Assembly (NCBI GenBank): GCA_016186435.1
Contig: JACPLQ010000004.1
Span: 1-48,086, forward strand
Source of the DNA: Candidatus Nomurabacteria bacterium
GTDB lineage: Bacteria > Patescibacteriota > Minisyncoccia > Phycocordibacterales > UBA9973
Direction of reading: 5' to 3'
Length of the DNA stretch: 48,086 bases
The notes below the pieces were generated by a model. It was given only the letters and a program-made list of their open reading frames with translations. It made no database searches and was not told where the DNA came from. The translations under genes and the position numbers were made by a program. This document shows positions 1 through 48,086 of the stretch, in pieces. Position 1 is the first letter of the stretch. Each line of letters opens with the position of its first letter.

Positions 1-225
1 ACGGTGGAGAACCGGAACAAAGCTATACGGCGCTATGTGAAAAAGAGAACGGATCTTTCGAAATATCCGCCAGAGTATTTTAAAATGGTCGAGACTAAAT
101 TGCGCAATCGATTCATGAAGTGTTTGAATTTCAAAACCCCGAAGGAAGCATTTCAAAAAGAGCTTTTGAAAACAAAAAAACCACTCTCCTGTGGTATGAT
201 GAATGAAGCATTAACAACCAATTAG
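1..225 (+). CDS. IS30-family transposase, C-terminal fragment (gene truncated by window edge)
   Basis: ENRNKAIRRYVKKRTDLSKYPPEYFKMVETKLRNRFMKCLNFKTPKEAF matches the C-terminal pattern of IS30 DDE transposases; ORF likely continues upstream of the window. Confidence 0.8.
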   Translation, partial: TVENRNKAIRRYVKKRTDLSKYPPEYFKMVETKLRNRFMKCLNFKTPKEAFQKELLKTKKPLSCGMMNEALTTN

Positions 226-300
226 TGTTGGAATTCGGGGGTTCGCGTAGGCGGCCTTTTCAAAAAAAATAATAACATATATTTAAAATTTTGCAAGCAT

Positions 301-1299
301 TTAAATTTTTCTTTGCAAAACTTTTTTCACAGCCTCTTTTATAGCATTTTTACCCATACCGTAACGCTCTATGAGCTCGTTTGGTGTGCCGGATTGGCCG
401 AATTGGTCGCGCACGCCGATAAATTCTATCGGTACCGGAAAATTCTGCGCCAGAAATTCCGCAACTGCGCTCCCCATTCCTCCGGCTATCTGGTGTTCTT
501 CTGCTGTGACGATAGCTTTGCATTCTTTGGCTAAAGCTAAAACTTCTTTTTCATCCAGCGGTTTAACCGCTGATAGATTTAGCACTTTAGTTTTTATACC
601 CTCTGCTTCCAGTTCTTTCGCGGCAAAAAGTGCTCGTGACATGAGTCCTCCAGTAACAATTATTCCGACTTGCGCAAATCCAGTATCCGGCATCCAATAA
701 ATTTCTGCCTTGCCTATACTAAATGGAGTTTCTTCGGTGGTAATGATTGGGGTTTTTTCGCGCACTAATCGCAAATATGCGGGCTTGCCGGACTTTGCAA
801 GCTCAAGCGTCGCTTTCTTGGCTTCAATAGCATCACATGGAGAGATGACATCAACGTTCGGCATTACCCGCATGAGCGCAATATCTTCCAAAGCTTGATG
901 CGTTCCCCCGTCTGGCCCGACAGAAATACCGGAATGCGAGCCAACAATTTTTACCGGTCTATCATTATACGTTATCGTAGTTCTGATTTGTTCCCAATTT
1001 CTGCCCGGAGAAAACATGGCATATGAAGAACAAAAAGGAATTTTTCCCATCGCCGCCATGCCGGAGGCAACTGTTACTAGGTTTTGCTCAGCAACTCCTA
1101 CTTGGATAAACCTCTCTGGAAATTTATCCGCAAATAAATTCATGGCCGTACTCTCTGTCAGATCAGCGCAAAGCCCGATCACATTTTCATTTTTTTCTCC
1201 GGCGAGCATTAATCCCTGCCCAAAACCTCTGCGTATCGGCGCTTGCTCGCAATCTTGATTAAATATCTTTGGATTAAGTTTTAACTTCGGGTTTAGCAT
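301..1299 (-). CDS. Transketolase, C-terminal (pyrimidine-binding) subunit
   Basis: 332 aa; MLAGEKNENVIGLCADLTESTAMNLFADKFPERFIQVGVAEQNLVTVASGMA typical of transketolase C half. Confidence 0.92.
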   Translation of the reverse strand: MLNPKLKLNPKIFNQDCEQAPIRRGFGQGLMLAGEKNENVIGLCADLTESTAMNLFADKFPERFIQVGVAEQNLVTVASGMAAMGKIPFCSSYAMFSPGRNWEQIRTTITYNDRPVKIVGSHSGISVGPDGGTHQALEDIALMRVMPNVDVISPCDAIEAKKATLELAKSGKPAYLRLVREKTPIITTEETPFSIGKAEIYWMPDTGFAQVGIIVTGGLMSRALFAAKELEAEGIKTKVLNLSAVKPLDEKEVLALAKECKAIVTAEEHQIAGGMGSAVAEFLAQNFPVPIEFIGVRDQFGQSGTPNELIERYGMGKNAIKEAVKKVLQRKI

Positions 1300-1311
1300 A
1301 ATTTCTGTAAT

Positions 1312-2154
1312 TTAAAATCTTACATTCCTTAACTCTGCGAGCGCCATTTTACCTTCTTCCTCGCTTGGCGCTTTGCCATGCCATTTATAATCTCTTTCAA
1401 ATTCTTTCACGCCTTTGCCGGGAATCGTGTGCGCTATGATCACTGTCGGCTTTCCAGACATTACTTGAGCTTCCTCTATTACTTCATTTAAAAATCTAAA
1501 ATCGTGCCCTGAAACTTCTATCACATGCCAGTTAAAAGCTTTCCACTTGCTATGGAAAGGCTCAAGCGGCATCACGTCTTCAGTTATCCCTTCAATCTGA
1601 ATGTTATTTCTATCTACAATAGCTATCAGGTTATTTAATTTATACTTTCCCGCAAGCATCATTGCTTCCCAAGTATTGCCTTCATCCATTTCTCCGTCGG
1701 ACATAAAACAATAAATAAATCTGTTTTTATCTTTTTTATCCAGCTTGTCTGCGAGCGCCATTCCGATTGCCTGCGAAAGCCCGGAGCCAAGAGGCCCGGA
1801 TGAGTTCTCAAGCCAAGGCATGTACTCGCGATGCGGATGCCCCTGCAGCCTAGTTCCCAGTTTGCGCAAAGTTTTTAATTCTTCTACCGGAAAATATCCT
1901 GCATGAGCCATGGTCGCATACAGCACTGGGCAAATGTGACCATTGGAAAGCACCACACGATCCCGCTCTTCCCAATCTGGACGCTTCGGATCATGTTTCA
2001 AAATATGAAAATAAAAAAGCGTAAAAATATCCGCCATGCCCAGGGGTCCTGCGGTGTGCCCGCTTTTCGCCTCTATCAGCATCTCAATAATAGACATGCG
2101 GATCTCATTCGCCTTCTTTGTAAGCTCTTTTATTTTTTCTTCTGGTAGAAACAT
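1312..2154 (-). CDS. Transketolase, N-terminal (TPP-binding) subunit
   Basis: 280 aa; SGHTAGPLGMADIFTLFYFHIL, DGEMDEGNTWEAMMLAGKYKLNNLIAIVDRNN TPP-binding motif; adjacent to the C half. Confidence 0.92.
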   Translation of the reverse strand: MFLPEEKIKELTKKANEIRMSIIEMLIEAKSGHTAGPLGMADIFTLFYFHILKHDPKRPDWEERDRVVLSNGHICPVLYATMAHAGYFPVEELKTLRKLGTRLQGHPHREYMPWLENSSGPLGSGLSQAIGMALADKLDKKDKNRFIYCFMSDGEMDEGNTWEAMMLAGKYKLNNLIAIVDRNNIQIEGITEDVMPLEPFHSKWKAFNWHVIEVSGHDFRFLNEVIEEAQVMSGKPTVIIAHTIPGKGVKEFERDYKWHGKAPSEEEGKMALAELRNVRF

Positions 2155-2204
2155 TCTGTTAAGTATACCTTATAATAAGATATTCACAATAAGATAACCA
2201 GAAA

Positions 2205-2238
2205 ATCGTTAGGTTATCGTTAGGTCTTGCCTAACGAT
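2205..2238. repeat. REP-like palindrome, left flank of RAYT gene
   Basis: atcgttaggttATCGTTAGGtcttgCCTAACGAT hairpin; reverse complement of the right-flank copy. Confidence 0.75.
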
Positions 2239-2261
2239 TTTTTATTTAATATAATTTAACT

Positions 2262-2921
2262 ATGTCTATAAGAAAAACAGCTTTTGCGCCTGGAGAATAC
2301 TATCATATTTACAATAGGGGTAATAGTAAACAAAAAATTTTTCTTTCTAAAAGGGACTATGAGCGTTTTGTTGCCCTACTTTATGGCGTAAACACCAATG
2401 AAAGATTTAACTTTTTTGATTCACAAAAAGGTGGCGGAATATTTTCGAAAGAAGTAGATAATCCACTTGTATCAATAGGTGCGTATTGCCTTATGCCAAA
2501 TCATTTTCATCTTTTAATTACTCCCCTTTCAGAAGACGGCCTTAGTAAATTTATGCAAAAATTATCTACAGCTTATTCCATGTATTTCAATGAGGTAAAT
2601 AAAAGGACTGGTGGACTTTTTGAAGGAAAATTTAAGTCCCAGCACATGGAAAGCGATAGGCAATTAAAATATATTTTTTCATATATACATTTAAACCCAG
2701 TAAAGTTAATTGATACTAAGTGGAAAGAAAATGGTATAAAAAATCTAACAAAAACTTTCGAGTATCTTAATTCATATCCGTATTCCAGTTTTTTAGATTA
2801 TGTTGGAATTAATCGACTAGAAAAAAAGATCCTGAAAATCTCAGATTTCCCAAATTATTTTCCTTCTAAGAATTCTTTCAAAAAAGAGATCATTGAGTGG
2901 CTAAATTATAAAGAAATTTAA
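2262..2921 (+). mobile_element. REP-associated tyrosine transposase (RAYT, Y1/IS200-like)
   Basis: 219 aa; EYYHIYNRGNSKQKIF, YCLMPNHFHLLITP (HUH), YIHLNPVK; flanked by inverted hairpins. Confidence 0.9.
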
Positions 2922-2922
2922 T

Positions 2923-2945
2923 ATCGTTAGGCAAGACCTAACGAT
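2923..2945. repeat. REP-like palindrome, right flank of RAYT gene
   Basis: ATCGTTAGGcaagaCCTAACGAT, exact reverse complement of the hairpin at 2216-2238. Confidence 0.75.
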
Positions 2946-2952
2946 TGTATTT

Positions 2953-3669
2953 TTATAAACTTTTAAACTGCTCTATAGTATCAATTATATCATCAGTACT
3001 GAAAATTGCCGAACCGGCGGCGAGCCTCTCTGCGCCGACGTCAACTAACCTAGCTCCTGTTTCTAAATTTACCCCGCCGTCTACAGAAATTATCAGATCA
3101 GGGAACTTTTCTTTCAATGTTTTTATGTGAGAAATACATCTCTCGTCAAATGGCTCTCCCTGATAGCCGATTCGCGCGATGGCCATACATTGCACAAAAT
3201 CTATATTATTTATAACCGGAAAAATTTGTTCTACAGGAGTTTGCGGATTTATAGCCACACCTATTTCCATGCTGTCTCGCACATATGAATCAATTCCCTC
3301 TAAAAAATCTCTGAAATTTTCTATATCGCCGACAGCTTCAATGTGAAAAATTATTCTTTTAGCGCCTAACTTAGTGTAAATATCAAAATTTTCCACCGCA
3401 TCGGATACCATCAGATCAAGTTCAAAATCTATATCTTCCCAAAAAGGCATACCTTCTTGTTCATTCAAAATATTCTGGAAATGTAGATCAAGGCCGTTTG
3501 TCGCCACCCCCTCATTGCTCGGAGACTGAAAAGGCCAGGTCATACTTTTGACAAAAATCCCATCGCAAATATCCACCTGTACTAAAGACACTATTCCTTT
3601 TACTAAAGAAATTTTATTTTTTAAGTCATCATAATTTTTTGGCAACACTGCCGGAATTATTTCTGCCAT
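2953..3669 (-). CDS. rpe: Ribulose-phosphate 3-epimerase
   Basis: IIPAVLPKNYDDLKNKI, VQVDICDG, ISVDGGVNLETGARLVDVGAERLAAGSAIF TIM-barrel motifs. Confidence 0.85.
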   Translation of the reverse strand: MAEIIPAVLPKNYDDLKNKISLVKGIVSLVQVDICDGIFVKSMTWPFQSPSNEGVATNGLDLHFQNILNEQEGMPFWEDIDFELDLMVSDAVENFDIYTKLGAKRIIFHIEAVGDIENFRDFLEGIDSYVRDSMEIGVAINPQTPVEQIFPVINNIDFVQCMAIARIGYQGEPFDERCISHIKTLKEKFPDLIISVDGGVNLETGARLVDVGAERLAAGSAIFSTDDIIDTIEQFKSL

Positions 3670-3683
3670 ATTTTTATTCCAAT

Positions 3684-4481
3684 TTAATTTATACCTAATT
3701 TTTCTTTTTGTTTTTTAATTTCTTCAATAAGCTTATCGTGAAACACCCCGTTTGATGCAATGAATTTATTATCTGGAAAAAACCATGGGCTCCCGTCGTG
3801 TTTGGTAATTTTCCCTCCAGCTTCTAAAACCAGTAAAGCTCCTGCCGCAAAATCGTAAGTTTGCAAACCAAGTTGAATGTTTGCTTCTAATCCACCGCGA
3901 GCTACATAAGCCAAATGCACTGCGGTTGAACCTAAATCCCTAATTGATCGAAATGTAGCGGGTAGAGTTTTGTAAAGTTCTCTGCGTAATTGTTTCTCTT
4001 CTTCTTTTTTCCCGGGGTCTATAGTTACCATGGAGTGATTTTCATCATCTTTAGAAACAAGTATTTTTTTATCATTTAAAAACGCGCCTTTATTTTTCTC
4101 TGCATAAAAGAGTGAGCGGGTAACAGGGTTGTATATTACACCCACAGAAAGCTCATTATTCTTTATTAGAGCTATTGAAACTCCAAAAAACGGAATACCG
4201 TTTGCGAAATTCCTAGTACCGTTGAGAGGATCTACGTGCCAGACATATTCGCTGTTATTTTCTGTCATTCCTGTCTCTTCACCTAAAATAGAATGGCCTG
4301 GAAAAACTTCTGATATTATTTTTTTTATTACATCTTCTGCTTCCCTGTCAGCCAAAGTAACAGGCGTGTTGTCTTCTTTGAATTCTTTTAGTATTTCCGT
4401 CTCAAAATACTTTTCCAGAACTTTACCTGCTTCCAGCGCCGCTTTGATTGCTACTTCAAGTTCTTTGGATTTGTTTTCCAT
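3684..4481 (-). CDS. Inositol monophosphatase family protein
   Basis: ILGEETGMTENNSEYVWHVDPLNGTRNFANGIPFFGVSIAL; YDFAAGALLVLEAGG. Confidence 0.9.
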   Translation of the reverse strand: MENKSKELEVAIKAALEAGKVLEKYFETEILKEFKEDNTPVTLADREAEDVIKKIISEVFPGHSILGEETGMTENNSEYVWHVDPLNGTRNFANGIPFFGVSIALIKNNELSVGVIYNPVTRSLFYAEKNKGAFLNDKKILVSKDDENHSMVTIDPGKKEEEKQLRRELYKTLPATFRSIRDLGSTAVHLAYVARGGLEANIQLGLQTYDFAAGALLVLEAGGKITKHDGSPWFFPDNKFIASNGVFHDKLIEEIKKQKEKLGIN

Positions 4482-4502
4482 ACCAAAATTAGGTTCTAGT
4501 GA

Positions 4503-4997
4503 CTAGGTTCTAGTTTCTAGCTTTTTAATACGACGCAGATGCCGCTCCTCGTTTAGGAACGGAGTTTTGACAAAAAGCTCAACGGCGAATTTAATCTGAT
4601 CTTCGGACAAAAATCTCGAGGCGACCGACAAAATGTTGGCGTTATTGTGAACCCGCGCCAGTTTGATTATTTCGTAGGGGTCTTGGCTTTTTTCTCCCTT
4701 TATATCTATTACTCCCGGCGGAACTGCCTCTGCGTAAAAAAGCGCCGCCCTGGCCCCCGGCACGCGGTTTGCGCACATAGCCTCGCCCTGACCGGAACTG
4801 CCCAGGATTACTCCGAAACCACTAGGGTCGTTCGCTACCGCTTCGGCTACGGGTTTTATAAAATCCGGATAGTCATCGTCCGGGTCATAACTAAACGCCC
4901 CTTTGTCTTCTACTTGGTGTCCTAATTCTTTAAAATAAGTTTTTAGTTTTTCTTTTAGTTCGTAACCCGCGTGGTCAGTGCCAATGTAGATTTTCAT
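4503..4997 (-). CDS. rpiB: Ribose-5-phosphate isomerase B (RpiB/LacAB family)
   Basis: MKIYIGTDHAGYELKEKLKTYF; ILGSSGQGEAMCANRVPGARAALFY; HNNANILSVASRF. Confidence 0.92.
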   Translation of the reverse strand: MKIYIGTDHAGYELKEKLKTYFKELGHQVEDKGAFSYDPDDDYPDFIKPVAEAVANDPSGFGVILGSSGQGEAMCANRVPGARAALFYAEAVPPGVIDIKGEKSQDPYEIIKLARVHNNANILSVASRFLSEDQIKFAVELFVKTPFLNEERHLRRIKKLETRT

Positions 4998-5011
4998 GTT
5001 TGCAGTATATC

Positions 5012-5093
5012 ACCCCGTAGTGAATTTTAGCAACGCACTCGAGGTGTGCCGCTCCGACCATGGTCGGAGCATTGCCAAAATCTACTACGGGGT
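5012..5093. repeat. MITE-like inverted-repeat element with inner hairpin
   Basis: ACCCCGTAGTgaaTTTTaGCAA...TTGCcAAAAtctACTACGGGGT terminal inverted repeats; inner GCTCCGACCATGGTCGGAGC palindrome. Confidence 0.65.
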
Positions 5094-5749
5094 CACTGAT
5101 TAACCTGTCTATGCAATTCGGAAAACAAAGCCACGGTTTTGCCGAAATCCCGCTCGGCAATGATGAAAATTAGCTCGGTCGGCGTGGACACCAACTCCTC
5201 AATATTGATGCGGGCGCGAGCGGTGACGGACAGAAGCGAAAAGAAAACATTTGGCGTCCCAAAAACTTCCGGGCCGTAGGAAATGCCGACCGCGGCGAAA
5301 TTGCGGTTTATAATTTTCGGCTTGGTTTTGAAATGTTTCCGGATTTTACTTTCCAAATTTGCCGAACAGATGATATCCACCTCCGCCGTGCCCGCCGTTA
5401 CGGTAAAAAAATCGTCCGAAGATATTTTGACATTTTTATGCAGCGATTCAAGTTCACGTAGAAAAGCATTGCTCGACTCATAGCCGAGTTCCGAAAGCGG
5501 CAGTTTGGTGGTGATGTTGGTTATTTTCACATCATGTATCAGAGGCTTTTGTTTTTTGAATTCTTTTTTGAGCCGCGACAGAGAAACGACCAAGCTGGTG
5601 ATGGTAACCTTTTTCTTGGCAAGCTCCTCCACCTGCGACCGGATGCGGTAAGCGTAACTAGTCATATTCATATAGTCATACGTCAACGCAAAGTACGCCT
5701 CGAATTCCTTTTTGATTATTTCCCGCACTATTGGCTGAATTTTTATCAT
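5093..5749 (-). CDS. Conserved protein with ACT-like domains (aspartokinase-regulatory-like)
   Basis: 218 aa; VGISYGPEVFGTPNVFFSLLSVTARARINIEELVSTPTELIFIIAERD resembles ACT-domain repeats. Confidence 0.55.
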   Translation of the reverse strand: MIKIQPIVREIIKKEFEAYFALTYDYMNMTSYAYRIRSQVEELAKKKVTITSLVVSLSRLKKEFKKQKPLIHDVKITNITTKLPLSELGYESSNAFLRELESLHKNVKISSDDFFTVTAGTAEVDIICSANLESKIRKHFKTKPKIINRNFAAVGISYGPEVFGTPNVFFSLLSVTARARINIEELVSTPTELIFIIAERDFGKTVALFSELHRQVNQ

Positions 5750-5822
5750 CCCAGTACTAAAATTTTAAATAATAATTTCTATCTTTATGTCCCGTAATCA
5801 AAAATTTAGTACGGGACAGGTA
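5747..5822. repeat. ~75-bp direct repeat with terminal inverted repeats, copy 1
   Basis: CATCCCAGTACTAAAATTTTAAATAATAAT...AATCAAAAATTTAGTACGGGACAGGTA, shared with 13013-13088; abuts a start codon. Confidence 0.8.
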
Positions 5823-5924
5823 TTAATATTCTAACAGATTTTACAAAAAGTCAAAATTATAATACGAATGTTAAAAAAATTAACAACTCATCGATTTGCC
5901 TTTAAAATTTAATCGGAGGATCTT

Positions 5925-6182
5925 ATGTGCGGAAAAGACGGCAACCAAGTGGACAGGGAAGTCAGGAGAGAACGGGACAGAGAGTACAAAGTCATCCTCG
6001 TCGAGGATACTACTCGTTTCTTCTTTGTTCCCGATAAACCCTATTACGAAGTAGAACCGTCGTACTTTTTGCCGAGGAAACTGCACTCGGCGTGGCAATC
6101 AGACGCAGTAGAAGAGGCAAGGAGAACCTACGGCTCCGGCACAGTGCTTAAGGCCGTGGCGACCATCGAAAGAAGCGAGTAA
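5925..6182 (+). CDS. Hypothetical protein (85 aa), higher GC than surroundings
   Basis: Strong Shine-Dalgarno (CGGAGGATCTTATG) and downstream GCCGGACA...TGTCCGGC hairpin. Confidence 0.6.
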   Translation: MCGKDGNQVDREVRRERDREYKVILVEDTTRFFFVPDKPYYEVEPSYFLPRKLHSAWQSDAVEEARRTYGSGTVLKAVATIERSE

Positions 6183-6237
6183 CATCGTCGAGCCGGACAT
6201 CATATGCTAGGTGCTCTGTCCGGCATCACAAACATTA

Positions 6238-7031
6238 TGCTCAAATTTTACAAATATCACGGCGCGGGAAATGATTTCATAATGATAGATAATCGGAAAA
6301 AGGTTTTTGATATAAGTGACAAAGAAAAAATTAAACTTTTGTGCCACAGGCGTTTCGGTGTCGGCGCAGATGGCATAATATTGGTGGAAAAGGAAGCTGG
6401 GTATGATTTTAAAATGGTATTTGCAAACAATGACGGCAGTATCGGCTCAATGTGCGGAAACGGCGGGCGATGTATCGTACATTTTGCTCATAATATTTTA
6501 AAAATTGTAAAAAATTCTAAGAAAGTAAAATTTATTGCAGTAGACGGTGAACACCAAGCTGAAATTATTTCCGCTAGGCAAGGCCTAGCGGAGCAGATAA
6601 AATTAAAAATGCAGGATGTGAAAGATATTGGTACAAGAAACAATCTGCCTTTTATCTGCCAGGGCACTACTCCGCACAATATTTTATTCGTGAATGATCT
6701 CAAAAATTTCCCTGTAGTAGAAACAGGCAGAAAAATCAGAAATTCCAATCCGGATGGCGTAAATACAAACTTTGTGGAAATTATTGATGGAATATTTCAT
6801 GTCCGCACCTATGAGCGCGGAGTGGAAGATGAAACTCTTGCCTGCGGCACCGGAGCGGTATCGGTTGCTATCGCTTCACACCATCTAGGAAAATTAAAAG
6901 AAAACATCTGTCATATAAAAATGCCCGGCGGGGATTTGACCGTAGAATTTAAAAAAAATGGCGAAGGAGAGTACGAAAATATCTGGCTCACAGGTCCGGC
7001 TGTTTGCGTATTTGAAGGAGAGACTAAATAA
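6238..7031 (+). CDS. dapF: Diaminopimelate epimerase
   Basis: MLKFYKYHGAGNDFIMIDN; SMCGNGGRC; RTYERGVEDETLACGTGAVSVAIAS; likely start at 6238 rather than 6204. Confidence 0.92.
6571..6591. repeat. REP-like palindrome inside dapF
   Basis: CCGCTAGGC AAG GCCTAGCGG, in frame, encodes SARQGLAE; resembles the RAYT flanking hairpins. Confidence 0.7.
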
Positions 7032-7104
7032 GTATAATACTTATTACGATGTTTAACATATGTAAAAGATAGTAAGAAAATAATGGTCACACGAATAAAT
7101 TTTT

Positions 7105-8160
7105 TTATTGTATTGTATTACCTGTCTTGATAACATGATCAACGAGCGTGTATGTGTATCCCATTTCGTTATCATACCAGCCCATGACTTTGACAAGGTT
7201 GCCGCCCACTACGCGGGTCATTTTGAGGTCGGCGATGGAGCCATAGTGACTTCCTAAAATATCGCTAGACACAAGCGGCTCTTCTGTAACCGCAAAAAGT
7301 TTTTCCCAACGCTTGTCCTTTGCCGCCTTTTTCAAAATCTCATTTACTTCTTCCGCAGTCGTCTCGCGCTTGGCAATAAATGTGATGTCAACAATCGACC
7401 CCGCTGGCACGGGCACACGTACGGATATGCCATCAAAGAGACCGGAAAGCTCCGGGAATGCTTTGGTCACGGCGATAGCCGCGCCGGTAGAAGATGGCAC
7501 TATATTTTGTGCTGCTGCGCGTCCTTCGCGCATATCCTTTTTGCTTGGTCCATCTACGAGAGCTTGCGACGCGGTGTATCCATGCACAGTATTAAGCACA
7601 GCTTTTTCTATACCGATAGCTTCATGTAAAATTGCAATCAAGGGAGACGCGGCGTTTGTCGTGCAAGATGCGTTTGAAGTAATATCACAGGTGCCGAATT
7701 TTTCTTCGTTGACACCGAGCAATATTGTTTCGCCCTGCACAGTTCCATCGCTTCCCTTCGCTGGCGCAGAGATTACGACTTTTTTAGCTCCTGCATCAAC
7801 ATGAACTTTTGCTTTTTCATAATTAGTGAAAAGTCCGGTGGACTCCACAACTACATCCACTTCCAAATCTTTCCAGGGAAGCATGCTTGGGTCTTTTTGC
7901 GCAAAAAGCTTAACTCTCTTTTCATCAATTATAATTTCACTTGTCCCGTTAGAAGTTTCAGTTCTAATGGGATGGTTCCAGTTTCTGTAAACTGTATCGT
8001 ATTTTAAAAGGTATGCCATATTGGCGATGTCACCAAGGTCATTTACTGCTACCACTTCTATCTCTTCTCTATCCCATGCCACTTTCAAAAATGCCCTGCC
8101 GATCCTGCCAAAACCGTTAATCCCCACGCGTATTTTTTTCATAATAACATTGTAGCACAA
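7105..8160 (-). CDS. gap: Glyceraldehyde-3-phosphate dehydrogenase (type I)
   Basis: [56 protein letters not shown]; likely start at MKKIRVG (~8142). Confidence 0.95.
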
Positions 8161-8227
8161 TCAGAACCTCTCCCCAACCCTCTCCTTATTAAGGAGAGGG
8201 TGCCGAAGACGGGAGAGGTGTGTTATT

Positions 8228-11200
8228 ATGCACTATATGGCAGAAAACCAGTTTATTCACCTCCATACTCATTCGCATTACTCGCTACTAGACGGGCTTT
8301 CTAAGCTTGAGGACTTGGTAGATTTGGCAAAAAAATTTAACATGCCGGCCATGGCTATCACAGACCATGGCAACATGTACGGAGCTATTGAATTCTATAA
8401 ATTGGCTAAGGCAGCAGGCATTAAACCCATAATCGGAGTGGAAGCTTATATATCAAACAGAGGCAGACTTGATAAAGATCCGGGCATAGACAATAAAAGA
8501 TACCATCTCATATTGCTTGCGAAAAATCTGCAGGGGTATAAAAATTTAATGAGATTGGTAACTTTGTCCCATATTGAGGGATTTTATTACAAGCCTCGAA
8601 TGGATAAAGAAATTTTGCGAAAATACTCTGAAGGCATTATCGCCCTGTCGGGATGTCTCGGCGGAGAGCTCGCCCGCGCACTTGCTGGGAAAAATGAAGA
8701 GAAGGCCGAAAATATAGTAAAAGAATATCAGGAAATTTTTGGAAAAGAAAATTATTTTTTGGAGATCCAGGATTATGGAAAAATTGAAGGCGGAGAAGAG
8801 GTTAAGACGGGCTTAATAAAACTAGGTAAAAAATTAAATATTCCCCTTGTCGGCACTATAGATTCGCATTATTGTTCTCCTGACGACTCGAGAGCGCATG
8901 ATACATTGCTTTCTATTCAGACAAATTCTGACGTTAAAGATGAAAATAAATTCTCTTTCGGCGATGGCGATTATTCTTTTGTTGATGCAAAAAGAGCTGA
9001 AGAAGTTTTTAAAGATACACCGGAAGCTGTCACTAATACACTAAAGATCGCGTATATGTGCAATCTGGAGCTTGAGCTCGGACGCTGGGTATTTCCTGAT
9101 TTCAAAGTTGAAGACGGAAAAAATTACGACGAAAAATTGCGCGAGCTTTGTTATGCGGGCTTTGAGACTCTGAGTATAGAAAAAACGGCGCCTGTCCTGG
9201 AGCGCGTAGAATACGAGCTGAAAATTATTTTTGATAAAGGATACTCGCCATACTTCCTAGTGGTCGGAGATTTGCTTCGCCACGCAAAAGAAAATGGAAT
9301 ATTAAGCGCGATCAGAGGCTCTGTGGCTGGATCTATGGTCACGTATCTTTTGGGTATTACAAACATAGACCCATTAGCATACAAGCTCCCCTTTGAAAGA
9401 TTTTTGAATCCATACCGCCCTTCGGCGCCGGATATAGATATGGACTTCGCGGACAACCGCCGAGATGAGATGATTGAATATGTAAAACGAAAATACGGCG
9501 AAGACAAAGTGGCGCAAATAGGTACTTTTGGAACCATGATGGCTAAGGGCGCTGTGCGGGATGTAGCTCGGGCGCTTGCTCATCCTTACACTATCGGAGA
9601 CAGAATTTCAAAAATGATCCCGATGGGCTCGCAAGGCATGCCGATGACCATAGACCATGCCATGGAGATTGTACCGGAATTAAAAGAAGCATATGAAAAA
9701 GAAAAAGACACCAGAGAAATTATAGATCTCGCAAAAAAATTGGAAGGATGCGTCCGGCATGTTTCTGTTCACGCAGCAGGTGTTGTGATTACACCGGAAC
9801 CTCTGGTAAATTACACCCCTTTGCAATACGACCCAAAAGGAGAAGCGATAATAACTCAATATGATATGTATTCATTGGACCCAAGCGCTGGCGGAGAAAT
9901 GGTAGTTGGTCTTCTTAAATTTGATTTCTTGGGAATCAGGAACCTGGCAATCCTGGCTGATGCCATAAGATTGGTGAAAAATTTTTACAATATAGATATT
10001 GATATAGACAGAATTCCGCTTGACGATAAAAAAACTTTTGAGCTCTTGGCAAATGGGCAGACAGAAGGATTGTTCCAATTGAACGGCTCGGGCATGACGC
10101 GATATTTAAAAGAACTGAAACCTACATCCATTCACGATATCAATGCTATGGTGGCGCTGTATCGCCCGGGACCAATGGAATCCATACCCGAATATATCAA
10201 GCGCAAGCACAATCCTCGGCTTGTAAAATATCTTGATCCTAGGATGAAAAGGTTTCTCGGCGAATCGTACGGGCTCATAGTTTACCAAGACGACCTTTTG
10301 TTCTGCGCTATAGAACTCGCCGGCTACAACTGGGAAGAAGCCGATAAATTCCGCAAAGCTGTAGGCAAGAAAATTCCAAAAGAAATGGCGGCCCAGAGAG
10401 AAAAATTCACCAAGGGAATAATAAATAACGGCCAGACCCCCGAATTTGCGGAAAAACTATGGAAGCTTTTTGAGCCATTTCAAGCTTATGGTTTCAACAA
10501 GGCGCACGCGGCCTCGTACGGAAAAGTCGCTTATCAGACAGCTTATATGAAAGCGCACTACCCCGTAGAATACATGACAGCAATATTAACGGCGGAATCC
10601 GGCGATGTAGAAAAAATCTCAGAAATTATAGAAGAATGCAAAAATATGAAAATTGCGGTTCTGCCTCCGCATATAAACGAAAGTTTTGGAGGATTCACAT
10701 GTCTGCCTAAAGAGAAAGATACGAAAATCACATGCGAAAATAAAAGCGATAAAATAAGATTCGGATTTTATACTATTAAAAATTTAGGAACCGATATTTC
10801 AGATGCAATTATTAGAGAGCGAAAATTGAATGGCAAATTCACATCAGTCACCAACTTTTTAGACAGAATAAAACATAAAAATTTAAATAAAAAATCCATG
10901 GAAGCCTTGATAAAATCCGGCTGTATGGATGACTGGGGAGATCGCGGAATACTGCTCGCCAATTTAGAGGCAATGCTTGAATACAATCACGAAGGCTCAA
11001 AGCAAAATGAGAACCAGACTTCTCTTTTTGGAGAATCTGCAGAAATAAAAGCTCCAGAATTTAAAATGCAGCTGGGGAAAGAGGCGAATCAGGCAGAAAA
11101 ACTGCTTTGGGAAAAAGAACTGCTTGGACTTTACATTTCCGGACATCCGCTTGACCGCATACGCGATAAATTGGAAAAAAGAACAGTAAATATTAAAAAA

Positions 11201-11479
11201 ATAAAAGAAGACAAAGAACATAATTTGGGGAACGGCATGCCGGTCACAATAGCCGGCATAATTGAAACTTGCAGACAAGTCGTGACAAAAAATAACGAGC
11301 GCATGGCTTTCTTAAAGATAGCAGACCTGACTGACTCCATAGAAGCCGTAGTTTTCCCTTCAATATTTCAAGTATCTGCAGAATTTCTTGTACCTGAAAA
11401 ATGCATAGCCTTTTCCGGCAAAGTCTCAAACCGCAACGGCGAAAAAAGTATAATCATTGAAGCGGTGAAAGAGATCTAG
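8228..11479 (+). CDS. dnaE: DNA polymerase III subunit alpha
   Basis: 1083 aa; [26 protein letters not shown] start; [41 protein letters not shown]. Confidence 0.97.
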
Positions 11480-11494
11480 AAGGAATATAATTCA

Positions 11495-11520
11495 AACCCC
11501 CTAACCCCCTTGTCAGGGGA
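11495..11520. repeat. CCCCCTAACCCCCTTGTCAGGGG repeat, copy 1
   Basis: Shared with 11996-12022 and inverted at 12041-12070 and 12447-12476. Confidence 0.8.
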
Positions 11521-11522
11521 AT

Positions 11523-11550
11523 AAAAAAACCGCCGAATGGCGATTTTTTT
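11523..11550. terminator. Bidirectional intrinsic terminator (dnaE on +, ncRNA on -)
   Basis: AAAAAAACCGCCGAATGGCGATTTTTTT: stem with a T-run on both strands. Confidence 0.7.
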
Positions 11551-11557
11551 ATTTTAT

Positions 11558-11612
11558 TTTTCATTTCGTCCTTTTGGACTCATCAGACAAGACACACATC
11601 TTGTAATAAAAG
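11558..11612 (-). ncRNA. Type III hammerhead self-cleaving ribozyme
   Basis: Minus strand TTTTATT^ACAAGA-TGTGTG-TCTTGT-CTGATGA-GTCC-AAAA-GGAC-GAAA-TGAAA: complete CUGAUGA...GAAA core, stem I 6 bp, stem II 4 bp, stem III 6 bp (one G-U), AUU cleavage triplet. Confidence 0.93.
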
Positions 11613-11906
11613 GGGGAGATGCGAAGCGCAGAGCTCCCCCGAGATGTCCGCCGGCTTCGCCGACGGAATGGTGGGTGAGGATTTGTCAGCGCTTCTCCCG
11701 CTCTATCTCGCCGCCTTTGTGCGGACAAGAATCCTCGTGGTGGTACCAGTAGGAGATCGTCTGGTTTCCCAGTGTCTCCCAAACTTAGATCAAATTGAGA
11801 TGAGAAGACCTCAATCCGACCCACAGGCGTTTCAGCCCATGTTGACTTACGATGGAGGCCACCTCAGTGGCCAAACTCAGGCAACAAAGGCCTGTCGTAA
11901 CGTCAT
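11605..11906 (-). ncRNA. Undescribed structured ncRNA (~300 nt) whose 3' end is defined by the hammerhead
   Basis: Near-consensus promoter upstream; at least eight hairpins/helices including CUGG-GAAA-CCAG and GGCCAC-UGAG-GUGGCC; no convincing CDS. Confidence 0.75.
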
Positions 11907-11912
11907 GAGGGT

Positions 11913-11940
11913 AGTATAGCATATTCATAAATTTTGTCAA
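11913..11940 (-). promoter_or_regulatory. Sigma70-like promoter with extended -10 driving the ncRNA
   Basis: Minus strand TTGACA-N16 (ending TATGC)-TATACT. Confidence 0.8.
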
Positions 11941-11995
11941 GTTTTTATGCACTTTAAATTACTAACTCCGAAATAACCTTATTAAATAAGGATTA

Positions 11996-12070
11996 AACCC
12001 CCTAACCCCCTTGTCAGGGGGAACTAGGAATTCTCGCCTACCCTGACAAGGGGAGGTCGGGAGGGGTTAA
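11996..12070. repeat. CCCCCTTGTCAGGGG repeats in inverted orientation, downstream flank of DUF559 gene
   Basis: AACCCCCTAACCCCCTTGTCAGGGGG ... CCCTGACAAGGGGAGGTCGGGAGGGGTTAA. Confidence 0.75.
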
Positions 12071-12458
12071 GTAATCTTATTTTAGAAATCAAATCCTCTA
12101 ACACTTTCAGAGTATCATTTATTACATCCTGATTTTTGTATCTAATAATTTTGAGTCCGAATTCCTGTCCTAATGAATTATCTCTTTCCGAATCTCGTAC
12201 GGATTGAAATTTATGAATATCGCCATCAATTTCTATCGCGAGTTTAAATTGAGCGCAATAGAAGTCAACAATAAAATTTCCAACTGGTTTTTGACTAGTA
12301 AACTTGAGATTCGCAAATCTTTTGTCTTTTAAAATTTCAAACCAAAATATTTTTTCAGCGTTTGTTTGAGTTTTTCTTAATTCTCTAGCTTTTGAAACTA
12401 AATTCTTATCGTAAGGAAGAAATTTGTATAATTTCATGTATTTTAGTCCCCCTGACAA
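12024..12458 (-). CDS. DUF559 / Vsr-like endonuclease-domain protein
   Basis: ARELRKTQTNAEKIFWFEILKDKRFANLKFTSQKPVGNFIVDFYCAQFKLAIEIDGDIH typical DUF559; likely start at MKLYKF. Confidence 0.85.
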   Translation of the reverse strand: MSGGLKYMKLYKFLPYDKNLVSKARELRKTQTNAEKIFWFEILKDKRFANLKFTSQKPVGNFIVDFYCAQFKLAIEIDGDIHKFQSVRDSERDNSLGQEFGLKIIRYKNQDVINDTLKVLEDLISKIRLLNPSRPPLVRVGENS

Positions 12459-12476
12459 GGGGGATTTAGGGGGTTG
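12447..12476. repeat. GTCCCCCTGACAAGGGGGATTTAGGGGGTT repeat, upstream flank of DUF559 gene
   Basis: Inverted copy of the 11495/11996 repeat. Confidence 0.75.
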
Positions 12477-12478
12477 TA

Positions 12479-13015
12479 TTAGTTATAAAGCGACATCGCC
12501 TTGTCTTTGCTTTCGGTAAAAATGCACTCAATCGCTTCTGCGACTTTTTTGGAAAGTTTTTTTATGGTTTCAAGCTCGGATTTTTTGAACTCGCCTAAAA
12601 TAAATTTAATTACATCTTTTTCGCCGGATGGTTTTCTTATTTTACCGGACGGAGCTACAGGCGCGATGCCTATTCTGATGCGCAAGAATTCTTCAGACTT
12701 AAGAGCCTTGATTATAGAGCCGAGGCCATTGTGGCCGCCCGAGGAGCGATTGAAAGAAATTTTCATTTTGCCGATTGGCAGATCAATATCGTCGTAAATT
12801 ACTACCAAATCTTTAAGATCTTTTTTGCTTTTTACCAAAGGCGCGACAGCCTTGCCGGAATTGTTCATAAAAGTGTCTGGCGTCAAAAATTTTATCGACT
12901 TGGTGGCCTTGCCTCCAAGTTTCTTCTCAACTAAGCCGACTAAAATGCGCCCAGTGTTATGGCGTGTGTTCTCATATTCTTTGCCCGGGTTTCCTAACCC
13001 TACAACTAATTTCAT
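12479..13015 (-). CDS. pth: Peptidyl-tRNA hydrolase
   Basis: MKLVVGLGNPGKEYENTRHNTG; PDTFMNNSGKAV; YDDIDLPIGK; SSGGHNGLGSII. Confidence 0.93.
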   Translation of the reverse strand: MKLVVGLGNPGKEYENTRHNTGRILVGLVEKKLGGKATKSIKFLTPDTFMNNSGKAVAPLVKSKKDLKDLVVIYDDIDLPIGKMKISFNRSSGGHNGLGSIIKALKSEEFLRIRIGIAPVAPSGKIRKPSGEKDVIKFILGEFKKSELETIKKLSKKVAEAIECIFTESKDKAMSLYN

Positions 13016-13088
13016 CCCAGTACTAAAATTTTAAATAATAATCTAATGTGGTTATGTCTCGTAATCAAAAATTTAGTACGGGACAGGT
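13013..13088. repeat. ~75-bp direct repeat with terminal inverted repeats, copy 2
   Basis: Same element as 5747-5822; again abuts a minus-strand start codon (pth). Confidence 0.8.
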
Positions 13089-13131
13089 AAATTCATTATA
13101 AAACAAAACCATAGATGACGTCAATGATTTT

Positions 13132-13752
13132 TTGTGGTATATTGTTACGATGGAACTCGAAAAAATTGAAGAGGAAGCAGAGGAGAAGGTACGAGAAAAA
13201 ACCGGGGCACAGTCTTTTTGGGAGCTGGTACGTTTTGGAATCATCGCTCTCCTCGTAGTCGTATCTATTCGCATATTGGTAGCAGAGCCGTTTATAGTTT
13301 CCGGCTCATCCATGGTGCCTACATTTGAAAACGGAGATTATCTTATCGTAGATAAAATATCTTACAAGCTAACAGATCCAAAAAGAGACGATATAGTTGT
13401 TTTTAGATACCCCAGAGACACAACTAAATTTTTCATCAAAAGAATCATCGGCCTGCCGAATGAAACAGTAGATATAAAAGGCGCCAAAATAACTATAACA
13501 AACAGCGATTACAAAAATGGCTTTGTGCTTGACCAGCCTTTTATAAAATCCCCTTCCAATAACAACATCCATTTTGAATTAAAAGATGATGAATACTTTG
13601 TGATGGGCGACAACAGAAACGCGAGCTCTGATTCCAGATACTGGGGCGCAGTAAATAAAAATCTTCTGTCGGGCAGAGCCTTTTTGCGGCTGCTGCCAAT
13701 AGATAAAATAGAGGCATTGCCTGGCGATTATCAGCAAACAGAACCCCAGTAG
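13132..13752 (+). CDS. lepB: Signal peptidase I
   Basis: PFIVSGSSMVPTFENGDYLIVDK; IKRIIGLPNE; DEYFVMGDNRNASSDSRYWG. Confidence 0.93.
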   Translation: MWYIVTMELEKIEEEAEEKVREKTGAQSFWELVRFGIIALLVVVSIRILVAEPFIVSGSSMVPTFENGDYLIVDKISYKLTDPKRDDIVVFRYPRDTTKFFIKRIIGLPNETVDIKGAKITITNSDYKNGFVLDQPFIKSPSNNNIHFELKDDEYFVMGDNRNASSDSRYWGAVNKNLLSGRAFLRLLPIDKIEALPGDYQQTEPQ

Positions 13753-13774
13753 CACGACGAAGCTCGCTACGGGG
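13744..13774. repeat. CCCCAGTAGC...GCTACGGGG palindrome
   Basis: ccccagtagcacgacgaagctcgctacgggg, overlapping the lepB 3' end. Confidence 0.6.
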
Positions 13775-13790
13775 CAGATAAAAAGAAAAC

Positions 13791-15110
13791 ATGAAAAAAA
13801 CAACATCTGGAGGCAAAGCAAAGACAGCAGAAGTCTCATCTCCCAAGGGCATGAGGGATTTGATGAACGAAGAATATTACGCCTTTCAGGGTTTCTTTGA
13901 AAAAGCACAGGAAGTCGCTGTGTATTATGGTTTCAAGCCGATTGAAACTCCGATTATGGAGCACGAAGAACTTATCACCGGCGGAATAGGAGAAGGCACT
14001 GACATCGTAGACAAAGAAATCTACAATCTTAAAACAAAAGGCGGAGACCACTTGGCGCTCAGGCCGGAACACACTGCTCCCCTCGTGCGGGCTTACATAG
14101 AGCACGGCATGAACAATATGCCTCAGCCGGTAATGTTTTATCAATACGGGCCTGTGTTCAGGCACGATAAGCCCCAGCGTGGACGTTACAGGCAGTTTTG
14201 GCAGTTTGATTTGGATTGTTTGGGCAATGACAAAAGCATCATGGATGCCTTAGTGGTAAAAGCCGGCATAACTATCCTAGAAGAAGCAGGGGCTAAAGAT
14301 TTAACAATTGATATAAATTCTATAGGAGACAAGGAGTGCCGAAATGGATATTTGAGAGAACTAACCAATTATTATAAAAAACATTTGAGCAGTTTGCCGG
14401 GAGTAGACCGCGAACGCTTAAAGACTAATCCTCTGCGCATTCTGGATTCTAAAGAGGAAAAGACAAAGGAGATAAATGAAGGAGCTCCGGATTCAGTTTC
14501 TTTTTTGTGCCCGTCATGCAAAAAACATTTCAAAGAAGTCCTAGAATATCTGGAAGAAATGGGAATCGCTTACAATATAAATAAAAATCTAGTGCGCGGG
14601 CTTTCTTATTACACTCGGACGGTTTTTGAGATTATTGAACACATAGAAGAAGGACAGAGCGGAGAAGACGGCACTTCTCTAACTTTGGCAGGCGGGGGAC
14701 GTTATGATTACCTTGCTCGTCAGATAGGAAGCAAACGCGATGTGCCTGCAGTAGGGATCTCTATCGGCGTAGACAGGATAATAGCTTCCCCTTGGTACAA
14801 GAAGCTTGCTCCTCGCATCTTAAAAAAACCAAAAATTTATTTCATCCAACTAGGCACGGAAGCAAAATTGAAAAGTTTAAATATAATTGAGATATTGCGT
14901 AAAGCGCATGTTCCGATAGCTCAATCTCTTTCAAAAGACAGCTTGGGATCACAGCTCGCAATTGCGGAAAAATTATCTATCCCCTACGCAATCATTTTCG
15001 GAGTGAAGGAGGCAATAGACAATTCCGTCATTGTCCGCGATATGTCTAATCGTTCTCAAGATACTGTAAAATTAAGCAAATTGCTGGAATATCTGAAAGA
15101 GCTAAAATAA
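13791..15110 (+). CDS. hisS: Histidyl-tRNA synthetase
   Basis: SSPKGMRDLMNEEYYAF; LRPEHTAPLVRAYIEHGM; QFWQFDLDCLGN; VRGLSYYTRTVFEI. Confidence 0.95.
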   Translation: MKKTTSGGKAKTAEVSSPKGMRDLMNEEYYAFQGFFEKAQEVAVYYGFKPIETPIMEHEELITGGIGEGTDIVDKEIYNLKTKGGDHLALRPEHTAPLVRAYIEHGMNNMPQPVMFYQYGPVFRHDKPQRGRYRQFWQFDLDCLGNDKSIMDALVVKAGITILEEAGAKDLTIDINSIGDKECRNGYLRELTNYYKKHLSSLPGVDRERLKTNPLRILDSKEEKTKEINEGAPDSVSFLCPSCKKHFKEVLEYLEEMGIAYNINKNLVRGLSYYTRTVFEIIEHIEEGQSGEDGTSLTLAGGGRYDYLARQIGSKRDVPAVGISIGVDRIIASPWYKKLAPRILKKPKIYFIQLGTEAKLKSLNIIEILRKAHVPIAQSLSKDSLGSQLAIAEKLSIPYAIIFGVKEAIDNSVIVRDMSNRSQDTVKLSKLLEYLKELK

Positions 15111-15116
15111 AGAACC

Positions 15117-15716
15117 ATGAGAAAAATCTTGCAAGCGAATCAAACACCTGCCCGCAATGCTTCGCAAAGCGACGCAGGCGGGGAAACAGTGCTGCGCAAG
15201 ATTGCAGAAGAAATACCCGTAGAAGATATAAAAACAAAAAAAATACAGAAAGTATTAAAAGAAATGTCTTCAGTTTTAAAAAGCCAGGATGACGGTGTAG
15301 CTATCGCCGCGCCTCAGATAGGCTACTCGCTTCGAATCTTTGTGGTGTCCGGAAAAATATTTCAGGCAGAATTTCTGAAAAACAGAAAAGAAAGATTTTC
15401 CGGCGAACGGCCGGTGAATGATGTTAAAGAAGGAAAAGAAAAGACTAAAGATTTAATTTTTATCAATCCCAAAATCTCAAGGCTTTCTAAAGACAAAGAA
15501 TGGCTGCCCGAGGGCTGTCTGTCTGTGAGATGGCTCTATGGGAAAACTTTCCGCTCTAAAAAAGCTATGATAACCGCTTACGACGAAAATGGAAAAAAAT
15601 TCACCAGAGGCGCATCGGGATTGCTTGCGCAAATTTTCCAGCACGAAACTGATCACCTAAACGGAGTGCTTTTCATAGACAACGCCAAGGACATAAAAGA
15701 AGAATTACCTAAATAG
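15117..15716 (+). CDS. def: Peptide deformylase
   Basis: GVAIAAPQIGYSLRIFVVSG; EGCLSVRWLYG; FQHETDHLNGVLFID. Confidence 0.92.
   Translation: MRKILQANQTPARNASQSDAGGETVLRKIAEEIPVEDIKTKKIQKVLKEMSSVLKSQDDGVAIAAPQIGYSLRIFVVSGKIFQAEFLKNRKERFSGERPVNDVKEGKEKTKDLIFINPKISRLSKDKEWLPEGCLSVRWLYGKTFRSKKAMITAYDENGKKFTRGASGLLAQIFQHETDHLNGVLFIDNAKDIKEELPK
15147..15183. repeat. Palindromic element inside the def N-terminal region
   Basis: CCTGCCcGCaatGCTTcgcaAAGCgacGCaGGCGGG; encodes an extra TPARNASQSDAGGE segment. Confidence 0.6.
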
Positions 15717-15717
15717 C

Positions 15718-16581
15718 ATGGAAGAAAATAAATCTAAAAAACTAAACTTTGCCTTTTTTGGCACACCAGATGTAGCTAGCGAGACTCTCGAGATTTTAAA
15801 ACAAGGAGGATATTTGCCGTCGTTGATTATTACCTCGCCTGATAAGCCTCAGGGACGCAAAATGATTGTAACTCCCCCGCCGGTAAAAGTATGGGCAAAA
15901 GAGAATAATATTCTATATATTCAACCGGAAAAATTGACTAAAGAAGAAATAAGAAAAGATTTTGATTTATTTATCGTGGTTGCTTATGGAAAAATAATTC
16001 CGGAAAATATTTTAAATATGCCCAAGTGGGGCTCAATAAATATCCACTACTCCCTGCTGCCAAAATATCGCGGCGCCTCGCCGGTAGAGTCCGCTATCTT
16101 AAACGGTGAAACGGAAACCGGGGTTACCATCCAGGAAATGGTGTATAAAATGGATGCCGGGCCCATTATCGCGCAAGAAAAAATAACGATTACACCCGAT
16201 GAAAAAGCGCCGGAGTTGCGGAAGCGGTTCATAAAAATCGGCGGGGGGCTTTTGGTAAAAACATTAGAGACCCCCTCGCTCCGACCCGGATCGGAGCACT
16301 CCCCCTTCGCAGGGGGAGAAAAACAGGATGAATCTCAAGCAACTTATTGCCAGAAAATCAAAAAAGAAGACGGGCTTCTCAACTTGGTGGCAGAGTCACC
16401 AAGTGCGTTATACAACAAATTCCGCGCCTACGCGCACTGGCCCCGAACTTTCTTTTTTAAAAATGGCAAGCGGATTATCGTCACCGACGCGGCATTGGAA
16501 AACGGGCGGTTTGTAATAAAAAAGGTTTTACCAGAAGGCAAAAAAGAAACCACTTGGGATAATTTTCAATCTACGCTATAG
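15718..16581 (+). CDS. fmt: Methionyl-tRNA formyltransferase
   Basis: LNFAFFGTPDVASETLEIL; GSINIHYSLLPKYRGASPVESAILNGETETGVTIQEMVYKMDAGPII. Confidence 0.93.
   Translation: MEENKSKKLNFAFFGTPDVASETLEILKQGGYLPSLIITSPDKPQGRKMIVTPPPVKVWAKENNILYIQPEKLTKEEIRKDFDLFIVVAYGKIIPENILNMPKWGSINIHYSLLPKYRGASPVESAILNGETETGVTIQEMVYKMDAGPIIAQEKITITPDEKAPELRKRFIKIGGGLLVKTLETPSLRPGSEHSPFAGGEKQDESQATYCQKIKKEDGLLNLVAESPSALYNKFRAYAHWPRTFFFKNGKRIIVTDAALENGRFVIKKVLPEGKKETTWDNFQSTL
16278..16317. repeat. Two palindromes inside fmt
   Basis: GCTCCGAcccggaTCGGAGC then TCCCCCttcgcaGGGGGA; encode the extra TPSLRPGSEHSPFAGGE segment. Confidence 0.55.
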
Positions 16582-16630
16582 CGTAGATGCAGATTTAGCA
16601 ATAACGCGCGACCGTTTCTTATTGCTAAAT
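16568..16630. terminator. Double hairpin between convergent genes fmt and NUDIX
   Basis: ATCTACGCTATAGCGTAGAT perfect palindrome across the fmt stop, then TTTAGCAATAA...TTATTGCTAAA 11-bp stem. Confidence 0.6.
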
Positions 16631-17196
16631 TAACAAACTTCCTGCTGATAGCTTAATTTGTTTGCTAGAAAATCAGAGATTTGTTCAAAATTTTCTCTGC
16701 TTCCTGACCATTGTTTGGGATTTTGATTCATTGAATTTATTATTTCGCCCACGGAAAGCCACTTAACTTCCTGAACTTCCCCATCATTAAAAGTCAGGTC
16801 TTGCAAAGAACTGTTGTATTCCAAGTAATAAATTTTTGTAAATTCGCAGTTGGGATAATTATTTCTTTTTCGCCATTTTCCCCCTATTAATTTAGAAATG
16901 TCCAAAATTACTCCTAGCTCTTCTTTAACTTCATTAAAAATAGCTTCTTCCACACTTTCTCCTGACTTAATATGTCCACCAAATCTAGTATCCCAACAAT
17001 TTGGATGCAAGTCCTTGTTTCTGGAGCGTAAATGAACCAAAAAATCAATTTTATTACTTGTTTTTCTGAATAAATAAATATGAACAGTTCTATGCCAAAG
17101 ACCAGTTGAGTGAACTACCGATCGTAACTCAGTTTGGCCAGTCGGTCGGTTTTTGTCGTCCACTAAATCCAATTGTTCGCTGGGCATATTTTTCAT
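16630..17196 (-). CDS. NUDIX hydrolase (IDI-like)
   Basis: EQLDLVDDKNRPTGQ, LWHRTVHIYLF, GGHIKSGESVEEAIFNEVKEELG Nudix box. Confidence 0.88.
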   Translation of the reverse strand: MKNMPSEQLDLVDDKNRPTGQTELRSVVHSTGLWHRTVHIYLFRKTSNKIDFLVHLRSRNKDLHPNCWDTRFGGHIKSGESVEEAIFNEVKEELGVILDISKLIGGKWRKRNNYPNCEFTKIYYLEYNSSLQDLTFNDGEVQEVKWLSVGEIINSMNQNPKQWSGSRENFEQISDFLANKLSYQQEVC

Positions 17197-17226
17197 TCTA
17201 ACATTCTATAGAACATTGGAATAACA

Positions 17227-17628
17227 TTAGTACTTGGAAGTGAAAGGATTCCTTTTAGAGAGGCCTTTGAGCATTTTTTTGACGCTAGATGCTCCCCGCC
17301 TGAATAATGTCTGCTTCTTATCTTTATCCTTGCTGATTTCGTTAAAAAGCTTTTCTTTTACTTCATCTATAGCGCTCATCAGATCTTCATTATCGCTTCC
17401 AGCATAGAAATTCTTGCCATCTATAATTATAGAACAGTCCGAATGAAATACTTCTCCCGCTTTATGATGATTTGTTGTTTTTGATATTTCAAAAGAGACT
17501 TTTACTTCTCCCCCTTTTTCTTCTTTAATATTAGAAAGCAACTTTTCAAGATTTGTAACTCTTTTTAGGGCATAGTCTCTGATCTCTTCTGTTAATTCTA
17601 TGTTTTTACTCTGTATATTTATTTGCAT
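17227..17628 (-). CDS. Ribosome hibernation-promoting factor / RaiA-like
   Basis: MQINIQSKNIELTEEIRDYALKRVTNLEKLL; FYAGSDNEDLMSAIDEVKEKL. Confidence 0.85.
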   Translation of the reverse strand: MQINIQSKNIELTEEIRDYALKRVTNLEKLLSNIKEEKGGEVKVSFEISKTTNHHKAGEVFHSDCSIIIDGKNFYAGSDNEDLMSAIDEVKEKLFNEISKDKDKKQTLFRRGASSVKKMLKGLSKRNPFTSKY

Positions 17629-17677
17629 ATAGTTCCATTGTAACAGTAGACGGTGATATAATCAAAACATGACAGAA

Positions 17678-19651
17678 CTACTTTTTGCTTTGCAAAAACT
17701 TTATATCTCGGGTGAGAGCTTTGAGTAAAATATTGAGTTCTATGGTAGCAACTCCGACAACGGTATCTGCTCCCCCATAGTATATATAAAGCAAACCGTC
17801 CTTGTCTGCCATTCCGCACGGAAAAACAACGTTATTGATAACTCCAACTTTTTCATACTGCTCTTCCGGCTCAAATATAGGGTCCTGTGTACGAGCTAAA
17901 ACAATAGCCGGATCTTTAGGGTCAAGAAGTACGGCGCCTATACGGTAAGTGTTATGGCTTTTGGAAATGCCGTGGTAAAGAAGAAGCCAGCCGTATTTTG
18001 TTTTAAGCGGCGGCGCAGAAATACCTACTTTTAAACTGTCCCAGGTATTTATCCTAGGTCCTATTATCCTGACGCATTTATTAACTGTTTCTTTTTTGAA
18101 ATTAAGCGTTTTTATATAATCTCCGCATATTTCATCTCCCACTCTGTGTAAAATAAAATACTTGCCATTTGTTTTTTCAGGAAAAATACAGGCATCTTTG
18201 TCATCTACTCCCGGAGGAGTAATTATTATGGGTTTCTCCCACTGCCAATTTTTATTCAAAAAATTTTTCTCCGTTATGGAAGTAATAGCCACGCGCGGAG
18301 GACCAATGCCGTCAAACGCCGTATAGCACATGTATATGTTTTTCCCTATCTTGGTAAGCCTTGGATCTTCGCATCCGGAATTTCCCCCTGCAATTTTCTT
18401 TAGCTCAAAATCCTCTTTTGGGATATATGCCGGCAGAGTTTCTCTTTCACTAATAGAAATACCGTCTTCAGAGGACGCGTAGCCGACAGAAGAAGTGTTG
18501 TCATTTGAAAGCGCCCGATATAATATGTGAGTTGTTTTTTTTATTCGCAAAGCGGCAGGATTGAAAGTCGCCTGCGCTTCCCATGGATTGTTTTTATTCG
18601 GGGTAATGATAGGATTTTTGAGATAACGCTTAAAATGCCACCGTGAACTGGTTTCCGGACGAATAGTTCCCAAGAGATCAGCCATATTTACACGAGCCAT
18701 ACAGCTTGTGGTATCTGCCGCTCCGTAGTATATAAAAAGCGTGTCCCCGCCCGAACGGCCATTTGGTCGGGCAGGTTTTTCTAGGACAGCGCCGGAAGGA
18801 AACACTATATCGGGAACATGACCCGATAATTCATATGATTCCTGCGGCGCCAGAATAGGCCCTTTGGTGCGGCCAGTAATTTTTAGAGGATTGTTTAAAT
18901 CAAGCAATACTGCTTCAATTCCAAACACGCGCGGACCATTCCCTCCGGAAAAATAATTTTGGATATGTGAGTACAAAAAAAGCCACCCATGGGAAGTTTT
19001 GACAGGAGTAGCGCCGACTTCTGTGTGGTCAGAAGGAGCTCTTTTTAAATCAATAGCATTTTTATCTATATCGGCGTACCATTTTCCCCAGAAATCTTGG
19101 TCCCATAATTCATCTATATCGTCTACTTGCGCTATCGCAATTTTTGACGGGGGCATGTCTGTATTTACGGTTAAAATTACGGTAATTTTTCCATTTATAC
19201 GCTCGGGAAAAAGAGTCATTGCTTTGGCATTGAAAGGAGTAACCAGATAGCGCGCATCTATTTTTTTTAAATCTTTTGAAATTGCTACGGCAACTTTTAT
19301 CCCGCTCGCCTCAAAAGGATACTTGGAAAGCGCGGTGTAAAAGGTGTAATATTTGCCTTCAAAATAAGTAATGCGCGGGTCTTCACATCCGTATTGTTCC
19401 CAATCTTCCTGGGGCATTATAAATGACGCCCGTTCCTCAAAATGCCTGCCGTCTTTTGACTTGCCTATGCCTATTATTGAAATTTGATGCGGTGTGCGTA
19501 GCTTGTCTTCTGATCCGATAGCGCGATATACGCCGTAAAAAGTTTTACCTTTCTTCAGGACGCTCAAATTAAACGTTGCGAAAGTTTCCCAATAATGATC
19601 TTTGTCTGGAACTAAAATCGGGTTATGATGGGATCTTTTGACTACGAACAT
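17678..19651 (-). CDS. Tandem two-domain GH130-like (mannoside phosphorylase family) protein
   Basis: 657 aa; two repeats each with GCEDPR motif and IYYGxADT; N(P)I(I/L)xP starts. Confidence 0.85.
   Translation of the reverse strand: MFVVKRSHHNPILVPDKDHYWETFATFNLSVLKKGKTFYGVYRAIGSEDKLRTPHQISIIGIGKSKDGRHFEERASFIMPQEDWEQYGCEDPRITYFEGKYYTFYTALSKYPFEASGIKVAVAISKDLKKIDARYLVTPFNAKAMTLFPERINGKITVILTVNTDMPPSKIAIAQVDDIDELWDQDFWGKWYADIDKNAIDLKRAPSDHTEVGATPVKTSHGWLFLYSHIQNYFSGGNGPRVFGIEAVLLDLNNPLKITGRTKGPILAPQESYELSGHVPDIVFPSGAVLEKPARPNGRSGGDTLFIYYGAADTTSCMARVNMADLLGTIRPETSSRWHFKRYLKNPIITPNKNNPWEAQATFNPAALRIKKTTHILYRALSNDNTSSVGYASSEDGISISERETLPAYIPKEDFELKKIAGGNSGCEDPRLTKIGKNIYMCYTAFDGIGPPRVAITSITEKNFLNKNWQWEKPIIITPPGVDDKDACIFPEKTNGKYFILHRVGDEICGDYIKTLNFKKETVNKCVRIIGPRINTWDSLKVGISAPPLKTKYGWLLLYHGISKSHNTYRIGAVLLDPKDPAIVLARTQDPIFEPEEQYEKVGVINNVVFPCGMADKDGLLYIYYGGADTVVGVATIELNILLKALTRDIKFLQSKK
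18746..18775. repeat. Palindromic element inside the GH130-like CDS
   Basis: CCCGCCCGAacggccatttggTCGGGCAGG; corresponds to PARPNGRSGG, absent from two paralogous domains. Confidence 0.65.
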
Positions 19652-19655
19652 AAAA

Positions 19656-20489
19656 TTATTTTAATTTTTTATTTTGAGTATTATCTAAATAATTTTCTTT
19701 TCTTAAAACTTTTTGTTTTGTCTTGTTTTCAATTTGTTTTCTGGTATTGCCCGCAATTTTACCACCCGCTTTTGCATCTTTTTTTAAAGATTGAAAATTG
19801 CTAGAATTTTTATTTTGAGAAATTCTAGTCGTCGTCGCCTCACCAAGCATTGTGAGTATTAATTCCATTTCATCCATATGATCACGCAAATTATCCGGAT
19901 TGTTTAAATTTTTGTAATTTTTAATCTGTTTTGCATTCAGCTCGAAAGTGCCTTTGTAAATTTCATTTGTTAAAATTGCGAAATCAATTCCCTCTCTAGC
20001 TCCTCGGTCTTTCCACTCATTCGTCAGCGTATTTCTAATATTTATTCCACGCATTCTCTTTGCTATCCACTCATCACCATAACCTTTTTGCTCATAAATA
20101 TTTTTTGCGCGGAAAATTGCCCGTTCCGGGTCTTGAATTTCTTCTATTCTATCTTGTCCAACTTTTGCCAGCCATTGTTTAAATGGTTCTGCTTTAGGAG
20201 ATGGAATTGATTGAATAATGCGGAAAATGCCTTCCAAATTAGCTACATCTGTAAGATAAAATTTTTCATCAGATGCTTGTAATTTCAGTTGTCCGATTTT
20301 TTCGGACAACTCACTTCCTTCTTCTTTTAATTTTCTTTTCAAGTCATCCCAATACTTTCTAGGTCTTTCGCTTTCCGACAATACTGCGATAATATCAATA
20401 ACAGAAAAATACCACTGGTCATTATACCAAGTCCTTCGAACTTCAGATTTTTCAAACAAAATAATATTTTTTAACGTCTTTTTTTTCAT
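19656..20489 (-). CDS. BRO-N / DinD-like (DNA damage-inducible protein D family) protein
   Basis: VRRTWYNDQWYFSVIDIIAVLSESERPRKYWDDLKRKL; DRIEEIQDPERAI. Confidence 0.75.
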   Translation of the reverse strand: MKKKTLKNIILFEKSEVRRTWYNDQWYFSVIDIIAVLSESERPRKYWDDLKRKLKEEGSELSEKIGQLKLQASDEKFYLTDVANLEGIFRIIQSIPSPKAEPFKQWLAKVGQDRIEEIQDPERAIFRAKNIYEQKGYGDEWIAKRMRGINIRNTLTNEWKDRGAREGIDFAILTNEIYKGTFELNAKQIKNYKNLNNPDNLRDHMDEMELILTMLGEATTTRISQNKNSSNFQSLKKDAKAGGKIAGNTRKQIENKTKQKVLRKENYLDNTQNKKLK

Positions 20490-20495
20490 TAAACT

Positions 20496-21527
20496 TTACA
20501 AAACAAACTTAGCTGGCAATATTGATTTTAATGATTCAGCTTTAAGTGTATAAGCTCGGACAAAAGAATCATCAACGTGAGCATATAAAATCCCCTCACC
20601 TTCGCCTGTCTCCACAAACTGACTGGCAAAGGTAATAATTTTAGCTTCACTATCTCGTATTAAAGGTTCTGGCGAAACCCAATCTATTTTACCATTTTCA
20701 TAGTCATAAATAAAAAGTCCAATTGAAAATATTCCATATTTTATTTTATCGCCCATTTTTTGATTAGCTTCACGGCCATTTATAATACCTAATAATTTTC
20801 CTTCACCAACATCAATAAAACTTTTAGGTAATAAGGGTCCAGGTGAGGCATGCCCGCCAATCCAAGAAATATTATATTCCTTAGAATGAAATCTTATCTC
20901 ACCATATTTCCATGGTTTGCCCATATCTTCAGCAATAGCTACTTTAACAATTGAATAAGTTGTATCAGTTTGGCGATCTCGGGATTCAATAAGGTTATAT
21001 CTAAAACCTTTAGAATTAAGTGGAGCTATGGAAACTTCCTTTGCGCTTAATTGCACTGTGCCCATAAGTACAGGCATTGTCATTTCAAGAGAATCAAGAT
21101 CATGACCAACAGCATGCCCTAAATGTATTTTTATTCTTTCACCGTCGTCACGCATTTTTGCTGATGGTCTTACGGGAATTGTAAAATACAAATGCATTAA
21201 ATCAGTTACAGGGTCAATCCATATGTCCGGATCCTCAAACCCAATAAAATCCCAACCTTCTGGAATAAGGCGGTTTAAAATTTCTTTTTCATTCTTAAAT
21301 TTCAGGCCACCAACAATTTCAAAATGTTCTAGAGAAATTCCTTTTAATTTATACAGTTCACTTCTATCAACATAACCTTTTACAGTTACATCTCCCTCTC
21401 TATTTGTAATACATCTAATTACCCCTTCTTGATATTGAGTCCTTGGATCTAGGGAAATTGCCATAACATGTTCAAACTTATTGCCAGCTTCTACAACTTT
21501 TCCTGAGTGCTCAAAATATTTTTCCAT
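20496..21527 (-). CDS. Beta-propeller glycosidase-like protein (GH43/GH130-type fold suspected)
   Basis: FIGFEDPDIWIDPVTDLMHLYFTIPVR; located between GH130-like genes. Confidence 0.5.
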   Translation of the reverse strand: MEKYFEHSGKVVEAGNKFEHVMAISLDPRTQYQEGVIRCITNREGDVTVKGYVDRSELYKLKGISLEHFEIVGGLKFKNEKEILNRLIPEGWDFIGFEDPDIWIDPVTDLMHLYFTIPVRPSAKMRDDGERIKIHLGHAVGHDLDSLEMTMPVLMGTVQLSAKEVSIAPLNSKGFRYNLIESRDRQTDTTYSIVKVAIAEDMGKPWKYGEIRFHSKEYNISWIGGHASPGPLLPKSFIDVGEGKLLGIINGREANQKMGDKIKYGIFSIGLFIYDYENGKIDWVSPEPLIRDSEAKIITFASQFVETGEGEGILYAHVDDSFVRAYTLKAESLKSILPAKFVL

Positions 21528-21542
21528 TTTTTATTTACGCTT

Positions 21543-22913
21543 TTATTTTTTCTTATTAATTTTAGGTACTTTATTAGTTATTAATTCTTTTAGGAATTTA
21601 TCCAGATTGGCTGTGGCTACGCAAGAAACTTTGTCTGCTCCCCCGTAATACACGAACAATTCTCCTTTTTTATTAACAACCGCCCCGCAAGAATATATGA
21701 CCCCGCTTTTGTATCCCTCATTCTCGTACAATTTTTCCGGCTCAAGAATAGGCTCGTTTGAGCGATATAGAACTTTGGCGGGATCTTTTGTGTCTAAAAT
21801 CATTGCGCCTATTCTGTATCTGTCTGGATTTTTATGATCCATAGCATGGTAAATAATTAGCCAGCCGTACTTTGTTTTAATTGGAGAAGGCCCAACTCCG
21901 CGAAACCAGCTGTCCCATGTGCGGGTATTGTCAACCGGCCTGCTGTTGTTGCTCCTGATAAATTTTTTACCGTCAAGCTCGTCCAGACTATTAAAATAAT
22001 CTATTAAAATTTTCGGGGAAAAGCTATGCATAATGGCGTATTTCCCTTTTATTTTTTCCGGAAAAAGAACCCAGTTTTTATGTATTTCCCCCGGCGGAGA
22101 AATGAGCGCAGGCTCTTTCCAGTTGAACCGTTTGTTTATAAAATCATTTAAAGATATTGAAGTCAAAGCTATCCGCAAAGATCCCCAGCCGTCAAATAAA
22201 GTGTAAATCATGTAAACTTTATCTCCTAAAAGCGTAAGGCGCGGATCTTCGCATCCTCCGCCCCATCCTCCGCCGGAAGAATATAAAATTTTTGGATCTA
22301 TTTCTTTTTTTACAGCCTGTTTGCCCTTGCTGTAATAAGCTAATTTCTTTGAGCTTTTGTCAAAATTAAATCCGTCTCGGCTTTCTGTGTATCCAAAAAC
22401 TGAAATATCGCTATCGCCTATGGCCCTGTAAATCACATGCACTTTGCCATCATGATATATCGCGCTAGGATTGAAGACTGCTTTTGACTCCCAATACACA
22501 TTTGCTTCCGGTTTTATAATTGGATTCTTGTTTGATCTTTTGAGGTTTGACAGCGACTTACTTTTCTTAGTAACTTTCGCTTTGCTTTTTTTTATAATTT
22601 TTCCGCCTCTTCGGCGGATCGCTGTTGAGGCCAGAATCTCCGAGTCGGAATCTGTGGAGCTTATGCGGTGATTTATTTTAGGCAGGACTTCAAACTCATC
22701 TCCAGTTTTTGCTATAACTGTTTTTTCTCCTACGGTAACCTCGGGATTCCCCGAAAGTATCCTCCAGAATTCTCTACGATCGTTGTGGTATTGCAGGCTA
22801 AAAGCCTCTCCTTTTTTGACTAAAATAATTTTTACCGTAGAAAGGCTGTTGTACGTAAATTGCCTAAAATTCCCCCAGGGGCGTTCTTCCTGAAAAATTT
22901 TAAATTCTGCCAT
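21543..22913 (-). CDS. Fusion of type II mannose-6-phosphate isomerase-like cupin and GH130-like domain
   Basis: N-term EERPWGNFRQFTYNSLSTVKIILVKKGEAFSLQYHNDRREFWRILSG cupin; C-term NPIIKP...GCEDPRLT...FVYYGGADK. Confidence 0.85.
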   Translation of the reverse strand: MAEFKIFQEERPWGNFRQFTYNSLSTVKIILVKKGEAFSLQYHNDRREFWRILSGNPEVTVGEKTVIAKTGDEFEVLPKINHRISSTDSDSEILASTAIRRRGGKIIKKSKAKVTKKSKSLSNLKRSNKNPIIKPEANVYWESKAVFNPSAIYHDGKVHVIYRAIGDSDISVFGYTESRDGFNFDKSSKKLAYYSKGKQAVKKEIDPKILYSSGGGWGGGCEDPRLTLLGDKVYMIYTLFDGWGSLRIALTSISLNDFINKRFNWKEPALISPPGEIHKNWVLFPEKIKGKYAIMHSFSPKILIDYFNSLDELDGKKFIRSNNSRPVDNTRTWDSWFRGVGPSPIKTKYGWLIIYHAMDHKNPDRYRIGAMILDTKDPAKVLYRSNEPILEPEKLYENEGYKSGVIYSCGAVVNKKGELFVYYGGADKVSCVATANLDKFLKELITNKVPKINKKK

Positions 22914-22942
22914 ATTCTTCTATTATATAACTAAATGATTTT

Positions 22943-23764
22943 TTAACCAATACACTGTCTTAGGATTTTTTTTGTTTCTTCAGGTTCTTTCACGGACATA
23001 TAATCCACACCTGTTTTGACTATTGCGTAGTCATTACCGCCGGGGAAAATAGCATCACCTATAAAAAACATCTTACTAATAGGTATTTTTAGATGTTTTT
23101 GAATTTGGCTGATACCGTAGGCTTTATCAATTCCTCGCCTCGTAACATCAATGGTGGTAAATCCAGCCGCTTTAACTTCTAGGTTTGGGAGCTTTTGTGC
23201 CACCAGTCTAGCAATTTTCATTTTGGTTTTTAAATTATCTCGGAGCCATTTTTCTTTCATTTTAACTCCCTTGTCTCCCAAAACTTTAACTAAATCCTGT
23301 CCATATACTGAAAAAGAAACTTGCGTTCCTCTATTTTCAATAATTTTTCCATAAGTTTTTTTAGGATGCTCGTATTCTATCTCCCTGAACACATCCTTAA
23401 AAGCTTGTCTGATTTTGGCTATCTCGTCAGTTGTCAAAAGCAGAGAATAAATTTTCTTCCACCCTTTGTTATATTTATAAAAAGCCGTTGAGGTGGTTGG
23501 AAATAAAAAAAGTTTTTTAAGCAGTTCTTTCGGGCATTTGAGTTTGCGAATGAACAACTCATGGAAAATTGTATATTTTCCCCCGCCAATAATTGCAACT
23601 TTCTTAGTCGTGAGAAGCCGAACCAGTAATTGAGACATTTCTCTATCCATCGGTGATTTTGTACGTATTAGTGTTCCATCCAAATCAAAAACAATCAAAT
23701 CCTTTTGTTTAATTTTTTTAAGATTTTTAAGATTTTTAATTTTCATTTTATTTTTTCCCACCAC
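22943..23764 (-). CDS. HAD-superfamily hydrolase (phosphomannomutase-like, HAD-IIB)
   Basis: DLIVFDLDGTLIRTKSPM; KMFFIGDAIFPGGNDYAIVKTGVD. Confidence 0.8.
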   Translation of the reverse strand: MVGKNKMKIKNLKNLKKIKQKDLIVFDLDGTLIRTKSPMDREMSQLLVRLLTTKKVAIIGGGKYTIFHELFIRKLKCPKELLKKLFLFPTTSTAFYKYNKGWKKIYSLLLTTDEIAKIRQAFKDVFREIEYEHPKKTYGKIIENRGTQVSFSVYGQDLVKVLGDKGVKMKEKWLRDNLKTKMKIARLVAQKLPNLEVKAAGFTTIDVTRRGIDKAYGISQIQKHLKIPISKMFFIGDAIFPGGNDYAIVKTGVDYMSVKEPEETKKILRQCIG

Positions 23765-24239
23765 GGCGGGCGAGCTTTTTATTTTTCTGAACTCGCTTTA
23801 TTAATTCTGAAGAACTCTGGATTTTCCCGCCATGTCCGATTCCATTTACTATTTCACATCCTATTTCATTGCAGACAAACACTTCCGGACTGGGAATATT
23901 CCCCGAATGCCTATCTCCTCCCTTGGCGAAAACATGCGGACGAAGCCTGCGTATGTCTTCACTAACGCTTATATCTTTGGTATTTTTTTTATGACTGCTT
24001 AACAAGACGCGATCTACTGAATGAAAAGCTTCAATAATCTCTTTTCTCTCATGTTCCGGCATAAACGCATAGCCCTTTTTGAGTTTGAGCCAATTGTCAT
24101 TGTTGATTACCACCACAAGCTCATCGCCGAGTTTTTTTGCCTCATTAAACAGCCGCACGTGTCCGACATGCACCGGATCAAATCCGCCGCTCACCATTAC
24201 CACTTTTTTGGGTTTTTTTGATAAGAGTTTTGGGCGCAT
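23748..24239 (-). CDS. Cytidylyltransferase-like nucleotidyltransferase (RfaE2/HldE-C type)
   Basis: VVMVSGGFDPVHVGHVRLFNEAKKLGDELVVVINND. Confidence 0.85.
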   Translation of the reverse strand: MRPKLLSKKPKKVVMVSGGFDPVHVGHVRLFNEAKKLGDELVVVINNDNWLKLKKGYAFMPEHERKEIIEAFHSVDRVLLSSHKKNTKDISVSEDIRRLRPHVFAKGGDRHSGNIPSPEVFVCNEIGCEIVNGIGHGGKIQSSSELIKRVQKNKKLARRGGKK

Positions 24240-24348
24240 ATTCCAGAATTATAACACAAAAAATTTGTTTAGGGGGTCTTTTATTTCGGGTGGCAAGCGT
24301 CCTTGAACGCTTGTTTATATTCACCTACTACCATTTTTATTTTAGCAA

Positions 24349-24381
24349 AAAGAAAACCGTCCTCCAAGCGGTTTTCTTGTC
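24349..24381. terminator. Intrinsic terminator hairpin
   Basis: AAGAAAACCGtcctccaagCGGTTTTCTTGTC. Confidence 0.6.
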
Positions 24382-24474
24382 AGACGGTTTCAATATGAAA
24401 AAAAATGCGAATGCAGGACAAAGGTCAAAGTGTCCAAAAGATCACAGTGACCAATGTCCGAAACCTGAGGCCCG

Positions 24475-25101
24475 CTACCTCGTATCGGGCTTCCGGACAC
24501 CAGCAAACCACCAGCTGTCACCCCAGTCATTGTCGCGGTCGCGGCGAAACACGTCGACCCTGCGCTCGCCTAACCAGCGGTAGAACACGGCGCAGAAGTC
24601 CTTGCCCCACTGCACCCCGTTGGGATGCTCGTCGGCAAACTCAGGGTCGTCCCTGTTCACTGCCGCCTGGGCACGCGGATCCGCGACGAGCTCATGCTTC
24701 GCGAGCTCCTGATCGTACTGCGAAACCGGCAGGAACTTCTTGAGCGGAAAGAAGTAGACATCCACCTCCTCCCCCTCGCCCTCCGGAAGCGTGATCAGCA
24801 CGTCGGTGTCGACGTAGCCACGCACGCGTCCGGTCTCCTTGATGACCTGCTCCGAATTGAGCGCGCGGTTTACGCGCACCCGTCGGATGATCATCTCGCT
24901 TTCCGCTTCAGCGCGCCGCCGAAGCGAGGAAATGAACTCGTCGATCAGGGCTTTCCCCTGATGGGCAAGAACGTTCTGCACTCCGTCGCGCGGAAGATTG
25001 CCCTTCCGCAGAGCCGCGTCCAGCAGCTCGTGAATCTTTCCGATCTGCCCAATGCTGATCGGCGCCAAGGATGGGGTCACGATGTTGTTACTCTTACTCA
25101 T
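24475..25101 (-). CDS. Hypothetical protein (208 aa), markedly GC-rich
   Basis: Full ORF with GGAGATGACGCCATG start context; ordinary amino acid composition; GC clearly above flanks. Confidence 0.65.
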   Translation of the reverse strand: MSKSNNIVTPSLAPISIGQIGKIHELLDAALRKGNLPRDGVQNVLAHQGKALIDEFISSLRRRAEAESEMIIRRVRVNRALNSEQVIKETGRVRGYVDTDVLITLPEGEGEEVDVYFFPLKKFLPVSQYDQELAKHELVADPRAQAAVNRDDPEFADEHPNGVQWGKDFCAVFYRWLGERRVDVFRRDRDNDWGDSWWFAGVRKPDTR

Positions 25102-25170
25102 GGCGTCATCTCCTTTTTCTTTGCTTATGGCTGTTTGTCGCCATAGCTTTTAACCTACAAAGTTGGTAAT

Positions 25171-26165
25171 GTGCACACACATATGGCGGTTTCTCCTAAA
25201 ATGGAGGAATGAGCATACATATGGTTAAAACAATCAAAGAGGAGAAGTTAAAATGGGTATTACCGATAGCAAAGAAAGAAGCTAGGTTAATGGATGTAGC
25301 AAAGGTATGTCCATATGGTAAACGAAGCCTAGAGCGTTGGCTAGCGCTCTACAAGGAGAAAGGAGAAGCGGGATTAGAACCTAAATCAACAGAACCAAAA
25401 ACCCAAAAAGACGAGACTCCAATTTACATCAAAGAAAGAATCATTGAGATACGAAAGAAAACGAAAAAGTGTGCATTAAAAATACACTGGCAACTAGCAA
25501 AAGAAGGAATATATATTCACGAACGAACCGTTGGAAAGATTTTAAAAAAGGAGGGACTGGTACGAAAATATCGGGTCAGAAAAATTAAATACAAATATAT
25601 CAAAGCTGAAAGAAAAGCTGGAGAGTTAGTCGAGATTGATGTTAAATACGCGCCAGGACGCATTGTGGGTAAACGATATTACCAATATACAGCGATTGAT
25701 ACAGCTTCAAGGTGGAGGCATCTAGCAGTGTACGACGAGCAGACAAATTTTCATTCAATTCTGTTTTTAAAAGAAGTGATTCAAATATTTAAATACAAAA
25801 TCCAAGCGATTAAAACAGACAATGGAAGTATCTTTACAAATTACTACACCAGTATGACTAAACGCAGTGACATGACGGTCAAAACAATTCATGCACTAGA
25901 TATTTTCTGCCATCAGAACAATATCATTCACTACTTGATTGATCCGGGAAAACCGGCTCAAAATGGGACAGTGGAGCGAAGTCACCGGGAAGACCAAGAG
26001 AAATTCTATGAGCAAAACAAATTTAAAAGTTTCAAAGATTTGCAAAAGAAAATTAAAAGGTGGAATATATATTACAACGATTTAGAACATTGCGGCTTAA
26101 ACGGAAAAACACCAAATGAATTTCTTGCCAATTATCAATTAGTTAAACCGCCATATGTCCGTGCC
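25171..26165 (+). mobile_element. IS481-like insertion sequence with terminal inverted repeats
   Basis: GTGCACACACATATGGCGGTTT (25171-25192) versus inverted AAACCGCCATATGTCCGTGCC (26145-26165). Confidence 0.8.
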
Positions 26166-26168
26166 TAA
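25209..26168 (+). CDS. IS481/IS3-like rve-domain DDE transposase
   Basis: HTH start; GELVEIDVKYAPG, YYQYTAIDTASRWRHLAVY, IKTDNGSIFTN, NGTVERSHREDQEKFY. Confidence 0.9.
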   Translation: MSIHMVKTIKEEKLKWVLPIAKKEARLMDVAKVCPYGKRSLERWLALYKEKGEAGLEPKSTEPKTQKDETPIYIKERIIEIRKKTKKCALKIHWQLAKEGIYIHERTVGKILKKEGLVRKYRVRKIKYKYIKAERKAGELVEIDVKYAPGRIVGKRYYQYTAIDTASRWRHLAVYDEQTNFHSILFLKEVIQIFKYKIQAIKTDNGSIFTNYYTSMTKRSDMTVKTIHALDIFCHQNNIIHYLIDPGKPAQNGTVERSHREDQEKFYEQNKFKSFKDLQKKIKRWNIYYNDLEHCGLNGKTPNEFLANYQLVKPPYVRA

Positions 26169-26219
26169 AACACTCAAAAAACCATAAATTATGGCGTTTT
26201 TGCCAAAAATATATGTTTA

Positions 26220-26894
26220 TTACTTCAAAAGAAACCTAAGAGTCGAAACGACTCGGATTTTCTTGTATTCCGGCGAACCCGGATCTTTGTCTGTGATATC
26301 AAATACGCCCTGATTGCCGCGGGATACCTCGCCCAGGCGGGCCCCGGATTCTTTTGCAAACTGCGCTGCAGTAACTTTTGCATTTTTGATGGCTTCAGCC
26401 AGCATTTCAGGTTTTATGCTATTGATGTCTGAAAATTGAAATTCAATGGAGTTTTGATTCAAAGTCACTCCTTTTTTGACTAGCAATAAAGAATCCTTAG
26501 AAGCAGATCTGGCTGAATCTACTTTTTTAGTATACACGGACAGCTGTGACGTAGAATTATATCTAAATAACGCATCTCTATAAGTATCTTGATATATGTT
26601 AACCGGAGCAACATTTATTTCTGAATCTTCAAAACCCTTATCTTTTAGGAATGTCTTAATTGAAGCAATATTTTTTTCTATATCAGAATATAAACTATCA
26701 ATATCGTTTGATTTCACTTCAAAATTTAAAGACCAGATGGCCACATCCGCTTTCACTATTTTTTCCGAAAGGCCTTTTACTTCTACATACTTTCCCTGAT
26801 CTGAAAAACCGCGGGCAGAAACAAGGAATATAATAGAAAAAACCAAAAGTACCCCTCCGACAACCAATACCCAATTATTTTTTATTTTTTCCAT
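26220..26894 (-). CDS. SIMPL-domain (DUF541) protein
   Basis: SEKIVKADVAIWSLNFEVKSND...GFEDSEINVAPVNIYQDTY; start likely MEKIKNN. Confidence 0.85.
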   Translation of the reverse strand: MEKIKNNWVLVVGGVLLVFSIIFLVSARGFSDQGKYVEVKGLSEKIVKADVAIWSLNFEVKSNDIDSLYSDIEKNIASIKTFLKDKGFEDSEINVAPVNIYQDTYRDALFRYNSTSQLSVYTKKVDSARSASKDSLLLVKKGVTLNQNSIEFQFSDINSIKPEMLAEAIKNAKVTAAQFAKESGARLGEVSRGNQGVFDITDKDPGSPEYKKIRVVSTLRFLLK

Positions 26895-27012
26895 TGATTT
26901 TACGAGCTGCTTTTTTTGCAAGCATTACTCTTTTTGCTTCTAATCGCTTTTTGGTCTTGTGCGAACGCCTGGATTTCTTTTTCGGACTGAGTGTTGTTCC
27001 TCTTTTTGCCAT
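26875..27012 (-). CDS. Small highly basic protein (45 aa)
   Basis: MAKRGTTLSPKKKSRRSHKTKKRLEAKRVMLAKKAARKINGKNKK; below ORF-track cutoff; overlaps the SIMPL gene start. Confidence 0.55.
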   Translation of the reverse strand: MAKRGTTLSPKKKSRRSHKTKKRLEAKRVMLAKKAARKINGKNKK

Positions 27013-27148
27013 ATGATTGATTTTTAAGGAATGAAATGACTATAAAAATCATCATCCTGAGGAACTACAAAGTAATCCCGAATGGATACATTCCTAATTA
27101 TTAATAAGATATTTTAAGTATACCTCAAAAAAGAAAATAATTCAAATA

Positions 27149-28063
27149 TTAGATTTCGTTGGCATAAGCTTTCTTCAAAGTCTCAATGTCCAATTTGGTC
27201 ATATTTAGCATGGCTTTCATGGTCCTTTCCGCCTTGGCTTTATCCGGATCGGCAAGAAGCTCGTCCAGAATCGTCGGCACCACCTGCCATGCTACGCCAT
27301 ACCTGTCTTCCAGCCATCCGCACTGGGAGGGCTTCCCCGACATGGAAAGCTTGTCCCAAAAATAATTTATATCCTCCTGATTCTGGCACTCTATCATAAA
27401 AGACGTGGCCATCGTAAAATTGAATTTATGATCTTCCCCGCTATCCATGGCCATAAAATCGTACCCTCCGAGAGTAAAAACCCCGTGAACCACTTTATTA
27501 GTCGCATCTTTAACGCCAGCAGAATAATACGAGACATCTTTTATTTTTGTTTCCTTGTCTCTTTCTTTAAAGACACTCACATAGTAATCCATGGCTTCCT
27601 TGGCCTTGCCGTATTTATCTCCGGTAAACATGAGCATAGGCGTAATCTTCTGCGAATAAGGGCTGAGCATGAGCTGCCATGATACTCCGTACTTGTCGTT
27701 AAACCAAGCATATTTTTCGGCAAAAGGATACTTTTGAAATTCCATGAGAACTTTTCCGCCGTCGGATAAATTTTGATACAGCCAGTTTATGTCTTCCTCG
27801 GTATTACATCCGACAAAAAAAGAAACTGCGGGGGTAAATTTAAAAATCGGTCCGCCGTTTAGGGCTAAAAACTTCTGCCCCGCAAGCTCAAACGGCACAG
27901 TGAGCACTGAGCCTTCAGGCATGCCGGATACTTTGGCGCTCGCTTCATCATATTTCGTAGGAGTGCCGACACTGCTGGCCGGAAATAGCGAAGCATAGAA
28001 TTTTGCCGCTTCGAGCGCGTCTTTTTCAAACCATAAGCAAGGAATTATTTTTTGCATTATCAT
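27149..28063 (-). CDS. VOC/PhnB-like protein, two tandem domains
   Basis: IIPCLWFEKDALEAAKFYASLFP; second repeat ITPMLMFTGDKYGKAKEAMDYYVSVF; YGVSWQLM/YGVAWQVVP. Confidence 0.88.
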   Translation of the reverse strand: MIMQKIIPCLWFEKDALEAAKFYASLFPASSVGTPTKYDEASAKVSGMPEGSVLTVPFELAGQKFLALNGGPIFKFTPAVSFFVGCNTEEDINWLYQNLSDGGKVLMEFQKYPFAEKYAWFNDKYGVSWQLMLSPYSQKITPMLMFTGDKYGKAKEAMDYYVSVFKERDKETKIKDVSYYSAGVKDATNKVVHGVFTLGGYDFMAMDSGEDHKFNFTMATSFMIECQNQEDINYFWDKLSMSGKPSQCGWLEDRYGVAWQVVPTILDELLADPDKAKAERTMKAMLNMTKLDIETLKKAYANEI

Positions 28064-28199
28064 ATTATATGTGACGAAAATTATGAAAGACCATTACAAT
28101 TTCAACCACTCGTAAGCTAAATTCACTTTTATATTTATCAAGCAATTCTTTCAGGGCAAAATTGTCTGCATAAAACGTTCCGTCTATAGCAAGGACAGA

Positions 28200-28226
28200 G
28201 ACTAGCAAGGACTGTCCTTGCTAGTC
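28200..28226. repeat. GACTAGCAAGGAC-T-GTCCTTGCTAGTC palindrome, copy 1
   Basis: Perfect 13-bp arms; variants at 30476, 34031, 34445. Confidence 0.8.
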
Positions 28227-28235
28227 TTAAATCTT

Positions 28236-28550
28236 TTAGGCCGCTATTTTTAGCTTCTCTCCTTCCATCGTTTCACCTTTTTTCAACATTTCAACAACAA
28301 TATCCGAAGCCTCTTTATATCTTGCTTTCATAATTGAATCTCTTGTCTTTTTATTTTTTGGATTATCTATTATATCGCTTACTTTTTCTGCGTATTCGTC
28401 AAACCATTTTAGTACTTTTTCGTTCCACTCTTTATCATTTTCAGATATTGGTTTCTCGCCGAGCATTAATTGCATAAGTGAAAGCTGGAAAGTATTTCTT
28501 TCTTTTAATGGAATTCTATCTTTTTCAATCCCCAGAGTTTCTTTGCCCAT
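28236..28550 (-). CDS. Hypothetical protein (104 aa)
   Basis: ORF with coherent composition. Confidence 0.55.
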   Translation of the reverse strand: MGKETLGIEKDRIPLKERNTFQLSLMQLMLGEKPISENDKEWNEKVLKWFDEYAEKVSDIIDNPKNKKTRDSIMKARYKEASDIVVEMLKKGETMEGEKLKIAA

Positions 28551-28564
28551 ATATTTATATTCTA

Positions 28565-29539
28565 TTATTTGCTTTCTACTGAATAATCCAAACTCTGGGT
28601 GATGACCATGCTCTGGTAGCTGTACTGGTAGTTCGCGACAAAGATCGCGCCTATTATTGCAATAACTGCAAAGCCATTTGTAACCAGGTCCAGATGATGT
28701 TCTCTTCTTTTTATAATTACATAAAGAAGAAGGGTGAACGCGATGACAGAAAAAATAATTGCAAAAAATATATTTGTTGTATTTCTAGGCGAAGCCCGGA
28801 GTTTCTGCCAAAACGCCGGCTCTTGTAAAACTTTGCTTTCCGCTTCAGCTCCGAGAACATCTGCCGGCTTTGCTGTTGCTACCGGAGCTTTAGGCGCTGG
28901 AACAACTTTCTCTGCCGGAACTTGCGCAACAACAGGAGCTTTCTGCGGTAAAACCACTGGCGCGGGATTCGCATACACTTGAGCAACAAAGACAGTATTT
29001 CTGCCTTTATAAATTCCCTTCGCGATTCCCGTCCCCATCTCTGTATAATTTCCTTTTACAATATTTGCTTTGTGAGTAGGGCTATTGAGCCATGCAATAG
29101 TGACATCTTTGGAATCGCGAAAATTAACGGCAAGATTTTCTCCGGCATATTGATATTCGTAGCCTGCAAGCTCAATCCAATACCATGGAGTAATGCCCTC
29201 GGGGCTCGTGTGCGCGAAATATCCCTTGTCGGCCATATCCTCTGCCTTCATTTCAGCTGCGCGGGTTAAAACCGGATTTACAGAAAGCACAGCGAGATTC
29301 TGCGACTGGCGCTCTTGATTCGTAAGCTCTCCTAATACTGCAGGTAAAATCGCCGCCATGCCTCCGGAAAGATTTATATTTGCGATCGCGGGTATGAGAA
29401 AAGTAAAAATTTCTAAAAAGATAACGACGGCTATGATGTTGCAAGTACTGCGATCGCGCAAGATGTGCGGACGATGATTATTTCCGGCATGCGGGATAAA
29501 ATGTTTTTTAAGCCGAGAAAACATTACTGTATTATACAC
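28565..29539 (-). CDS. CAP-domain (SCP/PR-1-like) membrane protein
   Basis: ELTNQERQSQNLAVLSVNPVLTRAAEMKAEDMADKGYFAHTSPEGITPWYWIELAGYEYQYAGENLA. Confidence 0.9.
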   Translation of the reverse strand: MYNTVMFSRLKKHFIPHAGNNHRPHILRDRSTCNIIAVVIFLEIFTFLIPAIANINLSGGMAAILPAVLGELTNQERQSQNLAVLSVNPVLTRAAEMKAEDMADKGYFAHTSPEGITPWYWIELAGYEYQYAGENLAVNFRDSKDVTIAWLNSPTHKANIVKGNYTEMGTGIAKGIYKGRNTVFVAQVYANPAPVVLPQKAPVVAQVPAEKVVPAPKAPVATAKPADVLGAEAESKVLQEPAFWQKLRASPRNTTNIFFAIIFSVIAFTLLLYVIIKRREHHLDLVTNGFAVIAIIGAIFVANYQYSYQSMVITQSLDYSVESK

Positions 29540-29548
29540 AAATTAGTT

Positions 29549-30331
29549 TTATTTCAAATACATGTTTATATTCTTCTTGTGCTGTTCGTAAGTCTTGGCG
29601 CAGTGAATTTTTCTATTTTTGTCGTGCAGATAAAAAAGGCATTCTGTCTTTTGCGGATTATAAGCGGCTCTGATAGCGTTAATGCCGGGGTTGGCTATGG
29701 CGCCCGGCGGAAGCCCTTCGTACAGATAAGTATTATAAGAAGATTTTATTTTTTTATCCGCGGAATCTACTTCTTCCCACCACCCTTCTTCAACGCTGCC
29801 CTTTGCATACTGCAGAGTCGCGTCTATTTGAAGTTTCATGCCTTTAAAAATTCTATTCCAGATAATGCCTGATATGAGCGCCATGTCCTGCTTGCCAGCC
29901 GCTTCGCGCTGTATAAGAGAAGCGACTTTGAGCGCAGTGTTTTCGTTTATTATTTTTCCCGATTTGGGCTTTTTAATTTTGCTTACTTGGGCCGTAAATT
30001 CCTGCGCCATACTTGCGCCGACAAGCGCCGGATCCGCATCTTTGTATATAAGATAAGTCTTTGGGAAATAATGTCCCTCTACTTTCACGCTGTTCATAAA
30101 TGCCTCTTTCTTGATATTGTCCCAATCTAGCTTGCCGGCCACGACTTCGGCTACTTCTTCTTTGCGCAGTCCCTCTTGCACCCGCACGATGCGCACATAT
30201 GGATTGGCGAGACTTATATAAAAAGATAGCTTGGAGAGTAGAGCCGGATCAAACTTGTAATAGAAAAAAACCGGCAGAATTACAGAAGCCAAAAGAACGA
30301 GAAGTAAAATAATACTTTTAATATATTTCAT
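29549..30331 (-). CDS. mltG: Endolytic murein transglycosylase MltG-like
   Basis: VASLIQREAAGKQDMALISGIIWNRIFKGMKLQIDATLQYA; NTYLYEGLPPGAIANPGINAIRAA. Confidence 0.9.
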   Translation of the reverse strand: MKYIKSIILLLVLLASVILPVFFYYKFDPALLSKLSFYISLANPYVRIVRVQEGLRKEEVAEVVAGKLDWDNIKKEAFMNSVKVEGHYFPKTYLIYKDADPALVGASMAQEFTAQVSKIKKPKSGKIINENTALKVASLIQREAAGKQDMALISGIIWNRIFKGMKLQIDATLQYAKGSVEEGWWEEVDSADKKIKSSYNTYLYEGLPPGAIANPGINAIRAAYNPQKTECLFYLHDKNRKIHCAKTYEQHKKNINMYLK

Positions 30332-30380
30332 AAAAAAATATATGTAATATTATAGCATTTTCCGCGTCATCAATTAAGCC

Positions 30381-30497
30381 ATGAACAAAATAAACGGGTT
30401 AGATCCAAAAACTGAAAAATGCATAGAGGACTGCGGAAAGTGCTATAAGATATGCGCCGCTACTTTCAGGCGCTGGGACAAGCAAGGACAGTCCTAG
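30381..30497 (+). pseudogene. Cys-rich short ORF apparently truncated by a palindrome insertion
   Basis: MNKINGLDPKTEKCIEDCGKCYKICAATFRRWDKQGQS*; last codons and the stop lie in the GCAAGGACAGTCCTAGC repeat. Confidence 0.4.
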
Positions 30498-30504
30498 CTA
30501 GTCC
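30476..30504. repeat. GACTAGCAAGGAC-family palindrome, copy 2 (degenerate)
   Basis: ggacaagcaaggacagtcctagctagtcc. Confidence 0.7.
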
Positions 30505-30540
30505 CTACGTAGCCACTCTGGAAAAAACTGAAAGATAGGC

Positions 30541-30687
30541 TTAGTGCGCGAGTTCGAACCTAAGAGTTGAATCTACTAAAAGATTGTCGTAAGCTTTGGT
30601 TATAATACGGTAAGCCAGAACGGAAGATATAATGGTAAATATCAGCAGAAATAACAACGACTGATTATGCGCCGATATTTTTGTCAT
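30541..30687 (-). CDS. Small membrane protein (48 aa)
   Basis: MTKISAHNQSLLFLLIFTIISSVLAYRIITKAYDNLLVDSTLRFELAH, one TM segment. Confidence 0.4.
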   Translation of the reverse strand: MTKISAHNQSLLFLLIFTIISSVLAYRIITKAYDNLLVDSTLRFELAH

Positions 30688-30718
30688 GCATATATTGTAC
30701 CAACATGAAGGCTCTATA

Positions 30719-30994
30719 TCAATGGCTGATGGTAAAATCCCTGAGCTCCCCTGTTGATTTTTGCCACCGTGTTTCCATTTTGGCCACATCGGCAAGTCGA
30801 GGACCCTTTTGGCACCAGTTAGCAAATTCCTCCAGGGAAGCCTTATCCCCTTCAGCTAGGATAAGTACCGTTCCGTCCGGTTCATTTTTTACATATCCCG
30901 AAAGCCCGAGAGCTTGCGCTTTCTGTCGGCTCTCCTGCCGGAAGAACACTCCCTGCACCCGGCCGTAAATTTTTAAGCTCACTCGCTTTTGCAT
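30719..30994 (-). CDS. acyP: Acylphosphatase
   Basis: KRVSLKIYGRVQGVFFRQESRQKAQALGLSGYVKNEPDGTVLILAEG; start at MQKRVSLK. Confidence 0.93.
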   Translation of the reverse strand: MQKRVSLKIYGRVQGVFFRQESRQKAQALGLSGYVKNEPDGTVLILAEGDKASLEEFANWCQKGPRLADVAKMETRWQKSTGELRDFTISH

Positions 30995-31085
30995 GACTAA
31001 AACGAAAGAATGATTAAAGCTATAGTATAGCATCCTCAACTGACTTGCCCTTTCTTTAATTTGGCATAATCGGTATAATATAGGC

Positions 31086-31277
31086 ATGAGCAAAAAAATT
31101 ACTATCGGTGTGTTGGCAACAGTTATTGTTATTTTGGGTGTCTATTATTATCTCTCGCTTAAAGCCAAGGAGAAAACAATTGGCCAGGAAAGCGCCCCGG
31201 CGGTAACCACGCCGGACTTGAACCCCGCGGACAAGGCAAACCCTTTTAAAGACATTAAAACTAATCCCTTCGAATAA
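31086..31277 (+). CDS. Small membrane-anchored protein (63 aa)
   Basis: N-terminal TM helix ITIGVLATVIVILGVYYYL. Confidence 0.55.
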   Translation: MSKKITIGVLATVIVILGVYYYLSLKAKEKTIGQESAPAVTTPDLNPADKANPFKDIKTNPFE

Positions 31278-31283
31278 AATAAT

Positions 31284-32105
31284 ATGAATAAAAAATATCT
31301 GTTCGTTTTGTTTCTGCTGGTCGGCCTGGCCGCGGCCGGGTTAGCGGGTGCCGAGCCAGAGGTGCAATTTCCGGTGGCCGAACTCGGCGGATGCCAAAAC
31401 CAGGAGGCCTGCAAATCCTATTGCGACTTGCCCGCAAACGCCGAGCCCTGTCTGGCTTTTGCAGAGGAGCACGGCCTGATGACTAAAGAGGAAATCAATG
31501 TGGCCAGAAAAATACTTGGCGGCGACCAAGGCCCGGGCGGCTGCACCACCAAAGAGACCTGCGAGACCTATTGCAACGACATCAGCAACATTGAGCAATG
31601 TGTGAGCTTCGCGGAAGAAAACAATCTGATGTCGGGCGACGAATTGGCTGAAGCCAGAAAAATAAGGGATGCGCTCCGTCGCGGAGTCAAACCGCCTGCC
31701 TGCGCCAACAAAGAGGCCTGCGACGAATATTGTGGGTCCGGCGATCACATGGAAGAATGCATGAACTTTGCCCTGGCCGCCGGACTCATGGACGAAGGCG
31801 AAAGAGCGGACGCAGAGAAATTTTTGAACGCCGTCAAAAAAGGCGTTAAGCCGCCTGCCTGCCGTGGCAAAGAAGAGTGCGACCAGTATTGCTCGGAAGA
31901 AACCCACTTGGAAGAATGCATCAATTTTGCGACAGCGGCGGGCTTCATGTCAGAAGAGGAGGCAGAGATGGTTAAAAAGACCGGCGGTCAGGGTCCGGGT
32001 GGTTGCCGCGGCAAGGAAGAGTGCGACGCTTTTTGCGGAGATCCTAACAACCAGGAAACTTGCTTAAATTTCGCGGAGGAGCACGGCTTGATTTCCGAAG
32101 AGTAA
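31284..32105 (+). CDS. Secreted Cys-rich repeat protein, 5' part
   Basis: Signal peptide; repeats of C-x4-C-x3-C-x(8-9)-C-x2-FA (CANKEACDEYCGSGDHMEECMNFALAAGLM etc.). Confidence 0.7.
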   Translation: MNKKYLFVLFLLVGLAAAGLAGAEPEVQFPVAELGGCQNQEACKSYCDLPANAEPCLAFAEEHGLMTKEEINVARKILGGDQGPGGCTTKETCETYCNDISNIEQCVSFAEENNLMSGDELAEARKIRDALRRGVKPPACANKEACDEYCGSGDHMEECMNFALAAGLMDEGERADAEKFLNAVKKGVKPPACRGKEECDQYCSEETHLEECINFATAAGFMSEEEAEMVKKTGGQGPGGCRGKEECDAFCGDPNNQETCLNFAEEHGLISEE

Positions 32106-32672
32106 ATGAAGGAAATGGAGGCAGGCCGCCAGGGTTTTGCGGAAGGAATTGAAAATGCTCCGCCGGAAATCAGAGAATGCCTGACCCAGGCCTTTGGAGA
32201 TTTGGAAAATATCACCCCCTCGCCCCAAAACGGCGAAAAAATGAAGGAATGTTTTGAAAAATTCGGCGGTCCAGGAGAGGGGCCCGCGGGGGCGGAAATG
32301 CGCACCGGGCCGGGTGGTTGCCAAAGCCGAGAAGAATGCGAGGCCTACTGCCGTAGCAATCCCGAGGCCTGTGGCTTCGGGCCCCGGGAGGGCCGGGAAG
32401 GCGAACGGCCCATGATGCCGCCTCCGGGCGAAGAAATGGGCCCCCGGCCGGAGATGGGCAACCCGGGTATGGAGGACATAAGATCGGAAATGGAAAATAA
32501 CATGATGGAATTCCGGGAAGAAGGAACGGAGCCAACGGAGGAATTTAATTCAGTCCCCGATTCTCCCGAACCGAACGAGTCCCCGAGCGGCGGCTCCGAA
32601 GAACCGGTATCTCTCCAAACCCCCGGCCGGTTCTTCCTCAACCTGCTGGCCAACATCCTGCTTGCGCGATAG
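32106..32672 (+). CDS. Cys-rich repeat protein, 3' part (same frame after one TAA)
   Basis: Directly in frame after a single TAA; contains another repeat unit CQSREECEAYCRSNPEAC. Confidence 0.6.
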   Translation: MKEMEAGRQGFAEGIENAPPEIRECLTQAFGDLENITPSPQNGEKMKECFEKFGGPGEGPAGAEMRTGPGGCQSREECEAYCRSNPEACGFGPREGREGERPMMPPPGEEMGPRPEMGNPGMEDIRSEMENNMMEFREEGTEPTEEFNSVPDSPEPNESPSGGSEEPVSLQTPGRFFLNLLANILLAR

Positions 32673-32686
32673 AAATAAATAGAGTT

Positions 32687-32911
32687 ATGACCGATAGAAG
32701 ACATAAACGTATAAAGTTGAAATTTCCAAAGTTCGTATCTGATTTACTGGCTCCGGGGGTAGGATATCTTTCCTTACAGGAACAGTATACCTTTTGTACT
32801 TTTTTGAAACAAGTTTCCAAAAAGACACAAAAGCTTTTCGCTCCCTACACGAAAGCCAAGCAGTTGGCTTTCTCCCCAGAGCATAAAAAAGTAAAACCCT
32901 TTTGGGGTTAA
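32687..32911 (+). CDS. Hypothetical protein (74 aa)
   Basis: ORF only. Confidence 0.35.
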   Translation: MTDRRHKRIKLKFPKFVSDLLAPGVGYLSLQEQYTFCTFLKQVSKKTQKLFAPYTKAKQLAFSPEHKKVKPFWG

Positions 32912-32997
32912 ACTTTTAAAATGCTCCAAACTTGGGATAAAGTTCGAATCGCCATTATTGAATAAAATAAGAATTTTTATGTGATATAATCCACAAG

Positions 32998-33480
32998 ATG
33001 GATAAAGTAAATATTTACATTGATGGAAATAATTTATATAGATCTGCCAAAGAATTAGGATTTGAAATTGATTATAAAAAATTTAGAGGCTGGCTTCGCC
33101 AAAAATATAACCCTGAATTTGTATACTTATTTATCGGCCTTGTGCCGGAAAGAACAAAATTTTATGAACATTTACAAAAATGTGGCTATATCTTAATTTT
33201 CAAACAAACAATATCTGTAGGCGAAAAGATAAAGGGAAACTGCGACGCAGAGCTTGTTTTGAAAACTGTATCGGATTTTTATACTAAATCTTTTGACTCT
33301 TGTATTTTAATTACTGGCGACGGAGATTTTGGGTGCCTTGTTGAATTTCTAAAAGAAAATAAAGTGATAAATTGCATTCTTGCACCAGATGAAAACAAGT
33401 GTTCGTTCCTTTTGAGAAATAAAAATACAGAAATTACATTCTTAAACGATCACTATCATAAATTTTCAAATAAGGTATAA
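32998..33480 (+). CDS. NYN-domain (LabA-like PIN) ribonuclease-fold protein
   Basis: VNIYIDGNNLYRSAKELG; NCDAELVLKTVSDFYTKSFDSCILITGDGDFGCLVEFLKE. Confidence 0.88.
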   Translation: MDKVNIYIDGNNLYRSAKELGFEIDYKKFRGWLRQKYNPEFVYLFIGLVPERTKFYEHLQKCGYILIFKQTISVGEKIKGNCDAELVLKTVSDFYTKSFDSCILITGDGDFGCLVEFLKENKVINCILAPDENKCSFLLRNKNTEITFLNDHYHKFSNKV

Positions 33481-33678
33481 AAGAAAAAGCCCCCGATGTA
33501 GACATATCTACACAAGGGTCTTCTCCATAGTGATATGTGTATTATATCACAAACACTTATTTGGATGCAAGCGTAAAAATAACCCCCAAAATATACCTTT
33601 AAAATTGGCTCCGAATTTATCTACCCCGCCTTTGGAGAGATGTTCTTTTGGAGTAAATATTCAGAAATCACACAATAG

Positions 33679-33909
33679 CTATCCTTTCTTTTCCTGATAA
33701 CGCCCCCACAACCATACTACTGCGCCAACTATTATAAGACCCGCAACGATAGGCAGAGCCATACCTATACCAAAAATGGCAAGAAACGCACCCATGTCAC
33801 TGCTATTGAAATTGGTCTGGGTAGCTAAGGCAACGATTAGTGTGAATAAGATAAATAGGGGGATAATACCAACACCAACATACATTAATATTTTCCCTGT
33901 TTTTTTCAT
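33679..33909 (-). CDS. Small membrane protein (76 aa)
   Basis: Two TM segments. Confidence 0.5.
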   Translation of the reverse strand: MKKTGKILMYVGVGIIPLFILFTLIVALATQTNFNSSDMGAFLAIFGIGMALPIVAGLIIVGAVVWLWGRYQEKKG

Positions 33910-34030
33910 GGAAGTAATAGTTAATTTTAATTCTATTATTATAACATAATTAAGAAATTTCTTGGCTCCGAACTTGGGATAATGTTCGTGAAGCTATTTT
34001 ACAAGGTTAATCGTCTTTTGATTAGCAAGA

Positions 34031-34058
34031 GATTAGCAAGGACAGTCCTAGCTAGTCC
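34031..34058. repeat. GACTAGCAAGGAC-family palindrome, copy 3
   Basis: gattagcaaggacagtcctagctagtcc. Confidence 0.7.
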
Positions 34059-34147
34059 CGAAGAATCAGTTCTTCCAGAATGAGCAAATGAAAAGGATGG
34101 TAAAAGGAATGCTATTAAGATTAGAACTGAGAGTATCTTTTTCATTT

Positions 34148-34399
34148 TTACCACTTATACTTATATTTATAGGGGCTTGCGTACCCTTTCTTCCCAGAGT
34201 AAGGATTATAGTTTCCTTTTGTGGAATAGTTATCTAGTTTAGTTTTATTAGGAGAAGTGCGATAAGAAGGGGCTACATACTTCATGGTAGAAGGCTTGTA
34301 ATAACCTTTGACTTTAACAGTTTTTGCCTCAACTGAAGTAAAGGACAATAGACTAAACAAAGATAAAATCAAAACAGACAATACAACAATTTTTTTCAT
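34148..34399 (-). CDS. Secreted small protein (83 aa), Tyr/Lys/Gly-rich
   Basis: Signal peptide MKKIVVLSVLILSLFSLLSFTSVEAKT. Confidence 0.6.
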   Translation of the reverse strand: MKKIVVLSVLILSLFSLLSFTSVEAKTVKVKGYYKPSTMKYVAPSYRTSPNKTKLDNYSTKGNYNPYSGKKGYASPYKYKYKW

Positions 34400-34444
34400 A
34401 TAATTAAATTAATTATTAATACTTTTATAATACAACTTTTACTT

Positions 34445-34470
34445 ACTAGCAAGGACTGTCCTTGCTAGCC
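34445..34470. repeat. GACTAGCAAGGAC-family palindrome, copy 4
   Basis: actagcaaggactgtccttgctagcc. Confidence 0.75.
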
Positions 34471-34501
34471 CTGGGCGCTAAACTTTTTGTAAAAAACATT
34501 G

Positions 34502-34573
34502 CTCCGGGGGTAGGGATCGAACCTACGACCAATCGCTTAACAGGCGACCGCTCTACCGCTGAGCTACCCCGGA
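34502..34573 (-). tRNA. tRNA-Asn (anticodon GTT)
   Basis: TCCGGGGTAGCTCAGCGGTAGAGCGGTCGCCTGTTAAGCGATTGGTCGTAGGTTCGATCCCTACCCCCGGAG; full cloverleaf, no encoded CCA. Confidence 0.95.
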
Positions 34574-34809
34574 ATAATTAATTTTTTAGTGAACCTTCTC
34601 CCTGCTGCACTTTTAAAATACTTTTCTCTTTTTCTTGCGTCAATAATATTATTATACTTCTCTTTGTACAGTAACCTCCATGGCATATATCTTTTTGTAT
34701 AATAAGACAATCCAGAATTATGCTCTTTCATCCTTCTTTCTAAATTATCTGTACTACCAACATAGAACTTTTCTTTTATTAAGCTTTTTAATATATACGT
34801 ATAAGACAT
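34564..34809 (-). CDS. GIY-YIG nuclease-domain protein (81 aa)
   Basis: SYTYILKSLIKEKFYVGSTDNLERRMKEHNSG; 3' end overlaps the tRNA-Asn 5' end. Confidence 0.88.
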   Translation of the reverse strand: MSYTYILKSLIKEKFYVGSTDNLERRMKEHNSGLSYYTKRYMPWRLLYKEKYNNIIDARKREKYFKSAAGRRFTKKLIIPG

Positions 34810-34999
34810 AATATAATGTTGAGCTATCCGCCTCGGCTCGCAAGCCGATGCGAGACGGGCCCCGGAATTTATTTAATTCTCTGAAGAACTTTCATTATCT
34901 TAGCAGAAAACATAGAAAAAACAATGAATAAGCTCGTAATTATTTAAGGCTGGGTATATAATTAAACTATTATTATGATAATTTGTTTTTCATATTTTT

Positions 35000-35365
35000 A
35001 TGACAAATGAAAAAAAGCTTGAGTGGATTTTAAGAATCGGCGTAGCCGGCGAATTTTTGGGCCACGGTGTTTTTGCTGTTTTAGGAAAGGCTGACTGGAT
35101 AAAATGGACACAGCAATTGACGGGGCTGGATTTAGCGACAGCCACCATGTTTATGACAGTGGTAGGGGCAGCAGATATTTTATTGGCTGTGCTGGTACTG
35201 TGGAAGCCTATGAAGCCAATACTTTTATGGATGGCTTTCTGGGGCTTTTGGACAGCGCTCGTCCGCCCGCTCGTAGGCCTGCCAATTTGGGACTTTATTG
35301 AAAGATTCGCAAACTGGGCTGCGCCGCTTGCGCTTTATTATTTTTATAAAAGTAACAACAGATAA
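35000..35365 (+). CDS. DoxX-like membrane protein
   Basis: 121 aa, four TM segments. Confidence 0.5.
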   Translation: MTNEKKLEWILRIGVAGEFLGHGVFAVLGKADWIKWTQQLTGLDLATATMFMTVVGAADILLAVLVLWKPMKPILLWMAFWGFWTALVRPLVGLPIWDFIERFANWAAPLALYYFYKSNNR

Positions 35366-35408
35366 CAAGGCTTGATCTGGCGACTATATTTTTAAATAAT
35401 AAATTAGT

Positions 35409-36638
35409 CTATTTTTCAGAAAAATCTGACGGTGGTTTTTCTTTGCGCGCCAAGTAAATAAATGGCAGGGCGCCCAGCTGAAAAATAGCTGCGACAAAAT
35501 AAGATGCCGAATAGCTGGAGACATCTGCGACTTTTCCTAAAATTGGCTGAGCGATTATTCCCCCGCTTGAGCCCATAAGCGAATCAAAAGAAAGAACTGT
35601 GGCTCTCTGTTGGGACGGAATGAGCTCATTTAAATATGTCTGGCGTATGGGCATCAGAGCTGCGAAGATCAATCCCCAGAAAAAAATGAGGGCAATTATG
35701 ATGTAAAAGTTGCTTATTATGGAAACTAATACAAGCATAATCCCTGTAAAAAAAGTTCCGGAAAGCATGGCTGTAGTCCGCCTAGTAAATAATTTTCCGA
35801 TATAAGGCGCTGCAAAACCTCCGGCAATCTGAGCGCTGGCCACTAAGGCAGCCACAAGTCCGGCTATGCCGTAAGCTTTTTCATTTCCATAAAGTTTTAA
35901 GAGAAACGGCTGAAGCGCATAAAAAATATAAAAACTCACCCCGACGGTAAACGGCGCCGCCAGCATGACCCACCTTATGGCTGGCTTTTTGAGCCCATTC
36001 TCAATTGAGCTTGAGAAAATTTTCTTCATTTCTAAAAGTGGCTTGTCGGATTTTTTTGGATTAAAACCGAGATCCTTCATCAGGAAAAATGCTACGGCGA
36101 AATTTATTAAGAGCACAGCTGATCGCAAAATGTAGGGAACTCCCAGACTGGTAAATTGCGCGATAACCCCTCCAAGCACAGACCCTAAAAGCATCGCCCC
36201 TCCCCCAAATATTTGTCCTTTGGCAAAAACTCCTTCCAGTTTGCCTTCAAAATTTGTCGCCTTTAAAGCATCCACCAGCCAAGCCTCTACTGCTCCGGAG
36301 AAAAAAGTAAAACCGAGACCGAGTAAAAGAGAAGAAACCGCCCAGCCCCAAAATGGTCCCTCTATTTTCCACATCAAAAGATAAAGCGCGGTTGAGAGCG
36401 CCAGAGTGACTGTTCCCAGAAGATAAGATCTCCTTCTGCCCCACGTGTCTGCAACTATGCCAGTAGGCACTTCAAATATTACCTGCCCTAAAGTAAAAAA
36501 AGCATTTGCGAGAAAGGCCTGAAAATTGGTAAGCCCCGCATCCAGCAAAAAAATAGTGTTGATGCCCCAAATAAAAGAGGCAGCTAAAGTATTTCCGGTA
36601 ACCAGATAAAGATATATATTCTTAATACTTTTAGGCAT
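35409..36638 (-). CDS. MFS transporter
   Basis: 409 aa; FFTLGQVIFEVPTGIVADTWGRRRSYLLG; 12 hydrophobic segments. Confidence 0.88.
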   Translation of the reverse strand: MPKSIKNIYLYLVTGNTLAASFIWGINTIFLLDAGLTNFQAFLANAFFTLGQVIFEVPTGIVADTWGRRRSYLLGTVTLALSTALYLLMWKIEGPFWGWAVSSLLLGLGFTFFSGAVEAWLVDALKATNFEGKLEGVFAKGQIFGGGAMLLGSVLGGVIAQFTSLGVPYILRSAVLLINFAVAFFLMKDLGFNPKKSDKPLLEMKKIFSSSIENGLKKPAIRWVMLAAPFTVGVSFYIFYALQPFLLKLYGNEKAYGIAGLVAALVASAQIAGGFAAPYIGKLFTRRTTAMLSGTFFTGIMLVLVSIISNFYIIIALIFFWGLIFAALMPIRQTYLNELIPSQQRATVLSFDSLMGSSGGIIAQPILGKVADVSSYSASYFVAAIFQLGALPFIYLARKEKPPSDFSEK

Positions 36639-36650
36639 GCCGCAATTATA

Positions 36651-37694
36651 CTAAATTATTCTGAAGAAAAGGCGAATCACTGGAAAGAAAATATAATCAA
36701 AAAATGTCGGCTTGAATGCGCCATGGTCAAACAATACTGCTCCTTTTTTCCATCCTTCCATTATTTCTTTTAGCTCTTCTACCGCCTTCTTATTTTTAAA
36801 GAAAATTCCAACTTCAGAATTTAATTCAAAAGAAAGAAAATCCAAGTTATGAGAGCCCAATATGGCTTCGCTCCGATCTATGATCATAGCCTTTGCATGA
36901 TTCATGCGGGGCAGGAGGAAAAAATTCACGCCTAGTTTTGAAAGTTTGAACATAAAAAAATACGCGATACGGTCAGGCAGAAAATGATTGCTCTTTTTGG
37001 GCACCAGCACTTCCACTCTCACCCCTCTTAATACAGCTTGATGCAAAGCGCCGATCAACCAATGCTTTGGCATAAAATATGGGGTTATAAAAATAATACT
37101 CTCCTCGGCTTTGCTTATGTTTTTTTTGTAAATTTTCTTCAAAACAAAACTTTTGCTTATGGGAAAATTCTCTATGAGCCAAGTACGCGTCTTCGGCAGA
37201 AAAAATTTTTTATTTTGGGCAAGCACTCGCGGATCCTTGCCCCCGCATTCTGCATACACTCTCGCAAAAGAAGAAATGATAGACAAGACCAGCTTTCCAC
37301 GGACTCGCACAGCAAGATCGTCCCAGCGTCTTGCCACCTGATGAAAATTTACTCCGCCGATAAAAGCTAATTCTTCGTCTACTACCAAAATCTTGCGATG
37401 TATTCTGTGTAAAAACCGACTAAAAAAATACACTTCTGCGCCGCTATTCTTGAGTTCTGTCACAGCATTTTTACTTAGCTCGGAACTTCCAAAAGAGTCC
37501 AGCACTATTCTGACTCGGAGCCCTCTCTTAGCTTTTTCTTTCAACAAATTCAAAAAATCAAAACGGCGCATATCGTCGTTGAAAATATACATTTCCAGAT
37601 AAATAGACTCTTTCGCTCCCTCTATGGCCTCAAACATAGCCTGCCAGGTAGAATATGAACTCGCAAAAAATTTATACCGCATTGTGGTGGTCAT
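36651..37694 (-). CDS. Phospholipase D / cardiolipin synthase-like protein
   Basis: Two HxK motifs (HRKILVVDEELAFIGGVN, HAKAMIIDRSEAILGSHN); start likely MTTTMRYKF, not 38009. Confidence 0.85.
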   Translation of the reverse strand: MTTTMRYKFFASSYSTWQAMFEAIEGAKESIYLEMYIFNDDMRRFDFLNLLKEKAKRGLRVRIVLDSFGSSELSKNAVTELKNSGAEVYFFSRFLHRIHRKILVVDEELAFIGGVNFHQVARRWDDLAVRVRGKLVLSIISSFARVYAECGGKDPRVLAQNKKFFLPKTRTWLIENFPISKSFVLKKIYKKNISKAEESIIFITPYFMPKHWLIGALHQAVLRGVRVEVLVPKKSNHFLPDRIAYFFMFKLSKLGVNFFLLPRMNHAKAMIIDRSEAILGSHNLDFLSFELNSEVGIFFKNKKAVEELKEIMEGWKKGAVLFDHGAFKPTFFDYIFFPVIRLFFRII

Positions 37695-37933
37695 TATACC
37701 AAAAAGTTCGGACTCATTTCCAGCGGAACCCTGAATGAGACACGCGCGGAGCGCGTGGTAGCTCTGACCTGAATCGTACGCTCGACGAATCGCCCCGCCA
37801 CCGCCTCGCGGACTCGGTTTTGCCAAAAATATTTTCTGGGGGAAAGGATTTGGCAAAACCTCGGCTGATATTTGTCTTGTATTTTGTCCGCAAGGATTGC
37901 GCCTAAACTGACCGGTTTCTTGCCCACTAGATT

Positions 37934-38509
37934 TTAATTCAGCGACCAAATTGCGTAGTTGAGATACCCAGCAAAGCTCACCCAAAGAATGTATGGCGCG
38001 AGAAGCCACGCGGCTAGTTTACCGTGTCCCGCCGTAGTCCAGATGCTGGACGACCGCGTGCCGCCATAGCTGGCTCCAGCGGTGGCGCAAGGAGGAGATA
38101 TTTTATAAAACGCGATAATCGTAGCGAGAATAGCAAGCCAGAGGAATACGATCTCAATCAATGCACCGCCTGGACTGTGCAGACCGAAAAAGATAATCGA
38201 CCAAAGCGTGTTCAAGACAAGCTGAATGAAAAACGCCGCAATACCGATTTTCCATATCCGCAACATCCTTACATTCTCAAGTATGTAAGGATGTTGTTTC
38301 CAGATTAGGAAAAGTGAAATGCCCATCAAAGCATAGAGCGTCGTCCAGACCGGTCCGAACACCCAAGCCGGAGGGTTGAAAGCCGGCTTTACAATACCTG
38401 CGTACCAATAAGATTGAACCGCGGGCGTCGTGAAAACCGCGCCAATCACTCCTGCCATCTCGGATATCGTAATCGCTATTACTAATTTAAAAAAGTTATT
38501 AAGCGTCAT
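37934..38509 (-). CDS. tspO: TspO/MBR family protein with extra in-frame segments
   Basis: WYAGIVKPAFNPPAWVFGPVWTTLYALMGISLFLIWK; QLVLNTLWSIIFFGLHSPGGALIEI; PYILWVSFAGYLNYAIWSLN. Confidence 0.85.
   Translation of the reverse strand: MTLNNFFKLVIAITISEMAGVIGAVFTTPAVQSYWYAGIVKPAFNPPAWVFGPVWTTLYALMGISLFLIWKQHPYILENVRMLRIWKIGIAAFFIQLVLNTLWSIIFFGLHSPGGALIEIVFLWLAILATIIAFYKISPPCATAGASYGGTRSSSIWTTAGHGKLAAWLLAPYILWVSFAGYLNYAIWSLN
38261..38296. repeat. Palindrome inside tspO (ACATCCTTA family copy 1)
   Basis: CAACATCCTTACAT-tctcaagt-ATGTAAGGATGTTG, 14-bp perfect arms, in frame. Confidence 0.75.
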
Positions 38510-38523
38510 AAATTCTTTAACAC

Positions 38524-38557
38524 CATACCCTTACAAACTCCAGTTTATGAGGATGTT
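38524..38557. repeat. ACATCCTTA-family palindrome copy 2 (imperfect)
   Basis: cataccCTTACAAACTccAGTTTATGAGgatg. Confidence 0.55.
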
Positions 38558-38860
38558 TTATATCTTTTGGAACGACTGCAGAAAGCGGACGAATGTTTTG
38601 CCGTATGGCGACAGGGTGTGCTCCACAAATTTACCGCGATATTTTTTATTCACCAACCCCGCCACAGATAATCTCCGTGTATGCTCGCCGAGGGTCTTTT
38701 CGTTCGCATCGAGAGCGGTAACAATATCATCGAGCGTTGCTCCGTCGTTGCCTGCGATAAATAATAAAATTCCAATCCGATGGTGGTTGGCCATCCCCTT
38801 CAGGTGCCGCTCCATTTGTTTCGCTGTCTTCATTTTTGCCATAGTTTCATTGTACACCAC
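38558..38860 (-). CDS. ArsR-like winged-helix transcriptional regulator
   Basis: MERHLKGMANHHRIGILLFIAGNDGATLDDIVTALDANEKTLGEHTRRLSVAGLVNKK. Confidence 0.8.
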   Translation of the reverse strand: MVYNETMAKMKTAKQMERHLKGMANHHRIGILLFIAGNDGATLDDIVTALDANEKTLGEHTRRLSVAGLVNKKYRGKFVEHTLSPYGKTFVRFLQSFQKI

Positions 38861-38890
38861 ATCCTTACATTCTCAAGTTTATAAGGATGT
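38859..38890. repeat. ACATCCTTA-family palindrome copy 3
   Basis: ACATCCTTAcat-tctcaagt-ttaTAAGGATGT; same loop as copy 1. Confidence 0.7.
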
Positions 38891-39622
38891 TTTATTACGA
38901 ACAATATCCAAAAGCGGTTCTTCCCAACCAAAGCAAGTTTCCTTATTTTTCAGATCATTGAATGCTTTTGCAGAAGAAGGATCAAGTTTTGCGTATTCTT
39001 TGAGGGCTTGCACAGCCTCCTCAATGAATCCTCCGACCGTGCCATCGGAATCATCAACGCCGCCGCGGCATAGTCTATCATCAAGCCGTAAAAGCATATC
39101 AACCAGAACTTTTACCGTTTGCCTGCTTACAGGCAACTCGGAAACAATTTTTGATAAACGATTGCATCCTTCGGAGAGTGAGCTTTGATACGCAAACCAA
39201 GTGCGCGACGGACCCTCATACGATTTGATATACCGCATATCGGCGGTGATTGCTTTCTTCGTTGCTATCAACTCGCTCTTGCTTAATTCCCCCAACCGAC
39301 CACTGCAAAGAGCTTGAGAAACAAGCCGTTTATCTTCGTCGCTTAATTTTTTACCGCCCATCACCGCATAAATTGCCACAGCTACCATGTGTTTGCAGAG
39401 AGTGTCATTCTGGCCAAGATAACATTCACAATGACCATAATCATACCTTCGCGTCTCTACCGAAACACGATATGCTTTTGTGCCCATCACGACGGCCGAA
39501 TAAGCGCCGATCCCTTCTTCAAACTTCGTCACTTTTCCTTTGTCGTACAAATCAACCGCCTTTTCAAAAGTCGGCGCGTCAGTCGCGTATTTAATTTTGT
39601 CCAGATCATATTTGGGTCGCAT
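38879..39622 (-). CDS. SWIM zinc-finger protein
   Basis: YDYGHCECYLGQNDTLCKHMVAVAIYAV (CxCx(n)CxH). Confidence 0.8.
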   Translation of the reverse strand: MRPKYDLDKIKYATDAPTFEKAVDLYDKGKVTKFEEGIGAYSAVVMGTKAYRVSVETRRYDYGHCECYLGQNDTLCKHMVAVAIYAVMGGKKLSDEDKRLVSQALCSGRLGELSKSELIATKKAITADMRYIKSYEGPSRTWFAYQSSLSEGCNRLSKIVSELPVSRQTVKVLVDMLLRLDDRLCRGGVDDSDGTVGGFIEEAVQALKEYAKLDPSSAKAFNDLKNKETCFGWEEPLLDIVRNKTSL

Positions 39623-39633
39623 ATGTTATAAAG

Positions 39634-39665
39634 ACATACTTATAAACTCCAGTTTATAAGTATGT
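39634..39665. repeat. ACATCCTTA-family palindrome copy 4
   Basis: ACATACTTATAAACT-cc-AGTTTATAAGTATGT, 15-bp perfect arms. Confidence 0.75.
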
Positions 39666-39741
39666 TATTTGTTGGTTTGGTGATATCTCAGCAACTTCTC
39701 GGCTGGGGAAATGCCGCCAAGTATCTAGTGCGGAAAGCCTG

Positions 39742-39770
39742 CCCCGTAGCAAGCTTGCTCTGTTACGGGT
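39742..39770. repeat. CCCCGTAGC...TACGGG palindrome
   Basis: ccccgtagcaagcttgctctgttacgggt. Confidence 0.5.
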
Positions 39771-39797
39771 TGTTTCGATTCGATTTGCATAAATTTT

Positions 39798-42488
39798 TTA
39801 CAAATTAAACACTCTCACCACTTCATCAAGGTTTTTGAGTTTATCCTTCTCCCATTCTTCCTGTTTGATATAAAGTGCTTTATAGACGACTCTATTTTGC
39901 CGATTATTCACATCCTCACACCACTGTTGCAGTCTTTCAAACTTGAGCTTGTCGTCATCTTCTTCTCGTCCTTTTGTTTCAACAATATAAACAGTCTTTT
40001 CATTTTTCTTTACAAAGAAATCGGGGTAATAGGTAGCGATAAATCCTTCCGAATTTTTATACTCAATTCTTAGCGCGTTCGCTTCTTTGTTTTGAAAATT
40101 CTTCGCGAATGAAATCACATCATCGCAATTCTCAAGAAAGTCCGAGAATACCAGTTCAAAGTCGCTATCGCCGACAATCTTATTGAAGACTGATTTTTTT
40201 GGTATTAAATACGATTTGTCATTTACGACGAATGGTCTTGCCTCGCTGATTTTTATATAGTTTTTTATCTCCGTATCTCCTTTATCTTCCACAGTGAGAT
40301 CGTTTATGGCTTTTTTGAATGAATCTTTTATGAGCCGTATATACTCCACCTCCGACAAGTTCCGCAAAGTATTGAGGTCTGACAAATTCACAGGGCTGTC
40401 AAACATATTATTCTGCACAAACTCTCTTACTTTGCCGAACAAAATGTCATAGCAACCGAACAATCGCAATTCCCGCATTATTGCCTGCGCAAAAAAGCCG
40501 ACAACACTTTGGTAATCCGGTTCAATGTCGCCAGAAAGTATCGTTGTGTGATGTGTCTTTTCATCAACGACATCCTTAAACACAATTTCTCGCTTCTCCT
40601 CTTCAGAAAAGATTTTTACTTTGACTTTTTTATTCCCAAATTTAGAAACATCCAGCTCGGCAAGATTTTTGTATTCCCTCTGAATCCGAGGGGACATCAC
40701 TGGAATCTCTATATCAAGTTTCTCAATATCCTTTTTCGGATTATCTTTATCAACTTCAATAACCATCGGAGCTATTGGCTTAGCTCCTATTCCCATCGCT
40801 TTCTTTTCGAGAATAACGCCCTCGCCTTTGATTGACTCAACGAAGTCCATAAAAGCGGGGGTTCCAACGACACTCACATATTCCTCAACATCATCTCTGC
40901 CAAAAAACATCCTACGGAGTCCTCGTCCGAGAGTTTGTTCGGGCAGAATTTTTGAATCGGCGGCGTATGGTCGTAGTCCAACGATGGTCGTTACATTTTT
41001 AACATCCCAACCCTCTTTAAGCATCATCACGGAAATGATCACCTTAAACGGACTTTCCCAGCTATCAATTTCATTTGCTTGCTTTCGGAGCAAATCCAAT
41101 TCTTCTTTACTTTTGCCAGATACACTTTCGGAAATTTCTCCGCTTTTATTTGTGTGAATAGTCAGAACCGCGCCTTTCAATTCTTTGAAACTCGTTTCGA
41201 TGTATTCCGCCACTTCATCACAATTCTTTGTATCGTCAGTCATGATGAAAAGAATGGATTTTTTGCCCATCGACTTCAATCTGTCGTAAACCTTTTGCCA
41301 TTCCTCAATACCAAGATTTATATAATCCCTGTATTTCTCGCTAAACAGCGTGCTTTGGTTTTCTTTCAGTTTTCCTCGGCTTGCCGCGTCTGGCACAACC
41401 GGATTTTTAACCACTCTTTGGTGAATTGCCTCAACAAGCGGGTAATCGGAAATTGTTTGCACAAAAATAGAGCCGTCATTCTTTTTTGGCGTAGCCGTAA
41501 GGTCAAGTTGTAAAGATAGCCCCACCCCTTTCTGTTTAAGCCGATTGTCTATGTCGGTAATTGACTTAACCCAAGCCGATTGATCATCGTGTAAATGATG
41601 AGCCTCGTCATTGATTACGATAAGTTCGTCAATATCCCTAACAATCATTCCTAGATCAACAGTAGAGTCGCTTGTTTTCGTAACGGGTTTCTCGCCCAAG
41701 AAGTATCGAGAGGTGTCCTCGTCTTCTGCGCTCGGTTCGAGCACATCACCCTCAAAAACTCTATGGATGTTAGTCAAAAATATATTTCCTGTGTCAGAAA
41801 CATTGCGCAAATCATCCTGTAAATGCAAAGTCATTTGAAAATCGTCCTGCCAGTTTTGCCCATGATAGCCGTTATCCGGCAAAACAGGGTCGCTAAAAAA
41901 TATCTTCAAGCCCTCAAAATCATTCTTTATTCGTTCAAAGACAATGACATTCGGAGTTATCAAAAGAAAGTTTTTTGCCAAACTTGAATCTTCCTCATAT
42001 TTTTTATGAAAATACGCCCATGCGACAACCAAACTCATTACTTTGGTTTTGCCCGCGCCAGTCGCCATTTTGATAACAAAGCGAAGCCACTCCTCGGTAA
42101 ACATTTGCGGACTTAATACGCCGGTATAGTTGTACCGAATAAGATCGTATTTATCTTTTACTTTTGCCACTTCATAAAGCCATACGACTGTTTCCAACGC
42201 CTCTCTTTGCGCGAAATAGTATTTGAAGTGAGAAGATGCTCCGTGTTGGTCATACAAAATATGTTCCTCCTTAAACCACCAGTTCAAAAGCGATTTAGAA
42301 GTATCGCTTGCCCCGTCATAATTTTTATCTCGCCATTCTTTTACTTTTTCACGTAAGCCAGCAACAAGAGGCGGTAAGAGTTTTTGGATGGCTCCTTTTT
42401 CCCGCAAATCCTCATCAGCAGGAAACCACCGAATGTTCGGGTCTAAAATCTCGTATGGGTCTTTTGGAAAATTTTTGTGCAGTGCCAT
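39798..42488 (-). CDS. res: Type III restriction enzyme, Res subunit
   Basis: 896 aa; VIKMATGAGKTKVMSLVVAWAYF Walker A, IVINDEAHHLHDD, LPEQTLGRGLRRMF; C-terminal nuclease-like DFFVKKNEKTVYIVETKG. Confidence 0.92.
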   Translation of the reverse strand: MALHKNFPKDPYEILDPNIRWFPADEDLREKGAIQKLLPPLVAGLREKVKEWRDKNYDGASDTSKSLLNWWFKEEHILYDQHGASSHFKYYFAQREALETVVWLYEVAKVKDKYDLIRYNYTGVLSPQMFTEEWLRFVIKMATGAGKTKVMSLVVAWAYFHKKYEEDSSLAKNFLLITPNVIVFERIKNDFEGLKIFFSDPVLPDNGYHGQNWQDDFQMTLHLQDDLRNVSDTGNIFLTNIHRVFEGDVLEPSAEDEDTSRYFLGEKPVTKTSDSTVDLGMIVRDIDELIVINDEAHHLHDDQSAWVKSITDIDNRLKQKGVGLSLQLDLTATPKKNDGSIFVQTISDYPLVEAIHQRVVKNPVVPDAASRGKLKENQSTLFSEKYRDYINLGIEEWQKVYDRLKSMGKKSILFIMTDDTKNCDEVAEYIETSFKELKGAVLTIHTNKSGEISESVSGKSKEELDLLRKQANEIDSWESPFKVIISVMMLKEGWDVKNVTTIVGLRPYAADSKILPEQTLGRGLRRMFFGRDDVEEYVSVVGTPAFMDFVESIKGEGVILEKKAMGIGAKPIAPMVIEVDKDNPKKDIEKLDIEIPVMSPRIQREYKNLAELDVSKFGNKKVKVKIFSEEEKREIVFKDVVDEKTHHTTILSGDIEPDYQSVVGFFAQAIMRELRLFGCYDILFGKVREFVQNNMFDSPVNLSDLNTLRNLSEVEYIRLIKDSFKKAINDLTVEDKGDTEIKNYIKISEARPFVVNDKSYLIPKKSVFNKIVGDSDFELVFSDFLENCDDVISFAKNFQNKEANALRIEYKNSEGFIATYYPDFFVKKNEKTVYIVETKGREEDDDKLKFERLQQWCEDVNNRQNRVVYKALYIKQEEWEKDKLKNLDEVVRVFNL

Positions 42489-42552
42489 AAAATTAAACTA
42501 TGGATAACTATTGACTTATCTCAACCGCTTGCTATACTAAATATACAGTATT

Positions 42553-42591
42553 GAAAAAGGGCGTCGACCGTTAGGTCGATGGCCCTTTTTC
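42553..42591. terminator. Hairpin between DUF3800 and res
   Basis: GAAAAAGGGCgtcgaccgttaggtcgatgGCCCTTTTTC. Confidence 0.6.
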
Positions 42592-43353
42592 GTTTTGTAC
42601 AACCCCATTATCTCTCTCAACAAAGATGTTAAAATTGTGGTTTTTGAAGCCTTGTATAAAGGTCAAAACACCTAACTTGTTTTTTAGATGTTTAACAATT
42701 TCTAGTTTATATTTTGAACCGGGTATCAACTTAGTCTCGTATTTTATATCGTAAGTAATACTGCCGATTATAAGATCAACAATTTGCAATAAATCGTTTG
42801 ATTTTGAATCAAATCTACAGACTCCGGACAAAGCAAGTCTCTCTTTTGACGCATTAAAATCCTTCTTAATATTCACCTCAAACTTCACATCTTTTGGTGT
42901 GGTAACATGATCTGCAATCAAAATAAGGATTTCTTTTTCAGACAAAGTCGCGCCAAGTAATTTGAGAGTGATTTTCTCATACGCCGACCAAATGTCCTTT
43001 GCAAAATTATTTTGAAAATACTTGCTGTCTTTGTGGGTGGTGTATGAGTAAAAACTTAAACTTCTAGTGTCAAAAAAACAATCTATTACAAATTTAGCAA
43101 AGTCAATATTATTCTTTGATATTTTATTGAATTTTATCTCATCATGAAAATTTCTCTTGCTCCTTTCATATAAAATCTTACTTTGCAGATAATACGGCAT
43201 GCTCATCTTCAAAAGCCCAACAGTAAAATACGGCTCTGCACGATTCGAAAGACTTCCCGATTCATCAAGAAAGCAAAATTTTGTCCAGATTTGATCGTAA
43301 TCTGAAAGTTTCAAGTCACCTGTCTTTATTTCTTTGTTTGATTTGAAAAACAT
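42571..43353 (-). CDS. DUF3800-domain protein
   Basis: FCFLDESGSLSNRAEPYFTVGLL; LALSGVCRFDSKSNDLLQIVDLIIGSITYDI. Confidence 0.8.
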   Translation of the reverse strand: MFFKSNKEIKTGDLKLSDYDQIWTKFCFLDESGSLSNRAEPYFTVGLLKMSMPYYLQSKILYERSKRNFHDEIKFNKISKNNIDFAKFVIDCFFDTRSLSFYSYTTHKDSKYFQNNFAKDIWSAYEKITLKLLGATLSEKEILILIADHVTTPKDVKFEVNIKKDFNASKERLALSGVCRFDSKSNDLLQIVDLIIGSITYDIKYETKLIPGSKYKLEIVKHLKNKLGVLTFIQGFKNHNFNIFVERDNGVVQNEKGPST

Positions 43354-43374
43354 ATTTGTCTTTATATCTTAACA

Positions 43375-43422
43375 CTAATTATTATAATATGGGTCTTTGG
43401 GGAAGTCTTTATATAATGTCAT
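43375..43422 (-). pseudogene. Remnant of res 5' end (copy 2)
   Basis: MTLYKDFPKDPYYNN* versus res MALHKNFPKDPYEIL. Confidence 0.7.
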
Positions 43423-43435
43423 AAAAGTTTTGAAT

Positions 43436-43678
43436 TTAATACTTTATATCCAAAGAATCCTTGTCGGCTTTTAATTTCGTGTCTGAATGTATGGAACGTC
43501 TCATTGCATCCAAAAGATTATGTCTCATTTCTGCGAAATTATTTTGTGGCTTAAATGCGGTTTGTAATAATTTATAATTTTCTTCATTTAAAAAGACAAA
43601 AGCTTTAGCTAAAATCTCGTTTGCAGCATCCTTAAAATCTAAAATTTGGCTTGAAAGCTTTGGGTCTTTCTTGGCAAT
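43436..43678 (-). pseudogene. ~80-codon open segment without start, possibly a frameshifted C-terminal part of the zinc-ribbon gene
   Basis: IAKKDPKLSSQILDFKDAANEILAKAFVFLNEENYKLLQTAFKPQNNFAEMRHNLLDAMRRSIHSDTKLKADKDSLDIKY*. Confidence 0.5.
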
Positions 43679-43946
43679 TTATACTTAAACATTTTGCACA
43701 TGTCGGTTCACTGCATTTACACTTAATACCCAACTCCTCTTTTTGTCTTGCCATCTTTGGCAAATCTTCCTTTATATATTTACGACATTTTTCACTACAA
43801 AAACCTTCCAAACTCCAGCAAGTTTCTTTATTTATGTCTGCATAGCAATTTCCACAATGATGTTCTGGCCTATCCGCGCCACAGTAGGGGCAATCTATTA
43901 CCTCCTCTGCGTCATATTGTTTTTCCCATTGTTTTTTATCAGTCAT
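43632..43946 (-). CDS. Small zinc-ribbon/Cys-rich protein (104 aa)
   Basis: CPYCGADRPEHHCGNCYADINKETCWSLEGFCSEKCRKYI ... CKCSEPTCAKC. Confidence 0.65.
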   Translation of the reverse strand: MTDKKQWEKQYDAEEVIDCPYCGADRPEHHCGNCYADINKETCWSLEGFCSEKCRKYIKEDLPKMARQKEELGIKCKCSEPTCAKCLSINCQERPKAFKPNFRF

Positions 43947-43970
43947 ATTTTTATATTTACATTTTGACCT

Positions 43971-44072
43971 TTATCTGAAAATAAGCAAATCTATATTTTC
44001 GGCAGGAAACCACCGAATATTCGGGTCAAGTATCGCGTATGGGTCTTTGGGAAAATCTTTGTGGAGTGCCAT
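43971..44072 (-). pseudogene. Remnant of res 5' end (copy 3), directly after mod
   Basis: MALHKDFPKDPYAILDPNIRWFPAENIDLLIFR* versus res MALHKNFPKDPYEILDPNIRWFPADED. Confidence 0.85.
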
Positions 44073-44075
44073 ACT

Positions 44076-46283
44076 TTATATAGTTACTTCAATTACCTTT
44101 GTCGTGTCATTCCCGAAAATATCCACGACCTTTACGGCTATTTTGTGTTTGCCTTTCGTTGCCATCTTTGGAGAAGTAACAAGGTCAAGATTTCTGTTCT
44201 TTTTCGTGCGGAAACTTTGCCATTCGTTGTCAAAGATATAATCACCGGTCCACACTTCTTTTTCTTCGCCATCCTCCATTATTTTGATGATTTCTTTTCT
44301 GCTAGAAAAGTCAAAATCTACCGCCCAATAATCAATCCAGTCGCTCCATTTTTTAGTCAAAATTTCCTTTGAGATTTCTTCCGTTTTTTTATCTTTTGAA
44401 ATTTTTACAACTTGACCATCTTCTACCACTACCTTAGATGCGCCTGGGCGTAATGCCTCGGCTATCTCACCAGAATCATCCTGATTATAAAAGACAGAAA
44501 AATCAGTAAGCTCTATTGATATTTCTTTATCATTTCCTCGTCCTTTTACAATCGGCTTTGCTTCAATAAATGCGACATCGTAAAACTTTACTTGTCCTTT
44601 TTCCACTGCTTTTTTATCAAAAACCTCTCGCGGAATTATTCTAAAAGCAATATCAATGCCCTGATCTTTGTATTGTGAAAAATCTAGTCCCATTTCATAA
44701 TCAAACCCAAGCACATCAATTTTAGTGATTCCTTTTTCTTTGCATTCTTTTACAATGTCCCGCACCAGTTTTGAGGAAACGGGAGTATTGATAGGTCCCA
44801 CCGCTACGAGGCGATCTCTTTTCTTACCAATAACATTTACAAAAGATTCCACCGGCTCTGCTTTGTAGGCAGAAAGAATGAGCTTTACAAATTCTTTTTC
44901 TTTTCTTTCAGCTTGTTTTGATTTTTCTTCTGCTCGTAAATCATTATTCGTAGCTAGGAAATTTTCTCTTTCATATCTTCCAACATTCAAAATCTCAAAG
45001 GCTCTGAAATTCTTGTTTTCTTTCTTCATTTCTCTTTGTGTCCCTATCATTCTTTTTCTTGCAGTATGAACAGAAAATTTACCTAAGTCAGATGCAATCC
45101 ACCTTCTATTTAATTTCTCAGCAACAACTGCTGTGGTGCCAGATCCCACAAAAAAATCAGCAACGAGATCACCTTCATCTGAAGAAGCTTTAATAATTCT
45201 TTCAAGAAGTTCCTCGGGCTTTTGTGTTGGATAATCTGCTCTTTCTTGGGCTTGTGAAGAAATAGCCATGAAGTCCGCCCATAGATTTTGAACTTGCTTA
45301 CCCTCAATATTTTCAGAAAACTGTTTATATCGTGGTGTTCCATTTGAAGTAAAGAAAATAATGTTATTTTTAATTGCTTCGTTTATTCTTTCTTGGGACC
45401 ATCTCCAATGAGTTCCTGGTGGTGGGCTAATAAGTCCCTTTTCTCCAAAAATTCTAGGTTCCCCTTGTCCGGCTGCGTTCATAGATACAGATTTATATCT
45501 TTTTCCAGTTAGATTATCGATATTTGAATATTCTTCCTCTGTTTGCTCATCTGTTCTAGGTAAAAAAATCTTATTGTAAATATATTCTTCACTCTTTGAA
45601 TACAGGAAAATAGTATCAGTGATTATTCCAAATTTGTTTCCATCATTATGACTATAAGAACGACGCCATGTTATTTCATTTATAAAATTATCCTTACCAA
45701 ATATTTCGTCTAATACTAGCCTCAGATAGCTATTAACTCTATAATCACAGTGCACATAAATACTTCCATCTTCTGCAAGTAAGTCGTGCATGAGTTTCAA
45801 TCTTTCATACATCATCGCGATAAAACTATCTGCGCCCTTTCCCCAAGTGTCACGAAAAGCAATTTCCTCTATTGAAAAATCAGCACCGACATCAAACGGC
45901 GGGTCGATGTAAATCAATTTCAAACCACCTTGGGCTTCTATTTCTTTGCGAAGCGGTCCATTATTGAGAGAAGAAAGAATAAGTTTATTGTCTCCCCAAA
46001 TCAATTTATTCGTCCATCCGGTTATTTGTCGTCCTGTTGTATCAAAAAGAGAATTTTGATTGCCAAATTTTGCATCGCCCTTATCGTCATGTCTGGGCTC
46101 GTCTATTTGCTCAATAACTTGGAAAGGCAAGACAACATTCGTTACTTCATTTGTCTTTCCATTCCAAAGAAGCTCAACTTCTCTGTCATCATCAAAAAGC
46201 AAGAAACGATACTTTTCCGGAAGCGGTTTCCCCGCTTCCAAATATTTCACTACATCTCTTTTTTCATTATCGGTTAATTTCAT
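44076..46283 (-). CDS. mod: Type III restriction-modification DNA methyltransferase, Mod subunit
   Basis: 735 aa; LIYIDPPFDVGADFS, MMYERLKLMHDLLAEDGSIYVHCDYRV, VADFFVGSGTTAVVAEKLNRRWIASDLGKFSVHTARKRM. Confidence 0.93.
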   Translation of the reverse strand: MKLTDNEKRDVVKYLEAGKPLPEKYRFLLFDDDREVELLWNGKTNEVTNVVLPFQVIEQIDEPRHDDKGDAKFGNQNSLFDTTGRQITGWTNKLIWGDNKLILSSLNNGPLRKEIEAQGGLKLIYIDPPFDVGADFSIEEIAFRDTWGKGADSFIAMMYERLKLMHDLLAEDGSIYVHCDYRVNSYLRLVLDEIFGKDNFINEITWRRSYSHNDGNKFGIITDTIFLYSKSEEYIYNKIFLPRTDEQTEEEYSNIDNLTGKRYKSVSMNAAGQGEPRIFGEKGLISPPPGTHWRWSQERINEAIKNNIIFFTSNGTPRYKQFSENIEGKQVQNLWADFMAISSQAQERADYPTQKPEELLERIIKASSDEGDLVADFFVGSGTTAVVAEKLNRRWIASDLGKFSVHTARKRMIGTQREMKKENKNFRAFEILNVGRYERENFLATNNDLRAEEKSKQAERKEKEFVKLILSAYKAEPVESFVNVIGKKRDRLVAVGPINTPVSSKLVRDIVKECKEKGITKIDVLGFDYEMGLDFSQYKDQGIDIAFRIIPREVFDKKAVEKGQVKFYDVAFIEAKPIVKGRGNDKEISIELTDFSVFYNQDDSGEIAEALRPGASKVVVEDGQVVKISKDKKTEEISKEILTKKWSDWIDYWAVDFDFSSRKEIIKIMEDGEEKEVWTGDYIFDNEWQSFRTKKNRNLDLVTSPKMATKGKHKIAVKVVDIFGNDTTKVIEVTI

Positions 46284-46304
46284 AAGATTTATTTTGTGAT
46301 CACC

Positions 46305-47465
46305 CTATCTCTTAAAGAGGTCCAGATATTCATGCAGGACAAAAATCCGGTTACGGGAAAAACCGGTTATTTCTTTGAGGATACCGACACGCTCCATCTC
46401 TCCAACAAGAGTGTTAGTTGCCGTATTTGAGGCATTAAGATATTTGGATGCATCAGAAACCTTAAAGGCCGGCATAGAGAACAACTGGAGCAAAAGTCTA
46501 TGAGCCAGTTTTGCCCGGCGGCCAAGCTCCATGATTTGTTTCTCGTAGCGAGCGCGCAGATCAATAATTTTCTCAAATGTATCCTTGCCTTTTTTAGCTG
46601 TCTCAATGACCGCCGAAAGAAAAAAGACAACCCATTGATCCAAGTCGTTGCGTTCGCGCACAAACGTAAGCGCGTCATAATACGCCCCTTTGTTTCTTTC
46701 AAAGAAATCCGAAAGGTAAAGAGTCGGTTTTCGCAGAATTCCAAGTTCAATAAGATGAAGTCCGATGAGCATACGGCCGATTCTTCCGTTGCCGTCATTG
46801 AACGGGTGAATTGTCTCAAATTGATAATGCGAAATAGCCATCTTAATCAGATGAGGCATATTCAATCCTTTGTTGTGCCAAAAAAACTCAAGGTCTTTTA
46901 AGGCTTCCGGCATATCTTCAGGATGAGGCGGAATGAAAGCGGCCGTCTGAATGCTCGTGCCACCAATCCAATTTTGTACGGTGCGAACTTCTCCCGGCTG
47001 TTTGTGTTCACCACGAACACCGGACAATAAAATCTTGTGGGCTTCCTGTAGAAGTCGCATTGAGATCGGGAGCTCATTCAACCGAGCAATGCTTGTGTTC
47101 ATTGCTTTGATATAATTTTGCACTTCAGTCCAATCGTCTCTTTTTTCCGGGGAGATTTCTTCTTCCGGCAGGACGGCTTCATCCATGCCGGTGCGAGTGC
47201 CTTCAATGCGACTTGATTTGACCGCTTCATTACGCACGTGCATTTGAATGAAAAAATCTACATCCGGTACAAGGATGGAGTAAGCGTTCAATTCCCCGAC
47301 AAGCCTGATCGCTTCTTCCAAGAGAACAGGAATTCTTTTGTCCTGCCATTCGTAAGGACGATTGACCGGGGACGGCAAAAAACTCTGGCATTCGTAGTCT
47401 TTGCCCCAGAAGTGCTTCTTGTGGGTTCCTGCTATGAACTGATTTTGCTGTGGTTTGTTTGCCAT
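46305..47465 (-). CDS. Fic-family protein with C-terminal winged helix
   Basis: [29 protein letters not shown] Fic motif; [21 protein letters not shown]-terminal inhibitory-helix-like region. Confidence 0.93.
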
Positions 47466-47477
47466 AGTTTTACTTGT

Positions 47478-47513
47478 TTACCCCGTTAGATAACCTCGTA
47501 TCTAACGGGGTAA
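47478..47513. promoter_or_regulatory. Perfect palindrome immediately upstream of the Fic start codon
   Basis: TTACCCCGTTAGATA-acctcg-TATCTAACGGGGTAA, 15-bp arms, 12 bp from the ATG. Confidence 0.5.
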
Positions 47514-47615
47514 ATCTAAGTTGAAATATGTATTCCCATGTTACCAGATATCAACAAAAAGTGCAATAAGAGTATGTGTATTACGACTTGACACAAAAAG
47601 GCGATGTAATAAGGC

Positions 47616-48020
47616 CTAAAAACTTGAGGCAAAGCCGTCCACGAAGCGGACGGCGACCCTTTCTTCATTTTCCGCCGATGTTTCTTTGGGTGGTGCTTGT
47701 TGGAAAAAGTCAGAACCCATTTTGCGGAAAACCCCCACTAAGGAAGCCAGCCCGCCGCCGCTCGCTACCACTCGCCACCCAGCAAAAAAGTTTTCTCTGC
47801 ATTTCTGATTTTGCGCGCGACCGATTTTTTCTTCTAAAAGGAAAAGAAAACTTTTTTGCTGGGTTCTGCTCTGAACGAGCAGGGCGGCGGGCTTGGCCTC
47901 TATTTTTTGCAAGAACACGGCGGAATTCCCCCCACACCCCCCTTCCGCCGTGTTCTTGCGGGGACGGACGGAATTTTTGGCGACGACTAAATTCTTTTCC
48001 TTGCCCCACCACCCGTGCGC
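47616..48020. repeat. ~400-bp palindrome-dense non-coding element
   Basis: Stems: 18 bp (47778-47795/47846-47863), 11 bp (47749-47759/47883-47893), 17 bp (47909-47925/47943-47959), GCCGTCC/GGACGGC near the left end. Confidence 0.65.
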
Positions 48021-48086
48021 GGAAAAGGTTAAGGAACTCCCTATGAGATTTACTAATTGGTTATTTTTTGATACCATAGTAATATA

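Follow-up and report, generated by a model that had tools for sequence, protein, structure and literature searches.

Ribozymes that act in cis, glmS among them, sit in the leaders of bacterial mRNAs and cleave the transcript that carries them. We know of no bacterial noncoding RNA that owes its mature 3' end to a hammerhead acting in cis. The sections of Perreault et al. 2011 (PMC3088659) that deal with clustered bacterial hammerheads propose that these ribozymes divide polycistronic RNA into pieces the length of an operon or a gene and place them often near integrases and prophages; the general idea of polycistronic cutting is therefore already known. The locus described here lies in a 48,086-nt stretch of Candidatus Nomurabacteria DNA (contig JACPLQ010000004.1), referred to below as the window. 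From 11940 to 11521 on its minus strand, a promoter, a GC-rich stretch, a type III hammerhead, and an intrinsic terminator follow one another (Table 1). The original prediction had treated this unit as an isolated oddity, a view that did not survive comparison with relatives, as the hammerhead belongs to a family that separates genes and sometimes ORF-less structured RNAs. On balance, we favor reading the unit as a single-cargo, ncRNA-carrying version of a hammerhead-punctuated transcription unit that is spread across Patescibacteria.

TABLE 1 Features of the hammerhead-bounded unit and its surroundings (positions in the window)
Feature	Position	Strand	Basis
Insert between convergent dnaE and peptidyl-tRNA hydrolase (pth) genes	11497..12475	.	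Comparison with relatives
REP-like CCCCCTTGTCAGGGG palindromes around the ncRNA unit and the DUF559 gene	11505, 12006, 12041, 12450		
DUF559 gene	12024-12458	-	
Sigma-70-type promoter, TTGACA-N16-TATACT, extended -10 TG	11913..11940	-	Promoter scan, 11/12 matches
Structured noncoding RNA body, ~302 nt	11605..11906	-	Start inferred from promoter, end at hammerhead cleavage site
5' three-way junction: closing helix 11895-11905/11843-11852, hairpins 11894-11878 and 11872-11857	11843..11905	-	Computed fold
Hairpin, 4-7 bp	11841-11822	-	Computed fold
Long hairpin, 14-16 bp	11786..11823	-	Computed fold
Hairpin with CUGG-GAAA-CCAG cap (GNRA tetraloop)	11750..11781	-	Computed fold
Helix, 4 bp	11748-11738	-	Computed fold
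Branched helix 11736-11731/11682-11677 with two inner hairpins	11677..11736	-	Computed fold
GC-rich hairpin 5' of hammerhead: 7 bp GGGGGAG/CUCCCCC and inner 4 bp, then UUUUAUU	11612..11640	-	Computed fold
Type III hammerhead ribozyme	11558..11612	-	Rfam model and family-built model
Hammerhead stem III	11606-11609/11561-11564	-	
Hammerhead stem I	11599-11604/11587-11592	-	
Hammerhead core CUGAUGA	11586-11580	-	
Hammerhead stem II	11579-11576/11571-11568	-	
Hammerhead GAAA	11567-11564	-	
Intrinsic terminator after hammerhead: 14-bp hairpin, CGCC-AUUC-GGCG core and U tract	11521..11552	-	Fold and direct reading of sequence
91-aa ORF	11644-11919	+	Open reading frame
87-aa ORF	11561-11824	-	Open reading frame

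In a 601-base scan, the Rfam model Hammerhead_3 matched 11612-11558(-) with 33.7 bits (E=2e-5), below its gathering score of 48.5, a threshold that nearly all relatives of this copy miss as well. This shortfall is a matter of threshold, because a model built from 19 Patescibacteria sequences, the window copy among them, scores the same hammerhead at 76.9 bits (E~1.8e-16). A hammerhead core requires CUGANGA and GAAA with U at 16.1 and H at 17, and the window copy has CUGAUGA and GAAA with U16.1 at 11606 and U11605 as H17. Cleavage is predicted between U11605 and A11604, and we consider self-cleavage there very likely. The copy has its own peculiarities, namely, a stem III of UUAU/AUGA, an AUU cleavage triplet where the family usually has GUC, a terminator directly after the ribozyme, and no boxA-like GUUC(U/A)UU within 40 nt 3' of the GAAA. 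An AUU triplet may act more slowly than GUC. The GC hairpin lies directly 5' of the hammerhead, and a hairpin recurs at the same place in relatives.

The three hammerhead helices are backed by covariation in two alignments. In a plain MAFFT alignment of the window copy with 18 relatives found by DNA search, 97% of pair cells are standard, 12 of 14 pairs are changed on both sides, and the covariation score is reached by no shuffle. A model alignment of 125 hits (124 distinct sequences), which leans towards the structure because it was fitted to it, is 98.6% paired with 545 double changes, and its covariation score over the 124 distinct sequences is 0.83 versus 0.23 in shuffles. This Patescibacteria subfamily is marked by a compact stem II, GUCC-AAAA-GGAC, and a stem I loop, UGUGUR. 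With the family-built model, copies were found in 12 of 80 genomes of the genus and 94 of 398 of the order. A genome often carries several copies, on the same strand and 300 to 1000 nt apart, and arrays of 3 to 9 per genome are frequent. A pattern scan of public genomes hit 37 contigs, nearly all from Patescibacteria (Paceibacterota, Kaiser-, Taylor-, Saccharibacteria, Collier-, Shapiro-, and Woesebacteria). The hammerhead pattern matched 0 contigs in IMG/VR, and none of the array cargos tested matched Pfam or PHROGs; a viral origin was rejected on the IMG/VR and PHROGs results. We regard the sequence anatomy in Table 1, the hammerhead family, its covariation, and its recurrence as established.

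The usual order at a family locus is an ORF, a GC hairpin, the hammerhead with a stem III of CUGU/ACAG, a boxA-like GUUC(U/A)UURAA, and a further ORF; from this placement, the family seems to cut polycistronic RNA between genes. Upstream sequence was sufficient for analysis at 102 hammerheads. In 89 of them, an ORF of 60 aa or more on the same strand ends within 300 nt before the cleavage site, with a median stop-to-cleavage distance of 78 nt; the other 13, the window copy included, lack such an ORF. Of 76 distinct loci, 26 have a boxA-like motif no more than 40 nt downstream; 1.3 were expected, and two control stretches gave 3 and 1. Strong promoters within 600 nt upstream are more frequent in the sense direction (17/118) than in antisense (4/118). 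The cargos elsewhere are small orphan proteins, and a TrmB-type regulator is encoded close to many arrays, an assignment for which seven of eight tested proteins score above the Pfam cut-off. Arrays of the hairpin-hammerhead-boxA module beside a TrmB-type regulator and small orphan genes were seen at L003-L020, L058-L074, L089-L117, and L178-L189. At L071, L072, L079, L080, and L094, a conserved motif, GGAGAGCC(U)AGAGGAAGCAGAGCCUC, follows the ORF stop and lies immediately 5' of the hairpin, in many cases preceded by GUCCCCGUU; it may represent either a structured RNA or a site of recombination. In a saccharibacterial locus (L142), a hammerhead at 4984-5030 lies about 170 nt upstream of a tmRNA at 5201-5557 on the same strand. 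The genome of the window has a second hammerhead, between kinase-like and NUDIX genes (L178:10022-10084, that is, G000:C7:28021-28083). As this spot recurs in the congeners L081, L084, and L085, with a similar one in L083, it may mark a conserved site of mRNA processing.

At the 5' end of the unit, the near-consensus, TG-extended promoter of the original prediction was recovered by the scan, and its end is separated by 8 nt from the first helix of the body. The 48-kb window holds three sites of this quality against about 2.2 expected by chance; promoters of the form TTGACA-N16/17-TATACT/TATCAT are sited alike in other hammerhead units. All helices listed in that prediction are present in the minimum-energy fold, mostly with mean pair probabilities of 0.8 to 1.0, and only about 0.55 for the two inner hairpins of the three-way junction. 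The list had missed the helices at 11841-11822 and 11748-11738, the full extent of 11823-11786, and the terminator at 11552-11521, which is symmetric enough to end dnaE from the opposite side. Against dinucleotide shuffles, the fold of 11908-11545(-) reaches z=-6.3, compared with -3.1 for its complement, and the body alone (11906-11605, minus strand) reaches -4.6, compared with -2.5 (200 shuffles). The better fold on the minus strand argues for an RNA on that strand and not for a DNA palindrome. A z score of -4 or lower occurs in 3.4% of 384 segments of 300 nt from the same sequence, and some ORF-carrying cargos elsewhere fold as strongly as the body. The folding strength is thus unusual but not unique among such segments, and we take it as moderate evidence. 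Because no homologues of the body were found, the support for its structure consists of folding energy and strand asymmetry.

The body had been described as unlike known RNA families, and this was borne out: no Rfam covariance model matched it even at E<=10 in the 601-base scan. RNase P RNA and tmRNA were ruled out as identities, as the same genome has them on other contigs (C9 and C24, respectively). Searches with blastn matched only the hammerhead in 198 relatives and found no homologue of the body in 398 genomes of the order, in all 148 genomes of the family (best E 0.008 over 28 nt), or in phages and plasmids. Covariance models of two subdomains likewise found none in 337 relatives or in 0.5 Mb of hammerhead loci; these were single-sequence models with strict scoring filters, so distant homologues could be missed.

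ORF-less stretches bounded by family hammerheads occur at other loci. The nearest parallel, from the same order (L182; G395:C17:34000-46000, reverse complement 5170-6800), has a promoter TTGACA-N17-TATACT and then three successive stretches (about 360, 420, and 780 nt), bounded by hammerheads, that hold no ORF of at least 60 aa and reach sense-strand z scores of -4.0 to -5.6; it is possibly a polycistronic ncRNA operon cut by ribozymes. Two other loci (L117 and L065) combine a strong promoter, an ORF-less stretch, and a hammerhead. In Kaiserbacteria, the hammerhead of one locus (L074/L121) also follows an ORF-less stretch, but no strong promoter is close upstream and the complement folds better. 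Common ancestry of the window body with other ORF-less hammerhead segments was rejected, as their sequences share no likeness beyond 14-nt matches and one overlap artefact.

The unit and the DUF559 gene lie within an insert and have REP-like repeats around them. In L024, from a relative of the same genus, dnaE lies directly next to pth, and the unit was missing at the dnaE-pth junction of every relative whose junction was read. Such an insert, absent from a congener, suggests that the unit may have been acquired. A copy like the REP-like CCCCCTTGTCAGGGG is also found at L178:964. Elsewhere in the window, 47600-47960 contains very strong inverted repeats with arms of 28 and 17 nt, palindromic on both strands (z of about -8 on the plus and -6 on the minus strand).

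Transcription, cleavage, and a function for the body are what we infer from this anatomy. RNA polymerase would start near 11906 and produce a structured noncoding RNA of about 302 nt ending in the GC-rich hairpin. The hammerhead, transcribed next, would cut the nascent RNA after U11605, and transcription would stop at the terminator at 11552-11521. Cleavage would leave a 5' product whose hairpin-capped 3' end carries a 2',3'-cyclic phosphate and a remnant of about 80 nt with a 5'-OH. In the wider Patescibacteria scheme, strong promoters would drive arrays in which each cargo, usually a small protein gene and sometimes an ORF-less structured RNA, is closed by a hairpin and a hammerhead. For the body itself, the balance leans slightly towards a functional ncRNA, perhaps a stable trans-acting one. 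More tentatively, arrays punctuated by hairpin, hammerhead, and boxA might release structured ncRNAs, with the RNA of the window a new class that is possibly circularised or protected through its 2',3'-cyclic phosphate.

The unit might instead be the stranded remnant of an array whose cargo genes were lost or decayed, with the 302-nt body a functionless degenerate cargo or leader. The genomes searched hold no homologue of the body, its GC content of 0.55 (0.41 in the window) falls within the range of cargo segments, other arrays open with a strong promoter, in many cases followed by a noncoding leader ahead of their first ORF or hammerhead, and the insert in which the unit lies, with its REP-like repeats and DUF559 gene, is absent from a relative. 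We nevertheless think a remnant unlikely, as the helices of the body are intact and strand-biased and no damage is seen in the promoter, the hammerhead core, or the terminator, parts that decay would not spare selectively. A protein-coding region is far less probable still. Both the 91-aa and the 87-aa frame are open and cargos elsewhere are small orphan proteins, but the plus-strand ORF lies on the strand opposite that of the promoter and hammerhead, and the minus-strand ORF runs through the ribozyme core. Neither has a Pfam or NCBIfam match, the plus-strand ORF has no PHROGs match, and the codon usage of both is not gene-like, with scores at the level of noise ORFs. There is no convincing ORF in 11906-11605(-).

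A further alternative concerns the 3' end alone. The claim that a hammerhead makes it holds in that the ribozyme is genuine and rightly placed, but the hairpin and U-rich tract at 11640-11605 abut the cleavage site and could themselves terminate transcription, so the hammerhead may not be the sole maker of that end. Hairpin 11640-11612 with its UUUUAUU is a possible terminator or 3' protective hairpin: its 7-bp GC stem (P 0.99) precedes a tract in which six of seven nucleotides are U, located exactly at the cleavage site. That the end arises mainly by intrinsic termination there, with the hammerhead as a backup for read-through, is nonetheless improbable. The second, stronger terminator just after the hammerhead would then be superfluous, the hairpin of relatives precedes the hammerhead without a U tract and so does not serve termination there, and the U tract of the window copy doubles as ribozyme stem III. 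The hammerhead is probably the main maker of the 3' end.

If the predicted cleavage takes place, bacteria with very small genomes would be using ribozymes as routine RNA-processing signals, and the role of bacterial hammerheads would become testable in a conserved, recurring setting. The syntenic copy between the kinase-like and NUDIX genes of several congeners offers a second, simple test case. A literature search that took in a minority of subscription papers returned no description of the Patescibacteria module of hairpin, hammerhead, and boxA and no paper naming Patescibacteria together with ribozymes.

Compared with described systems, the window hammerhead shares its core, three helices, topology, and loop-loop layout with hammerhead type III (Rfam RF00008), but it and nearly all of its relatives score below the gathering threshold and form a subfamily with its own stem II and stem I loop. 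As in glmS-like leader ribozymes, cleavage of a bacterial transcript in cis is predicted; unlike those, the window ribozyme has no same-strand downstream gene within reach and no recognised ligand domain. Retrozymes and viroid-like RNAs (e.g., PMC4918200) are likewise noncoding RNAs with a hammerhead-made end. Unlike these, the unit has no repeat or circular unit and carries its own bacterial promoter and terminator; an element of this kind, which needs two hammerheads or a bounding repeat, was ruled out since the window has a single hammerhead. Several hammerheads per transcript are common to the Patescibacteria arrays and the clustered hammerheads in the sections of Perreault et al. 2011 (PMC3088659) cited above. 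Relative to the set in those sections, the family differs in its Patescibacteria hosts, in tested cargos without a PHROGs match, and in its 0 IMG/VR contigs, as well as in its upstream hairpin, its downstream boxA-like motif, and, in the window, its noncoding cargo.
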